Shown here piece by piece: positions 1 to 64,000 of a DNA stretch of 64,000 nucleotides. The stretch is from Gemmatimonadota bacterium (GTDB lineage Bacteria > Gemmatimonadota > Gemmatimonadetes > Palauibacterales > Palauibacteraceae), in the NCBI GenBank assembly GCA_022820995.1, contig JAJEEM010000064.1, positions 1 through 64,000 on the forward strand. Direction: 5' to 3'. The notes beneath the pieces were generated by a model. That model worked only from the letters and a program-made list of their open reading frames with translations. It searched no databases and was not told the origin of the DNA. The position numbers and the translations under genes are program-made. Position 1 is the stretch's first letter, and each line of letters begins with the position of its first letter.

Positions 1-221
1 GCCGAGCTCGCGACCAGAGGTCGCTCGGTTCGAACCCACGAGGGCAGGCATCTTCGACCTGCCTCGTGGGAAACTGCTATAACGGACGGGGTGGGATTGG
101 CTTCCTCCCGCTACGCGGGACTCGCCGAGCTCGCGACCAGAGGTCGCTCGGTTCGAACCCACGAGGGCAGGCATCTTCGACCTGCCTCGTGGGAAACTGC
201 TATAACGGACGGGGTGGGATT
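1..221. repeat. Two perfect 98-nt direct repeats (1-98 and 124-221, period 123) ending with the 16-nt 3' end of the adjacent tRNA-Ser(GGA); contains a strong hairpin
   Basis: gccgagctcgcgaccagaggtcgctcggttcgaacccacgagggcaggcatcttcgacctgcctcgtgggaaactgctataacggacggggtgggatt occurs identically at 1 and 124; CCCACGAGG(g)CAGG...CCTGCCTCGTGGG stem. Confidence 0.95.
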
Positions 222-294
222 CGAACCCACGAGGCAGGGTTGCTGCCCACACGCTCTCCAGGCGTGCGCCTTAGTCCGCTCGGCCACCCGTCCG
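206..294 (-). tRNA. tRNA-Ser(GGA)
   Basis: Acceptor CGGACGG/CCGTCCG, GGTTCGAATCCC T-arm, long variable arm, anticodon loop CTGGAGA. Confidence 0.95.
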
Positions 295-327
295 GAAGCC
301 CCCGGGGTGAGGCCGGAGGTAGAGAGG

Positions 328-343
328 CGGAGGGGGTGGGATT
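328..343 (-). repeat. 16-nt duplicate of tRNA-Ser(GCT) 3' end (AATCCCACCCCCTCCG), preceded by a variable-arm duplicate
   Basis: cggagggggtgggatt repeats the 3' end of the tRNA at 386; flanking ctcgagactctttcgag resembles its variable arm. Confidence 0.85.
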
Positions 344-385
344 GGCTCGAGACTCTTTCGAGCCGTCCACACCTTCCTTCCGAGG

Positions 386-472
386 CGGAGGGGGTGGGAT
401 TCGAACCCACGAGACTCTTTCGAGTCAACGCCTTAGCAGGGCGCCGCCTTAAGCCACTCGGCCACCCCTCCG
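386..472 (-). tRNA. tRNA-Ser(GCT)
   Basis: Acceptor CGGAGGG, anticodon loop CTGCTAA, long variable arm, GGTTCGAATCCC. Confidence 0.95.
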
Positions 473-492
473 CAGGGTCCTGCTGTCCTGAT

Positions 493-564
493 TGGCCCGC
501 CAGGACTCGAACCTGGAATCTTCTGGTCCAGAGCCAGACGTGTTGCCAATTCCACCACGGGCCA
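493..564 (-). tRNA. tRNA-Gln(CTG)
   Basis: TGGCCCG...CGGGCCA acceptor, anticodon stem TCTGG-CTCTGGA-CCAGA. Confidence 0.95.
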
Positions 565-618
565 CCGTCCCAATGGGTTGGGCCGTCGATAATACTTGAG
601 GGGGGTCGGCGCTTCAAG

Positions 619-870
619 CTAGTCCCGGGGCGCGGAAGCTTCGCGGAGCTTGCGGAGGCGCTCTACTTCGTCGGCCGCCTTTCTGATCGTCGGGAAACCG
701 TCTCCGGAGCGCGAGGCGTCGCTGTCTCCCAACGGAACGACGTACCAGCGGTCCGCGCGATCGTCGGACCGATCCATGTAGTGGCCGCGCTCGAGCCTGA
801 ATCCATCGAGTTCCGCCCGGAAGCGGAGCGCCCTCACGACCACACCGGGGTCGAAGCCGGCTTTAGACAT
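619..870 (-). CDS. hypothetical protein (83 aa)
   Basis: ORF MSKAGFDPGVVVRALRFRAELDGF...; no recognised domain. Confidence 0.4.
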   Translation of the reverse strand: MSKAGFDPGVVVRALRFRAELDGFRLERGHYMDRSDDRADRWYVVPLGDSDASRSGDGFPTIRKAADEVERLRKLREASAPRD

Positions 871-1083
871 GATCCCTGCGCGGAGCCGGAGTCCATGGAC
901 CCATTCTCGATTCGCGCCTCGCGCGACTTTCGGATGAATGGTCCTTCCGGCAGTCAGTAGTCATAGTATACGGTTCATTTTCCGAATAGTCGGCCGGATG
1001 CAATCTGTTCTTCACGATCCCGACAACTCCGTAGCGGGGGACGGCAGAGACTTCCTCAATTTAGGGAGGTATGCGCGCATGGG

Positions 1084-2073
1084 CTACATCCTCCCGGGGC
1101 GTGACGGCCCGTAAGAAGCGGATCCGCTGCGACCACGCTCGGGCCGGTCCGTGCCGGACAGGTAGGCGCGGAGCCGGTCGATCTCTTCGGGAGGGAGGAG
1201 TGTAATCGGCACCGCCGGAGCCGTTCCGCCGGCACACCGGGACATCGGAACGAGGCGGTCATGAAAGATGATCGTTGCCGCGGTCACGGCTCGCCGCGCG
1301 GCCTGCGCGTCGAGGTACGGGTCGAGGGCCTTGAAGTGGATTCCGAGCGCGAAGTCCCTGGCGGCGAGTTCTGCGGCGAAGACGCGCACGGTCTCGCTGC
1401 CGGAGAGAAGCACGACGAATCCGCGGCGTATTCGGCGGCGGACGAGTTCGCGTTCGCGGGTGCCCCCGGCGAGCGAAATCGGCACGCACTCGACGGTGCC
1501 GGTTCGGCGCATCCGTGACAGCAACTCACGCCGCAGGATCACCGGGGCGTCTTCCGGCAGCTTGCGTGCGGAGTCGACGGCGTGAACGACGAATCCGCAC
1601 GCATCTTCCAGTTCCGCGGCGAGCACGGCCCGCAACCCCGGACGAGGTTCGCACAGCATCACGGAACGCGGATCCGGGCGCCGCGCCCGATGCACGATCC
1701 GCTCCAGTTCGTTGAGCAACCGCCAACGGGAGAAGCCCCCCGCGTGTGCGCGCCTCAGCAGATCCAGCGCCGCCGTCCTCGGCGCCACCTCCACGCCGGA
1801 CGGTGGGCGGAGCGGTCGCGGGCGCATCGATGCGCGGGGGCGCTGTCCCTTCCCGAGTTCGATGAGGTTCCTTTCCCTGAGTCGCGCGAGCGCGGCCCCG
1901 ACCGTCCCCCGGTCGACGCCGAGCCGACGCGCCAGGTCCCGGGACGACGGAAGCGGGGCCCCGGGCCGCACGTGTCCGTCCCGAATCCCGGCCTCCAGAT
2001 CCGCCGCGAGCTGCCGGCGGAGCGGTATGTCGTGATCCCGCGACAGCGGTGAGAGTCCGCATCGACGCGTCAT
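1084..2073 (-). CDS. GntR-family transcriptional regulator
   Basis: N-terminal wHTH PLRRQLAADLEAGIRDGHVRPGAPLPSSRDLARRLGVDRGTVGAALARLRERNLI; long C-terminal region. Confidence 0.85.
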   Translation of the reverse strand: MTRRCGLSPLSRDHDIPLRRQLAADLEAGIRDGHVRPGAPLPSSRDLARRLGVDRGTVGAALARLRERNLIELGKGQRPRASMRPRPLRPPSGVEVAPRTAALDLLRRAHAGGFSRWRLLNELERIVHRARRPDPRSVMLCEPRPGLRAVLAAELEDACGFVVHAVDSARKLPEDAPVILRRELLSRMRRTGTVECVPISLAGGTRERELVRRRIRRGFVVLLSGSETVRVFAAELAARDFALGIHFKALDPYLDAQAARRAVTAATIIFHDRLVPMSRCAGGTAPAVPITLLPPEEIDRLRAYLSGTDRPERGRSGSASYGPSRPGRM

Positions 2074-2153
2074 GTGTCCGAGCCTCCGTACCCCGGGGTC
2101 CCCTGTGCCGGCGCTTGTCGACGGGAGTATGGGGACGGGCTCTCAACGGGGGA

Positions 2154-3928
2154 TCAAATCGCCGGCTTTCTGCGAAGGGCCGCGAGGAAGTCGCCCACGG
2201 CACGCGTATTCAGGACGTGTTCCGGGGTGAGCCACGCGCGGCGCGCCTGTTCGATGCCGTAGTGCGCCAGGTCCAGATCGTCCGGCCGGTGCGCGTCGGT
2301 CGCGACCACGACGGGTACGCCCAGTTCGCGCGCGCGCCAGAGGTGGCTGTCCTTCAGGTCCAGGCGGTGGGGGTGCGAGTTGACTTCGACGGCGACGCCG
2401 AACTCGGCGCAGGCGTGCAGAATCTCGTCGATGTCCACGTCGATCGGGCCGCGGCGGTTGATGATCCTTCCGGTCGGGTGCCCGAAGATCATCGAGCGGG
2501 AGTGTGCGAGCGCCTTCAGGACGCGTGACGTCTGCTGCGCCCGCTCCATTCCGAAGAAGGAATGAACCGAGATGATCACGACGTCGAGTTGATCGAGCAT
2601 CTCGTCCTCGAGGTCCAGCGATCCGTCGCGGAGGATGTCGACTTCCATCCCGCGCAGGATCCGGATCTCGGGGTGCGCGGCCTGCACTTCCGCGATCTCC
2701 TCCCACTGGCGTCGAAGCTTGGCGGCATCGAGACCCTCGACCATCGCCAGCGCTTTCGAGTGGTCGGTGATCGCCATGTACTCGTAGCCGCGCGCCACGC
2801 ACGCCCTGACCATCTCCTCCAGGGAAACGCGGCCATCGGACCAGGTGCTGTGCATGTGGACATCCCCGCGCAGGTCGGCGCTCTCGACCAGCCGAGGCAA
2901 CTCCCCGGCGTCGGAAGCCGGGAACTCTCCCCGGTCGCGCCGTATCTCCGGCGGAAGCCATGAGAGATCGAGTGCCCGGTAGACCTCCTCTTCCGTCGCT
3001 CCCGCCACCATCTCTCCCTCGGAGGCGATGCCCCGCTCGCCGAGCGTGTCGCCGAGAGACTCCTCGGGGATCGTGAACACGCCGTACTCGGAAACCCTGA
3101 GTTTTCGTTCGAGTGCGCGGCGTCGCAGGCGAATGTTGTGTTCCTTCGACCCGGTGAAATAGATGAGCGCGGCTCCCCAGCTCTCGGGCGGTACGACCCG
3201 GAGGTCGATCTGCAACCCGCTGCGGAGACGCACCGAGGTCTTCGTTCCGCCGGCCCCGATCACGCTCTCCACGCCGGAGAACCCGCTGAGGGCGTCGGAA
3301 GCGGCGCGCGCGTCGTCGGCGAGGACCAGGATGTCGATGTCGCCGACCGTCTCCCTCCGGCGTCGATAGCTCCCCGCGACTTCCAGGCGGGTGATGCCGG
3401 GTATCGCCTGCAGGTGTTCGATCAACGGCGGCAGAAGCTCGTCGACCTCTCCGAGGCGGAAGCGGGTCGTGTTCGTGCGATAGTTGCGAATGCCGCGGAG
3501 GATCCGGTCCTGCGTCTTGAGCCCGAAACCGGGCAGTTCCGCCACGCGCCCCTCGCTCGCGACCTCCTCCAGATCGTCGATCGATTCGACGCCCAGTTCG
3601 TCCCACAGCTTGCGCGCCTTCCTGGGGCCGACTCCGGGGAGCCGCATCAACTCGACGAGCCCCGGCGGGATCTCGGCCGCCATCTCCTCGAGCATCGCGA
3701 GGCGCCCGCTTTCCACGAGTTCGCGAATGTTCTCCGCCATCCCTTTGCCGATCGACGGCAGCTCGGTGAGGTCGGCGCCCTGCTCGACCAGTTTGCGCAG
3801 GGGGGATGCGTGCGCGTTGATCGTGCGGACCGCATTGCGGTAGGCGCGGACGCGGAACGGGTTCGCCTGCTGGATCTCGAGCAGATCGGCCACCTCGTTC
3901 AGGACGCGGACGATCTCGATGTTCTCCA

Positions 3929-3929
<1 letters not shown>
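2154..3929 (-). CDS. polX: DNA polymerase X / PHP-domain phosphoesterase (PolX)
   Basis: HhH motifs, VAGSYRRRRETVGDIDILV nucleotidyltransferase motif, C-terminal PHP motifs GDVHMHSTWSDG, VATDAHRPDDL. Confidence 0.95.
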
Positions 3930-6121
<2,192 letters not shown>

Positions 6122-6781
6122 TCAGAAGGTGACTCCCAGCTGGGCTCCCGCGATCAGGTAACTGTCCTCGGCGGTCGTGAACACGACGTACGGCCGGACG
6201 TGAATGCTGCCGATCTCGACCGTGACGCCGCCGCGGATGACGGGGCTGACTTCCCTGTCCCCCTCCACGATGTCGTCGTAGAGCCGGTCGACCGAGTAGT
6301 TCTCGATGCTCACGGTCGCCGAGGGGATGATTGCGAGGCCGGAGCCGGGCGCGCCGAAGCGTTGCCCCACGGCGACACCGACCCCGTAAACGGTCTCGCT
6401 CCTGTCGGGGAGATCGTTCGCGTTCCTCCACAGCACGCCGCCAATCCCCACGGTGGCGACGGGACAAACCGACAGCACGGGCAGCGGAAGTTTGAGGGCG
6501 ACGCTCGCGCGCGCGTCTTCGAAGTCGAACTCCTGATCGAACTCGTCCGCGCGGGAGAACTTCAGGTAATGACCCGTCGCGGCCACCGGGCCCAGATCGA
6601 ACCCGGCGGCTCCTCCGAGGCCTCTGACATCTTCCGATGATTCGCGCCACACGGCGCCCGAGCCGCTGAGGAACCCGCTGCCGCTGAAGCCGAGGCAGGC
6701 CTGCGCCTCGAGCGCGGCCGGCGCCGCGGCCAGAGGCAGGACGAGCCAGACGAATCGGCGAGTCGGGGCTGCCATGTTCAT
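6122..6781 (-). CDS. outer-membrane beta-barrel-like exported protein
   Basis: Start MNMAAPTRRFVWLVLPLAAAPAALEAQA signal peptide; alternating strands ending in aromatic (AGAQLGVTF). Confidence 0.65.
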   Translation of the reverse strand: MNMAAPTRRFVWLVLPLAAAPAALEAQACLGFSGSGFLSGSGAVWRESSEDVRGLGGAAGFDLGPVAATGHYLKFSRADEFDQEFDFEDARASVALKLPLPVLSVCPVATVGIGGVLWRNANDLPDRSETVYGVGVAVGQRFGAPGSGLAIIPSATVSIENYSVDRLYDDIVEGDREVSPVIRGGVTVEIGSIHVRPYVVFTTAEDSYLIAGAQLGVTF

Positions 6782-6857
6782 GCTCCGCTCCAATCGTCGT
6801 ATGTCACTGACGTAGCACTCCGTTGGCGTAGTACTCCGTTGGCCCGGATCGAGTTTC

Positions 6858-9800
6858 TCATGGCTGCGGCGGGCTCCCGGCCTCGCGCAGCGCGTCGAGT
6901 TGCGGAGCGGTCTCCTCCAGCGTGGCGTCCAGCCGGGCCGATGCAGCCTCGGCCTCCGCGCGGATCTGCTCCAGTCGCCGCCGGTGATCATCCGACGGCC
7001 CCGTCAGTGAGCCGGTCGTCGACACCCCGCCGTCGAACTTGCCGCGCAGGCCGGTCCACCAGTTGCGGATGTCACCATTGATCGAGCGCCACTCGTCGGC
7101 GAGTTCCTCGATCTCGCCCACCAGTTCGCGCGCCCGTTCGAGATCCTCGGCGGCAACCCCCTCCCCGCCTTCCAGCACCTCAAGCACGTCCGAAGCCCGG
7201 CGCTCCAGGTCGTACGCCTCGATACCCCGTTCGTAGGCCAACCGCTGCAAGTCGAACAGGTCCATCGTGAACTCGTAGCGAGCCAGTCGCTCCTCGGCGG
7301 ACACCGGCAGCTCGGGGTCGGGACGGACCTCCAGCGACTGCTCGCGCGTCTCGCCTCCGGCGGTCAGACGCACCGTGAACGTCCCCGCCAGGACCAGCGG
7401 ACCCTCGGGGCCCGCGTCCAGGCTCGGCACCTCGTACCGGGTCGTGTCGTGCGGCAGCGGATCGTGCCGCAGATCCCACGTGACCCGGTTGAGCCCGGCC
7501 GCGCCCGGGCCCTCGAGCCGCCGGATTTCCCGTCCGGCCTGATCCAGCACGTCGATCGTGACGCCACCCGGCATCTCCGCGGAGAGCCGGTAGTCGAGGT
7601 TCGCGCCGAAAGCGGGGTTTTCCGCGCGGAACGTTCCCTGCCCCATCGAGGGCACGTCGTTCCGGTACAGGAAGAGGGTCGCCGGGCGCGGGGCGAACAA
7701 CTGCTGGTCATCTCCGGGCGCGGCCGACCCCTGAGACAGCGGCGTGATGTCGTCGAGAATCCAGATGGCCCGGCCGTGCGTGCCGAGGACGATGTCGTTC
7801 TCGCGCGGGTGAATCTCGACGTCGTCGACCGGAACGGCGGGGAGGCCCGAGCCGAGCGCGGCCCAAGTCGCTCCCCGGTCCACGGAGGCGAAAGCGCCGT
7901 TCTCCGCGCCGACGATGAGCAGGTCCGGATTCTCCGGGTGTTCGCGAATCACGTTCACGCTCGCCATGCCGCCGCCCGTCGCCCGTCCCGTGGCCGTCAC
8001 CGCCACCGCCCCGTTCAGCCCATCCGCGAGCGACCGCCAGCTCTCCCCGTAGTCCTCCGTCACCACGGCGAGCGGCCGGTAGTCGTCGTCCCAGTGCCCG
8101 TCCAGGCTCACGTACGCGCGGCCCGCTTCCGCGTGCGAAGCCTCGACCCAGCTCACGTAGTACGGGAAGGGGAGCCCCGCCGCCGCGGCCACCCGCTCGG
8201 TCAGATCCGCCCAGTTCGCCCCATCGTCGCGGCTCACGCGCACCGAGCCGTCGTCCGCCCCGATCCACAGCACCCCCGCCTCGACCGGCGACTCCGCCAC
8301 GGCCGTGATCTCCCCGTAGCCGGAGGCGCCATCGTGCTTCGAGAGCGTCGTCGAGTCCGGACGCGCGCCCATCAGCTCCAGGCTGTCCTGGTGAATCTGG
8401 CGGGTGAGATCCTCCGTCGCGCGCCAGCTCTCCCCGCGGTCGTCCGAGACGAAGAGCCGGTTGCCGCCCAGATAGACCCGGTTCGCGTCGTGCGGGGACA
8501 CCAGAATCGGCGACTTCCAGTCGAAGCGATACGAGACCGTCGTGTCCGGCGGGAAGGGTTTGAGCGCCTTCCGGTCTCCGGTGGCGAGGTTCACGCGCAC
8601 GATCCCGGCGTTCTGCGACGTGACGTAGACGGTGCCGGGATCCGACCAGTCCGTCTCCGCGTACATCCCGTCGCCGTAGTCGAGGACCTGCCAGTCGCGG
8701 TTCATGATCCCCTGGTAGCGGCGCGTCCGGCTCGGGCCCCGGTAGGAGTTGTTGTCCTGCAGTCCCCCGTAGACGTTGTACGGGTCCGCCAGGTCCAGGT
8801 CGATGTCGTAGAACTGGGCGATGGGGATATTCCCGATGAACGTCCAGTTGTCGCCGTCGTCCCACGTCGAGTAGAGCCCCCCGTCGTTCCCGAGGATCAT
8901 GTGACGCGAGTCCTCGGGGTCGATCCACAGGTCGTGGTGGTCCACGTGGACGCCGGTGTTGTATTCGATCTCCATGGGCAGCGCCTCAAAGCTGTCGCCG
9001 CCGTCCTCCGAACGGTGCAGGCTCCCCGCCACGAGCCACACACGCTCTTCGTCGTTGGGGTCGATCCGGAGCTGGCTGTAGTACATCGGACGCTGGTTCA
9101 GTTCGTTCACGCGCGTCCACGTCTCTCCGTGGTCGCGGGACTTGAAGATCCCGCCCTCCTCGGCCTCCACCACGGCCATCACCAGGGCCGGATCACGACC
9201 GGAGACGGCGAGCCCGATCCGTCCCTTGTCTCCCGCGGGCAGGCCCTCGGTCACCTTGTGCCACGAGTCGCCGCCGTCCGTCGACCTGTAGATGCCGCTC
9301 CCCGGCCCGCCGCCCGAGAACCCCCACGCGCGCCGCCGCCGCTGGTACGCGGCCACGTAGATGACGGATGGATCCGCCGGGTTGAGGGCGAGGTCCACGA
9401 ACCCCGTGTCGTCGTCGATGTGGAGGACCTTCGTCCACGTCTCGCCGCGATCCGTCGTCCGGTACACGCCGCGCTCGGGGTTGGGGCCGAACAGGTGCCC
9501 CAGCGCCGCCACCCACACGATGTCGGGGTTCGTGGGGTGGACGGCGATGCGCCCGATGTGCCGGGCCTCCTCCAGCCCCGTGAGCCGCCACGTCTTGCCG
9601 CCGTCCGAGGAGTGATACACGCCCTCGCCCCACGGCGTGCTGTTGCGGTTGTTCGGTTCCCCCGTCCCGACCCACACTTCCAGTGGATCGGACGGGGCGA
9701 GCGCGATATCCCCGATCGAGAGGTTCCCCGCGTCGTCGAAGATCGATTCCCAGGTCGTCCCGTGGTTCACGCTCTTCCACACACCGCCGGAAGCCGCCCC

Positions 9801-9992
9801 CACGTAGATGTGGGACTGCGTGCCGGGCACGATTTCGAGATCGTTGATGCGGCCCCCGGAAACGGCGGGCCCGATCAGGCGCCACGTGAATCCTGCCGCG
9901 ATTCGTTCGGAAGACTGGGCTTCCGCGAGAGGGGGTGCCGCCGCGAACCCGAGTTGAAGCGCTCCCAGCGAGAGCAGCGCGCGAATCATCAT
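6858..9992 (-). CDS. exported BNR/Asp-box (VPS10/sialidase-like) beta-propeller protein
   Basis: Start MMIRALLSLGALQLGFAAAPPLAEAQ; repeated Asp-box motifs (SSDGGKTW, STDGGDSW, SRDHGETW, SEDGGDSF). Confidence 0.9.
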   Translation of the reverse strand: MMIRALLSLGALQLGFAAAPPLAEAQSSERIAAGFTWRLIGPAVSGGRINDLEIVPGTQSHIYVGAASGGVWKSVNHGTTWESIFDDAGNLSIGDIALAPSDPLEVWVGTGEPNNRNSTPWGEGVYHSSDGGKTWRLTGLEEARHIGRIAVHPTNPDIVWVAALGHLFGPNPERGVYRTTDRGETWTKVLHIDDDTGFVDLALNPADPSVIYVAAYQRRRRAWGFSGGGPGSGIYRSTDGGDSWHKVTEGLPAGDKGRIGLAVSGRDPALVMAVVEAEEGGIFKSRDHGETWTRVNELNQRPMYYSQLRIDPNDEERVWLVAGSLHRSEDGGDSFEALPMEIEYNTGVHVDHHDLWIDPEDSRHMILGNDGGLYSTWDDGDNWTFIGNIPIAQFYDIDLDLADPYNVYGGLQDNNSYRGPSRTRRYQGIMNRDWQVLDYGDGMYAETDWSDPGTVYVTSQNAGIVRVNLATGDRKALKPFPPDTTVSYRFDWKSPILVSPHDANRVYLGGNRLFVSDDRGESWRATEDLTRQIHQDSLELMGARPDSTTLSKHDGASGYGEITAVAESPVEAGVLWIGADDGSVRVSRDDGANWADLTERVAAAAGLPFPYYVSWVEASHAEAGRAYVSLDGHWDDDYRPLAVVTEDYGESWRSLADGLNGAVAVTATGRATGGGMASVNVIREHPENPDLLIVGAENGAFASVDRGATWAALGSGLPAVPVDDVEIHPRENDIVLGTHGRAIWILDDITPLSQGSAAPGDDQQLFAPRPATLFLYRNDVPSMGQGTFRAENPAFGANLDYRLSAEMPGGVTIDVLDQAGREIRRLEGPGAAGLNRVTWDLRHDPLPHDTTRYEVPSLDAGPEGPLVLAGTFTVRLTAGGETREQSLEVRPDPELPVSAEERLARYEFTMDLFDLQRLAYERGIEAYDLERRASDVLEVLEGGEGVAAEDLERARELVGEIEELADEWRSINGDIRNWWTGLRGKFDGGVSTTGSLTGPSDDHRRRLEQIRAEAEAASARLDATLEETAPQLDALREAGSPPQP

Positions 9993-9994
9993 CG

Positions 9995-12871
9995 TCAGCT
10001 CACCTTCTTCTTTCGGGGCCCGTCCTTCTGTTCCAGGAACGGGACGCCGGTCGTGATCCACGCCGGCGCCGGCTCGCCCTTCAGGTAGTGCCCGAACCAC
10101 TCCAGGATGCGGCGCTGGTAGTCGCGCTGGTTCGGCTCCTCCGCGAGTCCGTGGTTCTCGCCCTCGTAGACGAGCATCACAAGCTGTTTCCCGGCGCGCC
10201 GCGCGGCGTTGTAGAACTCGACTCCCTGGTTGAACTCGACGGCACCGTCGTCGGTCCCGAACTCGATGAGGAGCGGCGTGTTCAGATTCTCGATGTGATG
10301 AATCGGCGAGTTGTTGAAGTAGGAATCCCAGTCCTCCCACCACGGGACCTGCATCCGCCCCTGGCTGATCTCGAAGATGCGGGCGTCCGTCCCTCCCGAG
10401 TTCCAGTAGAACGAGAGGTACATGCTCATCAGGTTCGTGAGCGGCGCGCCGGCCACCGCCGCCGCGAACAGGTCGTCCTGGGTGACGAAGAACGTCGTCT
10501 GATACCCGCCCCAGGAGTGGCCGATGAGGCCCACGCGCTCGGCGTCGATCATGCCGGTGGCGACGGCGGCGGCGACGGCCGGGCGGAGCGTCTCGACGTT
10601 GGACTGTCCCGGCCGCCGGTCGCGGTACACGACATCCGGCCTGAACACGAAGTACCCCTCCTGGCTCCAGATCTGGACGTTGTAGTACTGCGTGGGATCG
10701 GGCACCTGGTATTGGTGGAGCGTCTGCGACAGCAACTCGTAGTGGTTAACGATCATCGGATATTCGCGGCCCGGCTCGTAGTTGGCCGGATAGATGAGCG
10801 CGCCCTGGAGCCGGCGTCCCCATTCGTTCTCGTATTCGACGAGTTGGGCCCGGCCCCACGCGTAGTCGTCCTGGAAGGGGTTCGTGGCCGTGACCTGCCG
10901 CGCGTCGTCGAGATCGGGCCCGGCGACGAAATAGTCGGGGGAATCCTCGAACCTCTCCCGGCGGAAGGCGTACACGTCGGCGTCCTCCGCCTTGAGCAGC
11001 CCTCCGAAGCGGGCGTCTTCCCGGATGAGCGGCTCCGGCGTGTCGCCGCGCCGGGCGCGCGAGAACCCGGCTTCCTTCGTCCACTCGCTGTAGGTGGAAT
11101 AGTAGAGCGGCTCGTCGGGATCGAAGGCGTCGGCCTCGGGGTCGAGCCGCACGATGCGGTGCCGGTTCGAGTCCTCGGCGCCGTCGGTGAGGCGCCGGCC
11201 GCCGGATCCGTCGGGGTTCACCTCCCATACGTCGAAGCGGTCGTTCACGAGCATGGCGGCGTCGTCATCCAGCCAGCCGGCGATCCCGAAGCCCGACATC
11301 TGTTCGCGCGTGGGCGTCCGGTCGAGGTCGACGAACGTCCCGCCGAGCCCGGCCGTCACGTTGCGGGTCTCGCCCGTCCTCAGATCGTGGGTCCAGTAGT
11401 CGTCGCCCTCGAACCAGACCGCGTAGCGGCCGCCGGGGCTGCCCCCCATGTCGAGCGTGACCCGCTCCCGGACGACGGCCCGGCTCCCGGTCCGCGCGTC
11501 CACGGCGTAGAGGTCGTGGAACTGCTGTCGGAACATCGCCTCGACGTCGTAGGGCGTCTCGTCGCGGGCCAGCACATGCCGTCCGCCCTCCGCGATCTCG
11601 GCCCGATCCGCGTGATCGCCGCCCAGGAGGATGAATTCGTCCGCCTCGAGGTTCCAGGCCCCGAGGTCGTGCTCACGTCGCAACTGCTGCTCGCGTACGC
11701 GCTGCTGGGGCACCGGGTCCACGTCGAGAGAATGCCAGATCTCGACTCCGGCGCGCTCCTCGTCCTCCGCTGCATCGTCCTCGTCGCCGTCCGCATCCTC
11801 TCCATCGCCGCCGCCCGCGCCCTCGCCGTCGCCGTCTGCGGGGCCCTCCCCGCTGCCGCTCCCGTCGGCCGCGGCGCCGTCTTCCCCCGCTCCACCGGAC
11901 GGGACGTCGGACGGGATCCGCTCCCGGGTGCCGAGGAAGAGTGTGGCCCCATCGTCCGACCACACGGGGGTGCGATGCTCGACGATCCGGGTGCCCGAGG
12001 GAAGCTCGGAGGGCTGGCGAGGATCGAGCGTGAACGCCGCCGGCGTCCCGGAGTCCAGGCCGCGCCAGGCCAGCGCCACGTGCGCCGTGTCCTCGTACGC
12101 CTCGTCATCGAAGGTCTTGAGGACCGCGAGGTCCGGGGCGTCCTCCCGCCAGGTCAGTTCCCGGTAGGTCGCTTCGTCCGCGTCGAGCGACCGGATGCGG
12201 CCCGTACCGGGGTCGTAGAGGCGAACCCCGTTCCCGACCCGGTCCGCCGCGTCGAGCGTCATGGCGAGCAGGTTTCCCCCGTCCTGCCACGCGAGGCCGG
12301 ACACGTTTCCGAAACTCATCGTCCCGCCTCCGGCGAGGTCCCGAACCAGCAGGTCAACGCCGGCGGTCTCGGCCTCGTTCGGGGCGTAGCGGCGAAGGGC
12401 GAGATAGCCGCCACCGTCGGAGAACGAAAACGACTGGATCTCGTCGATGTTCTCGCGTTCCCCGGTCTCGAGGTTGAGGAGTCCAACGTCGTTGCGGACC
12501 GGATCGCCGCGCTCGCGCATGGCGTCGCGCTCGTCGGGGGACACGCCCACAGTGAAGGCGAGCCAGCCGCCATCGCCTCCGAACTCGGGACGCGAACCCT
12601 CGGCCACCGCGACGACCGAATCGGAGTCCGTCCGGTGGATGCGAAGCTCCGAACTCTCGTCAACGCGCCGGACCACGACGGCGAGCCAGAGCCCATCGGG
12701 CGAGAGCGTGGCCTGCCCCAGGCGCTCCCACTTGTCGTAGTCGTCCGGTGCGAGCGTCGGCTTCGCCTGCGCGGTCGCGCCCTGGGGCGAGGCCAGCGCC
12801 GTGCCGAGGATCAGGGCTGCGCCGAGGATCGGGGCGGGAGCCGGTGCGAGCCGGGGGGTGATGCTCCTCAT
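9995..12871 (-). CDS. S9 family (prolyl oligopeptidase-type) peptidase, exported
   Basis: Signal MRSITPRLAPAPAPILGAALILGTALA; catalytic GHSWGGYQT, D (FGTDDGAVEF), H (YEGENHGL). Confidence 0.92.
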   Translation of the reverse strand: MRSITPRLAPAPAPILGAALILGTALASPQGATAQAKPTLAPDDYDKWERLGQATLSPDGLWLAVVVRRVDESSELRIHRTDSDSVVAVAEGSRPEFGGDGGWLAFTVGVSPDERDAMRERGDPVRNDVGLLNLETGERENIDEIQSFSFSDGGGYLALRRYAPNEAETAGVDLLVRDLAGGGTMSFGNVSGLAWQDGGNLLAMTLDAADRVGNGVRLYDPGTGRIRSLDADEATYRELTWREDAPDLAVLKTFDDEAYEDTAHVALAWRGLDSGTPAAFTLDPRQPSELPSGTRIVEHRTPVWSDDGATLFLGTRERIPSDVPSGGAGEDGAAADGSGSGEGPADGDGEGAGGGDGEDADGDEDDAAEDEERAGVEIWHSLDVDPVPQQRVREQQLRREHDLGAWNLEADEFILLGGDHADRAEIAEGGRHVLARDETPYDVEAMFRQQFHDLYAVDARTGSRAVVRERVTLDMGGSPGGRYAVWFEGDDYWTHDLRTGETRNVTAGLGGTFVDLDRTPTREQMSGFGIAGWLDDDAAMLVNDRFDVWEVNPDGSGGRRLTDGAEDSNRHRIVRLDPEADAFDPDEPLYYSTYSEWTKEAGFSRARRGDTPEPLIREDARFGGLLKAEDADVYAFRRERFEDSPDYFVAGPDLDDARQVTATNPFQDDYAWGRAQLVEYENEWGRRLQGALIYPANYEPGREYPMIVNHYELLSQTLHQYQVPDPTQYYNVQIWSQEGYFVFRPDVVYRDRRPGQSNVETLRPAVAAAVATGMIDAERVGLIGHSWGGYQTTFFVTQDDLFAAAVAGAPLTNLMSMYLSFYWNSGGTDARIFEISQGRMQVPWWEDWDSYFNNSPIHHIENLNTPLLIEFGTDDGAVEFNQGVEFYNAARRAGKQLVMLVYEGENHGLAEEPNQRDYQRRILEWFGHYLKGEPAPAWITTGVPFLEQKDGPRKKKVS

Positions 12872-13088
12872 TTCAGTGTCTCCTCCTGTGGGTGCGCGAT
12901 GCTTCAACATGCGCCGCCCGCCGCCACCCGGGGCAAGGGCTGGGCGCGGTTCCGGTCGTGCCGAACCTCGGCGCGGGGCGAGGGTAGAATCGTTGAGCTT
13001 CTTTCTACCATCGGTCTTCGGGAGATACCTTGAGGGAGGCGTCGTGAGAGGCGTTGAGGGAGTTGAGGGGAGCGTTGAGAAGTGGATG

Positions 13089-13346
13089 ATGAGCCTGAAC
13101 ATCAAGAACGAGGAGACGTGCCGGCTGGCCGACGAACTGGCCCGGCTGACCGGAGAAACGAAGACGGGAGCGATCACCGTGGCCCTGCGGGAACGCCTGG
13201 AACGCGAGAAACGACAGCGAGACGCCGAGGCGCTCATGCGCGACCTCCGCGCCATCGGCGAGCGTTGCGCGAAGCTGATCGGACCGGGCGTCTCTTCCAC
13301 GGATCACGGCGAGTGGCTCTACGACGAGCATGGACTGCCCAAGTGA
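13089..13346 (+). CDS. VapB-type (Rv0623-like) antitoxin
   Basis: MSLNIKNEETCRLADELARLTGETKTGAITVALRERLEREKR; overlaps the downstream PIN toxin start. Confidence 0.88.
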   Translation: MSLNIKNEETCRLADELARLTGETKTGAITVALRERLEREKRQRDAEALMRDLRAIGERCAKLIGPGVSSTDHGEWLYDEHGLPK

Positions 13347-13729
13347 TCATCGATACCTCCGCCATCATGGCGGTTTTGCTGGATGAACCCGATGGACCTC
13401 GCTATCGCCGGGCCATTGCGGAGGCGGCCGCGTGCCGGATCTCGGCGGCGACACTCCTTGAGACCGCCATCGTCGCCGAGAGCAAGGGCGGGATCCGCGC
13501 GGGACATCAGCTCGATCGGCTGATGGATCGGGCGCAGATCGAGATCGTCCCCGTCACTCGCGAGCAAGCCTCGGCGGCGCGGGACGCCTGGCGCTCCTTC
13601 GGCAAGGGGAATTACCGAGCCGGACTTAACCTCGGCGATTGCTTCGCATACGCCCTGGCGCGAACGGCGGGGGAGCCCCTGCTCTTCAAGGGCCGGGGTT
13701 TCGCGCTCACAGATATCGAAGCGGCGTAG
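13343..13729 (+). CDS. VapC PIN-domain ribonuclease toxin (GTG start)
   Basis: VIIDTSAIMAVLLDEPDG...; acidic PIN residues; GTGA overlap with antitoxin. Confidence 0.9.
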   Translation: MIIDTSAIMAVLLDEPDGPRYRRAIAEAAACRISAATLLETAIVAESKGGIRAGHQLDRLMDRAQIEIVPVTREQASAARDAWRSFGKGNYRAGLNLGDCFAYALARTAGEPLLFKGRGFALTDIEAA

Positions 13730-13812
13730 GGCGACCCCCGGCCGCGGGTGCTGCCCCACCCGACGACGCCCGCGTTGGCGGTGGTCTTGATCATGGATAT
13801 AGCTAGACATAA

Positions 13813-13822
13813 TATCTAGATA
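13813..13822. promoter_or_regulatory. AT-rich palindrome TATCTAGATA upstream of phd-vapC; candidate operator
   Basis: Perfect palindrome in AT-rich tract atatagctagacataatatctagatagata immediately before the antitoxin. Confidence 0.5.
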
Positions 13823-13852
13823 GATACTGACCTCTTGAATCCGGGAGTAGAG

Positions 13853-14107
13853 ATGACGGATTGGCCGCTTTACGATGCGAAGAACCGATTCAGCGCCGTG
13901 GTCGACGCCGCGGTCGCGGGCGAGCCGCAGCGCGTAACGCGCCGGGGCAAGCCGGCCGTGGTCGTAGTCGCCGTCGGAGAGTACGAACGGCTTTGTCGGC
14001 TCGAGAAGGCGACGGCTCCCGGGTTCGCCGAACTGCTGCTCTCAATGCCCGACGGCGGGGACACGCTGGAGCGGCCCCGAGTGAGACCCCGGCGTGTAGA
14101 GTTCTAG
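13853..14107 (+). CDS. Phd/YefM-family antitoxin
   Basis: MTDWPLYDAKNRFSAVVDAAVAGEPQRVTRRGKPAVVVVAVGEYERL. Confidence 0.9.
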   Translation: MTDWPLYDAKNRFSAVVDAAVAGEPQRVTRRGKPAVVVVAVGEYERLCRLEKATAPGFAELLLSMPDGGDTLERPRVRPRRVEF

Positions 14108-14514
14108 TGTTCCTCCTGGACACGGACGTGCTCTCGGCTCACCGCAGGCCGGAACGGGCGCCCGCCATCGCGGACTGGCTGGCCCGCCAGCGGGCGGTGG
14201 ACCTCCACCTCAGCGTCATATCGATCGGCGAGATCGAGCGCGGGATCGCTTTGCAGCGTCTCCGGGACCCTGACTTCGCTCGGGCTCTCGCCAGGTGGCT
14301 GGATCGTTTGCTCCTGCTGCATGGTGATCGGCTCATCGGCATCGACGCGGCGACGGCGCGGCGCTGGGGGCAGCTCTCGGCTTCGATCGGCCATGAAGGA
14401 TCGGATCTGCTCATCGCGGCCACGGCCCTGGAGCACGGCTTGACCGTGGTCACGCGGAACGTCCGGCACTTCGAGCCGACGGGCGTGCGCGTGCTGGATC
14501 CTTCCGAAGGGTAG
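14107..14514 (+). CDS. VapC/FitB-like PIN-domain toxin (GTG start)
   Basis: FLLDTDVLSAHRRPERAPAIADWL...IGEIERGI...DLLIAATALEHGLTVVTRNVRHF. Confidence 0.92.
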   Translation: MFLLDTDVLSAHRRPERAPAIADWLARQRAVDLHLSVISIGEIERGIALQRLRDPDFARALARWLDRLLLLHGDRLIGIDAATARRWGQLSASIGHEGSDLLIAATALEHGLTVVTRNVRHFEPTGVRVLDPSEG

Positions 14515-14535
14515 CCCCGTCCCCACCGGGGCGGC

Positions 14536-15222
14536 TCACGGTCTGACGAGTTCGGCGGCGCGGGTCCAGATGGCGTCGAACATGGGCTCGGTGAGCGTGC
14601 CCGTGAAGGTGTTCTGCTGGCTCGGGTGGTAGGAGCCGATGAGCAGACGGCGCCCGACCGCGACCTCCACCCCGTGGCCGAATCGCGGCGCCGGCCGCGG
14701 GACCGCTTCCCCGCGTTCGCGGAAGATCCTGAGCAGCGCCGAGAACGAGAACCCGCCCAGCGCGACGATCGCGCGGGCGTCGGCGAAGAAGTCCAGTTCG
14801 CGCTCGAGGTAGGCGCGGCACCGTTCGCGCTCCCCCGCGGTCGGCTTGTTCGCGGGCGGAGCGCAGCGCACGGCGGCGGTCACCCAGGCGTTCCGGAGCA
14901 CCAGCCCGTCGTCGCGGCCGGTCGAGTCGGGCTGCGAGGCGAACCCCGCGCGGTGCAGGGCGCGATAGAGCCAGTCGCCCGACCGGTCACCGGTGAACAT
15001 GCGCCCGGTCCGGTTGGCGCCGTGCGCGGCCGGGGCGAGTCCGACGATGAGGAGGCGCGCGGCCGGATCGCCGAAGCCCGGCACCGGACGACCCCAGTAG
15101 GTGTCGTCGCGGAAGGCGGCCCGGCGTTCCCGCGCCACCCGCTCGCGCCACTCGACGAGCCGCGGACACAGCCGGCAGGCCGTGACCTCCCGTTCGATCG
15201 CGGCGAGGGCCGTGTCCGTCAA
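14536..15222 (-). CDS. uracil-DNA glycosylase family (likely type 5, UDGb-like); TTG start inferred
   Basis: [49 protein letters not shown]. Confidence 0.88.
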
Positions 15223-15920
15223 GCGCCGCCCGGCCGCGGACGGCCGTACTTCAGCCGGTAGAGCACGGTCTCGAGCCGCTGCGACCAGCGGACCGGGGCC
15301 GGAAAGCTCGCCCGGTGCAGCGTGGGCACCTTCACCGACCGGACGCCCGCCAGGTTCGCCGACGCGATGTCCGTGAAGTACTGGTCCCCCACCATCAGCG
15401 CGGCCGCCGGACGGTCCGCGACGTTCAGTTCCTCGAGCGCGGCCTGCACGAGCCCGCGGCTCGGCTTGCGAATCGGCCGCAACTCGGGCGGAGGCCGGCC
15501 GCCATCGGACGAAGCCGCCGCCGCGCCGGGGCCGCGCCACGACTCGCGCGGTCCGCGGCGGACCCGGAACGCCGCCCCCGCCCCGGTCTCGTATCCCAGC
15601 ATGACCGGGGTCGCCGGGAAGATCTCCCCCAGCTCGGCGAAGCGTGCCTCCTGGCAGTTGGAGACGATCGCGTGCCGCAGCCCCGGAGTTCGGAGCAGAT
15701 CCTCGAACCCGGCTGCGAGCGCCGGATCCACCCCCCCCGCGTGGTGGGCCATCAGCGTCCCATCCACATCCCACAGGACGGCCTCGACGCCCAGCTCGCG
15801 CAGGCGTCCGGCATTCAGATCCTTCACCGAACCGAGGTGGAACGTCGGGCGGATTTCCCGCAGGAGTCCCGCGAGACGCGGGAGGAGGCGCCGCGCCGTC
15901 TGCATCCAGGTCGCACTCAT
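15219..15920 (-). CDS. YqeG-like HAD-IIIA phosphatase
   Basis: WDVDGTLM motif I, IVSNCQ motif [20 protein letters not shown] motif IV. Confidence 0.85.
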
Positions 15921-15960
15921 CGGGTCGCCCTCACAGTGGCGTCCCGTGCGGTCGGCCGCG

Positions 15961-17637
15961 TCAGTCCGCCCCCAGGATGGGATCCTTCTCGCCCGTCATC
16001 TCCCAGCGGGTGAGGACGATGGGGATGACGCCGGCGTCGTAGAAGGCATCGAAGAATCGCTTCACGCTGAAATCCTCGCCTTCCTGGATGGCGTACTCCG
16101 CGATCAGTTCCTCGATCTGGATCTTCCCGGTCACGTAGCTCGTCCCGTACCCCGGCTGCCGCAGGTAGAGGCTCTGCTCGCCGCGCACGAGGGCGCCGTC
16201 CGGCAGCCACCCCCGCGGCGTCCATTTCATCGCGTGGGCCACCGCCTCCTCCATGTCGAACACGCCGCCGTGCAGGTAGAGACCGCTCAGCGCCCGCGCG
16301 GCCCGCTGCGCCAGCATGATCCACGTGAGCTCGCGGGAGCGGGGCGAGCCTTCGAGCAGCCCGAGGTGCATGAACATCTCCTCCACGCCCGTCGCGAGGC
16401 CCTCCGAACGGGCGTCGAAGATGTTGTAGAGGGATGGCGTGGCCCGGATGGGACTGGCGTGAGGGTCCACCCGCAGACGCGCGAGTTCGATCCAGTGGTG
16501 CATGTGCGGCCGGAAGGAGTCCGGATCGCGGTAGTTCACCTCGGAGAAGAAGTTCCGGATCTCGCCGGGCTCGGCGGGCGTGAAGCTCCCGTTCACGGCG
16601 CGGAGGGCCGGGTCCATCCACTCTTCCGTCGTCTCCACCTCCTCCTCGTCCAGGAAGCGCATGTAGCGGTCGACGGACTCGTTCAGCCTCCGGTCGTATT
16701 CCTCGGCCGAAGCGATGCGCTCGAGTTCCGGCAGATCCCGGTTGCGGTTCTCCTCCAGCCGCATCGAAGCGTGGGCGCGGGCGAGTTCGCGCCGCATGAT
16801 CGTGACCTGTTCCTCCCACGAATACGGGACGAGGTGCACGTTCTGCATGTACCACGTGTAGTTCTCCCGCCCCACGCCGGAGGGTCCGGTGCGGGAGGGC
16901 GCCTCCTCCTCCACCCACGCGATGAACGCCTCCGAGGCGGCGCGCGCGTCGGCGATGGACCCGTCGAGCGCGGCGCTCGTTCCGGCGACCCGCGCCGCGA
17001 GGTCGTCGAGGTCCCGCACCTGACCCCGAAAGGCGCGGACGCCGCCCAACCAGAGGTCCCGGGCGTTCGAGTCCGCGAGGTTTTCGCGGGCCTGTCCGAG
17101 GAGCGCCGGGATCGCGCCGATGCGACCGGCGAGTTCGGCGGCATCCGCCTCCGAGAGCGGGTAATCGTAGGTCCAGAGGTCGATCCAGCCGTGGATGACC
17201 GGCCCCTCGTGGGCCGGCACGTCGCTCTCCGCCGCGAAGATCGTCACGTAGAAGCCGGGGTCCCGCGCCCAGGGGCGGCGCACGCGGTGATCGAAGTCGA
17301 GTCCGTTCATCTCGGCGCGGACCAGGTGCCAGTCGATCCGTTCCGCCACGGACCAATCCTCCGGGGCAGCGCTGCCCAGCCGCGCCTGCCACTGCGGGAG
17401 TTCCTGCTGCTGCCCCGCCATGGCCGCCGCCGAGTAGTCCGGCACGCCATCCACGAACTCGGGGCGTTCGAATGCCCGCCACTCGTCGAACAGATTCACG
17501 AGGTCGGCGTGGGAGTCCGGACCCGCCGCCGCAACCGAATCCACCGGATCCGGCGCCACCTGCACGAGAAGGATGACGAGGGCGAGAACCGCGATTCCCG
17601 TAAGGATGAACGATGGTCGGAGTCGGCTGCGTGCCAT
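15961..17637 (-). CDS. DUF885 family exported protein (putative metallopeptidase-like)
   Basis: Start MARSRLRPSFILTGIAVLALVILLVQV; DUF885-like sequence (PGYGTSYVTGKIQIEELI, HMHHWIELARLR). Confidence 0.8.
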   Translation of the reverse strand: MARSRLRPSFILTGIAVLALVILLVQVAPDPVDSVAAAGPDSHADLVNLFDEWRAFERPEFVDGVPDYSAAAMAGQQQELPQWQARLGSAAPEDWSVAERIDWHLVRAEMNGLDFDHRVRRPWARDPGFYVTIFAAESDVPAHEGPVIHGWIDLWTYDYPLSEADAAELAGRIGAIPALLGQARENLADSNARDLWLGGVRAFRGQVRDLDDLAARVAGTSAALDGSIADARAASEAFIAWVEEEAPSRTGPSGVGRENYTWYMQNVHLVPYSWEEQVTIMRRELARAHASMRLEENRNRDLPELERIASAEEYDRRLNESVDRYMRFLDEEEVETTEEWMDPALRAVNGSFTPAEPGEIRNFFSEVNYRDPDSFRPHMHHWIELARLRVDPHASPIRATPSLYNIFDARSEGLATGVEEMFMHLGLLEGSPRSRELTWIMLAQRAARALSGLYLHGGVFDMEEAVAHAMKWTPRGWLPDGALVRGEQSLYLRQPGYGTSYVTGKIQIEELIAEYAIQEGEDFSVKRFFDAFYDAGVIPIVLTRWEMTGEKDPILGAD

Positions 17638-17787
17638 GGTGCCTCCTGGAGGGTGTAACCCGCGGATCGTTTGACGCATAATGATACCAGAGGAGGTTTC
17701 CAGGAAATCCGCGAGCTGTCGAGAGCGCCGAGGCACCGGGTCCGTATGCCCCCCGGGGAAAGGCGCTCCGACGAAGGACGAAAGATC

Positions 17788-20265
17788 ATGAGAGCTTCGG
17801 CATTCTTCGCCGCGGTGGTCCTTGCAACGCTGGCTTCGACCGGTTCGACAGCGGCCCAGGAACCGCCGGACACCGTCGTCGTGGTCCAGGAACTCGAGGT
17901 CGTGGTGGGGTCACGGGCGGGTGTCGCGGATCCCGCGACGCTTTCCGTCCCCGTGGACATCTACAGCGCGGAGGAAATCGCCCGGCTCGGCGAAGTCGAC
18001 CTGGCGGAGGTGCTGGGCAGCATCGCGCCCTCCTTCAATTCCACGCGGCTGTCCGCCGGTGATGGCGCGGCACTCCACGTTGCGACGCTGCGCGGAATGA
18101 ACGGCGACCAGGTGCTCGTCCTGGTCAACGGCAAGCGACGCCACGGAGTCGCATTCGCGAAGTTGCTTGCGGCGGCCGGGCAGGGGACGACGGGTACGGA
18201 CCTGCGCGCCATTCCGGTCCACGCCATCAAGCGGATCGAAGTCCTGCGCGAGGGCGCGGCTTCGCAGTACGGCTCGGATGCCATCGCCGGCGTGATCAAC
18301 ATCGTGCTCAAGGACGACGCCAGCGGCGTCAGCGCGGCCACCCTCCTCGGCCGGACCTCGCGCGGCGACGGAATGAGGCTGTTCACTTCGGCCAACGCCG
18401 GGGTTCCGCTCGGAGACGGCTTCTTCAACATCACGATGGAGGTCGCGCGGCAGGAGGTCACGAACCGGGCGGGCGAGGCTCCCACCTGTTTCGGTCCCGA
18501 CCCGTCCTACGGCCCCTGCGCGGATGGCGGGAAGGTCATCCAGCTGCAGCGAAACGGCGAGCCCGACTACAAGGGCGCGGCCTTCATGGCCAATGCCGCA
18601 GTCCCCGTCGGCGAATCGGCTGGATTCTATGCATTCGGGGGATACTCCGGGCGTGAAGCGGTCTCCGACGGCCTGTACCGCAAGGCGGACTGGGTCCCTC
18701 GCTCGGTCAGCTACGTCTATCCGGACGGCTTCTTCCCCATCGAGGAGTCGGACCTCATGGACAAGTCCGCCGTGGCGGGCCTCCGCGGCGATGTGGGCGC
18801 CTGGGCGGGAGATCTCAGCCTCGGGTTCGGGCACGGCCGGTTCGCCTTCGGCGCCGCGAACTCGATCAACCCGTCGTACGCGGCGGAGTTCCTGGCGCGG
18901 AACCCCGGGGCCGATGGAGCCTCCATCGCCGCCAACGCCGGACCCCGGAACACGTTCAGCGGCGGGCTCAACGTGCGCCAGTGGACGCTGAACGCCGACG
19001 CGACGCGGGAGATCGAGGTGGGTTCGACCCCGGCGTTTCTCGCCGTCGGCGGAGCTTTCCGGCGGGACTCGTACTGGATGGAAGCCGGCGACCGGGCCTC
19101 GTGGGCGTGCGGGCCGAGCGATACGCCCGGCAGCTTTCCGGCGGCCCACCACCAGAACGACGGGACGGTCTACGCGAGCTGCGGGATACAGGGCTACCCC
19201 GGCTACAGCCCGGCATCGGCGCGGCTGAGCGAACTGGATCGCAGCAGCGTCGGAGCGTACGCGGACATGGAGTTGCGCTCGCCGAGCGGGCGCACGCTGG
19301 GTGGCGCCCTTCGTTATGAGCACTACACCGACGCCGGAAGTTCGCTGACCGGCAAGCTGGCCGGCCGCCTGGAACTGGGCGAAACGGGCGCCGCGCTCCG
19401 CGCCGCGGTCTCCACGGGCTTCCGGGCGCCGCGACTCCCGCAGCGGGGGTTCAACACGATCGGTTTCGTGGGCGGCAGCGAGGGTCTGGTGAGCGCGGGG
19501 TTCCTGCCCGAAGGCGATGAGATCGCGTGCTCCGACTTCGGGGCCTGTTCGCTGAGCCACGAGACATCGCTCAGCTTCACGGGCGGACTCGTCTATTCCA
19601 CCGACGCCGGCCTGCTCGTGACGGCAGACTATTACCGCGTCGCCGTCAGCGACGCGATCGCCCTGACCCGGAGTCTCGATCCGAGCCACGGACTCCGGCC
19701 CGGCGCGCAGTTCCAGGGTCGGCCGGTGGACGCCGTGGCGTTCTGGACCAACGCGATCGACACGCGCACGCAGGGATTCGACCTGGCGGCGACCTGGCGC
19801 TTCCGCGGCATGGATTGGGGGACCGCGGATCTGTCGGCCAGCCTGCACCGGAACAGCACGGAGATCACCGCCAACCGCAACGAGAACTTCATCGGAGACA
19901 CCCAGCAGACCCTCATCGAGGACTCCCAGCCGGGACAGCGGATCGGCGTGAGCGCCGACCTTCGTTTCGCTCGGGGTGTCGGTGCGAGGCTCGGGTTGAA
20001 CCGCATCGGTTCCGTCACGACCCCGTTCATCTTCGAGGAGAACGTCACGATCGACGCGGCGACCATCGCCGGCCTGGAGGTCAGCTTCAGGGTGGGCGAC
20101 CGCATCCAGGTGGGCGTCGGAGCGAACAACCTGCTCGACCGCCTGCCGAACCGGCTCCCGGACGACGCGGTCGCGCAGCTCTGGGCGATGCAGTACCCCT
20201 CCGAGTCACCCTACGGCGTGGCGGGACGGATCTGGTACGCGCGGGTCAACGTGGTCGGAAACTGA
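17788..20265 (+). CDS. TonB-dependent receptor
   Basis: Signal peptide; plug domain (GMNGDQVLVLVNGKRRH, IKRIEVLREGAASQYGSDAIAGVINIVLKDD); long beta-barrel. Confidence 0.95.
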   Translation: MRASAFFAAVVLATLASTGSTAAQEPPDTVVVVQELEVVVGSRAGVADPATLSVPVDIYSAEEIARLGEVDLAEVLGSIAPSFNSTRLSAGDGAALHVATLRGMNGDQVLVLVNGKRRHGVAFAKLLAAAGQGTTGTDLRAIPVHAIKRIEVLREGAASQYGSDAIAGVINIVLKDDASGVSAATLLGRTSRGDGMRLFTSANAGVPLGDGFFNITMEVARQEVTNRAGEAPTCFGPDPSYGPCADGGKVIQLQRNGEPDYKGAAFMANAAVPVGESAGFYAFGGYSGREAVSDGLYRKADWVPRSVSYVYPDGFFPIEESDLMDKSAVAGLRGDVGAWAGDLSLGFGHGRFAFGAANSINPSYAAEFLARNPGADGASIAANAGPRNTFSGGLNVRQWTLNADATREIEVGSTPAFLAVGGAFRRDSYWMEAGDRASWACGPSDTPGSFPAAHHQNDGTVYASCGIQGYPGYSPASARLSELDRSSVGAYADMELRSPSGRTLGGALRYEHYTDAGSSLTGKLAGRLELGETGAALRAAVSTGFRAPRLPQRGFNTIGFVGGSEGLVSAGFLPEGDEIACSDFGACSLSHETSLSFTGGLVYSTDAGLLVTADYYRVAVSDAIALTRSLDPSHGLRPGAQFQGRPVDAVAFWTNAIDTRTQGFDLAATWRFRGMDWGTADLSASLHRNSTEITANRNENFIGDTQQTLIEDSQPGQRIGVSADLRFARGVGARLGLNRIGSVTTPFIFEENVTIDAATIAGLEVSFRVGDRIQVGVGANNLLDRLPNRLPDDAVAQLWAMQYPSESPYGVAGRIWYARVNVVGN

Positions 20266-20281
20266 GCCCGACGTGCGGCGA

Positions 20282-20355
20282 TGACCCCGGCTGGACTCGA
20301 ACCAGCGGCCTCGGGATTAGGAATCCCGCGCTCTATCCACCTGAGCTACGGGGCC
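20282..20355 (-). tRNA. tRNA-Arg(CCT)
   Basis: GGCCCCGTAGCTCAGGTGGATAGAGC..TTCCTAA..GGTTCGAGTCC..CGGGGTCA. Confidence 0.95.
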
Positions 20356-20486
20356 GGAGCGGCACCGAGTCGCCAGCGCGCATGGACCGGGCCTCGGTAA
20401 CCGCGCCGGGAAACTAGCGGCCGGGCCGGAGGGGAGGAAGATTGCGCCCTCCCGGCCGCTGAACCGTCAACCTCCCGGACTGTCAC

Positions 20487-21818
20487 ATGCAACCTGTGGA
20501 CACGCTCATCCTCGGCCCCCTGGTCGTCACCATGGATGCCGGCGAGCGGATACTCGACTCGGGCGCCATCGCAATCAGGGACGGGGAGATCGTCGCGGTG
20601 GGGCACGCCGCCGAACTCGAGGGCTGCGAGGCCGCGGAGACGATCGACGCCGCCGGGATGCTGGTCATGCCCGGGCTCGTGAACGCGCATACGCACATGG
20701 GCGATTCCCTCTTCCGGAGTCTCGTGGAGGAGCTGCCGCTCGAGGCGTGGCTGGAGCGGTTGTGGATCTCCGAGCGCGCGTTCGTCAGCCGCGAGAGCGT
20801 CGAACTGGGGGCGCGGCTCTCGCTGGCGGAGATGATCCGGAGCGGCACGACGTGCGCCCTCGACATGTTCTGGTTCCCGGAGGCCGCGGCCGACGCGGCA
20901 CTCGGCGCGGGCTTCCGCCTCCTCACCGGTCCGATCTTCTTCGATTTCGACGGACCGGACGGCGTCCCGGTGGAGGACAGGGTCGCCGTGGGCGAGCGCT
21001 GGCTGGAACGCTACGCGGAGGAACCGCTGATCACCCCGTGCGTGCAGCCGCACAATGCGCTCACGGTGTCGCCGGACGGTTTCCGGGCGGCGCGCGCTCT
21101 CGCGGACCGCGCCGGCGCCCTCTTCCATACGCACTGCTCCGAGACGGCGACCGAGGTGCGGCAAACGATGGAACGCTTCGGGCGCACGCCGGTCGCGCAT
21201 CTCGATGACCTCGGGATCCTCGACGGGCACACGGTACTCGCGCACTGCGTCCACCTGGCGGACGACGATTTCGCGCGTCTCCGGCGCACCGGGGCGGCGG
21301 TCCTCCACAACCCGCTCTCGAACCTCAAGCTCGGGTCCGGGATCGCGCCGGTCGCGCGCCTGATGGAGGAGGGGATTCCCGTCGCCCTCGGCACGGACGG
21401 GCCCGTGAGTTCGAACGATCTCGACATGTGGACCGCCATGCGTTTCGCGGGGCTGTTGCAGCGGGGCGTTCACATGGATCCGGTCCTCACGCCCGCCCAC
21501 GACATCGTCCGCATGGTGACGAGGGTGGGGGCCGAGGCCCTCGGGCTGGGAGACCGGGTGGGACGGCTCGCGGAAGGCTACCGCGCCGATCTCATCCTCA
21601 TCGACCTCGACCGCCCGCACCTGACGCCGATGTACGATGTCTACGGACACCTCGTCTACACGGTGGGCCGCGACGACGTTCGCTCGGTCATGATCGATGG
21701 CCGCTGGGTCCTGCGCGACCGGACGCTCCAGACGATCGACGAGGCCGCCGTCCTCGCCGGGATGGGGGAGCTGGCTGCCGAGATCGAGCGTCACGCCGCC
21801 CGCCTCGAACCCGCCTGA
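20487..21818 (+). CDS. amidohydrolase (AtzF/TrzN/SAH-deaminase-like)
   Basis: MPGLVNAHTHMGDSLFR, HTHCSET, VLAHCVHL, ALGTDGPVSSNDLDMW. Confidence 0.92.
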   Translation: MQPVDTLILGPLVVTMDAGERILDSGAIAIRDGEIVAVGHAAELEGCEAAETIDAAGMLVMPGLVNAHTHMGDSLFRSLVEELPLEAWLERLWISERAFVSRESVELGARLSLAEMIRSGTTCALDMFWFPEAAADAALGAGFRLLTGPIFFDFDGPDGVPVEDRVAVGERWLERYAEEPLITPCVQPHNALTVSPDGFRAARALADRAGALFHTHCSETATEVRQTMERFGRTPVAHLDDLGILDGHTVLAHCVHLADDDFARLRRTGAAVLHNPLSNLKLGSGIAPVARLMEEGIPVALGTDGPVSSNDLDMWTAMRFAGLLQRGVHMDPVLTPAHDIVRMVTRVGAEALGLGDRVGRLAEGYRADLILIDLDRPHLTPMYDVYGHLVYTVGRDDVRSVMIDGRWVLRDRTLQTIDEAAVLAGMGELAAEIERHAARLEPA

Positions 21819-21836
21819 GTCCGGGAGAAAAACCCC

Positions 21837-23033
21837 TTACGGGGGATCCTGGCGGGGCGGGCCCACGGCGGGGAGGATGCGATCCTGGAGGGCGGTCCAG
21901 CTGAAGAGTTCGGGTTGCTCGTGGAGCGTCCAGCCGTTGAATACCGAGATTAGATCGTATTCGGGTACGACGTGGAGGAACTGGCCCCCGTACCCGTTTC
22001 CGGCGAACACCCGGGTCTCGCCGTTCTCGTGCATCGGCACCCACCACTGGTATCCGTACCCCGAGTCGGGCCGGTCGTTGTCCGGCGCCACGTCGGGGAC
22101 GACGGGTGAGGTCGAGGCCTCGACCCATTCCCGGGAGACGACCTGCCGGCCGTCCCATTCCCCGCCGCGGAGCATGAGGTATCCGATGCGGGCGAGGTCG
22201 TGGGTGGAGAGGTAGAGGCCGCCTTCGCTGTCGACTTCGCCGTCGGGGGTGATCTTCCAGTAGTACTCGTCGATCCCGATGGGGCGGAACAGGCGTTCCT
22301 CCGCCCATGCGTCGAGCCGCCGGCCGGTGGCCTCGCGCACGATCTTCCCCAACAGGACGCTCACCCCGTCGTTGTAGTCGAAGCGGGTGCCGGGATCCGT
22401 CCCGACGGGCCGCGCGACGACGTAGTCGATCCACGCATCGCTCGCCTCCAGTACGACCGTGGGGTGGGTACCGTCGTCGTACGTCTGGCCGGGCACCGCC
22501 CAGTCGATCCCGCTCTGCATGGTGAGGAAGTCCTCCAGCGAGGCGGCGGCGCGGCGTGGGTCCGCGAGGTCGACGCCGTATGGCTCGAAGTACGGCCACG
22601 CCGGCGCCTCCACGCCGGAGATGTGACCCTCGTCCACCGCGATGCCGAACGCGGCCGAGGTCACGCTCTTGGTCACGGACTGGAGCGAGTGCAGGTCGGT
22701 GTCCCGGTAGTAAGGGTGCCACGACGGATGATCGTAGTTGTACTGGTGATCCGCCGTGTCCTCCTGCGCGGTGAGGAGTTCGGCGTACCGCGCGCCGTGG
22801 TCCCAGCGGCGGTCCGCGATCACCCGCCCGTTGCGGATGAGGAGGAACTGGTCGATGAGGCCGTAGCGGCCGGCGTCGATGTCGGTGATGAGCGAGTCGA
22901 GCGCGGCCGGGTCGACGCCCTCGGCCTCCGCCGTGGACACGGGCCACGCCTCACCCGGCCATCCGGGCGCCGCCGACTGCGGCGCACACGCGGCGAGAAC
23001 GACGAGCGTCGACAGCAAGGTAATTCGACCCAT
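21837..23033 (-). CDS. serine hydrolase, class C beta-lactamase fold lipoprotein
   Basis: Lipobox LVVLAAC; SVTK SxxK motif; YNDGVSVLLGKIV. Confidence 0.9.
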   Translation of the reverse strand: MGRITLLSTLVVLAACAPQSAAPGWPGEAWPVSTAEAEGVDPAALDSLITDIDAGRYGLIDQFLLIRNGRVIADRRWDHGARYAELLTAQEDTADHQYNYDHPSWHPYYRDTDLHSLQSVTKSVTSAAFGIAVDEGHISGVEAPAWPYFEPYGVDLADPRRAAASLEDFLTMQSGIDWAVPGQTYDDGTHPTVVLEASDAWIDYVVARPVGTDPGTRFDYNDGVSVLLGKIVREATGRRLDAWAEERLFRPIGIDEYYWKITPDGEVDSEGGLYLSTHDLARIGYLMLRGGEWDGRQVVSREWVEASTSPVVPDVAPDNDRPDSGYGYQWWVPMHENGETRVFAGNGYGGQFLHVVPEYDLISVFNGWTLHEQPELFSWTALQDRILPAVGPPRQDPP

Positions 23034-23039
23034 GTCGCC

Positions 23040-23062
23040 GATTGTCATTCGGATTGACAATC
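23040..23062. promoter_or_regulatory. Inverted repeat GATTGTCA-N7-TGACAATC between divergent serine hydrolase and DUF4143 ATPase
   Basis: gattgtcattcggattgacaatc, perfect 8-bp arms. Confidence 0.6.
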
Positions 23063-23142
23063 TGCATACGACACGGTCAGGTTGAAAGCGGATCATATCG
23101 ATCCCGAATCCTCGTTCACGACAGCGCCGGAAGCGCCGGACC

Positions 23143-24318
23143 GTGCCCATCATCGATCGAAATCTCGCCTGGTCTTTGCGCCGGCGGCTGCGCCACTATC
23201 CGGTGGTCACGGTCACCGGCCCGAGGCAGTCCGGCAAGACCACCCTGTGCCGCACCGTCCTTCCGGACCGGCCCTACGTGTCGCTCGAAGGGCTCGACGT
23301 GCGCACGTACGCCCGGGAGGACCCTCGCGGCTTCCTGGGGGAGTATCGACGCGGCGCGGTGATCGATGAAGTACAGCGTGCGCCGGACCTCACGTCCTAC
23401 TTGCAGGGAGAAGTGGACGAAGATCCCACGCCTGGCCGGTTCGTGCTGACGGGATCGCAGCACTTCGGACTGACCGATGCGGTGAGCCAGTCGCTCGCCG
23501 GGCGGGTCGGCGTCCTTCACTTGCTCCCTCCCGGGTTCGATGAGCTCGGGCGCTTCGGCGAGCCGCCTCCGAGTCTGCTGGAGACGCTGTGGACGGGAGC
23601 GTATCCGCGGATCCACGACCGTGGCATCCCGGCAGATACCTGGCTGCGCGACTACGCCCTGACGTACGTGGAGCGCGATGTACGATCCCTCCGGAACGTT
23701 ACGGACCTCGATGCGTTCTCCACCTTGCTGAGGCTGGCGGCGGGACGGACGGCAACGGAGGTGAACCTGTCTGCGCTGGCGGCCGATGCCGGGATCCGAC
23801 ACAACACGGTCAGGGCCTGGCTGTCGGTCCTGGAAGCCAGCTTCCTCGTTTTTCGCGCCCCCGCGTACCGCCGCAACGTGCGGAAGCGCCAGATCAAGGC
23901 GCCCAAGCTTCACTTTCTGGATTCAGGACTCGTCTGCCACCTGCTCGGCATCCGGTCGCCGGAGGAACTCCGTCATCACCCGTTACGAGGACAGATCTTC
24001 GAGAGCTGGGTGGCGGCGGAGGTCTTCAAGGCGATCACACACTGCGCCGAAGAGCCCCGCCTGCGGCATTTTCGCGCGGCGGGTACCGAAGTCGATCTCG
24101 TCGTCGATCAGGGAACGCGGCTCATCCTGGCCGAGGCGAAGTCCGGCGGCACGGTCGCCCCGCGCTTCTTCTCCGGCATGCGCACCCTCGGGGCGTCGCT
24201 GGAGCGGGCGGGGCTGGCCGTCGACCGCCGGCTCATCTACGGGGGCGACCTTCTTCACCGGCGCGGCGGCGCGGACGTCGTGCCGTGGAACCGCATGCTG
24301 GAGAAGGACTGGAACTGA
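23143..24318 (+). CDS. AAA ATPase with DUF4143
   Basis: Walker A GPRQSGKTTL, Walker B-like AVIDEVQRAPDL, TGSQHF sensor, C-terminal DUF4143-like (RHFRAAGTEVDLVVDQG). Confidence 0.93.
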   Translation: MPIIDRNLAWSLRRRLRHYPVVTVTGPRQSGKTTLCRTVLPDRPYVSLEGLDVRTYAREDPRGFLGEYRRGAVIDEVQRAPDLTSYLQGEVDEDPTPGRFVLTGSQHFGLTDAVSQSLAGRVGVLHLLPPGFDELGRFGEPPPSLLETLWTGAYPRIHDRGIPADTWLRDYALTYVERDVRSLRNVTDLDAFSTLLRLAAGRTATEVNLSALAADAGIRHNTVRAWLSVLEASFLVFRAPAYRRNVRKRQIKAPKLHFLDSGLVCHLLGIRSPEELRHHPLRGQIFESWVAAEVFKAITHCAEEPRLRHFRAAGTEVDLVVDQGTRLILAEAKSGGTVAPRFFSGMRTLGASLERAGLAVDRRLIYGGDLLHRRGGADVVPWNRMLEKDWN

Positions 24319-24346
24319 CGGTAAACGTTGCCATAGGCTGCGAGGG

Positions 24347-26416
24347 TCAGCGGAGGGCGGCGGCGACGTTGCCGCCATCCACAGTGAGGATCGCGCCGGT
24401 CGTCGCGCGGGCGAGGGCCAGGGAGACGAACGCCTGCGCGACATCCGCTGCTCGGACCTCGCGGCCGAGGAGGTTGCCGCGCATGTAGGCGTCCTCGGTC
24501 ACGCCGCGCGCTTCGGAACGGGACGCGATCATCTCGTCGGTGAGCACGCCGCTTCGGATGCGGTCGGCGTTCACTCCGTTCGACCGGATCCCCTCCCACC
24601 CGTGTTCGATGGCGTACTGGCGCACGAGTCCGAGGGTCGCCGCCTTCGGCAATCCGTACGGACCGAAGTCCGGGCCCGGGTTGACAGCCTGCTTCGAGAC
24701 GTTGAAGAGGAGGCAGCCGCCCGTCCCCTGGGCGCGCATCATGCGCAGGGCCGCGCGCGTCACGCGCTGGTGGGCGAAGAAGTTCAACTCGAAGCTCTCC
24801 CGCAGCACGTCGTCGGAGACGTCCGCCATCGGGCCGCGCCAGGCCGCTCCGGCGTTCGAGACGAGGATGTCGACGCCCCCGAAGCGGGCGGCGACGGTGG
24901 CGAACGCGCGGCCGACGGAGGTGTCGTCCGTCACGTCGCACGGGACGGCGAGCCCCGCTCCGGCCTCGGCGGCGTCGTCGAGCGAGGCGCCCGGCAGGTC
25001 GAAGAGGGCCACCTCGGCGCCGGCGTCCCGGAACGCGGCGGCCGTGGCCCGGCCGATCGCGCCGGCGCCGCCCGTGACGACCACGACGTGGCGGGCCAGC
25101 GCCTTCTCTTTCGCGCCGGCCAGTTTCGCCTGTTCGAGCGACCAATATTCGATGTCGAACAGCTCGTCCTCGGTGATGCTCTCGAAGCGGTCCATGCTTT
25201 CAACGTCGGCGATGACGTCGACGGTGGTCTCGGCGAGGTCGGCCGCCGCGGCCGCGGCCCGGGCGTCCCGTCCGCTCGCGAACAGCCCCACCCCCGGCAC
25301 CAGGACCACGCGCGGACTCGGGTCGAGCATGCGCTTCGTCCCGCCGTAGCGGGGGTTGTGGCGCTCGAAGTAGGCCGTGTACGCGGTTCGGTAGGCTTCG
25401 ACGGCGGCCCGCGCCTCCCGGGTCCAGGCGGCGAGATCGCCGGCGGGCGGCGCGGGCAGCACGACGGGGAGCGGCTTCGTGCGGATCGCGTGATCCGGCG
25501 TCACGGTGCCGATCTGGCTGTAGCGCGTCAGTTCGGCGCCGCCGACGTACGCCTGGATGTCCGGGCTTGTCCGGTGCTCGAGGATGAAGCGCTCGAAATC
25601 CCCCGCCCCGCCCTCCTGCGCCTCGCTGCCCCGCCGGTTGGCGAGCATGCCGCGGATGGCCGGCGCGATCTCGCCCGCGGAGGCGGTCGCCGATGGCGGC
25701 TCCGCAGCGGCGAAGACCTTCCGCCGACCGCCTTCGATGCGCGCCTCGGCCAGGCTCACCCACTCGATCATGAGTTCGTACGCCTCGTGCGCCGTGTCCC
25801 CGAAGGTGAAGAGCCCGTGCTTCAGCAGCACCAGGCCTTCCGCCTCCGGATGGGCGTCCGCGGCGGACTTCGCGGCCTTCGCGAGATCGAACCCCGGCAT
25901 GATGTAGGGGACGATCGCGGCGCGGTCGCCGTAGACCTCCCGGCAGATCTCCTCCCCGTGCGGCTGGTCCGTCAGCACGAGCGCCGCGTTGGCGTGCGTA
26001 TGGTCGATGAACGTGCGCGGCACCCACGCGTGCAGCAGCGTCTCGACCGACGGGTTGGGCGCCGTGCTGTCGAGCAGGTTGCGGCGCTGCAGGTTCACCA
26101 TGTCCTCGTCGGACAGGGCGTCGACCCCGGCCAACGCGAGGAGCGGATCGAGCTGGACCGCGGGAAGCCCGGGCGGCTCGATCGTCCCCATGTCCCACCC
26201 GCTCCCCTTCACGTACAGGACATCCAGTTCCGCCCCCGTCACGTCGCGGACCCTGGACTTGACCGAGGTGTTCCCGCCCCCGTGCAGCACGAGTCGCGGC
26301 TCGGACCCGAGGAGCCGCGTCGTGTACACCCGCAGCGCGAGGTCCTCCCCCACGCCCTCGGCCGCGTACCGCTCGACGACTTCCGCCGCCTCGCGATCGT
26401 TCCACGCGCTCTTCAT
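24347..26416 (-). CDS. bifunctional class II aldolase / short-chain dehydrogenase (rhamnulose-1-P aldolase/lactaldehyde dehydrogenase-like)
   Basis: N-terminal class II aldolase (LVLHGGGNTSVK, DHTHANAAL, LKHGLFTFG), C-terminal SDR (VVTGGAGAIGRATAAAF, YGLPKAA). Confidence 0.9.
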   Translation of the reverse strand: MKSAWNDREAAEVVERYAAEGVGEDLALRVYTTRLLGSEPRLVLHGGGNTSVKSRVRDVTGAELDVLYVKGSGWDMGTIEPPGLPAVQLDPLLALAGVDALSDEDMVNLQRRNLLDSTAPNPSVETLLHAWVPRTFIDHTHANAALVLTDQPHGEEICREVYGDRAAIVPYIMPGFDLAKAAKSAADAHPEAEGLVLLKHGLFTFGDTAHEAYELMIEWVSLAEARIEGGRRKVFAAAEPPSATASAGEIAPAIRGMLANRRGSEAQEGGAGDFERFILEHRTSPDIQAYVGGAELTRYSQIGTVTPDHAIRTKPLPVVLPAPPAGDLAAWTREARAAVEAYRTAYTAYFERHNPRYGGTKRMLDPSPRVVLVPGVGLFASGRDARAAAAAADLAETTVDVIADVESMDRFESITEDELFDIEYWSLEQAKLAGAKEKALARHVVVVTGGAGAIGRATAAAFRDAGAEVALFDLPGASLDDAAEAGAGLAVPCDVTDDTSVGRAFATVAARFGGVDILVSNAGAAWRGPMADVSDDVLRESFELNFFAHQRVTRAALRMMRAQGTGGCLLFNVSKQAVNPGPDFGPYGLPKAATLGLVRQYAIEHGWEGIRSNGVNADRIRSGVLTDEMIASRSEARGVTEDAYMRGNLLGREVRAADVAQAFVSLALARATTGAILTVDGGNVAAALR

Positions 26417-26566
26417 CTCATGCTCCCCATCATCGAGGGTCCGGCCGGCCACCGGCGGGATCCGGCCCGTCACCGGCAGGGACGGTACCGACCTCCCCGG
26501 AACTCGTCCAGCAACGTAGGATGGTGCTGTCCCGGCGCCGGGCCGGGTGGTTTCGCCGGAGATCCG

Positions 26567-28843
26567 ATGATCTGGCCTCGAAGCGCCTTCGTCCCAGTCG
26601 CGTTCGCGGCGCTGCCCGTCGCGGCGCAGGAGCCGCCGGCCGCGTCGGAGGCGGAGTCCGGCGTGGCGTCCCTGCCCCGTCCCACACTGGTCGCTCGGGC
26701 GATCACGGCCCCCATTCGGCTCGACGGGATTCTCGACGAGCCCGCCTGGCAGGCCGAACCGGCGACCGGCTTCATTCAGGCGGAGCCCGACGAAGGGATG
26801 CCGGCCACCGAGCATACGCACGTCTGGGTGGCGCACGGCGACGGCAACCTGTACGTGGCCGCCCGCCTGCACGATGCACGGCCCGACCGGCTCGTCGTGA
26901 ACGACATCCGCAAGGATTTCGACGACCGCGTGCAGGATGCGTTCGCCGTCATCCTCGACACGTTCCACGACCGCAGGAACGGGTACGCCTTCGTGACGAA
27001 CCCCGCCGGCGCCCGGGCCGACCGCCAGATCGCCAACGAAGGCCGGGAGATCAACGCGAGCTGGGATGCCATCTGGCGCGTGGCGGCCCGCCGGGACGAC
27101 GAAGGCTGGACCGTGGAGATGGAGATCCCCTTCCGATCGATCCGCTCCGCCGCCGCGGGGGACGTGTGGGGGATCAACTTCAGCCGCCGGATCCGGCGCA
27201 ACAACCAGATCGCCTTCTGGTCCCCGGTGCCCCGCGCCTACGGCCTGACGCGGCTGTCGCTCGCCGGCACGCTCACCGGCCTCCCCGGGACGCGGAGCGC
27301 CGGGCGCGACCTCCGCGTGACTCCGTACGGTCTCGCCAACACCGTCCGCGGGACGGGCGGTCCTTCGTTCGACCAGGATTTGCAGGGAGGCGTCGACGTG
27401 AAATGGGGCCTCACGCGCGGCCTCGCCCTGGACGTCACCGTGAACCCGGACTTCGCCCAGGTCGAAGCGGATGAACAGCGCGTGAACCTCACCCAGTTCA
27501 GCCTCTTCTTCCCGGAGAAGCGGCGTTTCTTCCTTGAGAATTCGGGGCTCTTCTTCATGGGCGACCAGGCCCGGAACACCCGCGGCAACCTGCTGCCGCG
27601 CGTGGATGAGGATCTCCTTCCCTTCTTCAGCCGGCGCATCGGGCTCACGGAGGATGGCAGGACCCAGCCGATCCACGGCGGCGCGCGCCTCACGGGCAAC
27701 GCGGCGGGGCTCCAGCTCGGCGCGATGGCGATGCGGACGGGCGACGTGGCGGGGACGCCGGGCAGCGATTTCGGCGTCTTCCGGGCGCGGAGGAACGTGT
27801 TCCGGTCGTCCGAGGTCGGCGGGATCTTCATGTTCCGGCGCGCGATCGACGGAGGCGCGCAGGACTTCAATCGGATCTACGGGGCCGACACCAACATCCG
27901 CTTTCCCCGCGAGGTCGATCTCAGCGTGTACTACCTGGCGTCGGACGCCAAGGGGCCGGGAGGCGCAGTCCGGGGCGACGCGGGGGCCGCGCCGTCATCC
28001 GCCGGCGAGCGGGGCGGCGGCACCGTGCGCGCGTCGATCGGCCACGACGGCAACTTCCTGCACTTCAAGCTCGCGTACATGGAGATGTCCCCGGACTTCC
28101 AGAACGACCTCGGCTTCCTCCGCCGCACCGGATTCCGGAAGTACTTCGTCGACTGGGGGATCCGGCCCCGCTACGAGTTCGCGCGCCGGCTGGGGGTGCG
28201 TGAAATCCATCCACATCTCGAGTGGCACTACTACGACGATCTCGACAACCGGATGCTCGCCAAGTGGCTCCACACGGGCGTCACCTTCTTCATGAACAAC
28301 GGGGGCAACGTCCAGATCCAGGTGGACCCGCGCTTCGAGCGCATCGACAGACCGTTCAGGCTCGATCGCCGGATCGATCCGATCCCGCCGGGATCCTACA
28401 GCTGGGCCCCGTGGTCGCTCACCGGCGGCACGGACGCGAGCCGCATGTTCTCGTTCCGCTGGCGGGGCACGCTGGGCGAACTCTGGAGCGGCACGCAGAA
28501 GTCGGTGTCGCTGACGATGAACTTCAAGCCGTCGTATCACTTCCGAACTTCGGTGGGGATGACGCGCACGGACGCGACGCTGGACCTGCCTGACGCGAGC
28601 TTCGTGCGGACGCTGTGGACCGTGCGGACGAACTACTCGTTCAACGCGGACATGTTCGTCGACGCGCTGGTCCAGTACGACCCGGCGTACGACGTCTTCA
28701 ACTCGAACGTGCGCTTCAACCTCATCCACGCACCGCTGAGCGACCTCTACCTCGTCTGGAACGAACAGCGGATCACGACCGGCGACGGAACGCCTCCGGG
28801 CCGCAGCCTGACCCTCAAGCTGACCCGCATGCTCGCCTTCTGA
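26567..28843 (+). CDS. exported DUF5916 protein with N-terminal CBM9-like domain
   Basis: MIWPRSAFVPVAFAALPVAAQ; PIRLDGILDEPAWQAEP...; C-terminal barrel-like region; internal start within the 23786-28843 ORF. Confidence 0.85.
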   Translation: MIWPRSAFVPVAFAALPVAAQEPPAASEAESGVASLPRPTLVARAITAPIRLDGILDEPAWQAEPATGFIQAEPDEGMPATEHTHVWVAHGDGNLYVAARLHDARPDRLVVNDIRKDFDDRVQDAFAVILDTFHDRRNGYAFVTNPAGARADRQIANEGREINASWDAIWRVAARRDDEGWTVEMEIPFRSIRSAAAGDVWGINFSRRIRRNNQIAFWSPVPRAYGLTRLSLAGTLTGLPGTRSAGRDLRVTPYGLANTVRGTGGPSFDQDLQGGVDVKWGLTRGLALDVTVNPDFAQVEADEQRVNLTQFSLFFPEKRRFFLENSGLFFMGDQARNTRGNLLPRVDEDLLPFFSRRIGLTEDGRTQPIHGGARLTGNAAGLQLGAMAMRTGDVAGTPGSDFGVFRARRNVFRSSEVGGIFMFRRAIDGGAQDFNRIYGADTNIRFPREVDLSVYYLASDAKGPGGAVRGDAGAAPSSAGERGGGTVRASIGHDGNFLHFKLAYMEMSPDFQNDLGFLRRTGFRKYFVDWGIRPRYEFARRLGVREIHPHLEWHYYDDLDNRMLAKWLHTGVTFFMNNGGNVQIQVDPRFERIDRPFRLDRRIDPIPPGSYSWAPWSLTGGTDASRMFSFRWRGTLGELWSGTQKSVSLTMNFKPSYHFRTSVGMTRTDATLDLPDASFVRTLWTVRTNYSFNADMFVDALVQYDPAYDVFNSNVRFNLIHAPLSDLYLVWNEQRITTGDGTPPGRSLTLKLTRMLAF

Positions 28844-28864
28844 ATCGGCTCCGGAGGCGGACGG

Positions 28865-29251
28865 TCACCAGAGGACGGGCGCGGGATACGAGGAGATCGC
28901 CTCGTCGGGCGTAACGATCGTCAATCCGTTCACGATCGCCTGCGAGACGAGCCCGCGGTCGAAAGGGTCCGCATGCAGGATCGGCAGGAGCACTTCATGG
29001 GCCGCCGATGCTTCATCGAAGGTGAGCGGTTCGAGTTCCAGCCACTCTCGCCGACTCGGAACGTAGCGGACGGGCGATTCGGGGAGCGGCAACCGTCCGA
29101 GACGGTGCTTGATCGCGATTTCCCAAGCCGAGAGCGCACTCAGGTACACCGTGTTGCCCGGATCTCTGCAGGCCGCCTCCGCCGCCCGGGACAGCCGGGT
29201 ATCCGCCGCCGCCAGCCAGAGGAACGTGCACGTGTCGACGAGCAGCCTCAC
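28865..29251 (-). CDS. PIN-domain toxin (VapC-like)
   Basis: MRLLVDTCTFLWLAAADTRLS...SAWEIAIKHRLGRLPLP...DPFDRGLVSQAI. Confidence 0.92.
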   Translation of the reverse strand: MRLLVDTCTFLWLAAADTRLSRAAEAACRDPGNTVYLSALSAWEIAIKHRLGRLPLPESPVRYVPSRREWLELEPLTFDEASAAHEVLLPILHADPFDRGLVSQAIVNGLTIVTPDEAISSYPAPVLW

Positions 29252-29502
29252 GGCTCGCCGGCGTCACCCTGGAACGCCCGCAGCAGGGGTTCCGGCAGGG
29301 GCTCGAAGAAGCTCGCCGGCACTTTCATCCCCCGGTCGACTCCGATCGGCCGTTCCCGGATCGGCGTCGAGGGCAGGGGGCGGATCTCCGCGATGGGCAC
29401 GTTGCGCCGGCACAGCGTGACCGTCTCGCCCCGCTCGACGCGGGCGAGATACCGGGCCAGGTCGGCCCGAGCTTCGGCAATGTTGACCCTGATCATGTAC
29501 AT
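29248..29502 (-). CDS. Phd/YefM-family antitoxin
   Basis: MIRVNIAEARADLARYLARVERGETVTLCRRNVPIAEIRP; 4-nt overlap with toxin. Confidence 0.9.
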   Translation of the reverse strand: MYMIRVNIAEARADLARYLARVERGETVTLCRRNVPIAEIRPLPSTPIRERPIGVDRGMKVPASFFEPLPEPLLRAFQGDAGEP

Positions 29503-29530
29503 GAACCTATACAACTATCTGTACAGGTTC
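29503..29530. promoter_or_regulatory. Inverted repeat GAACCTATACA-N6-TGTACAGGTTC abutting the antitoxin start; candidate TA operator
   Basis: 10 of 11 positions complementary, in an AT-rich tract of a GC-rich genome. Confidence 0.7.
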
Positions 29531-29572
29531 AAGATTCCGCCGGGGACGCGCACGGGATACGAGGCCCGGACG

Positions 29573-31627
29573 CTACCCGCCAGCCGTGGTCACCGCCTCC
29601 TTCTTGTCCGGATGAACCGGGGACGTTTCCCACTCGTACTCCTCGCCGAGCACCCAGCGGTAGTACCAGTCCAGTTCGACGTTCGCCTTGAACAGGCGCT
29701 GTTGCAGTTCCACCCAGCCGTGACCCTGCTCGGGCGCCACGTAGAGGTGGGTCGGGACGCCGTTGTGCTTCAGTCCCTGGTACAGTTCCACGGACTGCGG
29801 CATCGGCACGCGCTCGTCGTTCTCCCCGACGAGGACAAGCGTCGGGGTCACGACCTTGTGGAGGTCGAAGAGCGGCGAATCGGCCATGTACTGCTCGATC
29901 GGGGCGTCCTCGGACCACGGGGTGCCCCCGAACCACGGCGTGCGATAGATGCGGACGTCGGATTGCGCGTACATCGACATCCAGTTCACGGCCCCCGCGC
30001 CCGACGACGCCGCCTTGAAGCGGTCCGTCCAGGTGATGATCTTGTTCGTCATGTGGCCGCCGGCGCTCCAGCCCATCTTCGCCATGCGGTCGCCGTCCAC
30101 GAGTCCGCGCTCGATGAGATGATCCACCCCGGCCATCACGTCCTTGTGGGCCTGGTCGAAGTAGTTTCCGATCATGTTGCGGAGGAAGTCGTCGCCGTAT
30201 CCGGTGGATCCGCGATAGTTGGGCTTGAAAACGAACCATCCGCGGGCGGCGAGCACGGTCTCATAGTTGCTCGAGCGCGCGAAGCGGAACTTGTCTGAGG
30301 ACGGGGGGCCTCCGTGCGTCTGCACGACGAGCGGGTACCGCTGGCCCTCCCGATAGTCGATGGGATAGAAGATGAGACCCTCCACCTCGACGCCGTCCTC
30401 TCCGGCGTACTGCACGGCTTCCATGCGCGGCAGGAGGAACTCCTCGGCGAGATAGTCGAAGAGGTGTGTGACCTGGCGTGCCGGGCCCGTTCCCGCCATC
30501 GCCCACAGGTCCCCGGCGTTGGTCGAACTGCTGACGGAATAGAGGTGCATGCCGGATGAAGGGTGGTAGTCCCAGGCGCCGACCGAGTGGTCCCCCTCGG
30601 TGACCGCCTCGGCGCTCTCCGCATCCGAGGCATCGGCGGGCACGGAGTAGATCTGCTGGCGAACGCCGGTATTCGCGCGGAAGTAGATGGAGCGGCCGTC
30701 CCGCGACCACACCGCGGCGTTGACGTCGAAGCTTCCGCCCGGCACCACGGAGACGGGATCGCCGCCGTCGGTCGGGACGACGAACAGGCGCTGGTTGAAG
30801 TAGAAGTCGCTCAGTTCATCGTTCGTGTTCGCGACGAAGAGCGCATGGCGGTTGTCGGGAGAAAGGGACGCACCGACCTCTCCCACGTGATTGTCGGTGA
30901 TCCGGCGCCCACCGGTCCCATCGGGACCCATCACCCACAGTTCCGAGTTGAGGAGGTCGTCGAAGAGGGCGGTCGGCGCCAACTGCACGAGGAGGAGCGT
31001 GCCGTCGCGCGAGGTCGAATACCCTCGAACCATCAGGCCGGCCTCCGTTACGCGCTCCGCGGCGCCGCCCTCGCTCGGGACCCGCCACAGCCCGGTCGGG
31101 AGCTTGTCCTCTTCATAGCGAAACACGTTGTCGTTGACCGCTTCGCGCGCCTTCTCCGCCTCCGACTTCTCGTCGACCGCCATGAAGTAGATCCAGGCGC
31201 CATCGCCGGACCACGAAATCGAACTCACGGGCGTCGGGTGCTCGCTCACGGCGCCGGCCTCGCCGCCGCGGGCCGGCATCACGAACACCTGGTTGTGCTC
31301 CGTGTCATGCCGGTTCGCGACGAAGGCGATGCGCGAGCCGTCGGGCGACCAGCGCGGGCTCGATTCACCGCCCTCGCCGTTCGTCATGCGCGTCGTGCCG
31401 GAGCCGTCCATCGCGACGCGCCAGATGTGGGAAACCGTGCCATTGGCTTCCCAGTCGGTGTCCGTCCTCACGTAGAGCACTTCCGATCCGTCCGGCGATA
31501 TCCGCGGGTCGGCGAGACCGGGGATGTCGATCAGGTCCACGATCGTCATCGCGCGGCGCTGGCCGGAGAGGGGCACGGTGGAGACGAGAACGGCGAGGAT
31601 TCCGAGGACGAGGATGCGGCGAGACAT
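29573..31627 (-). CDS. S9 family peptidase (acylaminoacyl-peptidase-like), exported
   Basis: MSRRILVLGILAVLVSTVPLSGQ; GWSAGGHMTNKI nucleophile elbow; propeller repeats; PEQGHGW. Confidence 0.93.
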   Translation of the reverse strand: MSRRILVLGILAVLVSTVPLSGQRRAMTIVDLIDIPGLADPRISPDGSEVLYVRTDTDWEANGTVSHIWRVAMDGSGTTRMTNGEGGESSPRWSPDGSRIAFVANRHDTEHNQVFVMPARGGEAGAVSEHPTPVSSISWSGDGAWIYFMAVDEKSEAEKAREAVNDNVFRYEEDKLPTGLWRVPSEGGAAERVTEAGLMVRGYSTSRDGTLLLVQLAPTALFDDLLNSELWVMGPDGTGGRRITDNHVGEVGASLSPDNRHALFVANTNDELSDFYFNQRLFVVPTDGGDPVSVVPGGSFDVNAAVWSRDGRSIYFRANTGVRQQIYSVPADASDAESAEAVTEGDHSVGAWDYHPSSGMHLYSVSSSTNAGDLWAMAGTGPARQVTHLFDYLAEEFLLPRMEAVQYAGEDGVEVEGLIFYPIDYREGQRYPLVVQTHGGPPSSDKFRFARSSNYETVLAARGWFVFKPNYRGSTGYGDDFLRNMIGNYFDQAHKDVMAGVDHLIERGLVDGDRMAKMGWSAGGHMTNKIITWTDRFKAASSGAGAVNWMSMYAQSDVRIYRTPWFGGTPWSEDAPIEQYMADSPLFDLHKVVTPTLVLVGENDERVPMPQSVELYQGLKHNGVPTHLYVAPEQGHGWVELQQRLFKANVELDWYYRWVLGEEYEWETSPVHPDKKEAVTTAGG

Positions 31628-31743
31628 GGCAGACTCCTGCGGTTGGCGGTGGCCCGTCGCGGTACATCGATGTTGACAGGGTCGTCCCCGGGTGACAAGG
31701 GCCGGACGCCCCATTCCGGCGGGCGCCGGATGCGGAGCCGGCT

Positions 31744-32844
31744 TCAGCCCGTGACGTCGAGGAGGGCGGCGAGGTGGTCGTCCGTGAGACCGTCCATCTC
31801 GAACGTCGACACGCCGGCCGCACCCGCCTCCCGCGCGGTCACGACGGCCGCCGCCAGCGCGGGAGGATCGAGCGCGGGCAGGTAGAGTCCGGCGTTCAGC
31901 GGCCGGGCGTCTCGCGCGCCCGCGGTGGCAGCCGCGGCCTCGAGCGCCGCGATGCCCTCGCGCACCCCGTCGCCGATCCAGGGGATGTCCTCCAGATAGA
32001 AGCTCTGGTAGAGCATCGGGAAGAAGCGGTCGAGGGGCCACCGGTCCCAGTCCTGGCGGACCAGCGTGCGGGCGATGGAGGGGGTCGGGAAGACGGCGGC
32101 GGTGATGGGTTTCCCGTGCTCGTGGGCCGCCTCGGCGAGTTCGCGCACGGCGCCCGTGACGGAGTCCCAGCGGAAGCGGCGCCAGGCCTCGTCGGCGGGC
32201 GGGTCGGGGATCTCCAGCGGGTCCCTCCCGTCGAGAGCGGCGAACTGTTCGCGGCAGACGTCGCAGTAGCAGAAGTCGAACTCCGGGTGCTCGACATCCT
32301 GCACGAGGTCATAGGTCTCCCACAGGGCGCGCGGGAGGATGACGTCGCAGTGGCGCACGTAGTCCAGATGGACGCCGTCCACCGCCGGGTGGGCGGCGAG
32401 GTCCGCGATGCGTCCGCGCAGGTATTCGCGCACGGGTCCGCGCGACGGGCAGACCCACTTGTAGTACCCGACGTAAGGGGGATGGTCGAGCGAACTCTCG
32501 AGGTTGCGGCTCACCGTGAACCACTCCGGGTGGTTCTCCTGCACCAAGGCGTCGCCGTTGCGGTTCATCGTCCAGAACCAGCGGTGATACTCGAGTCCCT
32601 CCGCGCGGGCGGCTCCCGAGACCAGATCGACGTCGCCCCCGCCCACGAGGACCGCGTGGAAGCCGGCCTCGCGCAGTCTGGCGAACCGTTCGCGCCAGGC
32701 GGCGGCGTCGCGGTCGCGGTCCCCGTGAACCCACGTCCACAGCGTGAAGGTCGCCTCCGGATCGGGCGGGAACGCGCAGGCGGGGAGCGCCGCCCCGAGC
32801 GCCGCCGCGCTGCCGGCGGCCCGGACGAACTCCCTGCGCCTCAC
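31744..32844 (-). CDS. exported glycoside hydrolase-like (GHL10/DUF4015-type barrel) protein, GTG start, Tat-like leader
   Basis: VRRREFVRAAGSAAALGAALPAC; PAVDGVHLDYVRHCD, YCDVCREQF. Confidence 0.7.
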   Translation of the reverse strand: MRRREFVRAAGSAAALGAALPACAFPPDPEATFTLWTWVHGDRDRDAAAWRERFARLREAGFHAVLVGGGDVDLVSGAARAEGLEYHRWFWTMNRNGDALVQENHPEWFTVSRNLESSLDHPPYVGYYKWVCPSRGPVREYLRGRIADLAAHPAVDGVHLDYVRHCDVILPRALWETYDLVQDVEHPEFDFCYCDVCREQFAALDGRDPLEIPDPPADEAWRRFRWDSVTGAVRELAEAAHEHGKPITAAVFPTPSIARTLVRQDWDRWPLDRFFPMLYQSFYLEDIPWIGDGVREGIAALEAAAATAGARDARPLNAGLYLPALDPPALAAAVVTAREAGAAGVSTFEMDGLTDDHLAALLDVTG

Positions 32845-33689
32845 CGGGAGTCGTCCCGACCGGCGACGAAGCGCACGACGCCCCACTTTTCCGGTATGTG
32901 CATGTCGATCTCCCCCTGCGGCGACCACACCCAGTTCTCTTCCGGATGGTCGTTCCAGTCCACGGGCTCCCGCCGCTTCCGGTACCGTCCGTCCACGACG
33001 ATGAGCGGCCACTGTACGCGGGAGAAGTTCACGCGCCAGGCGTCTCCGGGCCGCGGGGTCGGGACCGCGGCGTCCGCGGGTGCGCCGGGCGGACGCAGCG
33101 CCGACCAGGGGATGGCGATCTCGACCGACCAGCCGGCGTCTTCGTCCGAGGGATCGTTCAGCGTGCCCTCGAGACGCACGGCGGTGCGCAGGCCCTCGAT
33201 GTCCCAGGCGATGTCCGCCCTTCCCTTTCGACGGTAGGGCTTGTCGAGGAAGAGATCGAACTCGGTCCCGAGCGCGTTGATCTCGAGTTCATAGTAGGCG
33301 AGACCGTCTCCGTCCGGATCGAGAAAGACCTCGAAGTCGTGTTCCCGGTAGACGATCGCGTCGCGTTCGGCCAGCGTGGCCCAGAGGTGCGGTTCCTCGA
33401 GTTCGGCGCCCACGTAGAGGAAGTGTTCGTCCCACGCGATCTTCGCGCGCGTCCCGACATCGGGATCGGGCCAGCCGGGGCCGCGAATGTCGACGAAGGG
33501 TTCGGTCCACGGCGCGGCGCGCCAGGCCGCATCGTCCAGCGACCCGTCGATCGCGGGCGGGGAGGCGGCGGGCGGCGCGGCGTATTCCCGCGGCGCAACC
33601 GGCGTCTGGCCCGCCGAAGGGGCGACCGCCGGAATCCCCGACGCAGCGAGGGCGGTCAGAAAAACGCGTGACGGGTCGACGCGGAGCAT
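32841..33689 (-). CDS. carbohydrate-binding family 9-like exported protein
   Basis: PPAIDGSLDDAAWRAAPWTEPFVDIRG...KIAWDEHFLYVGAELEEPHLWA. Confidence 0.85.
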   Translation of the reverse strand: MLRVDPSRVFLTALAASGIPAVAPSAGQTPVAPREYAAPPAASPPAIDGSLDDAAWRAAPWTEPFVDIRGPGWPDPDVGTRAKIAWDEHFLYVGAELEEPHLWATLAERDAIVYREHDFEVFLDPDGDGLAYYELEINALGTEFDLFLDKPYRRKGRADIAWDIEGLRTAVRLEGTLNDPSDEDAGWSVEIAIPWSALRPPGAPADAAVPTPRPGDAWRVNFSRVQWPLIVVDGRYRKRREPVDWNDHPEENWVWSPQGEIDMHIPEKWGVVRFVAGRDDSR

Positions 33690-33694
33690 GCCGG

Positions 33695-34201
33695 CTATCC
33701 TCCAGCGGAGGGGAACACCTGGAAGATCCCGCTGGTCGCCGGCGTCTCGATCGCCAGGCCCCCCTGCGCATCCAGGATCCAGACGTTCACGCGATACCAG
33801 CCCTGGAAGGCGAACGAAGTAAGCCGCACGGTTTCCTCGACCGATTCTCCCGGCGCGAGTTCGACCATGCGCTCGACGATGTCCGAAGGCGTGACGTCGG
33901 GGCCGCAGTGCAGCCGCGGGTTGTAGACCGCCTCGAACTCCACCTCGAGGTTCGTCACACCGACCGGTTTCGTCCCGCAGGCATCCTTGAAGATCGGGCT
34001 GCTCGAGACGTTCCGGGTGGTGACGGCGATCGACTGGGCAGGTTGGTACTCTGCCCGTTCCACGCAGACTTCGAGGCCGTGTTGCGTCGCGCAGAGAGAA
34101 ACGGCCGGTCCCGTCACGTCCTCACCGCATGAGAGGACAAGGACGGCGGCCAGTACGGGCATGGCGATCCTGCGTGACATCTTCGATCTCCGGAGGTTCA
34201 C
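33695..34201 (-). CDS. putative lipoprotein, paralogue A
   Basis: Lipobox VLVLSC; shares VTGP.vSLC.t.HGlEVCVeR.EY....i.vTTRN.s..PIFKDACGT with the next gene. Confidence 0.75.
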   Translation of the reverse strand: MNLRRSKMSRRIAMPVLAAVLVLSCGEDVTGPAVSLCATQHGLEVCVERAEYQPAQSIAVTTRNVSSSPIFKDACGTKPVGVTNLEVEFEAVYNPRLHCGPDVTPSDIVERMVELAPGESVEETVRLTSFAFQGWYRVNVWILDAQGGLAIETPATSGIFQVFPSAGG

Positions 34202-34235
34202 GGGGTGATCCCTCGGAATCTATGGGACGAAGGGT

Positions 34236-34721
34236 TCAGTTGTCGGCTCCCGGGAAGATGACGAAGACGCCGCTCACGGCCGGGGTGTCGAAGGCCAGGG
34301 CTCCGTCCGGCGTCAGAAGCCACACGATCGCGCGGAAGAAGTCCTGCGGGGAGTAACCCAGCCGCAGGGTATCACGGGACGATGCTCCGGGTTCGAGCCT
34401 CACCATGCGTTCGACGACCACGGTTCGCGTGACCGCCTGGCCGCAGTGCCGCTGCGGATTGTAGTTGGGCCTGAAATCCTCCTCGGAATCCGGCGCGGGT
34501 AACGCGGTCGTCCCGCACGCATCCTTGAAGATCGGGCGGTCGGACGCGTTGCGCGTCGTGATGAGGACGGCCTCGTTGGACCGGTACTCGGGCCGGTCGA
34601 CGCACACCTCGACGCCGTGCCGCGTATCGCACAGACTGCCCCGGGGCCCGGTCACCCCCCCGCCGCACGACAGGGCGGGCGCAATCGCCGCCGTCAGTAC
34701 CGCCAGACCTCGAAGCTTCAT
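34236..34721 (-). CDS. putative lipoprotein, paralogue B
   Basis: Lipobox IAPALSC; tandem paralogue of 33695..34201. Confidence 0.75.
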   Translation of the reverse strand: MKLRGLAVLTAAIAPALSCGGGVTGPRGSLCDTRHGVEVCVDRPEYRSNEAVLITTRNASDRPIFKDACGTTALPAPDSEEDFRPNYNPQRHCGQAVTRTVVVERMVRLEPGASSRDTLRLGYSPQDFFRAIVWLLTPDGALAFDTPAVSGVFVIFPGADN

Positions 34722-34882
34722 GGATCTCCCGCGCTTCCGATGACGCCGAATCTAAAGTCGGAGGAGGGTTTCGGCACAGGTGAAGTGTTGCCCGTCGGAG
34801 CGTCGCATCGGACTGTACGCGTTGCCGGGGGAAACCCCGGGGGTCGCTTGGAGCTTCGCACAAGTCACGTGGAGTGGAACGG

Positions 34883-36838
34883 ATGCAGGGAAGCAACAGG
34901 TGTTCCAGCTGGCTGGGGAGTCTGATCGTACTCGGCGCGGGACTCGGCGGCGGGCCTTTCGCGCTCGTCGCCCAGGGCGGTACGACGGACGGAGAATGGC
35001 GCTATTGGGCCGGAGACGCCGGCTCCACGCGCTACGCGCCGCTCGATCAGATCGACGCCTCGAACGTCGAGGACCTGGAGATCGCGTGGCGCTGGCAGGC
35101 GCGCAACTTCGGTCCGACCCCCGAGGGCTACTACCGGGTGACCCCGCTGTACGCGAACGGGACCCTCTATGCGACGGCGGGATTCCGGCGGGCGGCGGTG
35201 GCGATCGATCCGGACACCGGGGAGACGCTCTGGATGTACCGGCTCGACGAGGGCGAACGCGGCAGGAACGCGCCGCGCGGCAACTCCGGGCGCGGCGTCG
35301 GCTACTGGACGGATGGCGCCGAGGAGAGAGTGCTTCTCATCACCCCCGCCTATCACATGGTCTCGCTGGACGCGAAGACGGGCCTCCCCGACCCGGCCTT
35401 CGGCGAGGACGGGATCGTGGACCTCAAGCTGGGACTCGGACGGGAACTGGACCTGGTGAACGACCGCATCGGCTCGAGTTCGCCCCCGGTCGTCGTCGGA
35501 GATGTGATCGTCGTGGGAGCCGCGCTCCCGCAGGGGGGACGTCCTCCGACCAAGGAGATGCCACCGGGTCACGTGCGTGGATTCGACGCGCGGACGGGCG
35601 AGCAGCTCTGGACCTTCCACACCATCCCGCAGCCGGGCGACCCCGGCCACGAGACGTGGGAGGACGGGTCATGGGACTACACCGGGAACGCCGCCGTGTG
35701 GACGCCGTTCACGGCGGACCTCGACCTGGGCTACGTCTATCTGCCGGTGGAGGCGGGGACGGGCGACTACTACGGGGGCCATCGCCCGGGCAACAACCTC
35801 TACTCGCAGAGCCTCGTGTGCGTGGACGCGGGCACGGGCGAAGTCGTGTGGTATTTCCAGACCGTGCATCACGGAATCTGGGACTTCGATCCGCCGGCGG
35901 CGCCCGTTCTGATGGACATCACGGTGGACGGGCGGGAGATCCAGGCTGTGGCCCTGGTGACGAAGCAGTCCTTCACGTACGTCTTCGACCGCGTAACGGG
36001 CGACCCGGTGTGGCCGATCGAGGAGCGCCCCGTGCCCGCCGGCGACGTGCCGGGGGAATGGTACGCGCCTACGCAGCCCTTTCCGACGCTCCCCGAGCCG
36101 TTCGACATGCAGGGGGCGACGGAGGATGACCTCATCGACCTCACGCCGGAACTGAAGGCGGAGGCGCTCGAGATCGCGGAGAACCTCACGCTCGGCGAGT
36201 TGTTCACGCCGCCGACCGTCCTCGTGGAGGGTGGCAACCAGGGGACCCTCATCACGCCCGGCAGCCTTGGCGGGGCGAACTGGCCGGGCGCGGCGTACGA
36301 CCCCGAGTCGCAGCGGCTCTTCGTGGGCTCGGCGACGCGGGGCACGGTGATCGGCCTCGTGAACGACCCCGAGTCCTCGAACATGCGCTACATCGCCGGC
36401 CGTCCCCGCGGCGTCGGCGGCCCGCAGGGACTGCCCCTCCTGAAGCCGCCGTGGGGGAGGATCACGGCGCTCGACATGAACACGGGCCGGAAGGTGTGGC
36501 AGGTCGCGAACGACCACACGCCGTCGTTCGTGGAGGAACACCCGGCGCTCGAAGGCGTCGACGTCCCGCGCACGGGCCGGCCCAGCCGGGCGGGCCTCCT
36601 CGCGACGAGCACACTGCTCTTCGCGGGAACGGGCGGGGGGACGATGTCGCCGGACCTCACCGGTCTCCTGCGCGCACACGACAAGGAGACGGGCGAGATC
36701 CTGGCCGAAATCGAACTGCCGTCGCACCAGACCGGCGTCCCGATGACGTACATGCACGACGGAAAGCAGTACATCGTCGCCGCCGTGGCGGGGCGCGGCG
36801 TGCCCGCGGAACTCGTCGCCCTGCGGCTCCCCGGCTAG
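34883..36838 (+). CDS. PQQ-dependent dehydrogenase (quinoprotein), exported
   Basis: WRYWAGDAGSTRYAPLDQIDASNVEDLEIAWRW; repeated propeller W-motifs (DTGETLWMYRL, RTGEQLWTFHT, NTGRKVWQV). Confidence 0.93.
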   Translation: MQGSNRCSSWLGSLIVLGAGLGGGPFALVAQGGTTDGEWRYWAGDAGSTRYAPLDQIDASNVEDLEIAWRWQARNFGPTPEGYYRVTPLYANGTLYATAGFRRAAVAIDPDTGETLWMYRLDEGERGRNAPRGNSGRGVGYWTDGAEERVLLITPAYHMVSLDAKTGLPDPAFGEDGIVDLKLGLGRELDLVNDRIGSSSPPVVVGDVIVVGAALPQGGRPPTKEMPPGHVRGFDARTGEQLWTFHTIPQPGDPGHETWEDGSWDYTGNAAVWTPFTADLDLGYVYLPVEAGTGDYYGGHRPGNNLYSQSLVCVDAGTGEVVWYFQTVHHGIWDFDPPAAPVLMDITVDGREIQAVALVTKQSFTYVFDRVTGDPVWPIEERPVPAGDVPGEWYAPTQPFPTLPEPFDMQGATEDDLIDLTPELKAEALEIAENLTLGELFTPPTVLVEGGNQGTLITPGSLGGANWPGAAYDPESQRLFVGSATRGTVIGLVNDPESSNMRYIAGRPRGVGGPQGLPLLKPPWGRITALDMNTGRKVWQVANDHTPSFVEEHPALEGVDVPRTGRPSRAGLLATSTLLFAGTGGGTMSPDLTGLLRAHDKETGEILAEIELPSHQTGVPMTYMHDGKQYIVAAVAGRGVPAELVALRLPG

Positions 36839-36891
36839 CCGGCGGATCCGGCAGCCAGCCGCCCGCCGACAGCCGAAAACCGAAAGCCACG

Positions 36892-38100
36892 GTGCCAGCG
36901 CCTTCCGTCGTCCGGGGAACGCCCTTTCACGAACGGACCGGCCCGCTCTGCCAGGCCGGCAACTGGCGGCGCTGGGCCGGGCATCTCTCGGCGAGTTCGT
37001 ACGAGCCGACGCACGAGCACGAGTACCAGGCCATCCGCTCGGCGTGCGCGCTCATCGATGTCTCGCCGCTCCACAAGTACCGGCTCTCGGGGCCGGGAGC
37101 GGCGGCGCTCGCCAACCGGGTGGTGACGCGGGACGTGGACCGGCAGGAGATCGGTCGGGTGTACTACACGCCCTGGTGCGACGCGGCCGGGAAGGTGCGG
37201 GACGACGGCACCCTGCACCGGCTCGGCGCGTCCGATTTCCGCCTTACGTCCGCCGAGCCGACGCTGAAGTGGCTGCATGAGAACGCCCGCGGACTCGATG
37301 TGGAAATCGAGGAGGAGACGGAACAGGTGGCCGCGCTCGCCCTCCAGGGGCCCCGTTCGCGCGAACTGCTCCGGCGGATCACCGACGGCGACGTGGCCGG
37401 ACTCCCCTATTTCCGGGTGATGTCGGCGCGGATCGCCGGGATCGCCGCGGAAATCTCGCGCACGGGCTATACCGGCGATCTCGGCTACGAGATCTGGGTC
37501 GGCGCCGCGGACGCGATTCCCCTGTGGGACGCCCTCACGGAGGCGGGTGGCCCGTTCGGCCTCGCCCCGGCCGGCATGCTCGCCCTGGACATGGCGCGCC
37601 TGGAGGCCGGCCTGCTCCTCGTCGATGTCGATTTCATTCCGGCCCACCGTGCGATCATCGAAGACCGGAAATCCTCTCCGTACGAACTCGGCCTCGGCTG
37701 GACCGTGTCGCTCGAGGCGTCGAACTTCGTGGGCCGGGCGGCCCTCCGGGCCGAACGGGCCCGCCCGCCCGCGTGGCGTTTCCGGGGGATCGTCCTCGAC
37801 TGGGAGTCGCTCGAGGCGGCGTACGCGACCGTCGGCCTCCCCCCGCAGCTCCCGGGCACGACGCTGCGCGACAGCGTGCCGCTGTACGCGGGGGGACGGC
37901 AGGTGGGCTACGCCACGAGCCGGGGCTGGTCGCCGACCCTCAAGACCTATCTGGGACTGGCGCACCTCGAAGCGGCATCCGCGGCCGTCGGAACCGAACT
38001 CGAGATCGAGGTGACGGTCGAGCACCGGCGGCGCCGGGCCCGGGCCACGGTGGCGAAGACCCCGTTCTTCGACCCCGAGAGGAAGCGGGCCACGCCGTGA
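36892..38100 (+). CDS. aminomethyltransferase (GcvT/YgfZ-like) family protein, GTG start
   Basis: CALIDVSPLHKYRLSGPGA, LALQGPRSRELL, SRTGYTGDLGYEIWV, GLAPAGMLALDMARLEAG. Confidence 0.9.
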   Translation: MPAPSVVRGTPFHERTGPLCQAGNWRRWAGHLSASSYEPTHEHEYQAIRSACALIDVSPLHKYRLSGPGAAALANRVVTRDVDRQEIGRVYYTPWCDAAGKVRDDGTLHRLGASDFRLTSAEPTLKWLHENARGLDVEIEEETEQVAALALQGPRSRELLRRITDGDVAGLPYFRVMSARIAGIAAEISRTGYTGDLGYEIWVGAADAIPLWDALTEAGGPFGLAPAGMLALDMARLEAGLLLVDVDFIPAHRAIIEDRKSSPYELGLGWTVSLEASNFVGRAALRAERARPPAWRFRGIVLDWESLEAAYATVGLPPQLPGTTLRDSVPLYAGGRQVGYATSRGWSPTLKTYLGLAHLEAASAAVGTELEIEVTVEHRRRRARATVAKTPFFDPERKRATP

Positions 38101-39719
38101 GTGCGACGAATGCGTACGACGCGATCATCGTCGGGGGCGGCCACAACGGCCTCATCAACGCCGCCTACCTCGCCCGGGCCGGACTGCGCACGGTCGTGCT
38201 CGAGCGCCGGCATTTGGTGGGCGGAGCCGCGGTGACGGAGGAGATCTTCCCGGGCTTCAAGTATTCCGTCGCCTCCTACGTCGTGAGCCTGCTGAGGCCC
38301 GAGATCATCCGCGACCTGCAACTCGCGCGGCACGGGCTGGAGATCCTCCCCCTCGAGAGCACGGTCACCCCGCTCCCCAACGGCGACTACCTCGGGCGCT
38401 GGGCCGACCACGACCAGACGCGGCGCGACCTCTATCGCCATTCTCCGAAGGACGCGGAGGCGTACGATGACTTCGCGACGCTCATGTACCGGCTCGCGTG
38501 GGCCGTGAAACCCCTCCTCGGCATCGTGCCGCCCGACCCGCTCTCTCCCGGACTGCGCGATCTGAAGACGCTGCTCATGCTGGGACGGCACGCGCGCGGC
38601 CTCGACGAGCAGCAGTTCCACGCGCTCTTCAAGCTGGGGACGATGAGCGCGGCCGACTATCTGGACGAGTGGTTCGAGTCGGATCCGCTGAAGGCGACGA
38701 TGTCGGCGAGCGGAATCATCGGGACCTTCCTCGGCCCCCGGTCTCCGGGGACGGCGTACGTCCTTCTCCATCACTACATGGGGGAGATCGACGGCGTCTT
38801 CCGGGCGTGGGGATTCGCCCGGGGCGGGAACGGGATGGTCAGCGAGTCCATCGCCTCCTCGGCGAGGTCCCACGGGGCCGAGATCCGGACCGGGGCCACG
38901 GTGGAGCGGGTGCTCACGGCGAACGGGCGGGCGACGGGCGTCGTCCTCGAGGACGGCGAGGAGTTGCGCGCGAAGACGGTCGTGTCGGGGATCGATCCGA
39001 AACGCACCTTCCTCGGCCTGCTCGACCCGGAGGAGCTGCCGGACGATCTCGTGGAGGCGATCCGCCGCTTCCGGATCCGCGGCTCCTCCGGGAAGGTCAA
39101 CCTCTCGCTGTCGGCGGCGCCGGAGTTTTCCTGCCTGCCGGGCGGGGGTCCGCATCTTCGGGGCGCCTTCTCCATCAGTCCGAGCATGGACTACCTGGAG
39201 CGCGCCTACGACGACGCGAAGTACGGAGGATTCTCGCGCCGGCCCTACATGGACATCGTCATCCCGTCGATGATCGACCCCGGGATGGCGCCGCCGGGGC
39301 GGCACGTGATGTCGATCTTCGTCCAGTACGCCGCCTTCGACATCGAGGGCGGCTGGGACGATGCGAAACGGGAGGCGTTCGGGGACGCGGTCGTCGACAC
39401 GCTCTCGGAGTACGTGCCGAACCTCAAGGACTCCATCCTCCACCGGCAGGTGCTCACGCCGCTGGACATGCAGGAGGAGCTGGGGCTCACCGAGGGCAAC
39501 ATCTTCCACGGAGAACTGACGCCGCAGCAGCTCTTCTTCTTCCGTCCCTCTCCCGCCTGGGCCGATTACCGGACGCCCGTGCGCGGGTTCTACCAGTGCG
39601 GCTCGGGCACCCATCCGGGCGGCGGGGTGTGCGGCGCCTCCGGGCGGCTCGCCGCGCTCGAGATTCTGCGGGACCTGCGGCGGCGTCCGCGGGGGCCACG
39701 GCCGGGGCACCAGCCGTGA
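38097..39719 (+). CDS. phytoene desaturase/PYROXD2-like FAD oxidoreductase, paralogue 1
   Basis: YDAIIVGGGHNGLINAAYLARAGLRTVVLERR; GTGA overlap with upstream gene; C-terminal YQCGSGTHPGGGVCGASG. Confidence 0.93.
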   Translation: MSATNAYDAIIVGGGHNGLINAAYLARAGLRTVVLERRHLVGGAAVTEEIFPGFKYSVASYVVSLLRPEIIRDLQLARHGLEILPLESTVTPLPNGDYLGRWADHDQTRRDLYRHSPKDAEAYDDFATLMYRLAWAVKPLLGIVPPDPLSPGLRDLKTLLMLGRHARGLDEQQFHALFKLGTMSAADYLDEWFESDPLKATMSASGIIGTFLGPRSPGTAYVLLHHYMGEIDGVFRAWGFARGGNGMVSESIASSARSHGAEIRTGATVERVLTANGRATGVVLEDGEELRAKTVVSGIDPKRTFLGLLDPEELPDDLVEAIRRFRIRGSSGKVNLSLSAAPEFSCLPGGGPHLRGAFSISPSMDYLERAYDDAKYGGFSRRPYMDIVIPSMIDPGMAPPGRHVMSIFVQYAAFDIEGGWDDAKREAFGDAVVDTLSEYVPNLKDSILHRQVLTPLDMQEELGLTEGNIFHGELTPQQLFFFRPSPAWADYRTPVRGFYQCGSGTHPGGGVCGASGRLAALEILRDLRRRPRGPRPGHQP

Positions 39720-41356
39720 GGGCAGCCGCGGGGACTCCGGCGAACGCGTACGACGCCGTCGTCATCGGGGCGGGCCACAACGGTCTCATCGCGGCGGCGT
39801 ATCTGGCACGGGCCGGGCTCCGCGTGGTCGTGGTCGAGCGGGGCGAGGCTCCCGGAGGGTGTGCCGCCACGGAGGAACTCTGGCCCGGGTACCGCGTCGA
39901 CACCGGCGCACACAGCCTGACCGGGATCGACCCGAGCGTCATGAACGACCTCGGTCTGGTGGAGGCGGGACCGGGGGGCGCCGGGCTGGAGATCCTGTCT
40001 CCCGCTCCCTGCGTCGTGTCGCCTCAACCGGACGGGGGAACGCTCATCCTGGGGACGGATCCGACCCGGGCGGCGGATCGGATTCGCCCCTTCTCCGCGC
40101 GGGACGCCGCCCGCTGGCCGGATTTTGTCGCTGCGATGTCGCGGGCGATCCGGGCGCTCGGCGTCCTCTACCGCACCCGGCCTCCGCGACTGGCGGGCGC
40201 GAGCCGGGGGGACCTGTGGGAACTGCTTCGGCTCGGCGTCCGGATGGGCCGGGTGGGGCGGCGGGAAGCGCTCGAACTCCTGCGCCTCATCCCGATGACG
40301 ATCGAGGAACTGTTGTACGAGTGGTTCGAGAGCGAGGCGCTCAAGGGCGCACTCGCCGCGGATGGCGTGAGGGGAATCTGCCAGGGGCCCCTGGCCTCGG
40401 GCACCGGCTACATGTTCCTCCACCACATGGTGGGCGCGGGCGGCGTCGTGCGGCGAAGGCGCCAGGTGCGCGGCGGGATGGGCGGGCTGGGCGGCGCTCT
40501 GCAGCGCGTCGCCGTCGCCGCGGGAGCGGAGGTCCGCCTCGGCCACGAGGTGGCCTCGATCCGCGTCGAGGACGGGCGGGCGACGGGCGTCGTCCTCGCC
40601 GGGGGCGACGAGGTCGCGGCCCCCCGCGTCGTCTCGTCCGCCGATCCCGGCCGGACCCTGCTCGGCCTCGTCGACCCCGGCGAACTGGCGCCCGAGTTCG
40701 TCCGCGCGCTCGAGAATATCAAATACCGGGGCGTCGTCGCGAAGGTGCATCTCGCGCTGGGCGAGCCTCCGCGCCTGCGGTCCGGCGGTGACGCCGCCCA
40801 GGCCGCCGTGCTTGCCGGCGCCGCAATCACGATTGCGCCGAGCATCCACTACATCGAGCGCGCCTACGACGACGCGAAGTACGGCCGGCCTTCGGCGCGG
40901 CCGGTCCTCGATGCCGTCCTCACGACCGCGCTCGATCCGTCGCTCGCGCCGGAAGGGCGTCACGTCCTGTCCGTAGCGGCGCAGTACGCGCCGTTCCAAC
41001 TCGCCGATGGTTCGTGGGCGGACGCACGCCGCGAGGCGCTGGGCGACGCGGTCGTCGGCGCGCTGGCGGAGCACATCCCCAACCTCGAAGAGGCGATCCT
41101 GCACCGGCACGTGCTGACGCCGGCCGACCTCGCCGACCGCTTCGCGCTCCCGGAGGGGAACATCCACCACGGCGAGATGACGCTCGATCAAGTGTTCTTC
41201 GGACGCCCCGTGGCAGGCTGGGCGCGATTCCGGACCCCGATCGCCGGACTCTACCTGTGCGGCGCCGGCACCCACCCGGGCGGCGGCCTCAACGGCCGCC
41301 CCGGCGCCCTTGCCGCCGCCCGGATCCTCGGCGACGGGAAGCGACGGCAGGACTAG
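39716..41356 (+). CDS. phytoene desaturase/PYROXD2-like FAD oxidoreductase, paralogue 2
   Basis: YDAVVIGAGHNGLIAAAYLARAGLRVVVVERG; C-terminal YLCGAGTHPGGGLNGRPG; GTGA overlap with paralogue 1. Confidence 0.93.
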   Translation: MRAAAGTPANAYDAVVIGAGHNGLIAAAYLARAGLRVVVVERGEAPGGCAATEELWPGYRVDTGAHSLTGIDPSVMNDLGLVEAGPGGAGLEILSPAPCVVSPQPDGGTLILGTDPTRAADRIRPFSARDAARWPDFVAAMSRAIRALGVLYRTRPPRLAGASRGDLWELLRLGVRMGRVGRREALELLRLIPMTIEELLYEWFESEALKGALAADGVRGICQGPLASGTGYMFLHHMVGAGGVVRRRRQVRGGMGGLGGALQRVAVAAGAEVRLGHEVASIRVEDGRATGVVLAGGDEVAAPRVVSSADPGRTLLGLVDPGELAPEFVRALENIKYRGVVAKVHLALGEPPRLRSGGDAAQAAVLAGAAITIAPSIHYIERAYDDAKYGRPSARPVLDAVLTTALDPSLAPEGRHVLSVAAQYAPFQLADGSWADARREALGDAVVGALAEHIPNLEEAILHRHVLTPADLADRFALPEGNIHHGEMTLDQVFFGRPVAGWARFRTPIAGLYLCGAGTHPGGGLNGRPGALAAARILGDGKRRQD

Positions 41357-41778
41357 TCCAGGTCGATCCCGCGGCTGATGCGGAACACGTGGCCGTCGGG
41401 GTGCCGCACGTGCATTTCGCGCACGCCCCACGGCATGTCCGTGGGCGGCCATGTGACTTCGAGATCCTGCTCGACGCACCGCGCGTGCACGGCGTCGACA
41501 TCGTCCACCCACACCGACATCCAGACGCCTTTGTCGGCCGCGTCGTCGCCGCCGGGGCCGAAGGTCTTCTCGACCGTGCCCCGGCCTCTTCCTCCCTGGC
41601 AGTCCTGGCAGAGGAAGATCTGGTTGTCGCCGGAAACGACGCCTCCGAAGTCCGGCGGATCGCCCCAGTCCCAGCTCTTCTTCCATCCCAGCCGCTCGAA
41701 CCAGGCGAAACTCTCCTGGAGGTCCGAGACGTTCAGGATCGGCGTCAGCCCCCTGGCGACCCAGTCCCCGCGGTCCAT
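41353..41778 (-). CDS. VOC/glyoxalase-bleomycin resistance family protein
   Basis: LTPILNVSDLQESFAWFERLGWKKSWDWG...MHVRHPDGHVFRIS. Confidence 0.9.
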   Translation of the reverse strand: MDRGDWVARGLTPILNVSDLQESFAWFERLGWKKSWDWGDPPDFGGVVSGDNQIFLCQDCQGGRGRGTVEKTFGPGGDDAADKGVWMSVWVDDVDAVHARCVEQDLEVTWPPTDMPWGVREMHVRHPDGHVFRISRGIDLD

Positions 41779-41783
41779 CGCCG

Positions 41784-42764
41784 TCAGCCGAGAAGGTCCG
41801 CGACGGCGGCGCGTTCGGCCCGAAGCTCCGCGTGGGTGATTTCCATGCGCTCGCGGCTGAATTCGCTCAGGTCGAGGCCATCGACGACGGAGTAGTCGCC
41901 CGCCGCGCACGTCACCGGCTGCGAATACACCACGCCCTCGGCCACGCCGTAGCGTCCATCCGCGTGCACCGCCATGCTCGTCCAGTCGCCGTCCGGCGTG
42001 CCGTGTACCCACGTCCGCACGTGGTCGATGGCGGCCGACGCCGCGGAGGCCGCGGATGAGGCGCCGCGCGCCTGGATGATCTCGGCGCCCCGCTTCTGGA
42101 CCTTCGGGATGAAGGTGTCCCGGTACCAGGCCTCGTCGACGAGACCGGGGGCCGGAGCGCCCGCGACCGTACACTGGCTGATGTCGGGGTACTGCGTCGC
42201 GGAGTGGTTGCCCCAGATCGTCATGCGCCGGATCTCCGTCGCGTGCCTGCCCGTCTTCTCCGCGAGCTGGCTGATCGCGCGGTTGTGGTCGAGGCGGGTC
42301 ATGGCCGCGAACTGCCGGCGATCGAGCTTCGGCGCGTTGGCCGCGGCGATCAGGCAGTTCGTGTTCGCCGGGTTCCCGACCACGAGGACGCGCACGTCGC
42401 GCGAGGCATGGTCGCTCAGTGCGCGACCCTGCGGGCCGAAGATCCTCCCGTTGTCGGCCAGCAGGTCGCCGCGTTCCATCCCCGGCCCCCGTGGCTTGGC
42501 GCCCACGAGCAGGGCGTAGTCGACTCCGTCGAACCCTTCGTTCACGTCCGCGGTCCCGACGACCCCGTGAAGGAGCGGAAAGGCGCAGTCGTTGAGTTCC
42601 ATCTCGACGCCACGCAGCGCGTCGAGCGCGGGCGGAATCTCCAGCAGTTGAAGCGTGACGGGCCGGTCCGGCCCGAGCATGTCCCCGGCCGCGATCCTGA
42701 AGGCGAGGGCGTATCCGATATTTCCTGCGGCCCCGGTGATGGCGACCCGCGCTGGTGCAGTCAT
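41784..42764 (-). CDS. mdh: malate dehydrogenase
   Basis: [63 protein letters not shown]. Confidence 0.96.
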
Positions 42765-42780
42765 GTCGTCTCCGCGCGTT

Positions 42781-42845
42781 GTGTGTGAACGCTGTGTGTG
42801 AACGCTGTGTGTGAGTGTCGTGTGTGAACGCTGTGAATGAGCGTC
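42781..42845. repeat. Five tandem 13-bp units (GTGTGTGAACGCT consensus) directly upstream of mdh
   Basis: gtgtgtgaacgct x3 exact plus gtgtgtgagtgtc and gtgaatgagcgtc. Confidence 0.9.
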
Positions 42846-43050
42846 GGTGGGTGTCCGTGGAATTCCGTCCCCGGCGCCGAACGCGGGGGAAGCGCCAAAC
42901 TCACAGGACCTACACCTCAAGTCCAGCGCGCATCCGGGCAGGCGTGGCGGAAGCGGCGTGGCGCGGTCTCGCGCCGGGGCTCACCTCGTGACAACTTCGG
43001 CGCTTCTCGAACCCGGGGGGATCTCCATCCGCATCCGCGACGACGCCCAC

Positions 43051-43611
43051 ATGACGCGCCTGATGGCGGTGCTGCTCGCGCTCTGCATAGTCCTGCTCGG
43101 CCTGCTCGTGCTGGCGGTCGTCGCGGGGGCCGGCCGCGCCGGTCCGCTCCCGCACCCCGAGCACGCCCCGATGCAGGTGGGGATCGACGCGGGCGAACTC
43201 GGCGCGCCGGCATGGGCGGCGTATGTCGCCGGCATCGCCATGCTCGGGACCATGTGGGTCACGATGCTGATCGGGTTCCGGGACGGACACTGGATCCGGC
43301 GGGCGGTCAACGCGTGGACGGTGGGCTACGTCCTCCTCTTCGTGGTCCTCATGTGGTCCTTCGACGCCTATGCCGCCGGCGACACCACGATCATCCTGGG
43401 GTTCACCGCGCCGACTGCCCTGCTGGTGTACGGGCTCACGCTCGCCCCGTGGATCCCGCTCCTCGCCATCACGTGGGCGTTCGAGAGCGCCTACTTCGGC
43501 CCGCGCGAGCAGGCCCGCTTCGATGAGATCGTCGCGGAATCGAGGCGGTCGAGGGAGAGACCGGAGCCTTCCCGCAACGCCCGCGGCGACTCCGACGACG
43601 GCGAGGGATAG
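43051..43611 (+). CDS. small multi-TM membrane protein preceding an SSS transporter
   Basis: Several hydrophobic segments (LMAVLLALCIVLLGLLVLAVVAG, VGYVLLFVVLMW). Confidence 0.65.
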   Translation: MTRLMAVLLALCIVLLGLLVLAVVAGAGRAGPLPHPEHAPMQVGIDAGELGAPAWAAYVAGIAMLGTMWVTMLIGFRDGHWIRRAVNAWTVGYVLLFVVLMWSFDAYAAGDTTIILGFTAPTALLVYGLTLAPWIPLLAITWAFESAYFGPREQARFDEIVAESRRSRERPEPSRNARGDSDDGEG

Positions 43612-43617
43612 CGGTCC

Positions 43618-45114
43618 GTGGAGGCGAACCGCGCCCTGATCACGCTGCTCGCCGTGGTCGCGTATCTCGCGCTCTGCATCGGCGTGGGACTCTGGTCGCT
43701 CCGGCGCACGAAGTCCACGAGCGATTTCTTCGTGGCCGGCCGCACCCTCGGGACGTTCGTGACCGCGTTCGCGATCTTCTCGAGCACGATGAGCGGGTTC
43801 GGGTTCGTGGGCGGTCCCGGCCTCATGTACTCGATGGGGACGAGTTCGATCTGGATTCTCGGTACGATCGTCATCTCCAACATCATCGTCCTCAACCTGG
43901 TGGCGAAACGCATCCGCATGGTGTCCGAGCTTCGCGAGTGCGTATCGCTCCCGGACGTGGCGGCCGCCCGTTACGGGAAACAGTCGGTGCGGGCTTCCGT
44001 GGCCGTCGTGATCCTGCTCGGCGTGCTGGGCTATCTCGCGACGCAGATCCTGGCGATGTCGATCGTGCTGCAGGGAGTGCTGGCGGAAGCCGGGGTGCTG
44101 GAGCACCCGAGCCTTGCGCTCTGCGTCGCCATCTCGTGCTCGGTCCTGATCTTCTACTCGGTCACCGGCGGGATCGTGGCCTCCGTCTACACGGATGTGA
44201 TCCAGGGCGTCATCATGGTCGTCGCGTCCGTCCTCGTCTTCGCCACGGTGCTCGGGACATTCGACGGCGGGCTCACCGAGATCAGCCGGATCGTGGCGGC
44301 CGACGACCGCGCGGCGGGCGGGCCGTGGGGGACGATCGGCCTCATGGGCGGGCTCGCGTGGTTCTTCGTGTTCGGCATCGGGGTCGCCGGGCAGCCGCAC
44401 ATCATCACCAAGTTCATGATGCTGCGGCGCATGAAGGAACTGCGCTACGTGATACCGGTCGGCGTCCTCGCCTACAGCTTCGCGGCGCTGCTGTGGATCG
44501 GGATCGGCTTCGCGATGCGGGCCCTGGTCATTACCGGCGGGCACCCGGCGCTCGCGACGCCGGACGCCGCCTCGCCGGAGTTTCTGCAGGCCTTCACGCA
44601 CCCGCTGCTCGCCGGCGCCGTCTTCGCCGCGCTGCTCGCCGCGATCATGTCCACGGCGGACGCGTTCCTGAACATCGGGACGGCCGCCATCATGCACGAT
44701 CTGCCGAACGCCATCCGGGGCCGGTCGCTCGGCAACGAACTCGCGTGGGCCCGCATCATCACGGTCCTGCTCGCGATCTCGGCCGCGCTGGTGGCGCTCT
44801 ACGCCGACGACCTCGTGGCGCTTCTCGGCGTGTTCGGCTGGGGCACGTTCGCGGCGGGCCTCGTCCCCGTCATCGCGATCGGACTCAACTGGAAACGGGC
44901 CAACGCCCTCGCGGCCAACGTCGCCATCGCCAGCAGCCTGCTCGTCAACTTCGGGCTCCGGTCCGGCTTCGGATTCGGCACCGTGCGCCTCCCGTACGGC
45001 GTCGACCACGGAGCCGCGGCGCTCCTCGTCTCCCTCGTCCTCTTCCTCTCCATCTCCCTCCTCACGAAGCCCGATCCCATCCCCCGCGACGTCGAGCGCG
45101 TGATGGAACTCTGA
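43618..45114 (+). CDS. sodium:solute symporter (SSS) family protein, GTG start
   Basis: LRRTKSTSDFFVAGRTLG; ~13 TM; AIMSTADAFLNIGTAAIMHD. Confidence 0.93.
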   Translation: MEANRALITLLAVVAYLALCIGVGLWSLRRTKSTSDFFVAGRTLGTFVTAFAIFSSTMSGFGFVGGPGLMYSMGTSSIWILGTIVISNIIVLNLVAKRIRMVSELRECVSLPDVAAARYGKQSVRASVAVVILLGVLGYLATQILAMSIVLQGVLAEAGVLEHPSLALCVAISCSVLIFYSVTGGIVASVYTDVIQGVIMVVASVLVFATVLGTFDGGLTEISRIVAADDRAAGGPWGTIGLMGGLAWFFVFGIGVAGQPHIITKFMMLRRMKELRYVIPVGVLAYSFAALLWIGIGFAMRALVITGGHPALATPDAASPEFLQAFTHPLLAGAVFAALLAAIMSTADAFLNIGTAAIMHDLPNAIRGRSLGNELAWARIITVLLAISAALVALYADDLVALLGVFGWGTFAAGLVPVIAIGLNWKRANALAANVAIASSLLVNFGLRSGFGFGTVRLPYGVDHGAAALLVSLVLFLSISLLTKPDPIPRDVERVMEL

Positions 45115-45185
45115 GCTTCGAAACCTCAGGCGTGATGGCACGTAGAGTGCCCGGCCGACCGAACCAACTTCACTCCAGGATTCCC

Positions 45186-46094
45186 ATGTCGGAACCCGAC
45201 ATCGCCCGTCTTTCAGGCGTGACCCATCGATACGGATCCGTGGTCGCGCTGGAGGAGGTGGACCTCGAGGTCCGGCGCGGCGAGGTACTGGCGGTGCTGG
45301 GTCCCAACGGGGCGGGCAAGACGACGGCGATCCATCTGCTGCTCGGGAGCCTGCCCGTGCAGACCGGAAAGGCGACCGTCTTCGGACAGCGACCCGACGC
45401 TCCCGGGGTTCGAGCGCGCCGAGGCGCGATGCTCCAGATCTCCGGCGTACCCGATACGTTGACGGTGAGCGAACACATCGACCTTTTTCGCGCCTATTAC
45501 CCCACCCCCCTCGCGGCTGCCGACCTGCTCGCCATGGCGGGGATCGAGGGAATCGAGGGGCGGAGGTTCGGCAAGCTCTCCGGGGGACAGAAGCAGCGCG
45601 TCATGTTCGCCCTCGCCCTCTGTGGCGATCCGCACCTCGTTTTCCTCGATGAGCCCACCGCGGGCCTCGACGTGGAAGTCCGGCGCGGGCTGTGGGAGGA
45701 GATTCGTCGCCACCGCGAGTCCGGCCGGACCACGGTTCTGACGACGCACTATCTCGAAGAGGCGGACGCGCTCGCGGATCGCATCGTCGTCCTCCATCGC
45801 GGGCGCGTCATCGCGGAAGGCGCACCGTCGACGATCAAGTCCCGCACCGCCGCGCGCAGGGTGCGCTGCGTGACGCGCGTGACGGTAGACGCCGTGGCGT
45901 CCGTGCCCGGCGTCGTCAGGTCCGAGACCAGGGGCCAACACCTCGAGGTTCTGACGTCCCGCCCAGAGGCGCTGGTCCGCGAACTCTTCGACCGGGATCC
46001 AGACCTCCACGACCTGACCGTGGTCGGCGCGGGATTGGAAGAAGCGTTCCTCGCCCTCACGCGAGAGTCCGACGAACCGGAACCGGTCCGGTGA
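45186..46094 (+). CDS. ABC transporter ATP-binding protein
   Basis: Walker A GPNGAGKTT, LSGGQKQRV signature, LVFLDEPTAGLD. Confidence 0.96.
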   Translation: MSEPDIARLSGVTHRYGSVVALEEVDLEVRRGEVLAVLGPNGAGKTTAIHLLLGSLPVQTGKATVFGQRPDAPGVRARRGAMLQISGVPDTLTVSEHIDLFRAYYPTPLAAADLLAMAGIEGIEGRRFGKLSGGQKQRVMFALALCGDPHLVFLDEPTAGLDVEVRRGLWEEIRRHRESGRTTVLTTHYLEEADALADRIVVLHRGRVIAEGAPSTIKSRTAARRVRCVTRVTVDAVASVPGVVRSETRGQHLEVLTSRPEALVRELFDRDPDLHDLTVVGAGLEEAFLALTRESDEPEPVR

Positions 46095-46888
46095 CGGCGG
46101 CGACACGGGCCCATCGGTGGCGCATCTACGTGCTGGAGGCCCGGTACCAGTTCCTCATGGTGCTGCGGGAGCCCGCCTTCGCGATCCCGACGCTGCTCTT
46201 CCCCCTGATCTTCTACCTGTTCTTCGGCGTGGTCCTGGGCGCGAGGAGCTTTTCCGCCGCCGCGCCCACGTACATGCTGGCGACGTACAGCGTCTTCGGG
46301 GTCATGGGCCCTTCGCTGTTCGGTTTCGGCGCCGGGCTCGCCATGGAACGCGATTCGGGCGTTCTCCTCCTCAAACGGACCACCCCGATGCCGGCGGCCG
46401 CCTATCTGCTCGCCAAGGTCGCGATGGCGATCGCCTTCGGAGCGGCCGTCATCCTGGGGATCTTCCTGCTCGGCGCCCATGGAGCCGGCGTGGTGCTGTA
46501 CCGCTGGCAGTGGTTCGCCCTGGCCGGAGTCGTGCTCGCCGGAGTGATCCCCTTCTGCGCACTGGGGCTTGCCGTCGGTGCGTGGTCCAGGGGGCGCGGC
46601 GCCGTGGCCATCACCAACCTCGTGTTCCTGCCCATGGCCATGCTGTCCGGACTCTGGATCCCGATCACGATCTTTCCGGCGGCCCTGCAGGACGTCGCCA
46701 ACGCGTTGCCGGCCTATCACCAGGCGCAGCTTGCGCTCAAGATCATCGATATGGACGGGGGACAGGCCACGCTCCTGCACGTCGCGGTGCTCGGGGTTCA
46801 ATCGCTCGCCCTTCTCGCCGTCGCCGCTTTCGGCTTCCGGCGGGCGGGGACCGGCGCCGTCTCGATGCGCCCGGGAGGAACGTCATGA
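46091..46888 (+). CDS. ABC-2 type permease (GTG start)
   Basis: TM-rich, overlaps ATPase stop; FLPMAMLSGLWIPITIFP. Confidence 0.92.
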   Translation: MTAATRAHRWRIYVLEARYQFLMVLREPAFAIPTLLFPLIFYLFFGVVLGARSFSAAAPTYMLATYSVFGVMGPSLFGFGAGLAMERDSGVLLLKRTTPMPAAAYLLAKVAMAIAFGAAVILGIFLLGAHGAGVVLYRWQWFALAGVVLAGVIPFCALGLAVGAWSRGRGAVAITNLVFLPMAMLSGLWIPITIFPAALQDVANALPAYHQAQLALKIIDMDGGQATLLHVAVLGVQSLALLAVAAFGFRRAGTGAVSMRPGGTS

Positions 46889-48711
46889 AAGCGGGAAACC
46901 GATCGGGTACCCGAAGTCTGTGGATTCTTGCCGTCGCGGCCGCGGGATTCATCGCCGCCCTCGCGACGCTTCCGGTGCCCGAGTCGGCGGCGGCTCCCGG
47001 GCAGGAGGTGCCGGAGAGCCGCTTCGCGGTCGTGGATGTGACGCTGTTCGATGGCGAAACGTTCCGGCGGAACCAGGATGTGTGGATCGAGGACGGCCGG
47101 GTGCGCGGGCTCGGGCCGAGGCTCCGGCTGCCGGAGGACCTGCCTCGCGTCGACGGGCGGGGCCACACGCTGCTGCCCGGCCTCATCGACGGCCACGTCC
47201 ACACCTTCGGCGGCACGCTGAACGACGCGCTGCGCTTCGGCGTGACCTCCGTACTCGACCAGTTCACCGATCCCGCTCTCCTGACGGGAGCGAGAGCGGC
47301 CCGGGACGAAATCGCGCGCACGGCCGAAGCCGACCTCTTCTCCGCGGGCATGCTGGCGACGGCGCCGGGCGGTCACGGCACGCAGTTCGGGATGGCGGTG
47401 GAGCCGCTCACGGAGCCCGCGAGCGCCGCGGCCTGGGTGCGGGCGCGGAAGGACGAGGGCTCCGACTGGATCAAGATCATCTCGGAGGATGGGGCGGCCC
47501 ATGGCGGCGAGCTGCAATTCCCGGCTCTCGACCGCGAGACGATCGGCGCGCTGATTACGGCGGCCCATGCGGAGGAACTGCTGGCCGTCGTCCACGTCAC
47601 GGGGATCGAGCGGGCGCTCGAAGCGGTCTCGCAGGGTGCGGACGGTCTGGTACACGTCTGGATCGACGAGGTCATCGCCGAGGAGGACGCCCGTCGCGTC
47701 GCGGAGGCGGGGGTGTTCGTCGTTCCGACGCTGTCCGTCATCGCGAGCATGTTCGGCGACTCCACCGGACTGCGGGTGCTCGACGAGACCGACGAAGAAC
47801 TGATCTCGCCCATGCAGTGGGGGACGCTGGGCGATCGGTCGTATCTGCGCACGGGGACGGAAGGCGAGGCGGCGCTGGAGAACGTGCGGCGCCTGCACGA
47901 GGCGGGCGTCCGCATCGTCGCCGGAACGGATGCACCCAATCCCGGGACGGGGGCGGGGATCTCGATGCACAGCGAGCTTCGCCTCCTGGCGCGGGCCGGT
48001 CTGGCCAGCGACGCGGTGCTCGCCGCCGCGACGTCGGCGGCCGCGGAGGCGTTCCGGATCCCCGAGCGCGGCCGCATCGCGGAGGGCCACGTGGCCGACC
48101 TCGTGCTCGTGCGGGGCGACGTCGAGAGCGACGTGTCACACACGACCGGCATCGTCACGATCTGGAAGGACGGCTACGCAGTGGCGCGCGAGCCTGCGGC
48201 GACGGGGTCCGCCCCGGAGATCGCGTCGGCGCCCGACGGACCGATCGTTGTCGACTTCGAGGACGGGATCGACGCCGGTTTCGGTTCCGGCTGGCAGGTG
48301 ACGACGGATGCGATGAACGGCGGCGCCTCCACGGCCGAGTTGGCGGTGGAGGCCGGCGCCCTCGTCGTGCGCGGCGAGACGAAGGCGGGGTTCCCGTTCC
48401 CCTGGGCGGGCGCCATCTGGTTTACCGGCCCGCAACCCATGCAGGCCGTCGACTTCTCGGGCCGCACCACCCTCCGGTTCCGGACGCGGGGAGATGGACG
48501 TCCCTACACCGTGATGCTGTTCGGGGCCGGGGCTGCAGGGACCGTGCCGCCCGCGGTGCCGTTCACGGCCGGGCCGGAGTGGGCCGTGGTCGAGATCCCG
48601 CTTGAGAGCTTCTCCACCGCCGACCCGACGATCATCGCCGGCCTCGCGTTCGTGGCCCAGGCCCCGCTCGGATCGTTCACCTTCGAACTGGACGACGTCG
48701 AAATCCGCTGA
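46885..48711 (+). CDS. exported amidohydrolase with C-terminal CIA30-like domain
   Basis: LLPGLIDGHVHTFGG, IVAGTDAPNPGTG; C-terminus VVDFEDGIDAGFGSGWQVTTDAMNGGASTAEL...FELDDVEIR. Confidence 0.88.
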   Translation: MKAGNRSGTRSLWILAVAAAGFIAALATLPVPESAAAPGQEVPESRFAVVDVTLFDGETFRRNQDVWIEDGRVRGLGPRLRLPEDLPRVDGRGHTLLPGLIDGHVHTFGGTLNDALRFGVTSVLDQFTDPALLTGARAARDEIARTAEADLFSAGMLATAPGGHGTQFGMAVEPLTEPASAAAWVRARKDEGSDWIKIISEDGAAHGGELQFPALDRETIGALITAAHAEELLAVVHVTGIERALEAVSQGADGLVHVWIDEVIAEEDARRVAEAGVFVVPTLSVIASMFGDSTGLRVLDETDEELISPMQWGTLGDRSYLRTGTEGEAALENVRRLHEAGVRIVAGTDAPNPGTGAGISMHSELRLLARAGLASDAVLAAATSAAAEAFRIPERGRIAEGHVADLVLVRGDVESDVSHTTGIVTIWKDGYAVAREPAATGSAPEIASAPDGPIVVDFEDGIDAGFGSGWQVTTDAMNGGASTAELAVEAGALVVRGETKAGFPFPWAGAIWFTGPQPMQAVDFSGRTTLRFRTRGDGRPYTVMLFGAGAAGTVPPAVPFTAGPEWAVVEIPLESFSTADPTIIAGLAFVAQAPLGSFTFELDDVEIR

Positions 48712-48752
48712 CCTTCGCCGCGACCGGCTGTCCGTCCAGCGCCGGAGTTTCT

Positions 48753-48783
48753 TGAAAATCCGCAGTTGAACTGCGGATTTTCA
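48753..48783. promoter_or_regulatory. 31-nt palindrome TGAAAATCCGCAGTT-G-AACTGCGGATTTTCA upstream of DUF4143 ATPase
   Basis: Perfect 15-bp arms around a single central base. Confidence 0.85.
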
Positions 48784-48799
48784 CGCATTATCTTGCGGC

Positions 48800-49957
48800 A
48801 TGTACATTGAACGGCCGACACCCGCGCGTCGCATCCGGGAAGAACTCACGGTGCATCCCTGTGTTGCGCTCACCGGCCCGCGCCAGTGCGGGAAGTCCAC
48901 GCTGGCCGGGCGGATCGCGGCCGAGGACTCGGCGAGCGCGTACTTCGATCTCGAGGCGGGAGTCGGCCGACGCCGGTTGGCCACGCCCGAGCAGACGCTC
49001 TCCCGACTCGAGGGGCTGGTCGTCATCGACGAGATCCAGCGTGAGCCCTCGCTGTTCGAGACGATCCGCGTGCTCGTGGACCGTCCCGAAAATCGCGCGC
49101 AGTTCCTGCTTCTCGGCAGCGCTTCCCCGCGGCTCGTCAGGGGCGTTTCCGAATCGCTCGCGGGCCGGGTGGGACTCGTCGACCTGGGAGGGTTCCATCT
49201 TGGCGAAGTGGACCCGCAGGGATGGCGGGCGCTCTGGACGCGCGGCGGCTTCCCGCGCAGCTACCTGGCGCCGGATGATCGCCGCTCCATCCTGTGGCGC
49301 CGGAGCTTCGTACGCACCTTCCTCGAGCGAGACATCCCGCAACTCGGGATCACGATTCCAGCCGAACGGTTGAGGCGATTCTGGACCATGATCGCCCATT
49401 ACCACGGCCAGACGTGGAACGGCGCGGAGTTCGCCCGCGCGCTGGGCACGAGCGAAGCCACGGCGCGCAGCTATCTCGATGTCCTGACCGGCGCCTTCAT
49501 GGTCCGTGCGCTCCCGCCGTGGTTCGAGAACCTGAAGAAGCGGCAGGTGAAGGCGCCGAAAGTCTACGTCCGGGACACGGGACTCCTGCACGAACTGCTG
49601 GATCTGTCCGGTGAGCTGGCACTCGCGGGCCACCACAAGGTCGGCGCGTCCTTCGAGGGGTTCGCGGTGGAACAACTGCTCGCCGGTCTCGACACGCGGG
49701 ACGCGTATTTCTGGGCGACGCACGGCGGCGCGGAACTGGATCTGCTCGTCCTTCGCGGAGGGAAGAGGTATGGCTTCGAGTGCAAGTTCGCCGATGCGCC
49801 CGGCACCACTCGATCCATGCGGGTTGCGCTGGAAGACCTTGGCCTCTCACACCTCTGGATCATCTATCCGGGAGAGGAAGCCTACCCGCTCGACGACCGG
49901 ATCTCGGTCCTCCCCATGTCGCGGGTCGGCGAGGTGGCGGCCACCCTCGCGCGATGA
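48800..49957 (+). CDS. AAA ATPase with DUF4143
   Basis: GPRQCGKSTL Walker A, VVIDEIQREPSL, LLGSASPRLV; C-terminal AELDLLVLRGGKRYGFECKFAD. Confidence 0.94.
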   Translation: MYIERPTPARRIREELTVHPCVALTGPRQCGKSTLAGRIAAEDSASAYFDLEAGVGRRRLATPEQTLSRLEGLVVIDEIQREPSLFETIRVLVDRPENRAQFLLLGSASPRLVRGVSESLAGRVGLVDLGGFHLGEVDPQGWRALWTRGGFPRSYLAPDDRRSILWRRSFVRTFLERDIPQLGITIPAERLRRFWTMIAHYHGQTWNGAEFARALGTSEATARSYLDVLTGAFMVRALPPWFENLKKRQVKAPKVYVRDTGLLHELLDLSGELALAGHHKVGASFEGFAVEQLLAGLDTRDAYFWATHGGAELDLLVLRGGKRYGFECKFADAPGTTRSMRVALEDLGLSHLWIIYPGEEAYPLDDRISVLPMSRVGEVAATLAR

Positions 49958-49984
49958 CGACCGGCGCACTTCAGGCGTGCCCCC

Positions 49985-51436
49985 TCAGCGGACGCCGACC
50001 TGGCCGGCGACGGCGGCTGTGAGCCGATCCGGGTCGTAGCCCAGACCGTCCTTGAACACGAGGCGCACGTTGCGGATGTCCGAGGGCCGGAGTTCGATGT
50101 CGCCCTCGATCACGATGAGGTCGGCGAGCTTGCCCGGGGCGACCGTGCCCAGGTCTTCATCGAGGCCGAGGATGCGCGCCCCGTTTGCGCTCACGATCCG
50201 GACGGCGACCGCCGGTTCGAAACCCGCCCCGACGAGAATCTCGAAATTCCGCTGGTCGCCGTAGCCGGGCAGCGCGCCCCACGCCGGATCCACGCCCGCC
50301 GCCAGCACACCGCCCGCCTCCACGAAGGCGAGTTCGAAGTCGAGCATGTTCTCGAACAGGTCGATCATCCACGGCATCTCCGTCGTCCGGAAGATCGACC
50401 GCCGCTCCATCTCCGCCTCCACAACGTGGTCCGGGAGCGCGTCCAGATCGCGCTCCGTGAGGTCGGGCACGAGGGGCGTGGCCTGCTCGGCGACGGCCAC
50501 GGTGGAGGTCATGGCGACGCCGGCGGCGACCATCTCGGAGATCGTCTCGGCCACCCGGGGGTCCTCCATGTCCAGCTCCGCGATGCTTCGCTGGTAGTTG
50601 GGACTGCATCTGTCCGGTTCCCGCGTGGTGTCGTACTCGGAGTTGGCCCACAGGCCGTGCTCGAGGTTGTCGATCCCCATCGCCGTGGCCTCGCGAAAGC
50701 CTACCGAGCACAGATGCGCCGTGACCTTCATGCCCTGGCGGTGCGCCTCGTCGATGATCGTGCCCAGCGCCTCGCGCGTGATCTGCGTGTAGGCCTTGAT
50801 CCACTCCGCCCCCTCCGCGGCCCAGTAGCGCACGTACCGGCGCGCCGCCTCCTCGTCCCGAATCGCATACATCCCGAGATCCCGGAGGCGCTCGTCCGGT
50901 CCGGGGCTGATGACGTAGGGGGCGGTGATAAGGATGCGGGGGCCGGGCGTCTCTCCTCGCTCGATGGCGCCCTTGAGCGAGATGTCCTGGTACGGGGAGA
51001 CGCTCCCTGTCGTTCGTACGGTGGTGACCCCGGCCCCGAGATAGAGTCGCGGACCCGAGTACTGCATCTGCGACGCGCGCGGCGTGGACTGATAGTAGAA
51101 CATGTGGTTGTGGAGCCCGACCATCCCCGGCATGACCGAATGGCCCTCCAGGTCCAGCCGTTCGGCGCCCGACGGGATCTCGACCTCGCCCGTCGCGCCC
51201 ACGCTCTCGATCCGGTTCCCGCGGATGACGATCGTTTGCCCCGGACGCGCGGATCCGCCGGTGCCGTCGAACAGGAGCACGTTCTCGAGCGCGACCACCG
51301 GCGAGGAGACGGAGAGATAGGACCTCACCTCCCCGGACAGAGCGTCGCGATCCTGACCCTTCGCGGGTTCTCCGCCGAGAAAGAGAATGGCCATCGAACC
51401 GAGAATCCGTGGGCAGGTGCGCACTCTCTTCTCCAT
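49985..51436 (-). CDS. exported amidohydrolase
   Basis: VMPGMVGLHNHMFYY, VTAHLCSVGFREA, DNLEHGLW, ILVGAGFEPAVAVRIVSANGARILG. Confidence 0.9.
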   Translation of the reverse strand: MEKRVRTCPRILGSMAILFLGGEPAKGQDRDALSGEVRSYLSVSSPVVALENVLLFDGTGGSARPGQTIVIRGNRIESVGATGEVEIPSGAERLDLEGHSVMPGMVGLHNHMFYYQSTPRASQMQYSGPRLYLGAGVTTVRTTGSVSPYQDISLKGAIERGETPGPRILITAPYVISPGPDERLRDLGMYAIRDEEAARRYVRYWAAEGAEWIKAYTQITREALGTIIDEAHRQGMKVTAHLCSVGFREATAMGIDNLEHGLWANSEYDTTREPDRCSPNYQRSIAELDMEDPRVAETISEMVAAGVAMTSTVAVAEQATPLVPDLTERDLDALPDHVVEAEMERRSIFRTTEMPWMIDLFENMLDFELAFVEAGGVLAAGVDPAWGALPGYGDQRNFEILVGAGFEPAVAVRIVSANGARILGLDEDLGTVAPGKLADLIVIEGDIELRPSDIRNVRLVFKDGLGYDPDRLTAAVAGQVGVR

Positions 51437-51483
51437 GGTCTTGCTCCTTTGTGTTCGGCGGGAATGTTTGAGCGTAGATCCCG

Positions 51484-51937
51484 TCGTCCGAGACGGAAAG
51501 ATCGGCCCGGTGAGGAGGGGAGTGTCGGCGTCGGCTGGCTGGTGAACGCCGCGACCATGCTCCGCCGCCTGCGGGACACACCGCCGCGGGGGGGCCACAG
51601 GGCCACGGAGCCGATTGGCAGGCGTTCAAGGCTGGCGCCGCCGCCGACACTCCCCTCCTCCCCTTCTGCACCGCACGCTCTGCACCCCTGCGCAGCGCAG
51701 CCCACCAGCAAGCAAGCCCGGCCATCGCCTGCCCTCATCTCATCGGCGACGGGCGGGTGATGGGCGTGTCGCCGCTTGCGCCAGCCTTGAACGCCCTCGA
51801 ATCCGCGGACCGGCGATGTGCCAACCCCGCGACGATCCGCACCCCGACCCATCCGGCATCGCCGCGGCGTTCACCAGCAAGCAAGCGGCGACACGTCCAT
51901 CACCCGTCCCACCCCGATGCACACCTTGTCTCGGACG
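51484..51937. repeat. Pair of inverted, structured hairpin elements between divergent amidohydrolases
   Basis: 19-bp perfect stem 51512-51530/51642-51660; 25-bp stem (one G.U) 51755-51779/51881-51905; inter-copy inverted identities 51538-51553/51863-51878 (16 bp) and 51621-51638/51778-51795 (18 bp). Confidence 0.9.
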
Positions 51938-52021
51938 GTGATCTCCGTCAGCGTAGATGCGATCGTCCGGGACGGTTGGACCCGGATACACCGGAAGTGG
52001 ACTTGACCAGGGAGCTTCGCC

Positions 52022-53344
52022 GTGCGCGCTGTAAGAGCTTCGTTCGTTCTCTGCGGGATGTTGGCGGGAGCCGCTTCGGTTCAGGCGCAGGACCGGTGGC
52101 TGGCGATCGAGGGGGGCACGGTCTTCGACGGCACGGGCGCGGTTCACGAGAACGCGACGGTGCTCGTCCGAGGGGATCGGGTCGATCGAATCGGGCCGAT
52201 GGGGCAGGTCGAGATCCCCGCCGGGGCCGAGCGCATCGATGCGTCCGGCAAGTTCCTGACGCCGGGGTTCATCGACCTCCACTTCCACTACTCTCCCGGC
52301 CCGCATGCGTCGATCGACGGGACGGGAACCGACGCGAATCCCGAACTTCCGCTCCTCTTCCTGGCCAACGGCGTCACGACGCAGAGGGAGATGGGACAGT
52401 GGATCGCGGATAACGAGGCGTGGCTGGCGGACGTGCGCGCCCAGGGCTATCCGACACCGCGGCTCCTCTATTCCGGTCCGATCCTCGACGGGCGGGACAC
52501 GGCCTATCCCACCATCTCCCGGGTTCTCCTCGATGAGATGGACGCGCGGCTCGCCGCCAACGAACTCATGGATGCGGGCGCGACGTCCCTGAAGGTGTAT
52601 TTCCGGCTCTCGCTCGCGCAGGTCGCGGCCATCATCGAGGAGGCCGACCGCCGCAACGTGCCCGTCCACGGCCACCTCGAAATCGTCGACCCCGTGGCCG
52701 CGATACGGCTGGGGATGGACGGGATCGAACACACGAGATCGGTGGGCAGGGCCCTCGTCTCGCCCAAGCAGGCGGAGGAGTTCCGGCAGGCGGTGCTGCG
52801 CGAGAGCAACCACCGCGGGGAGGGCGGGCTGGCTCTGTGGGCCGCGCTGGATCCCGCCGGGCCGCGCGCCGACGCGCTCATCGAACTCATGCTTGAACGG
52901 AACGTCAACCTCGACGGCACACTGGCCGTCTTCGAGCCGGAGTTCAGCGAGGAGGGCCGCGAGGTGCAGTGGGAGGCGGTGCGGAACATGGCCGCGTTCA
53001 CGGTGCGCTACGCGAAGGCGGGCGGTCCCGTCACGATGGGGTCGCACGGCCTGGTGGCCAATGCGCCGCCCGGACTCGCCTACCAGCGCGAGATGGAGAC
53101 TCACGTGGAGGCCGGCATGACGCCGGCGGCAACTCTGATCGCCGCGACCCGGATGGGCGCCGAAGCGTTGCGCCTGCCCGACAGGGGCACGCTGGCGCAC
53201 GGCATGCTGGCCGACATCGTGCTGTTCGACGCCAGCCCGCTCGACGACATCGCCAATGCCCGCCGCGTGCACGCCGTGATCCTCGGCGGCCAGGTGCTCG
53301 ACCGCGATCGACTGCTCGCGACGGCGGAGGGCCTGGTCCCCTGA
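52022..53344 (+). CDS. exported amidohydrolase (GTG start)
   Basis: FLTPGFIDLHFHYSPG, VHGHLEIVDP, TMGSHGLVANAPPG; signal peptide. Confidence 0.9.
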   Translation: MRAVRASFVLCGMLAGAASVQAQDRWLAIEGGTVFDGTGAVHENATVLVRGDRVDRIGPMGQVEIPAGAERIDASGKFLTPGFIDLHFHYSPGPHASIDGTGTDANPELPLLFLANGVTTQREMGQWIADNEAWLADVRAQGYPTPRLLYSGPILDGRDTAYPTISRVLLDEMDARLAANELMDAGATSLKVYFRLSLAQVAAIIEEADRRNVPVHGHLEIVDPVAAIRLGMDGIEHTRSVGRALVSPKQAEEFRQAVLRESNHRGEGGLALWAALDPAGPRADALIELMLERNVNLDGTLAVFEPEFSEEGREVQWEAVRNMAAFTVRYAKAGGPVTMGSHGLVANAPPGLAYQREMETHVEAGMTPAATLIAATRMGAEALRLPDRGTLAHGMLADIVLFDASPLDDIANARRVHAVILGGQVLDRDRLLATAEGLVP

Positions 53345-53429
53345 TCTGACTGTTACATGACAACGGGAACCTTTGGGGCTATTGTGGTGTGTCACAGTTA
53401 TGCAACAGTAACCGTTACAAACTGGTTAC

Positions 53430-54437
53430 ATGAAACTGTTCCTGGTCGGAATCGGACTCGTGGTCGCCGCCTCAGCGCCCGCCTCGGCGGCGTCGTGGCG
53501 GGCTCCCGTCCAGGAGCGGCCGGAGCTGCAGGAAGCCGCGAACCGCACCGCGTCCGACGAAGCGCTCGTTGCCGTCATCCCGCTCGCCTCTCGCAACGGC
53601 TGGTTCACGATCGAGGGCAGGTCCCGGCGCGGACCCCTTCGCTTCGTCTTCGACACCGGCGCGAACGCGCACGGACTCACGCGGGGCGTGGCACGCCGCC
53701 TCGACCTGCCGCGCGTCGGATGGACGCGCGTGCAGGGCGGAAGCGGAAGCGAGGCGACCTGGCTCGTGCGGGGACCGGACATCTTCTTCGGTGGCGCGAA
53801 TGCCCGGCCGGGGCACCGTGTCATCGTGGACGACGACTTCGTCACCGATCCGGCCGGAATCCGCTACGACGGCGTCATCGGCACCCGCCTCTTCGAGCGC
53901 TACGACGTCCGCATCGACGGCCCCGACCGAGAGATTCGCCTCTACGAACCGGGCCGGGCCGGCGGCGAGGATCTCGGGCCGCCGATCCCGATGGATGACC
54001 TCGGACGCGCGCTGGTGCACTTCACGATCCAGGTCAACGGCCGGGAGGTGGGAGCCATCCTCGACACCGGCGCCCCGTACACGGTCCTCAACACGGCGGC
54101 GGCGCTGCTCGCCGGAGTCGAACTCACGGGCGAACCCTTTACGCTGTACCCACGGGGCGTGGGTTCCGCGACGATTGCCGCGGCGCCGATCCGGCTGGCC
54201 TCGCTCGACCTCGGCACGACCCGCTTCGCCGAAGTCGACGCGGTCGTTGCGGAACTCGCCATGTTCGAGGCGCTCGACCTCTCACGACGCCCGCTGCTGA
54301 TCCTCGGGGCGCCGGTGATGGAGGCATGCGAAATCCTCATCTCGCGGGCCCGCGGGTCGGTCTCGGTCTGCGAGACGCCCGGCCCGATCGAGCACCCCCT
54401 CCCGCTCATCGCGGCCCACCAGATCTCGAGCCGCTAG
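53430..54437 (+). CDS. retropepsin-like aspartic protease with two D-T-G domains, exported
   Basis: FVFDTGANAHGLTRG and AILDTGAPYTVLN; signal peptide MKLFLVGIGLVVAASAPASAA. Confidence 0.88.
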   Translation: MKLFLVGIGLVVAASAPASAASWRAPVQERPELQEAANRTASDEALVAVIPLASRNGWFTIEGRSRRGPLRFVFDTGANAHGLTRGVARRLDLPRVGWTRVQGGSGSEATWLVRGPDIFFGGANARPGHRVIVDDDFVTDPAGIRYDGVIGTRLFERYDVRIDGPDREIRLYEPGRAGGEDLGPPIPMDDLGRALVHFTIQVNGREVGAILDTGAPYTVLNTAAALLAGVELTGEPFTLYPRGVGSATIAAAPIRLASLDLGTTRFAEVDAVVAELAMFEALDLSRRPLLILGAPVMEACEILISRARGSVSVCETPGPIEHPLPLIAAHQISSR

Positions 54438-54477
54438 CCTCCACCGCTCGCCGGAGCCGCCGGCCGGCTGCGCACAG

Positions 54478-56235
54478 CTAGCCGCCTCCCCGTGCGGGGC
54501 CGTCGATGTGAACCGTCACGATGTCCGCGTCGTGGTATTTCTGGTGCCTTACCGATGTGGCCAGGTGCTGCAGGATCCGGAGCGAGATCTCGTGCTCCTG
54601 CGGCTCGGCCGTGCCATGGCTGGCCAGAACGGCGATCTGATCCTCGATGTTCCCCGCGCCGCCGGCCGAGATGAACTCCAGTTCGGCCCCGTTCCCCCAC
54701 TTGCGGGCGACGACGCGCAGACGCCGGTCTTCCGCGTCTTCTCCTTCCTTCGCCTCCTCCAGCAGGAGCAGCAGCGTCTCCTCCGCCGCCTGCAGCAGCC
54801 GGTCGCTCATTTCCATGCGCCACTTGCGCCGTATGGAGAACTTGTCGAGGAGGTTCCGGATGGTCGGGAGCGCCTCCACGTTCAGCGTCGTCTCCACGCG
54901 AAGGGGCCGCGAGCCCGTGAACTCGAGCAGCGCCGTGAGGAAAATCGCGGTCAGGCCGCCCGCCGTCATCCCGTTCTCGAGCAGCGGCGCCAGCCCGGGG
55001 CTCAGATACTCGTTGAAGAGGGCGCCCTCCTGGAACGCGACGCCGGCCCAGAACGACACGCCGACGATCGCCGCCTTGCGATAGTCGATGCCATCCTGGA
55101 CGACGACCCGCGCGCCGATGACGAACAGGATCCCGATCAGAACGAACCCGTAGGCGGCGATCACAGGGTCCGGGATGGCGAGAACGATCGCCGCGATCTT
55201 GGGCAGGAACGCCAGCGCGCAGAAGGTCACGCCGATGATCACGCCCACGCGGCGTGCCGCGACGCCGGTGATCTCGGCCAGCGAGATGCTCGACGAATAG
55301 GTCGTGTTGGGAACGGTACTCAGCAGCCCCGAGAGCAGGTTTCCGAGTCCGTCGGCGGCGACCGCGCCCTGAACCGCTCCGAAGTCCGTGGCTCGGCTGC
55401 GCCGCCAGGACACGCGCTGAATGGCCACGGCGTCGCCCACGGTCTCGATCGCTCCGATCAGGGTCACGAACACGAAGGTCGGCAGCAGCGCCCAGAAGGC
55501 GGGGCCGAAGCTGAAGCCGAAGCCCGGCCAGCCGGCTGCGGGGAGGCCGATCCACTGCGCGGCCGCCACGCGCTCGAAGTCGTAGATCCCGAACGACACC
55601 GCCGCCACGCACCCGACGAAGATGCCGATCACGGGACCCCACAGCCGCATGACGCCGCCGGCGCGGAGCACGATGAGCAGCGTCGCGACCACGGTCGCGC
55701 CCGCCGTCACGGGCGCCGCAAACGTCGAGGCGCCCTCGGGGACCTGGCGCAGAAGCTCGAACAGGAGCGGCATGATCGTAACGGCGATCAGCATGATCAC
55801 CGTCCCCGCGACCACCGGCGTGATGATCCGCCTCAGGAGCGCGAGGTGCCGCGAGAGCCCGAACTGGAAGAGAGAGGAGGCGATGACCAGCGCCGCGAGG
55901 AGACCGGGGCCGCCCTGGACGAGCGCCATCACGGAGGCCGCGATGAATGCGCCCGATGTCCCCATGAGTAGGACGTACCCCGCCCCCACGCGCCCGATGC
56001 GCGCAGCCTGCACGGCCGTCGTCACGCCGCTCACGATCAGGACCGCGAAGCTCGCCCACGACAGGTAGAGCTCGGAGCCTCCGGCCGCCCGCACCACGAT
56101 GGCCACCGTGATGACGATGGCCGCGATGGTGAGCACGACGTACTGGAGCGCGAGTCCGATGGCGATCCGGTACGGGGGCGTCTCGTCGGGCTGGTACTGG
56201 ATCGCGTTGTTGAAGTCGCGAGGTTCTGTCGCCAT
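54478..56235 (-). CDS. uracil/xanthine (NCS2)-type permease with C-terminal cytoplasmic extension
   Basis: ~12 TM; AVQGAVAADGLGNLLSGLLSTVPNTTYSSSISLAEITGVAARRVG; ~110 aa HATPase-like tail. Confidence 0.88.
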   Translation of the reverse strand: MATEPRDFNNAIQYQPDETPPYRIAIGLALQYVVLTIAAIVITVAIVVRAAGGSELYLSWASFAVLIVSGVTTAVQAARIGRVGAGYVLLMGTSGAFIAASVMALVQGGPGLLAALVIASSLFQFGLSRHLALLRRIITPVVAGTVIMLIAVTIMPLLFELLRQVPEGASTFAAPVTAGATVVATLLIVLRAGGVMRLWGPVIGIFVGCVAAVSFGIYDFERVAAAQWIGLPAAGWPGFGFSFGPAFWALLPTFVFVTLIGAIETVGDAVAIQRVSWRRSRATDFGAVQGAVAADGLGNLLSGLLSTVPNTTYSSSISLAEITGVAARRVGVIIGVTFCALAFLPKIAAIVLAIPDPVIAAYGFVLIGILFVIGARVVVQDGIDYRKAAIVGVSFWAGVAFQEGALFNEYLSPGLAPLLENGMTAGGLTAIFLTALLEFTGSRPLRVETTLNVEALPTIRNLLDKFSIRRKWRMEMSDRLLQAAEETLLLLLEEAKEGEDAEDRRLRVVARKWGNGAELEFISAGGAGNIEDQIAVLASHGTAEPQEHEISLRILQHLATSVRHQKYHDADIVTVHIDGPARGGG

Positions 56236-56364
56236 CGGTCACATCCATCGTTGGGTAACGGAGATGCCGAACGCTTCGCGCTCGAAGCTCAAGCGGACGG
56301 CAGCAACCCGCAAGACGGCGATGGATGCGTTGCTCCGGATACCCGAATCTTGCTGCAGAATGCG

Positions 56365-56379
56365 AATATGGTCCATATT
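56365..56379. promoter_or_regulatory. Palindrome AATATGG-T-CCATATT upstream of antitoxin; TGGTCCA repeated at 10-bp spacing
   Basis: aatatggtccatatt; tggtcca at 56369 and 56379. Confidence 0.65.
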
Positions 56380-56411
56380 GGTCCAGTTTATTGGATGAAG
56401 GGAGCATATCG

Positions 56412-56714
56412 GTGGACACTTCCGGGTTCGCTCGCACATGGAGGGTCGCCGAGGCGAAGGCGCGCCTCTCCGAGATCCTGCGCCTCGCGGACGAACAGGG
56501 GCCGCAGCGTATCGGCGTTCGAAAACCCTTCGTCGTTGTGTCCGAACGCCTGTGGCGTGAGAAGGCTCCGATCCGGCCGCCTCTCGGTCGGTGGCTGATC
56601 GACCACATGCCTCGCGGGCTGGATCTCGAGATTCCCCGGGAGCGAGGGTCCGCACGACCGATCCCCTTCGCTTCGGCTGACGCCGTGGACGACGTCTCGG
56701 ATGACGCCGAATGA
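56412..56714 (+). CDS. Phd/YefM-like antitoxin (GTG start)
   Basis: FARTWRVAEAKARLSEILRLADEQGPQRIGVRKPFVVVSERLW. Confidence 0.85.
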   Translation: MDTSGFARTWRVAEAKARLSEILRLADEQGPQRIGVRKPFVVVSERLWREKAPIRPPLGRWLIDHMPRGLDLEIPRERGSARPIPFASADAVDDVSDDAE

Positions 56715-57130
56715 GCGGCGTCCTCTTGGACACCAACGTGGTCTCGGAGTTGACGAGAAAGGCTCCCGCCCCGCCTGTAATCGCCTTCCTGTCCGAACGA
56801 GACGACCTCTGGCTGTCTGCGCTGGTGTTACACGAACTGGAGTTCGGCCTGCGCCTCCTGCCTCGCGGGCGCCGGCGAGACGCGCTGCGCGGCGTGCTTT
56901 CGGAGTTCATCCGACACTACGAGGACCGGGTTCTGCCCGTGGACGAGAAGGCCGCCGTCTGGGCCGCCCGTTTTCGCGCGGAGGCCCGTGAACAAGGGTG
57001 TCCTCTCGACTTGGGAGATGCGCTGATCGCCGGCACGGCCCGGGCGCACGACCTGTCCCTGGCTACGAGGAATGTGAGGGACTTCGAGGGATTCGACCTG
57101 CCCGTCACGAACCCGTGGGATTGCCACTGA
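56711..57130 (+). CDS. VapC/FitB-like PIN toxin
   Basis: VLLDTNVVSELTRKAPAPPVIAFLSE...DLGDALIAGTARAHDLSLATRNVRDFEGF. Confidence 0.93.
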   Translation: MSGVLLDTNVVSELTRKAPAPPVIAFLSERDDLWLSALVLHELEFGLRLLPRGRRRDALRGVLSEFIRHYEDRVLPVDEKAAVWAARFRAEAREQGCPLDLGDALIAGTARAHDLSLATRNVRDFEGFDLPVTNPWDCH

Positions 57131-58400
57131 GCCGGCCGACCCCGGCTCCGGTCGACGCCATGCATTGCTCCGCCCGGACCGTGACCGTGCGGCGGAACCG
57201 CCGGAGCGCCTCCGTATCCAGCCCCGGCATCGTCAACTCCTCCGTCACGTCGTGTGCCCGCCGGATCACCGACTCTCCGATTTCGGCGACCCTTCTCCGG
57301 ATGAGAGGGAGTCCCAGCGTCGCTTCTTCCGCAAAGGCGGCCCAACGACCCACGTCCATCGCCGCAAGTTCCGCGCAGCCCCCGATGGGCATGGCGAGCG
57401 TAGGCGACAGCTCCGGGTAGGCGACCGTCATCACGAGGTCATATAGCGGTGCGAGACGAGGTCCGGCCGCATCATACAGGAGCGAGAAGTTCTTCCCGTG
57501 CGCGTCCGCGTTGCCCGCGATGAGATTGAAGATCACGGCGTCGAGGAGCCCGAGAACGTCGACGGCCGGGCGGCGCGCGACGCGGCGCAGCAGGTCGAAG
57601 CTATCCCTCAGGCCCGGACCGCCCTCACCTGCGTACTTGGCCGCCGGGGGTATGGCGAGCGCCTGACAGAAGTCCTCCTGATGGACGCGGCGCACACGAC
57701 CGTCCGGACCGACCGATCGATCGTATCGCTCGATCAGGAGGAACGTTCGATCCCCCGCTCGCCGAGGCTCCGCAGATGCGACGTCCAGGCCCACCGCGCG
57801 CGCGAGCCGCATCGCGAAGGCTTCGTTCTCCGTCGTGTGGGGGAAATCGGGGATCGCCGGCTTGAGGATGTGGGTCGTGGGCTGCCCCGACGCCGGAAGG
57901 GCGATCGCGTCGTCGACCATGACGACGGGCAGCTTCGACTGGGCCCCGGCGAGCGAGAGGCGCAGGCCTTCGTCGCCGGCGAGCAGCGGACGCCACGGCA
58001 GCTTGTCGAGCACGTCGATCAGCGCCGCGTCGTCGAGCGGCTGAGGGGAATGGTCCGAGTCCGGCTCGGACGGCGGTTCTCCGGGCGGCAGCAGTTGGAG
58101 CGCTCCCGCGACGTCGCCGCCGAGACGATCGAGAAGGACGAAGTCGTTCAGGGGGGAAACACCCAGCGCCCTTGCCACTCGATCCCGTTGAACCTCCTCC
58201 GGCAGGAGGCCGGCGAAGAAGGGGCGGCATTCGCGGCGGGAGTATCGCTCTGCGCGCTTGGGCAGCGACGCGGACAGCACCGGGGCTCGCTCGTCCCGCA
58301 GCCAGTCGTCCGCGTACGCAAACTCGAGGGCGGCGGGCCGCGGCTGCATCAAACGACCGACGAGGCGCCCATCCCACCAGATGTCGAGGACGCGGCTCAT
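57105..58400 (-). CDS. hipA: HipA-type serine/threonine kinase toxin
   Basis: RLSLAGAQSKLPV, HILKP, HQEDFCQALAIP, NLIAGNADAHGKNFSLLYD, LAPLYDLVMT. Confidence 0.95.
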   Translation of the reverse strand: MSRVLDIWWDGRLVGRLMQPRPAALEFAYADDWLRDERAPVLSASLPKRAERYSRRECRPFFAGLLPEEVQRDRVARALGVSPLNDFVLLDRLGGDVAGALQLLPPGEPPSEPDSDHSPQPLDDAALIDVLDKLPWRPLLAGDEGLRLSLAGAQSKLPVVMVDDAIALPASGQPTTHILKPAIPDFPHTTENEAFAMRLARAVGLDVASAEPRRAGDRTFLLIERYDRSVGPDGRVRRVHQEDFCQALAIPPAAKYAGEGGPGLRDSFDLLRRVARRPAVDVLGLLDAVIFNLIAGNADAHGKNFSLLYDAAGPRLAPLYDLVMTVAYPELSPTLAMPIGGCAELAAMDVGRWAAFAEEATLGLPLIRRRVAEIGESVIRRAHDVTEELTMPGLDTEALRRFRRTVTVRAEQCMASTGAGVGRLSGNPTGS

Positions 58401-58654
58401 CTATCGTGGGCGGCGGCCGGTGCCGTCGCGTCGGCTTCGGGTGGGGGAACGATCTCGACCGAACAGCCGAGCGCCGCCAGAACCTGAAGAACCTTTCCGA
58501 CCTGCGCGGTCGGTTTTCCCGCTTCAAGATCTACGATGAAGCGCAGACCCACCCCTGCTGTGCCCGCAAGCTCATGCTGGCGCAGCCCCGCGTCCTTGCG
58601 CGCGGCTCGGACGATCTTGCCGATATCGGCGGGTGTGACGGTTGTCTTCTTCAT
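58397..58654 (-). CDS. hipB: HipB-type HTH antitoxin
   Basis: DIGKIVRAARKDAGLRQHELAGTAGVGLRFIVDLEAGKPTAQVGKVLQVLAALG. Confidence 0.93.
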   Translation of the reverse strand: MKKTTVTPADIGKIVRAARKDAGLRQHELAGTAGVGLRFIVDLEAGKPTAQVGKVLQVLAALGCSVEIVPPPEADATAPAAAHDR

Positions 58655-58656
58655 GA

Positions 58657-58774
58657 GATATTCCCGATCGGGAATATCGTCCGGGTCCGCGCCGGCTGTC
58701 AAGTATATTATTCCCGTACGGGAATTTCACACGGTCAAACACCATGTATCGCCAGAATTATTCCCGATCGGGAA
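58657..58774. promoter_or_regulatory. Three HipB-type operator palindromes (TTCCCGwwCGGGAA) at exact 50-bp spacing
   Basis: 58657-58678 gatattcccgatcgggaatatc (22-bp perfect), 58710-58725 attcccgtacgggaat, 58761-58774 ttcccgatcgggaa; centres 58667.5/58717.5/58767.5. Confidence 0.9.
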
Positions 58775-58979
58775 CATAGCCGTCGACCCTCGGTTCGGGC
58801 GGCGTCTCTCCGGTGGACCGCATGTCCGAAAGCGAGTCGCGCACGACACGCCGGATACCAGCCAGCGCCCTGGCCGGGGTGGGTGCCAGCCAACTCAACG
58901 AAGGGAACTCGGCGCAGAGGCCAACATGCTCACCGTCCTCGTCGGACCATGTAACGCCATAGGTGTAACGGTCGCTCAT
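58758..58979 (-). CDS. HicB-like antitoxin (no adjacent HicA seen)
   Basis: YTYGVTWSDEDGEHVGLCAEFPSLSWLAPTPARALAGIRRVVRDSLSDM. Confidence 0.75.
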   Translation of the reverse strand: MSDRYTYGVTWSDEDGEHVGLCAEFPSLSWLAPTPARALAGIRRVVRDSLSDMRSTGETPPEPRVDGYVPDRE

Positions 58980-59021
58980 CTCATGCCCTCCCGGGGAGGA
59001 GATGTTTGGAGGACGCGAGAA

Positions 59022-59094
59022 AGCGGGCGACCGGGGTCGAACCGGCGACCTTCAGCTTGGAAGGCTGACGCTCTGCCAACTGAGCTACGCCCGC
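59022..59094 (-). tRNA. tRNA-Gly(TCC)
   Basis: GCGGGCGTAGCTCAGTTGGCAGAGCGTCAGCCTTCCAAGCTGAAGGTCGCCGGTTCGACCCCGGTCGCCCGCT. Confidence 0.95.
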
Positions 59095-59176
59095 GAGGCG
59101 GTCGAATCTGGCGACGCGGCCGGTGGACGGGCAAGTTTTCCGCCCGCACGTGACGAGGAATCAGGAGGACGATCCA

Positions 59177-59533
59177 GTGAGCGTTCGACATGTATCGGAG
59201 TTCGGACTCACGCCGGTGGCCGCCGGGTCGGGCACCGAAACGCAGGTGCTCATCGGTCCGGACCAGGGACCGAACTTCGCGTTGCGCCGGTTCGTCATGC
59301 AGCCCGGAGGCGGGATGCCGCGGCACACCAACGCGGTGGAACACGAACAGTACGTGCTGCGGGGTCGGGCGCGGGTGTCGATCGGAGATGAAACCCACGA
59401 CGTGAGGGCCGGGGATGTCGTCTATATTCCGGCGGGCACGCCGCACTCCTACGATGCCGTGGGGGAAGAGCCGTTCGAGTTCCTGTGCGCGGTGCCGAAC
59501 CAGCCCGACAGGATCGAACTCGTCGACTGCTGA
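59177..59533 (+). CDS. cupin-domain protein (GTG start)
   Basis: GGGMPRHTNAVEHEQYVLRGRARVSIGDETHDVRAGDVVYIPAGTPHSY. Confidence 0.92.
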   Translation: MSVRHVSEFGLTPVAAGSGTETQVLIGPDQGPNFALRRFVMQPGGGMPRHTNAVEHEQYVLRGRARVSIGDETHDVRAGDVVYIPAGTPHSYDAVGEEPFEFLCAVPNQPDRIELVDC

Positions 59534-59557
59534 AGGCTGAGCCCTCGCGGCTCTCGC

Positions 59558-60604
59558 CTACGCGGTCAGGATGATCCTTCCGACGACGTTTCCCGCCTCC
59601 AGATCGCGCAGGCTCGACTCCGCTTCCGCCATCGGCCTCCTCGCGTAGGGAATCGGGTCGACGCGGCCTGTCCGGACCAGTTCCATCAACTCTCCCATCT
59701 CCGCGAGACTTCCGAGGTCCGACCCCTCGACGGTCTGGTCCTTGAGGACGAGCAGCGGGATGGGCACGGAGAGGGAACCGCCCAGCAGGCCTACGACCAC
59801 GAGCCCGCCGCTCTTGGCGGCAGTCCGGAAGCCGAGGGCGGCGGACGCCGAGGAGCCCGCGAAGTCGACGACCGCCGGACAGCCGCCCTTAGTCAGCCGC
59901 TTGAGTTGCCGGGAGGCATCTTCGTCACGGGCGTCGACCACGTGCGCGACCCCCGCCCGGCGCGCCGCCTCGAGCTTTGCGTCATCGACCTCGACGACGA
60001 TGATTTCGGCGTCGAAGAGCGCCTTCGCGAACTGGATGCCGGCGAAGCCGACGCCGCCGGCCCCGATGATGACGAGCTGGTCTTCCAGCCACCGTTCCGC
60101 CTTGCGGAGCGCGCTGTAGGCGGTGAGGCCCGAGCACGCGTAGGTGCAGGCCAGTTCGGGCGGGACATCCCCGAAGTCGAACAGGTAGCGGGTGTGCGGG
60201 ACGATGACGTAGTCCGCGAAACCTCCGTCGACGTATGTGCCGAGGGCACGGGGGCGGTTGCAGAGGTGCTCGCGGGCGCTGTCGCAGAAATCACAGCCAC
60301 CGCAACCGATCCAGGGGAAGACGACGCGCCGGTCGCCGATGTCGACGTTCTCAGCCTCCGGTCCCGCTGCGGCGACCTCGCCGACGATCTCGTGTCCGAG
60401 CGTGAACGGCAGCTCGCGCACCTCGCGCACGTCCAGCTTTCGGCCGCCGCCCATCTCGAAGTAGCCCTCCCGCAGATGCACGTCGCTGTGGCAGACTCCG
60501 CAGGCACGGATGCGGACGAGCACTTCGGTGCCCACCGGCTCGGGGGTCGGCATCTCGGCCAACTCGAGCGGCGCGCCGTATTCGCTGAACTGGTAACTCT
60601 TCAT
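59558..60604 (-). CDS. zinc-dependent alcohol dehydrogenase
   Basis: CGVCHSDVHLREGYF, GHEIVGEV, structural-zinc C-x2-C-x2-C-x7-C (CGGCDFCDSAREHLC), GAGGVGFAGIQ. Confidence 0.95.
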   Translation of the reverse strand: MKSYQFSEYGAPLELAEMPTPEPVGTEVLVRIRACGVCHSDVHLREGYFEMGGGRKLDVREVRELPFTLGHEIVGEVAAAGPEAENVDIGDRRVVFPWIGCGGCDFCDSAREHLCNRPRALGTYVDGGFADYVIVPHTRYLFDFGDVPPELACTYACSGLTAYSALRKAERWLEDQLVIIGAGGVGFAGIQFAKALFDAEIIVVEVDDAKLEAARRAGVAHVVDARDEDASRQLKRLTKGGCPAVVDFAGSSASAALGFRTAAKSGGLVVVGLLGGSLSVPIPLLVLKDQTVEGSDLGSLAEMGELMELVRTGRVDPIPYARRPMAEAESSLRDLEAGNVVGRIILTA

Positions 60605-60633
60605 CGCTTCCCCCATGGCACCGTGGACAGTAC

Positions 60634-60651
60634 ACGTTCCCGCGGGAACGT
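60634..60651. promoter_or_regulatory. 18-bp perfect palindrome ACGTTCCCGCGGGAACGT upstream of alcohol dehydrogenase
   Basis: acgttcccgcgggaacgt, 30 bp upstream of the ADH start and touching the stop codon of the upstream gene. Confidence 0.75.
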
Positions 60652-61799
60652 CACGAGTCCAGAACCTTCGCGAATGCGGCCACGACATCCTGCATCTGAG
60701 CGGCTCCCGCGAGCAGGACCTCGTGCTTGATCCAGATCGTCGTGCGGCAGAGCTGTTCGCAGACCGGAAACCCCCGCTCGAGCGGCGTGGTGTAGCCCGG
60801 ATGCGCGGGGATCCCCTCGGCGCGGAGCGCGTCGATCACCCGGCGTTTGTCCCGGCCGTCGCGCGGATCCGCGCCGAGCCGCGACTCGTCGAGCCGGGCC
60901 ATGAAGATGTGACAGCCGTGGGCGGTGATCCGCTCGTCCGGATCCGGCGTGTTCACGCCCTCGACCTCGGCCAGGCCCGCAGAGAGCGCGTCCATGGCCT
61001 GCCGTCGGATGGCCTGCTCGGCGGGCAGCCGCTCCAGGCCGGATAGCAGCAGCGCCGCCTGGAATTCGGTCATCCGGAGGTTGAGGCCGTCCGGCGCATG
61101 CGTGTGCGGGGAACCCGTCGGCTCGCGGCCGCAGTCGTGCCAGGACCACGCGCGGCGGTACGGCGCCTCGTCGTCGGTGAGCACCATCCCGCCCTCTCCC
61201 GCGGTGAGGTTCTTGCTCGACTGGAAGCTGAAGGCGCCCACGTCGCCGAGCGTGCCGACCGCGCGGCCGCGCCAGCTCGCGAGCCACGCCTGCGCGGCGT
61301 CCTCGACGACCCGGAGGCCGCCACGGGCCGCGATCGCGTTCACGCCGTCCATGTCGGCCGGGCGGCCGCCGATATGAACCGGCAGGATGGCCGTCGTGCG
61401 CTCGGTGATCGCGGCCTCGATCAGCTCCGGGTCCAGGTTGTGCGTGCCCGGCTCGACGTCGGCGAACGCGGCGACGGCGCCCAGCGACCGGATGGCGTGG
61501 GCCGTCGCCGCGAAGCTGTACGGACTCGTGACGACCTCGTCGCCGGGCTGCACCCCGGCAGCGACGAGGGCGGCCTGCAGCGCCATCGTGCCGTTGCAGC
61601 AGGCCACGGCGTACCGGGCTCCGTGCAGCGCGGCGAAGCGGGCCTCGAGCTCCGGGACGGCCGCGCCGCCCAGCCCCCACCGGCCGGACTCGAGCACTTC
61701 GTTCAGCGCGCGCCGTTCCGCCGCCCCGGAGCGCGGCCACTCGGGCCACGGCGCCGTGCGGACCGGGGTGCCGCCGTCGATCGCCAACCGGCCGGTCAC
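60651..61799 (-). CDS. DegT/DnrJ/EryC1/StrS aminotransferase family protein (GTG start)
   Basis: CCNGTMALQAALVAAGVQPGDEVVTSPYSFAATAHAI, VEDAAQAW, FSFQSSKNLTAGEGG. Confidence 0.94.
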   Translation of the reverse strand: MTGRLAIDGGTPVRTAPWPEWPRSGAAERRALNEVLESGRWGLGGAAVPELEARFAALHGARYAVACCNGTMALQAALVAAGVQPGDEVVTSPYSFAATAHAIRSLGAVAAFADVEPGTHNLDPELIEAAITERTTAILPVHIGGRPADMDGVNAIAARGGLRVVEDAAQAWLASWRGRAVGTLGDVGAFSFQSSKNLTAGEGGMVLTDDEAPYRRAWSWHDCGREPTGSPHTHAPDGLNLRMTEFQAALLLSGLERLPAEQAIRRQAMDALSAGLAEVEGVNTPDPDERITAHGCHIFMARLDESRLGADPRDGRDKRRVIDALRAEGIPAHPGYTTPLERGFPVCEQLCRTTIWIKHEVLLAGAAQMQDVVAAFAKVLDS

Positions 61800-61845
61800 G
61801 CGACTCCGGGGCAGCGCGCGGGACTCGCCCGGCAGACGCGGCGAT

Positions 61846-62640
61846 TCAGTCGAACTCGCACAGAATCGGCAGGTGGTCGCTGAGTCTCGGCTTCCGGTCG
61901 AAGACCTCTTCCCGACTCGGGACACGGGCCTCCGCCAGACGATTCAGCATCGGTGCGTTCACGTAGCAGTAGTCGAGCTGATGGTCGACGGTCTTCGTCG
62001 AGTGCTGGAACGTCGGCACGGGACTGCGATGATGGTGGCTCAAGCAATCCGTCAGACCGAGTGTATTCAGGCGTTCGATGACCTGCCGGTTCCCTCTGTC
62101 CTTCGGTTTATCGAACAGCACGGAACTGTTGAAGTCGCCGCCGACAATCCAGTTCGTGTCGTCCGAGACGTCCGCTCGACGGAGTAGTGACCACAGGATT
62201 TCCGTGAACCAAAGGTCGGGGTTATTCGTCAGCTTGATTCCAGACACATCCACGTCAATCCACTCATCCCGCGGAATCGGAAAGGCCGGCGAGTGAACCG
62301 TAACGACCCGGAACCGCTCTCCGGAGCCAAGCGTGGTTTCACATCCGATGATCCAGCCGTAACGGTCCGTGTGAATCCTGTTGATCCAGGGCAGCTCCGA
62401 TTCCAGATACGGCGTGGCATCGATCAACCCGTTGGAGAGGATCGCCGACGAGAACGGAGCGTTGTGGCCCCCAAAGTAGCGTGGCGACATCACGTGGCAC
62501 TGGTAGCGCTTCCGAATGCAGGTGGGAATCTCGGCGACTTCCTGGAGCAGTACGATGTCCGCGTCCTCGCGCTGAATCATCTCCCACAGCGCGCGCCGTG
62601 ATTTGCCCGCCTTGTTGACGTTCCAGGTGATCAGCTTCAT
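61846..62640 (-). CDS. endonuclease/exonuclease/phosphatase family protein
   Basis: MKLITWNVNKAGKSRRALWEMIQREDADIVLLQEV, GGDFNSSV, LDYCYVN, LSDHLPI. Confidence 0.9.
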   Translation of the reverse strand: MKLITWNVNKAGKSRRALWEMIQREDADIVLLQEVAEIPTCIRKRYQCHVMSPRYFGGHNAPFSSAILSNGLIDATPYLESELPWINRIHTDRYGWIIGCETTLGSGERFRVVTVHSPAFPIPRDEWIDVDVSGIKLTNNPDLWFTEILWSLLRRADVSDDTNWIVGGDFNSSVLFDKPKDRGNRQVIERLNTLGLTDCLSHHHRSPVPTFQHSTKTVDHQLDYCYVNAPMLNRLAEARVPSREEVFDRKPRLSDHLPILCEFD

Positions 62641-62660
62641 TGGCGTTTCGACCAGAGAGG

Positions 62661-64000
62661 CTAGGAGACGGCCCGTGGGCGGCTTCGGGTGATGACGGCC
62701 GGGACCCCCGAGTCGCGTGCGAGCTGGTTGAACGCGTCGAGCATCTCGCCGAGCACCCGGACGAGCGCGGCCTCCTCCACCTCCCACTCAGCCTCGAGGT
62801 CGCCCCATCGCTCGAGCACGCCGGCGCGAGGGGGAAGGTCGGAGCCGTCCACCTCTCCCATGAGCGCGGTCAACTGCATGTTCAGCAGCCCCTCGTAGGC
62901 GACCATGTCCTGCTGCGCGGCCCGCCGCTTCTGGAACAGGCGGTCCTCCAGCACCGTGATCGAATCCGCGAGGGCCGTCCCCGCCGCTTCGAGCGCCTCG
63001 GCCCCCGAGAGTCCGGCCTCCGTCGCCTGCCCGACGACCGCGTTCACCTGCGCGCGCACGTCCCGAATGTCGTTCATGCCGTTGTGGAGCCCCACGATCG
63101 CCCCGAACACGGACTCCAGGAAGCGTCCGTTGGCTGCGAAGTCCGTCGCCGAGGCGGGGATGCGCGGGTCCCCGCGCACCTCGAACGACCGCGTCTGCGG
63201 CGGCGCGTCTCCCACCGTCAGCCGGGCACCGTACGTCCCGGGCATCACCCGATACCCCGGCGCGTCCCCGAAGAAAGAGTAGGATTCCGCGACCCGCGGG
63301 CCGCTCTCCACACGCAGGTCCCAGAACACACGGTTGTGCCCGGGGGCGGCGGGCGCGCGCGAACGGCGGACCCCCGAGGCGGTCATCGCCGTGTCCGTCG
63401 TGAAGGTGCGGATCACCTCGCCATCCGCGTCGAGGATCTCCAGCACGAGGGAGACGCCCTCCGACGCCGCAGATTCCGCAGACGCTTCCGAACCGTCCTC
63501 CGGGGCCTCCGCTCCCGGTGCCGCGGCGATCACGTAGTCGATCGCGACGCCCGGCGGCTTGTTCTGCCCCGTGGTCGTCGGACCGACCGGACCTCCGAGC
63601 CCCTGACTCACGCGGTACGCGGTGGCGGGCGCGTAGAGGTGGTCTCCGCCCGCGGCCTCGGCGGCCTCCGCGTCGGCCCGCTGGCGCAGCGGCGAAAGGT
63701 CGTCGAGCACCCAGAAACCGCGTCCCTGCGTCGCCACGGCCAGGTCCCCGGCCTGTACCTGCAGATCGGTGATCTGCGTGAGCGGCATGTTCAGATCCAG
63801 ACTCCGCCACGACGCGCCGTCATCGAAACTCACGTACATGCCGAGCTCGGTCCCGGCGTACAGCAGGCCCCGCCGCTCGGGATCCTCGCGCACGACGCGG
63901 GCCCATGCCTCCGGCTTGTCCGCCGCGATCCCGGCGTCGATGCGCGCCCAGCTCTCCCCGTAGTCCGTCGTCCGGTAGATGTAGGGCGCGAAGTCGTTGA
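62661..64000 (-). CDS. BNR/VPS10-like beta-propeller protein, C-terminal part (truncated by window edge)
   Basis: RTTDYGESWARI, SFDDGASWRSLDLNMP, ATQGRGFWVLDDLSPLRQ; paralogous to 6858..9992. Confidence 0.88.
   Translation of the reverse strand, partial: NDFAPYIYRTTDYGESWARIDAGIAADKPEAWARVVREDPERRGLLYAGTELGMYVSFDDGASWRSLDLNMPLTQITDLQVQAGDLAVATQGRGFWVLDDLSPLRQRADAEAAEAAGGDHLYAPATAYRVSQGLGGPVGPTTTGQNKPPGVAIDYVIAAAPGAEAPEDGSEASAESAASEGVSLVLEILDADGEVIRTFTTDTAMTASGVRRSRAPAAPGHNRVFWDLRVESGPRVAESYSFFGDAPGYRVMPGTYGARLTVGDAPPQTRSFEVRGDPRIPASATDFAANGRFLESVFGAIVGLHNGMNDIRDVRAQVNAVVGQATEAGLSGAEALEAAGTALADSITVLEDRLFQKRRAAQQDMVAYEGLLNMQLTALMGEVDGSDLPPRAGVLERWGDLEAEWEVEEAALVRVLGEMLDAFNQLARDSGVPAVITRSRPRAVS

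What the first reader, a model, noticed from the sequence alone, without database searches (positions are those of the whole stretch)
1..294. tRNA-Ser(GGA) followed by repeats that each end in the tRNA's own 3' terminus (rtT-like)
Downstream of the tRNA (minus strand) a 98-nt unit with a strong hairpin is repeated at 123-bp period and terminates in AATCCCACCCCGTCCG, the exact last 16 nt of the tRNA. The first unit may continue beyond the window edge. This resembles the E. coli tyrT locus, where ~178-bp repeats end in the tRNA 3' ~19 nt (rtT RNA). Such a transcript could be cut by tRNA 3'-end enzymes to release short hairpin RNAs or tRNA-like tails.
Basis: partly seen in the sequence, partly recalled or inferred. 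Interest (0 to 1): 0.72.

Follow-up and report, generated by a model that had tools for sequence, protein, structure and literature searches.

The report
Hairpin inserts in tRNA tail copies
In Gemmatimonadota bacteria, several tRNA genes (above all the serine ones) are followed by tandem partial copies of their own 3' half whose T loop is interrupted by a tiny two-hairpin element, apparently a small mobile-type repeat that lives almost only in tRNA T loops and that I could not find described.

Summary
The array runs off the contig edge and continues on another contig of the same genome as far as tRNA-Ser(CGA), which has its own units. The interpretation needs changing. Each unit is a partial copy of the local tRNA gene (variable arm/T stem to discriminator base) whose T loop carries a roughly 50-nt insert of two hairpins (GNA triloops, tandem G·A, compensatory changes), flanked by AA on both sides. 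In this genus homologous inserts follow tRNA-Ser (four isoacceptors), Ile, Met and Leu. Each copy ends in its own tRNA's tail. Of 56 inserts, 51 sit directly after a T loop, 4 beside another insert and 1 elsewhere. A full-length T-loop-interrupted tRNA-Ile gene and empty/filled sites occur. Other Gemmatimonadota families have the same layout with other insert sequences. The Rfam rtT model does not match, although its E. coli control does. Best reading: a REP/MITE-like palindromic element that colonises T loops of partially duplicated tRNA genes and multiplies by tandem duplication. A regulatory pre-tRNA trailer is not excluded: copied tails and antisense segments are predicted to capture the tRNA's 5' half. 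Mobility and transcription are inferred, not shown. A new variant of a known kind, moderately interesting.

The parts
206..293 (-). tRNA-Ser(GGA), GGACGGG...CCCGTCC plus discriminator G, no encoded CCA
   Evidence: ARAGORN and Rfam tRNA 55 bits
83..205 (-). unit 1, complete, 123 nt: linker, inverted copy of variable arm/T stem, T-stem 5' half, two-hairpin insert, tRNA tail copy
   Evidence: sequence; fold z = -2.6
181..193 (-). CCCACGAGGCAGG, 13 nt antisense to the tRNA's variable arm/T stem; can also pair with 152-172
   Evidence: 13 nt against a shuffle maximum of 11 in 300 shuffles
152..172 (-). copy of variable-arm 3' strand, T-stem 5' strand and TTCGAA
   Evidence: sequence; genus comparison
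99..151 (-). 53-nt insert in the T loop: hairpin 1 CCGAGCGACC(TCT)GGTCGCGAGCTCGG and hairpin 2 GGCGAGTCCCGC(GTA)GCGGGAGGAAGCC, flanked by AA on both sides
   Evidence: covariation across the genus; covariance-model hits
83..98 (-). AATCCCACCCCGTCCG, copy of the tRNA 3' end from T loop to discriminator base
   Evidence: identical to the tRNA's last 16 nt
1..82 (-). unit 2, cut by the contig edge inside its insert; array continues on G000:C6
386..471 (-). tRNA-Ser(GCT)
328..385 (-). degenerate unit after tRNA-Ser(GCT): variable-arm copy and tail copy AATCCCACCCCCTCCG, most of the insert lost; the spacer here is 92 nt against 34-38 nt at empty sites and 140-151 nt at fully filled sites

Best explanation
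The repeats are tandem partial duplications of a tRNA gene's 3' part, each carrying in its T loop a short palindromic element of two strand-specific hairpins. The element behaves like a tiny non-autonomous mobile repeat (MITE/REP-like) that enters tRNA T loops next to an AA, and is kept only where an intact tRNA copy survives upstream or downstream. Units then multiply and shrink by unequal recombination, which keeps tails similar to the local tRNA. Shown: the anatomy, AA...AA borders, sharing of the insert between tRNAs with local tails, empty and filled sites, an interrupted full-length tRNA copy, unit-number variation. Inferred: mobility, the T loop as target, co-transcription, the order duplication then insertion. 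The enzyme that moves it is unknown.
For: The same insert occurs after Ser(GGA, GCT, CGA, TGA), Ile(GAT), Met and Leu(TAA), each copy ending in its own tRNA tail. Of 56 inserts, 51 directly follow a T-loop GTTC(G/A)A(A), 4 lie next to another insert in the same array, 1 lies elsewhere, upstream of tRNA-Arg(CCG) in G005. Native T loops hold one AA; filled ones read AA-insert-AA, and two inserts can follow each other with the same border. Three genomes (G002, G008, G014) show an interrupted tRNA-Ile copy beside the intact gene; G002 was read in full and has the whole gene. G004 has a longer interrupted Leu fragment. At Ser(GCT) the spacer is 34-38 nt when empty and 140-151 nt when filled, with about 19 bp repeated. 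Insert similarity does not follow orthology: same tRNA in other species 0.822, same genome other tRNA 0.821, neither 0.798. Terminal units decay while inner ones are intact. Hairpins are kept through compensatory changes: GGC/GCC, GAC/GTC, GGG/CCC outer stems; 2 G-T in 224 pairs.
Against: No mobilising enzyme was found: Y1 (IS200/RAYT type) transposases are absent from 14 of 17 genomes of the genus, and palindromes of this kind do not flank the three that exist. The insert is hardly ever outside tRNA copies, unlike ordinary MITEs. All T-loop inserts point the same way although the target is nearly palindromic, which favours a sense-strand role or an asymmetric target. No autonomous, gene-carrying version was seen. 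The 2-bp duplication is too short to prove transposition.
Confidence: 0.55

Rival explanations
1. Regulatory pre-tRNA trailer. The units are co-transcribed with the tRNA; the copied tail offers a second partner for the tRNA's 5' acceptor strand, and an antisense segment pairs with the variable arm/T stem, so the trailer switches the precursor between a mature fold and a trapped fold, or feeds tRNA 3'-end enzymes.
For: In the predicted minimum-energy folds of both precursors tested the 5' acceptor strand pairs with the downstream tail copy, and in tRNA-Ile the antisense segment opens the tRNA. Antisense runs of 12-15 nt at Ser(GGA), Ile and Met exceed every one of 300 shuffles in most genomes tested; L163 does not. 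All T-loop inserts have the sense orientation, and GNA loops and G-A pairs are expected to be stable only on that strand. A promoter-like site lies upstream of tRNA-Gln and no terminator-like site lies on the tRNA strand between tRNAs and units.
Against: Unit number ranges from none to several between close species, and several species lack units. Ser(CGA), Leu and Ser(GCT) units show no antisense run. A duplicated tail gives a degenerate alternative fold by itself. Nearly no G-T pairs among the hairpin changes, unusual for RNA. No transcription data.
Confidence: 0.2
2. Scars or minimal satellites of site-specific integration. Tyrosine integrases use tRNA 3' ends; each unit is a displaced tRNA 3' fragment left by a very small integrated element.
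For: The copy always runs from the T loop to the last base of the tRNA (including CCA in L087 and L099 where it is encoded), the same region left as displaced fragment by integrative islands (PMC4383910). Islands lie at these tRNA-Ser genes in relatives, one with a phage-type tyrosine integrase. Filled sites show about 19-bp direct repeats.
Against: A displaced fragment would carry an intact T-arm core, not a T loop split by 50 nt. T-stem and variable-arm sequence is copied too. Units are 65-170 nt without genes. A full-length interrupted tRNA gene is not an integration product.
Confidence: 0.12
3. Plain tandem duplication (minisatellite). Slippage duplicated tRNA 3' ends and the freed T loops grew palindromes locally; nothing moves.
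For: Tandem arrays with decayed end units and variable number; the linker after the tRNA recurs in each unit.
Against: Homologous inserts at seven tRNA genes, and one insert outside a tRNA copy, are hard to explain by local growth.
Confidence: 0.08
4. T-loop intron: the insert is spliced from a precursor.
For: Precise position in the T loop and a full-length interrupted tRNA-Ile gene.
Against: Nearly all copies lack a tRNA 5' half, an intact gene is present beside the copies, and no bacterial splicing of such an insert is known to me.
Confidence: 0.02

Closest known systems
rtT repeats of the E. coli tyrT operon (Rfam RF00391)
   Same: Tandem repeats directly after a tRNA gene, each ending in the tRNA's own 3' end (E. 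coli layout from general knowledge)
   Different: Rfam model does not match; here the tail copy is half of a T arm split by a two-hairpin insert; many tRNAs; insert shared between tRNAs; another phylum
Small palindromic mobile repeats (MITEs, RPE, REP/BIME; PMC2229807, PMC12306157)
   Same: Under 200 bp, no gene, palindromic, short target duplication; RPE are known inside RNA genes (tmRNA, RNase P RNA; PMC2229807)
   Different: Nearly exclusive to tRNA T loops and always with a tRNA tail copy; no clear terminal inverted repeats or TA ends; no mobilising transposase found
Displaced tRNA 3' fragments of integrative islands (Islander, PMC4383910)
   Same: A 3' tRNA fragment in the same orientation downstream of an intact tRNA
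   Different: 65-170 nt units, no integrase, T loop interrupted; Islander discards candidates under 2 kb or without integrase, so it would not list these
3' external transcribed spacer of leuZ (sRNA sponge) of E. coli
   Same: A stable RNA from a tRNA trailer is a precedent for a function (from general knowledge; listed in PMC12306157)
   Different: No tRNA tail repeat; transcription untested here

Membership tests
rtT RNA (RF00391) | match to the Rfam covariance model | tested here: not met
   0 of 3 genomes of the genus; E. coli control rings; none in window or six loci
rtT RNA (RF00391) | tandem repeats after a tRNA, each ending in the tRNA's 3' end | tested here: met
rtT RNA (RF00391) | transcribed with the tRNA and released by processing | not testable with these tools
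   no RNA data; no terminator-like site on the tRNA strand between tRNA and units
REP/RAYT elements | resident Y1 (RAYT) transposase flanked by the palindromes | tested here: not met
   Y1 absent from 14 of 17 genomes; element motifs do not flank the 3 found
MITE / small palindromic mobile repeat | short non-coding palindromic repeat at several sites, with filled and empty sites | tested here: met
   seven tRNA loci plus one non-tRNA site; empty/filled Ser(GCT) spacers
MITE / small palindromic mobile repeat | target-site duplication and terminal inverted repeats | tested here: inconclusive
   AA on both sides with one AA in native T loops; two internal hairpins, no clear terminal inverted repeats
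Integrative island displaced tRNA fragment | integrase gene between tRNA and fragment, length above 2 kb | tested here: not met
   units of 65-170 nt, too short for an integrase gene; filters from PMC4383910
Any Rfam family | gathering-score match over the units | tested here: not met
   only tRNAs; nothing convincing at relaxed threshold, sX4 weak and mostly over the tRNA

The most novel reading that the evidence does not exclude
A dedicated element class that recognises the T arm of tRNA genes (as DNA hairpin or RNA), inserts only in its loop in one orientation, and copies the local tRNA 3' end in the process, or whose trailer RNA regulates the host tRNA by capturing its 5' acceptor strand.
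Probability: 0.25. Interest if true: 0.8.

Novelty: new variant of a known kind. Interest (0 to 1): 0.55.

Why it matters
tRNA T loops are among the most conserved sequences in biology. A small element that lives almost only there, in many tRNA genes across distinct families of a phylum, would be a new niche for mobile DNA, and island finders that filter out small intervals would not see it. If the trailers act on the tRNA, they would be a new way to control tRNA supply, with serine tRNAs the main target. Either way it gives a concrete, testable system for how tRNA-tail repeats, which I know mainly from one E. coli operon, arise.

Tried and rejected
(1) rtT homology: Rfam model negative with a working control. 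(2) RAYT/IS200: Y1 transposases absent or not linked. (3) IS91-type Y2: 0 of 17 genomes, but no control rang, so inconclusive. (4) Other Rfam families: nothing convincing. (5) Dispersed repeat in the genome: the exact hairpin-1 pattern occurs only at the Ser arrays; the Ile copy was found only by the tail survey. (6) Automatic consensus folding chose an invariant, uninformative stem; pairs were counted by script instead. (7) Locus-wise or genome-wise homogenisation of inserts: no signal either way. (8) Literature: the searches aimed at such elements returned nothing describing them; the library lacks most subscription journals. (9) The covariance model from this genus does not reach other genera, so homology of inserts between families is only suggested by a shared GCCGAG...G(G)TC border.

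Full report
WHAT IS THERE. The window starts inside a repeat array on the minus strand after tRNA-Ser(GGA). One complete 123-nt unit (205-83) and part of a second (82-1) are seen; the window edge is the edge of contig C54, and the array goes on at the start of contig C6 of the same genome. The order tRNA-Gln, Ser(GCT), Ser(GGA), Ser(CGA) is the same on single contigs of relatives (L038, L039, L041, L042), which supports the join. Titles of matching records place the genome in Gemmatimonadota.

ANATOMY. Each unit reads linker, (inverted copy of variable arm/T stem in some), T-stem 5' strand and TTCGAA, insert, AATCCC...discriminator. So it is a partial tRNA gene whose T loop is split by an insert of about 50 nt. 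The insert has two hairpins, CCGAGC(GA)CC-GNA-GG(GA)GC..GAGCTCGG and GGC(GA)..CCCGC-GNA-GCGGG..(GA)GCC. Across 22 distinct inserts of the genus, hairpin 2 has a GNA triloop in 21 and hairpin 1 in 17; stems change in a compensatory way (GGC/GCC, GAC/GTC, GGG/CCC; CCCGC/GCGGG, GCCGC/GCGGC), only 2 of 224 pairs are G-T, and a tandem G-A alternates with Watson-Crick pairs. From general knowledge such loops and mismatches are stable on this strand and not on its complement, so the selected form is probably a single strand of tRNA sense, RNA or DNA; my data do not decide which.

HOW FAR IT GOES IN THE GENUS. The same insert with the local tRNA's own tail follows Ser(GGA, GCT, CGA, TGA), Ile, Met (four tandem units in G005) and Leu(TAA). 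In a tally of 56 inserts, 51 directly follow a T-loop GTTC(G/A)A(A), 4 lie beside another insert and 1 lies outside a tRNA copy, upstream of tRNA-Arg(CCG). A covariance model of the insert finds nothing strong outside these places in 60 related genomes and does not reach other genera. Three genomes carry an interrupted tRNA-Ile copy beside the intact one; the copy in G002 was read in full and is a whole gene with part of its upstream region. Native T loops have one AA, filled ones AA-insert-AA, and two inserts can follow one another with the same border. Empty and filled Ser(GCT) spacers are 34-38 and 140-151 nt; in this window the unit there has decayed and the spacer is 92 nt.

HOW FAR IT GOES BEYOND THE GENUS. 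A scan of one genome for each of 85,462 species for a tRNA-Ser(GGA) tail repeated at 95-125 nt gave 14 records, nine of them Gemmatimonadota or Longimicrobiales (two from one genome), plus one Rickettsiales and one Proteobacteria record at CCA-encoding tRNA-Ser genes, and three not at tRNAs. In 395 genomes of the phylum, 10 match this strict pattern, in 7 genera, and none match the reversed control. A survey of 141 tRNAs in four genomes found tail copies at 16 (Ser, Ile, Pro, weak or decayed Arg and Met), 0 in reversed sequence. Inserts in other families differ in sequence but keep the layout: T-stem 5' strand, hairpins, last hairpin closing directly before ATCCC. Common descent of these inserts is possible but not tested.

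MECHANISM. Sharing of one insert between seven tRNA genes with local tails, the AA borders, an interrupted full gene and empty sites fit a small mobile palindromic element that lands in T loops and persists where an intact tRNA copy remains. Tandem growth and decay of end units fit unequal recombination. I found no mobilising enzyme, and all T-loop inserts point one way, which a plain MITE would not predict. A second reading is a regulatory trailer: the minimum-energy fold of both precursors tested pairs the 5' acceptor strand with the copied tail, and 12-15-nt antisense segments against the region from anticodon stem to T stem occur at Ser(GGA), Ile and Met, in most cases beyond 300 shuffles. 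Duplicated tails produce such folds by themselves, and species without units exist, so I rank it second. Integration scars are third: the copied region is the one that tRNA-targeting integrases displace (PMC4383910), and islands sit at these tRNAs in relatives, but a split T arm and an interrupted full gene do not fit.

COMPARISON WITH KNOWN SYSTEMS. It resembles rtT in layout but is not a member by model. It is closest in kind to small palindromic mobile repeats, which are known inside RNA genes (RPE in tmRNA and RNase P RNA, PMC2229807). The T-loop niche and the tail copies are, as far as the searchable literature goes, undescribed.

LIMITS. Most genomes are metagenome assemblies; arrays at contig ends are incomplete. 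There are no transcript data. Counts of inserts include tandem duplicates and are not independent events. The no-orthology result rests on short, GC-rich sequences and few same-genome pairs (14).

Noticed in passing
L045, L046, L047, L067, L070, L072: Genomic islands appear to lie directly at the 3' end of tRNA-Ser genes in relatives, with attachment repeats of about 11 nt (e.g. CACCCCCTCCG); L047 has a 388-aa phage-type tyrosine integrase. In the cases seen the islands sit between the tRNA and its first unit, not inside a unit tail.
   Followed up: partly
L155 (tRNA-Pro CGG), L089 (tRNA-Pro GGG): tRNA-Pro genes have short tandem units ending in their own tail; in L155 only a small hairpin CCCGGATCTATCATCCGGG is left in place of the T arm.
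   Followed up: no
L060, L061, L062, L064, L086: Other genera of the family have units after Ser(CGA/GCT/GGA) with a different insert (GGGATTCTCACCGGTGC...GGCGAATCCC), possibly the reverse orientation of a related element.
   Followed up: no
L087 (Rickettsiales), L099 (Proteobacteria): Single tail copies that include the encoded CCA follow tRNA-Ser in two unrelated lineages; may be island remnants.
   Followed up: no
L220:700-790: The only insert found outside a tRNA copy: CGAACAA-insert-AACAAAA, just upstream of tRNA-Arg(CCG) and before a hairpin, in G005.
   Followed up: partly
L038:1932-2040: Weak sub-threshold Rfam sX4 match (31.9 bits, cut-off 70) over tRNA-Ser(CGA) and the start of its first unit; probably tRNA similarity.
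   Followed up: no
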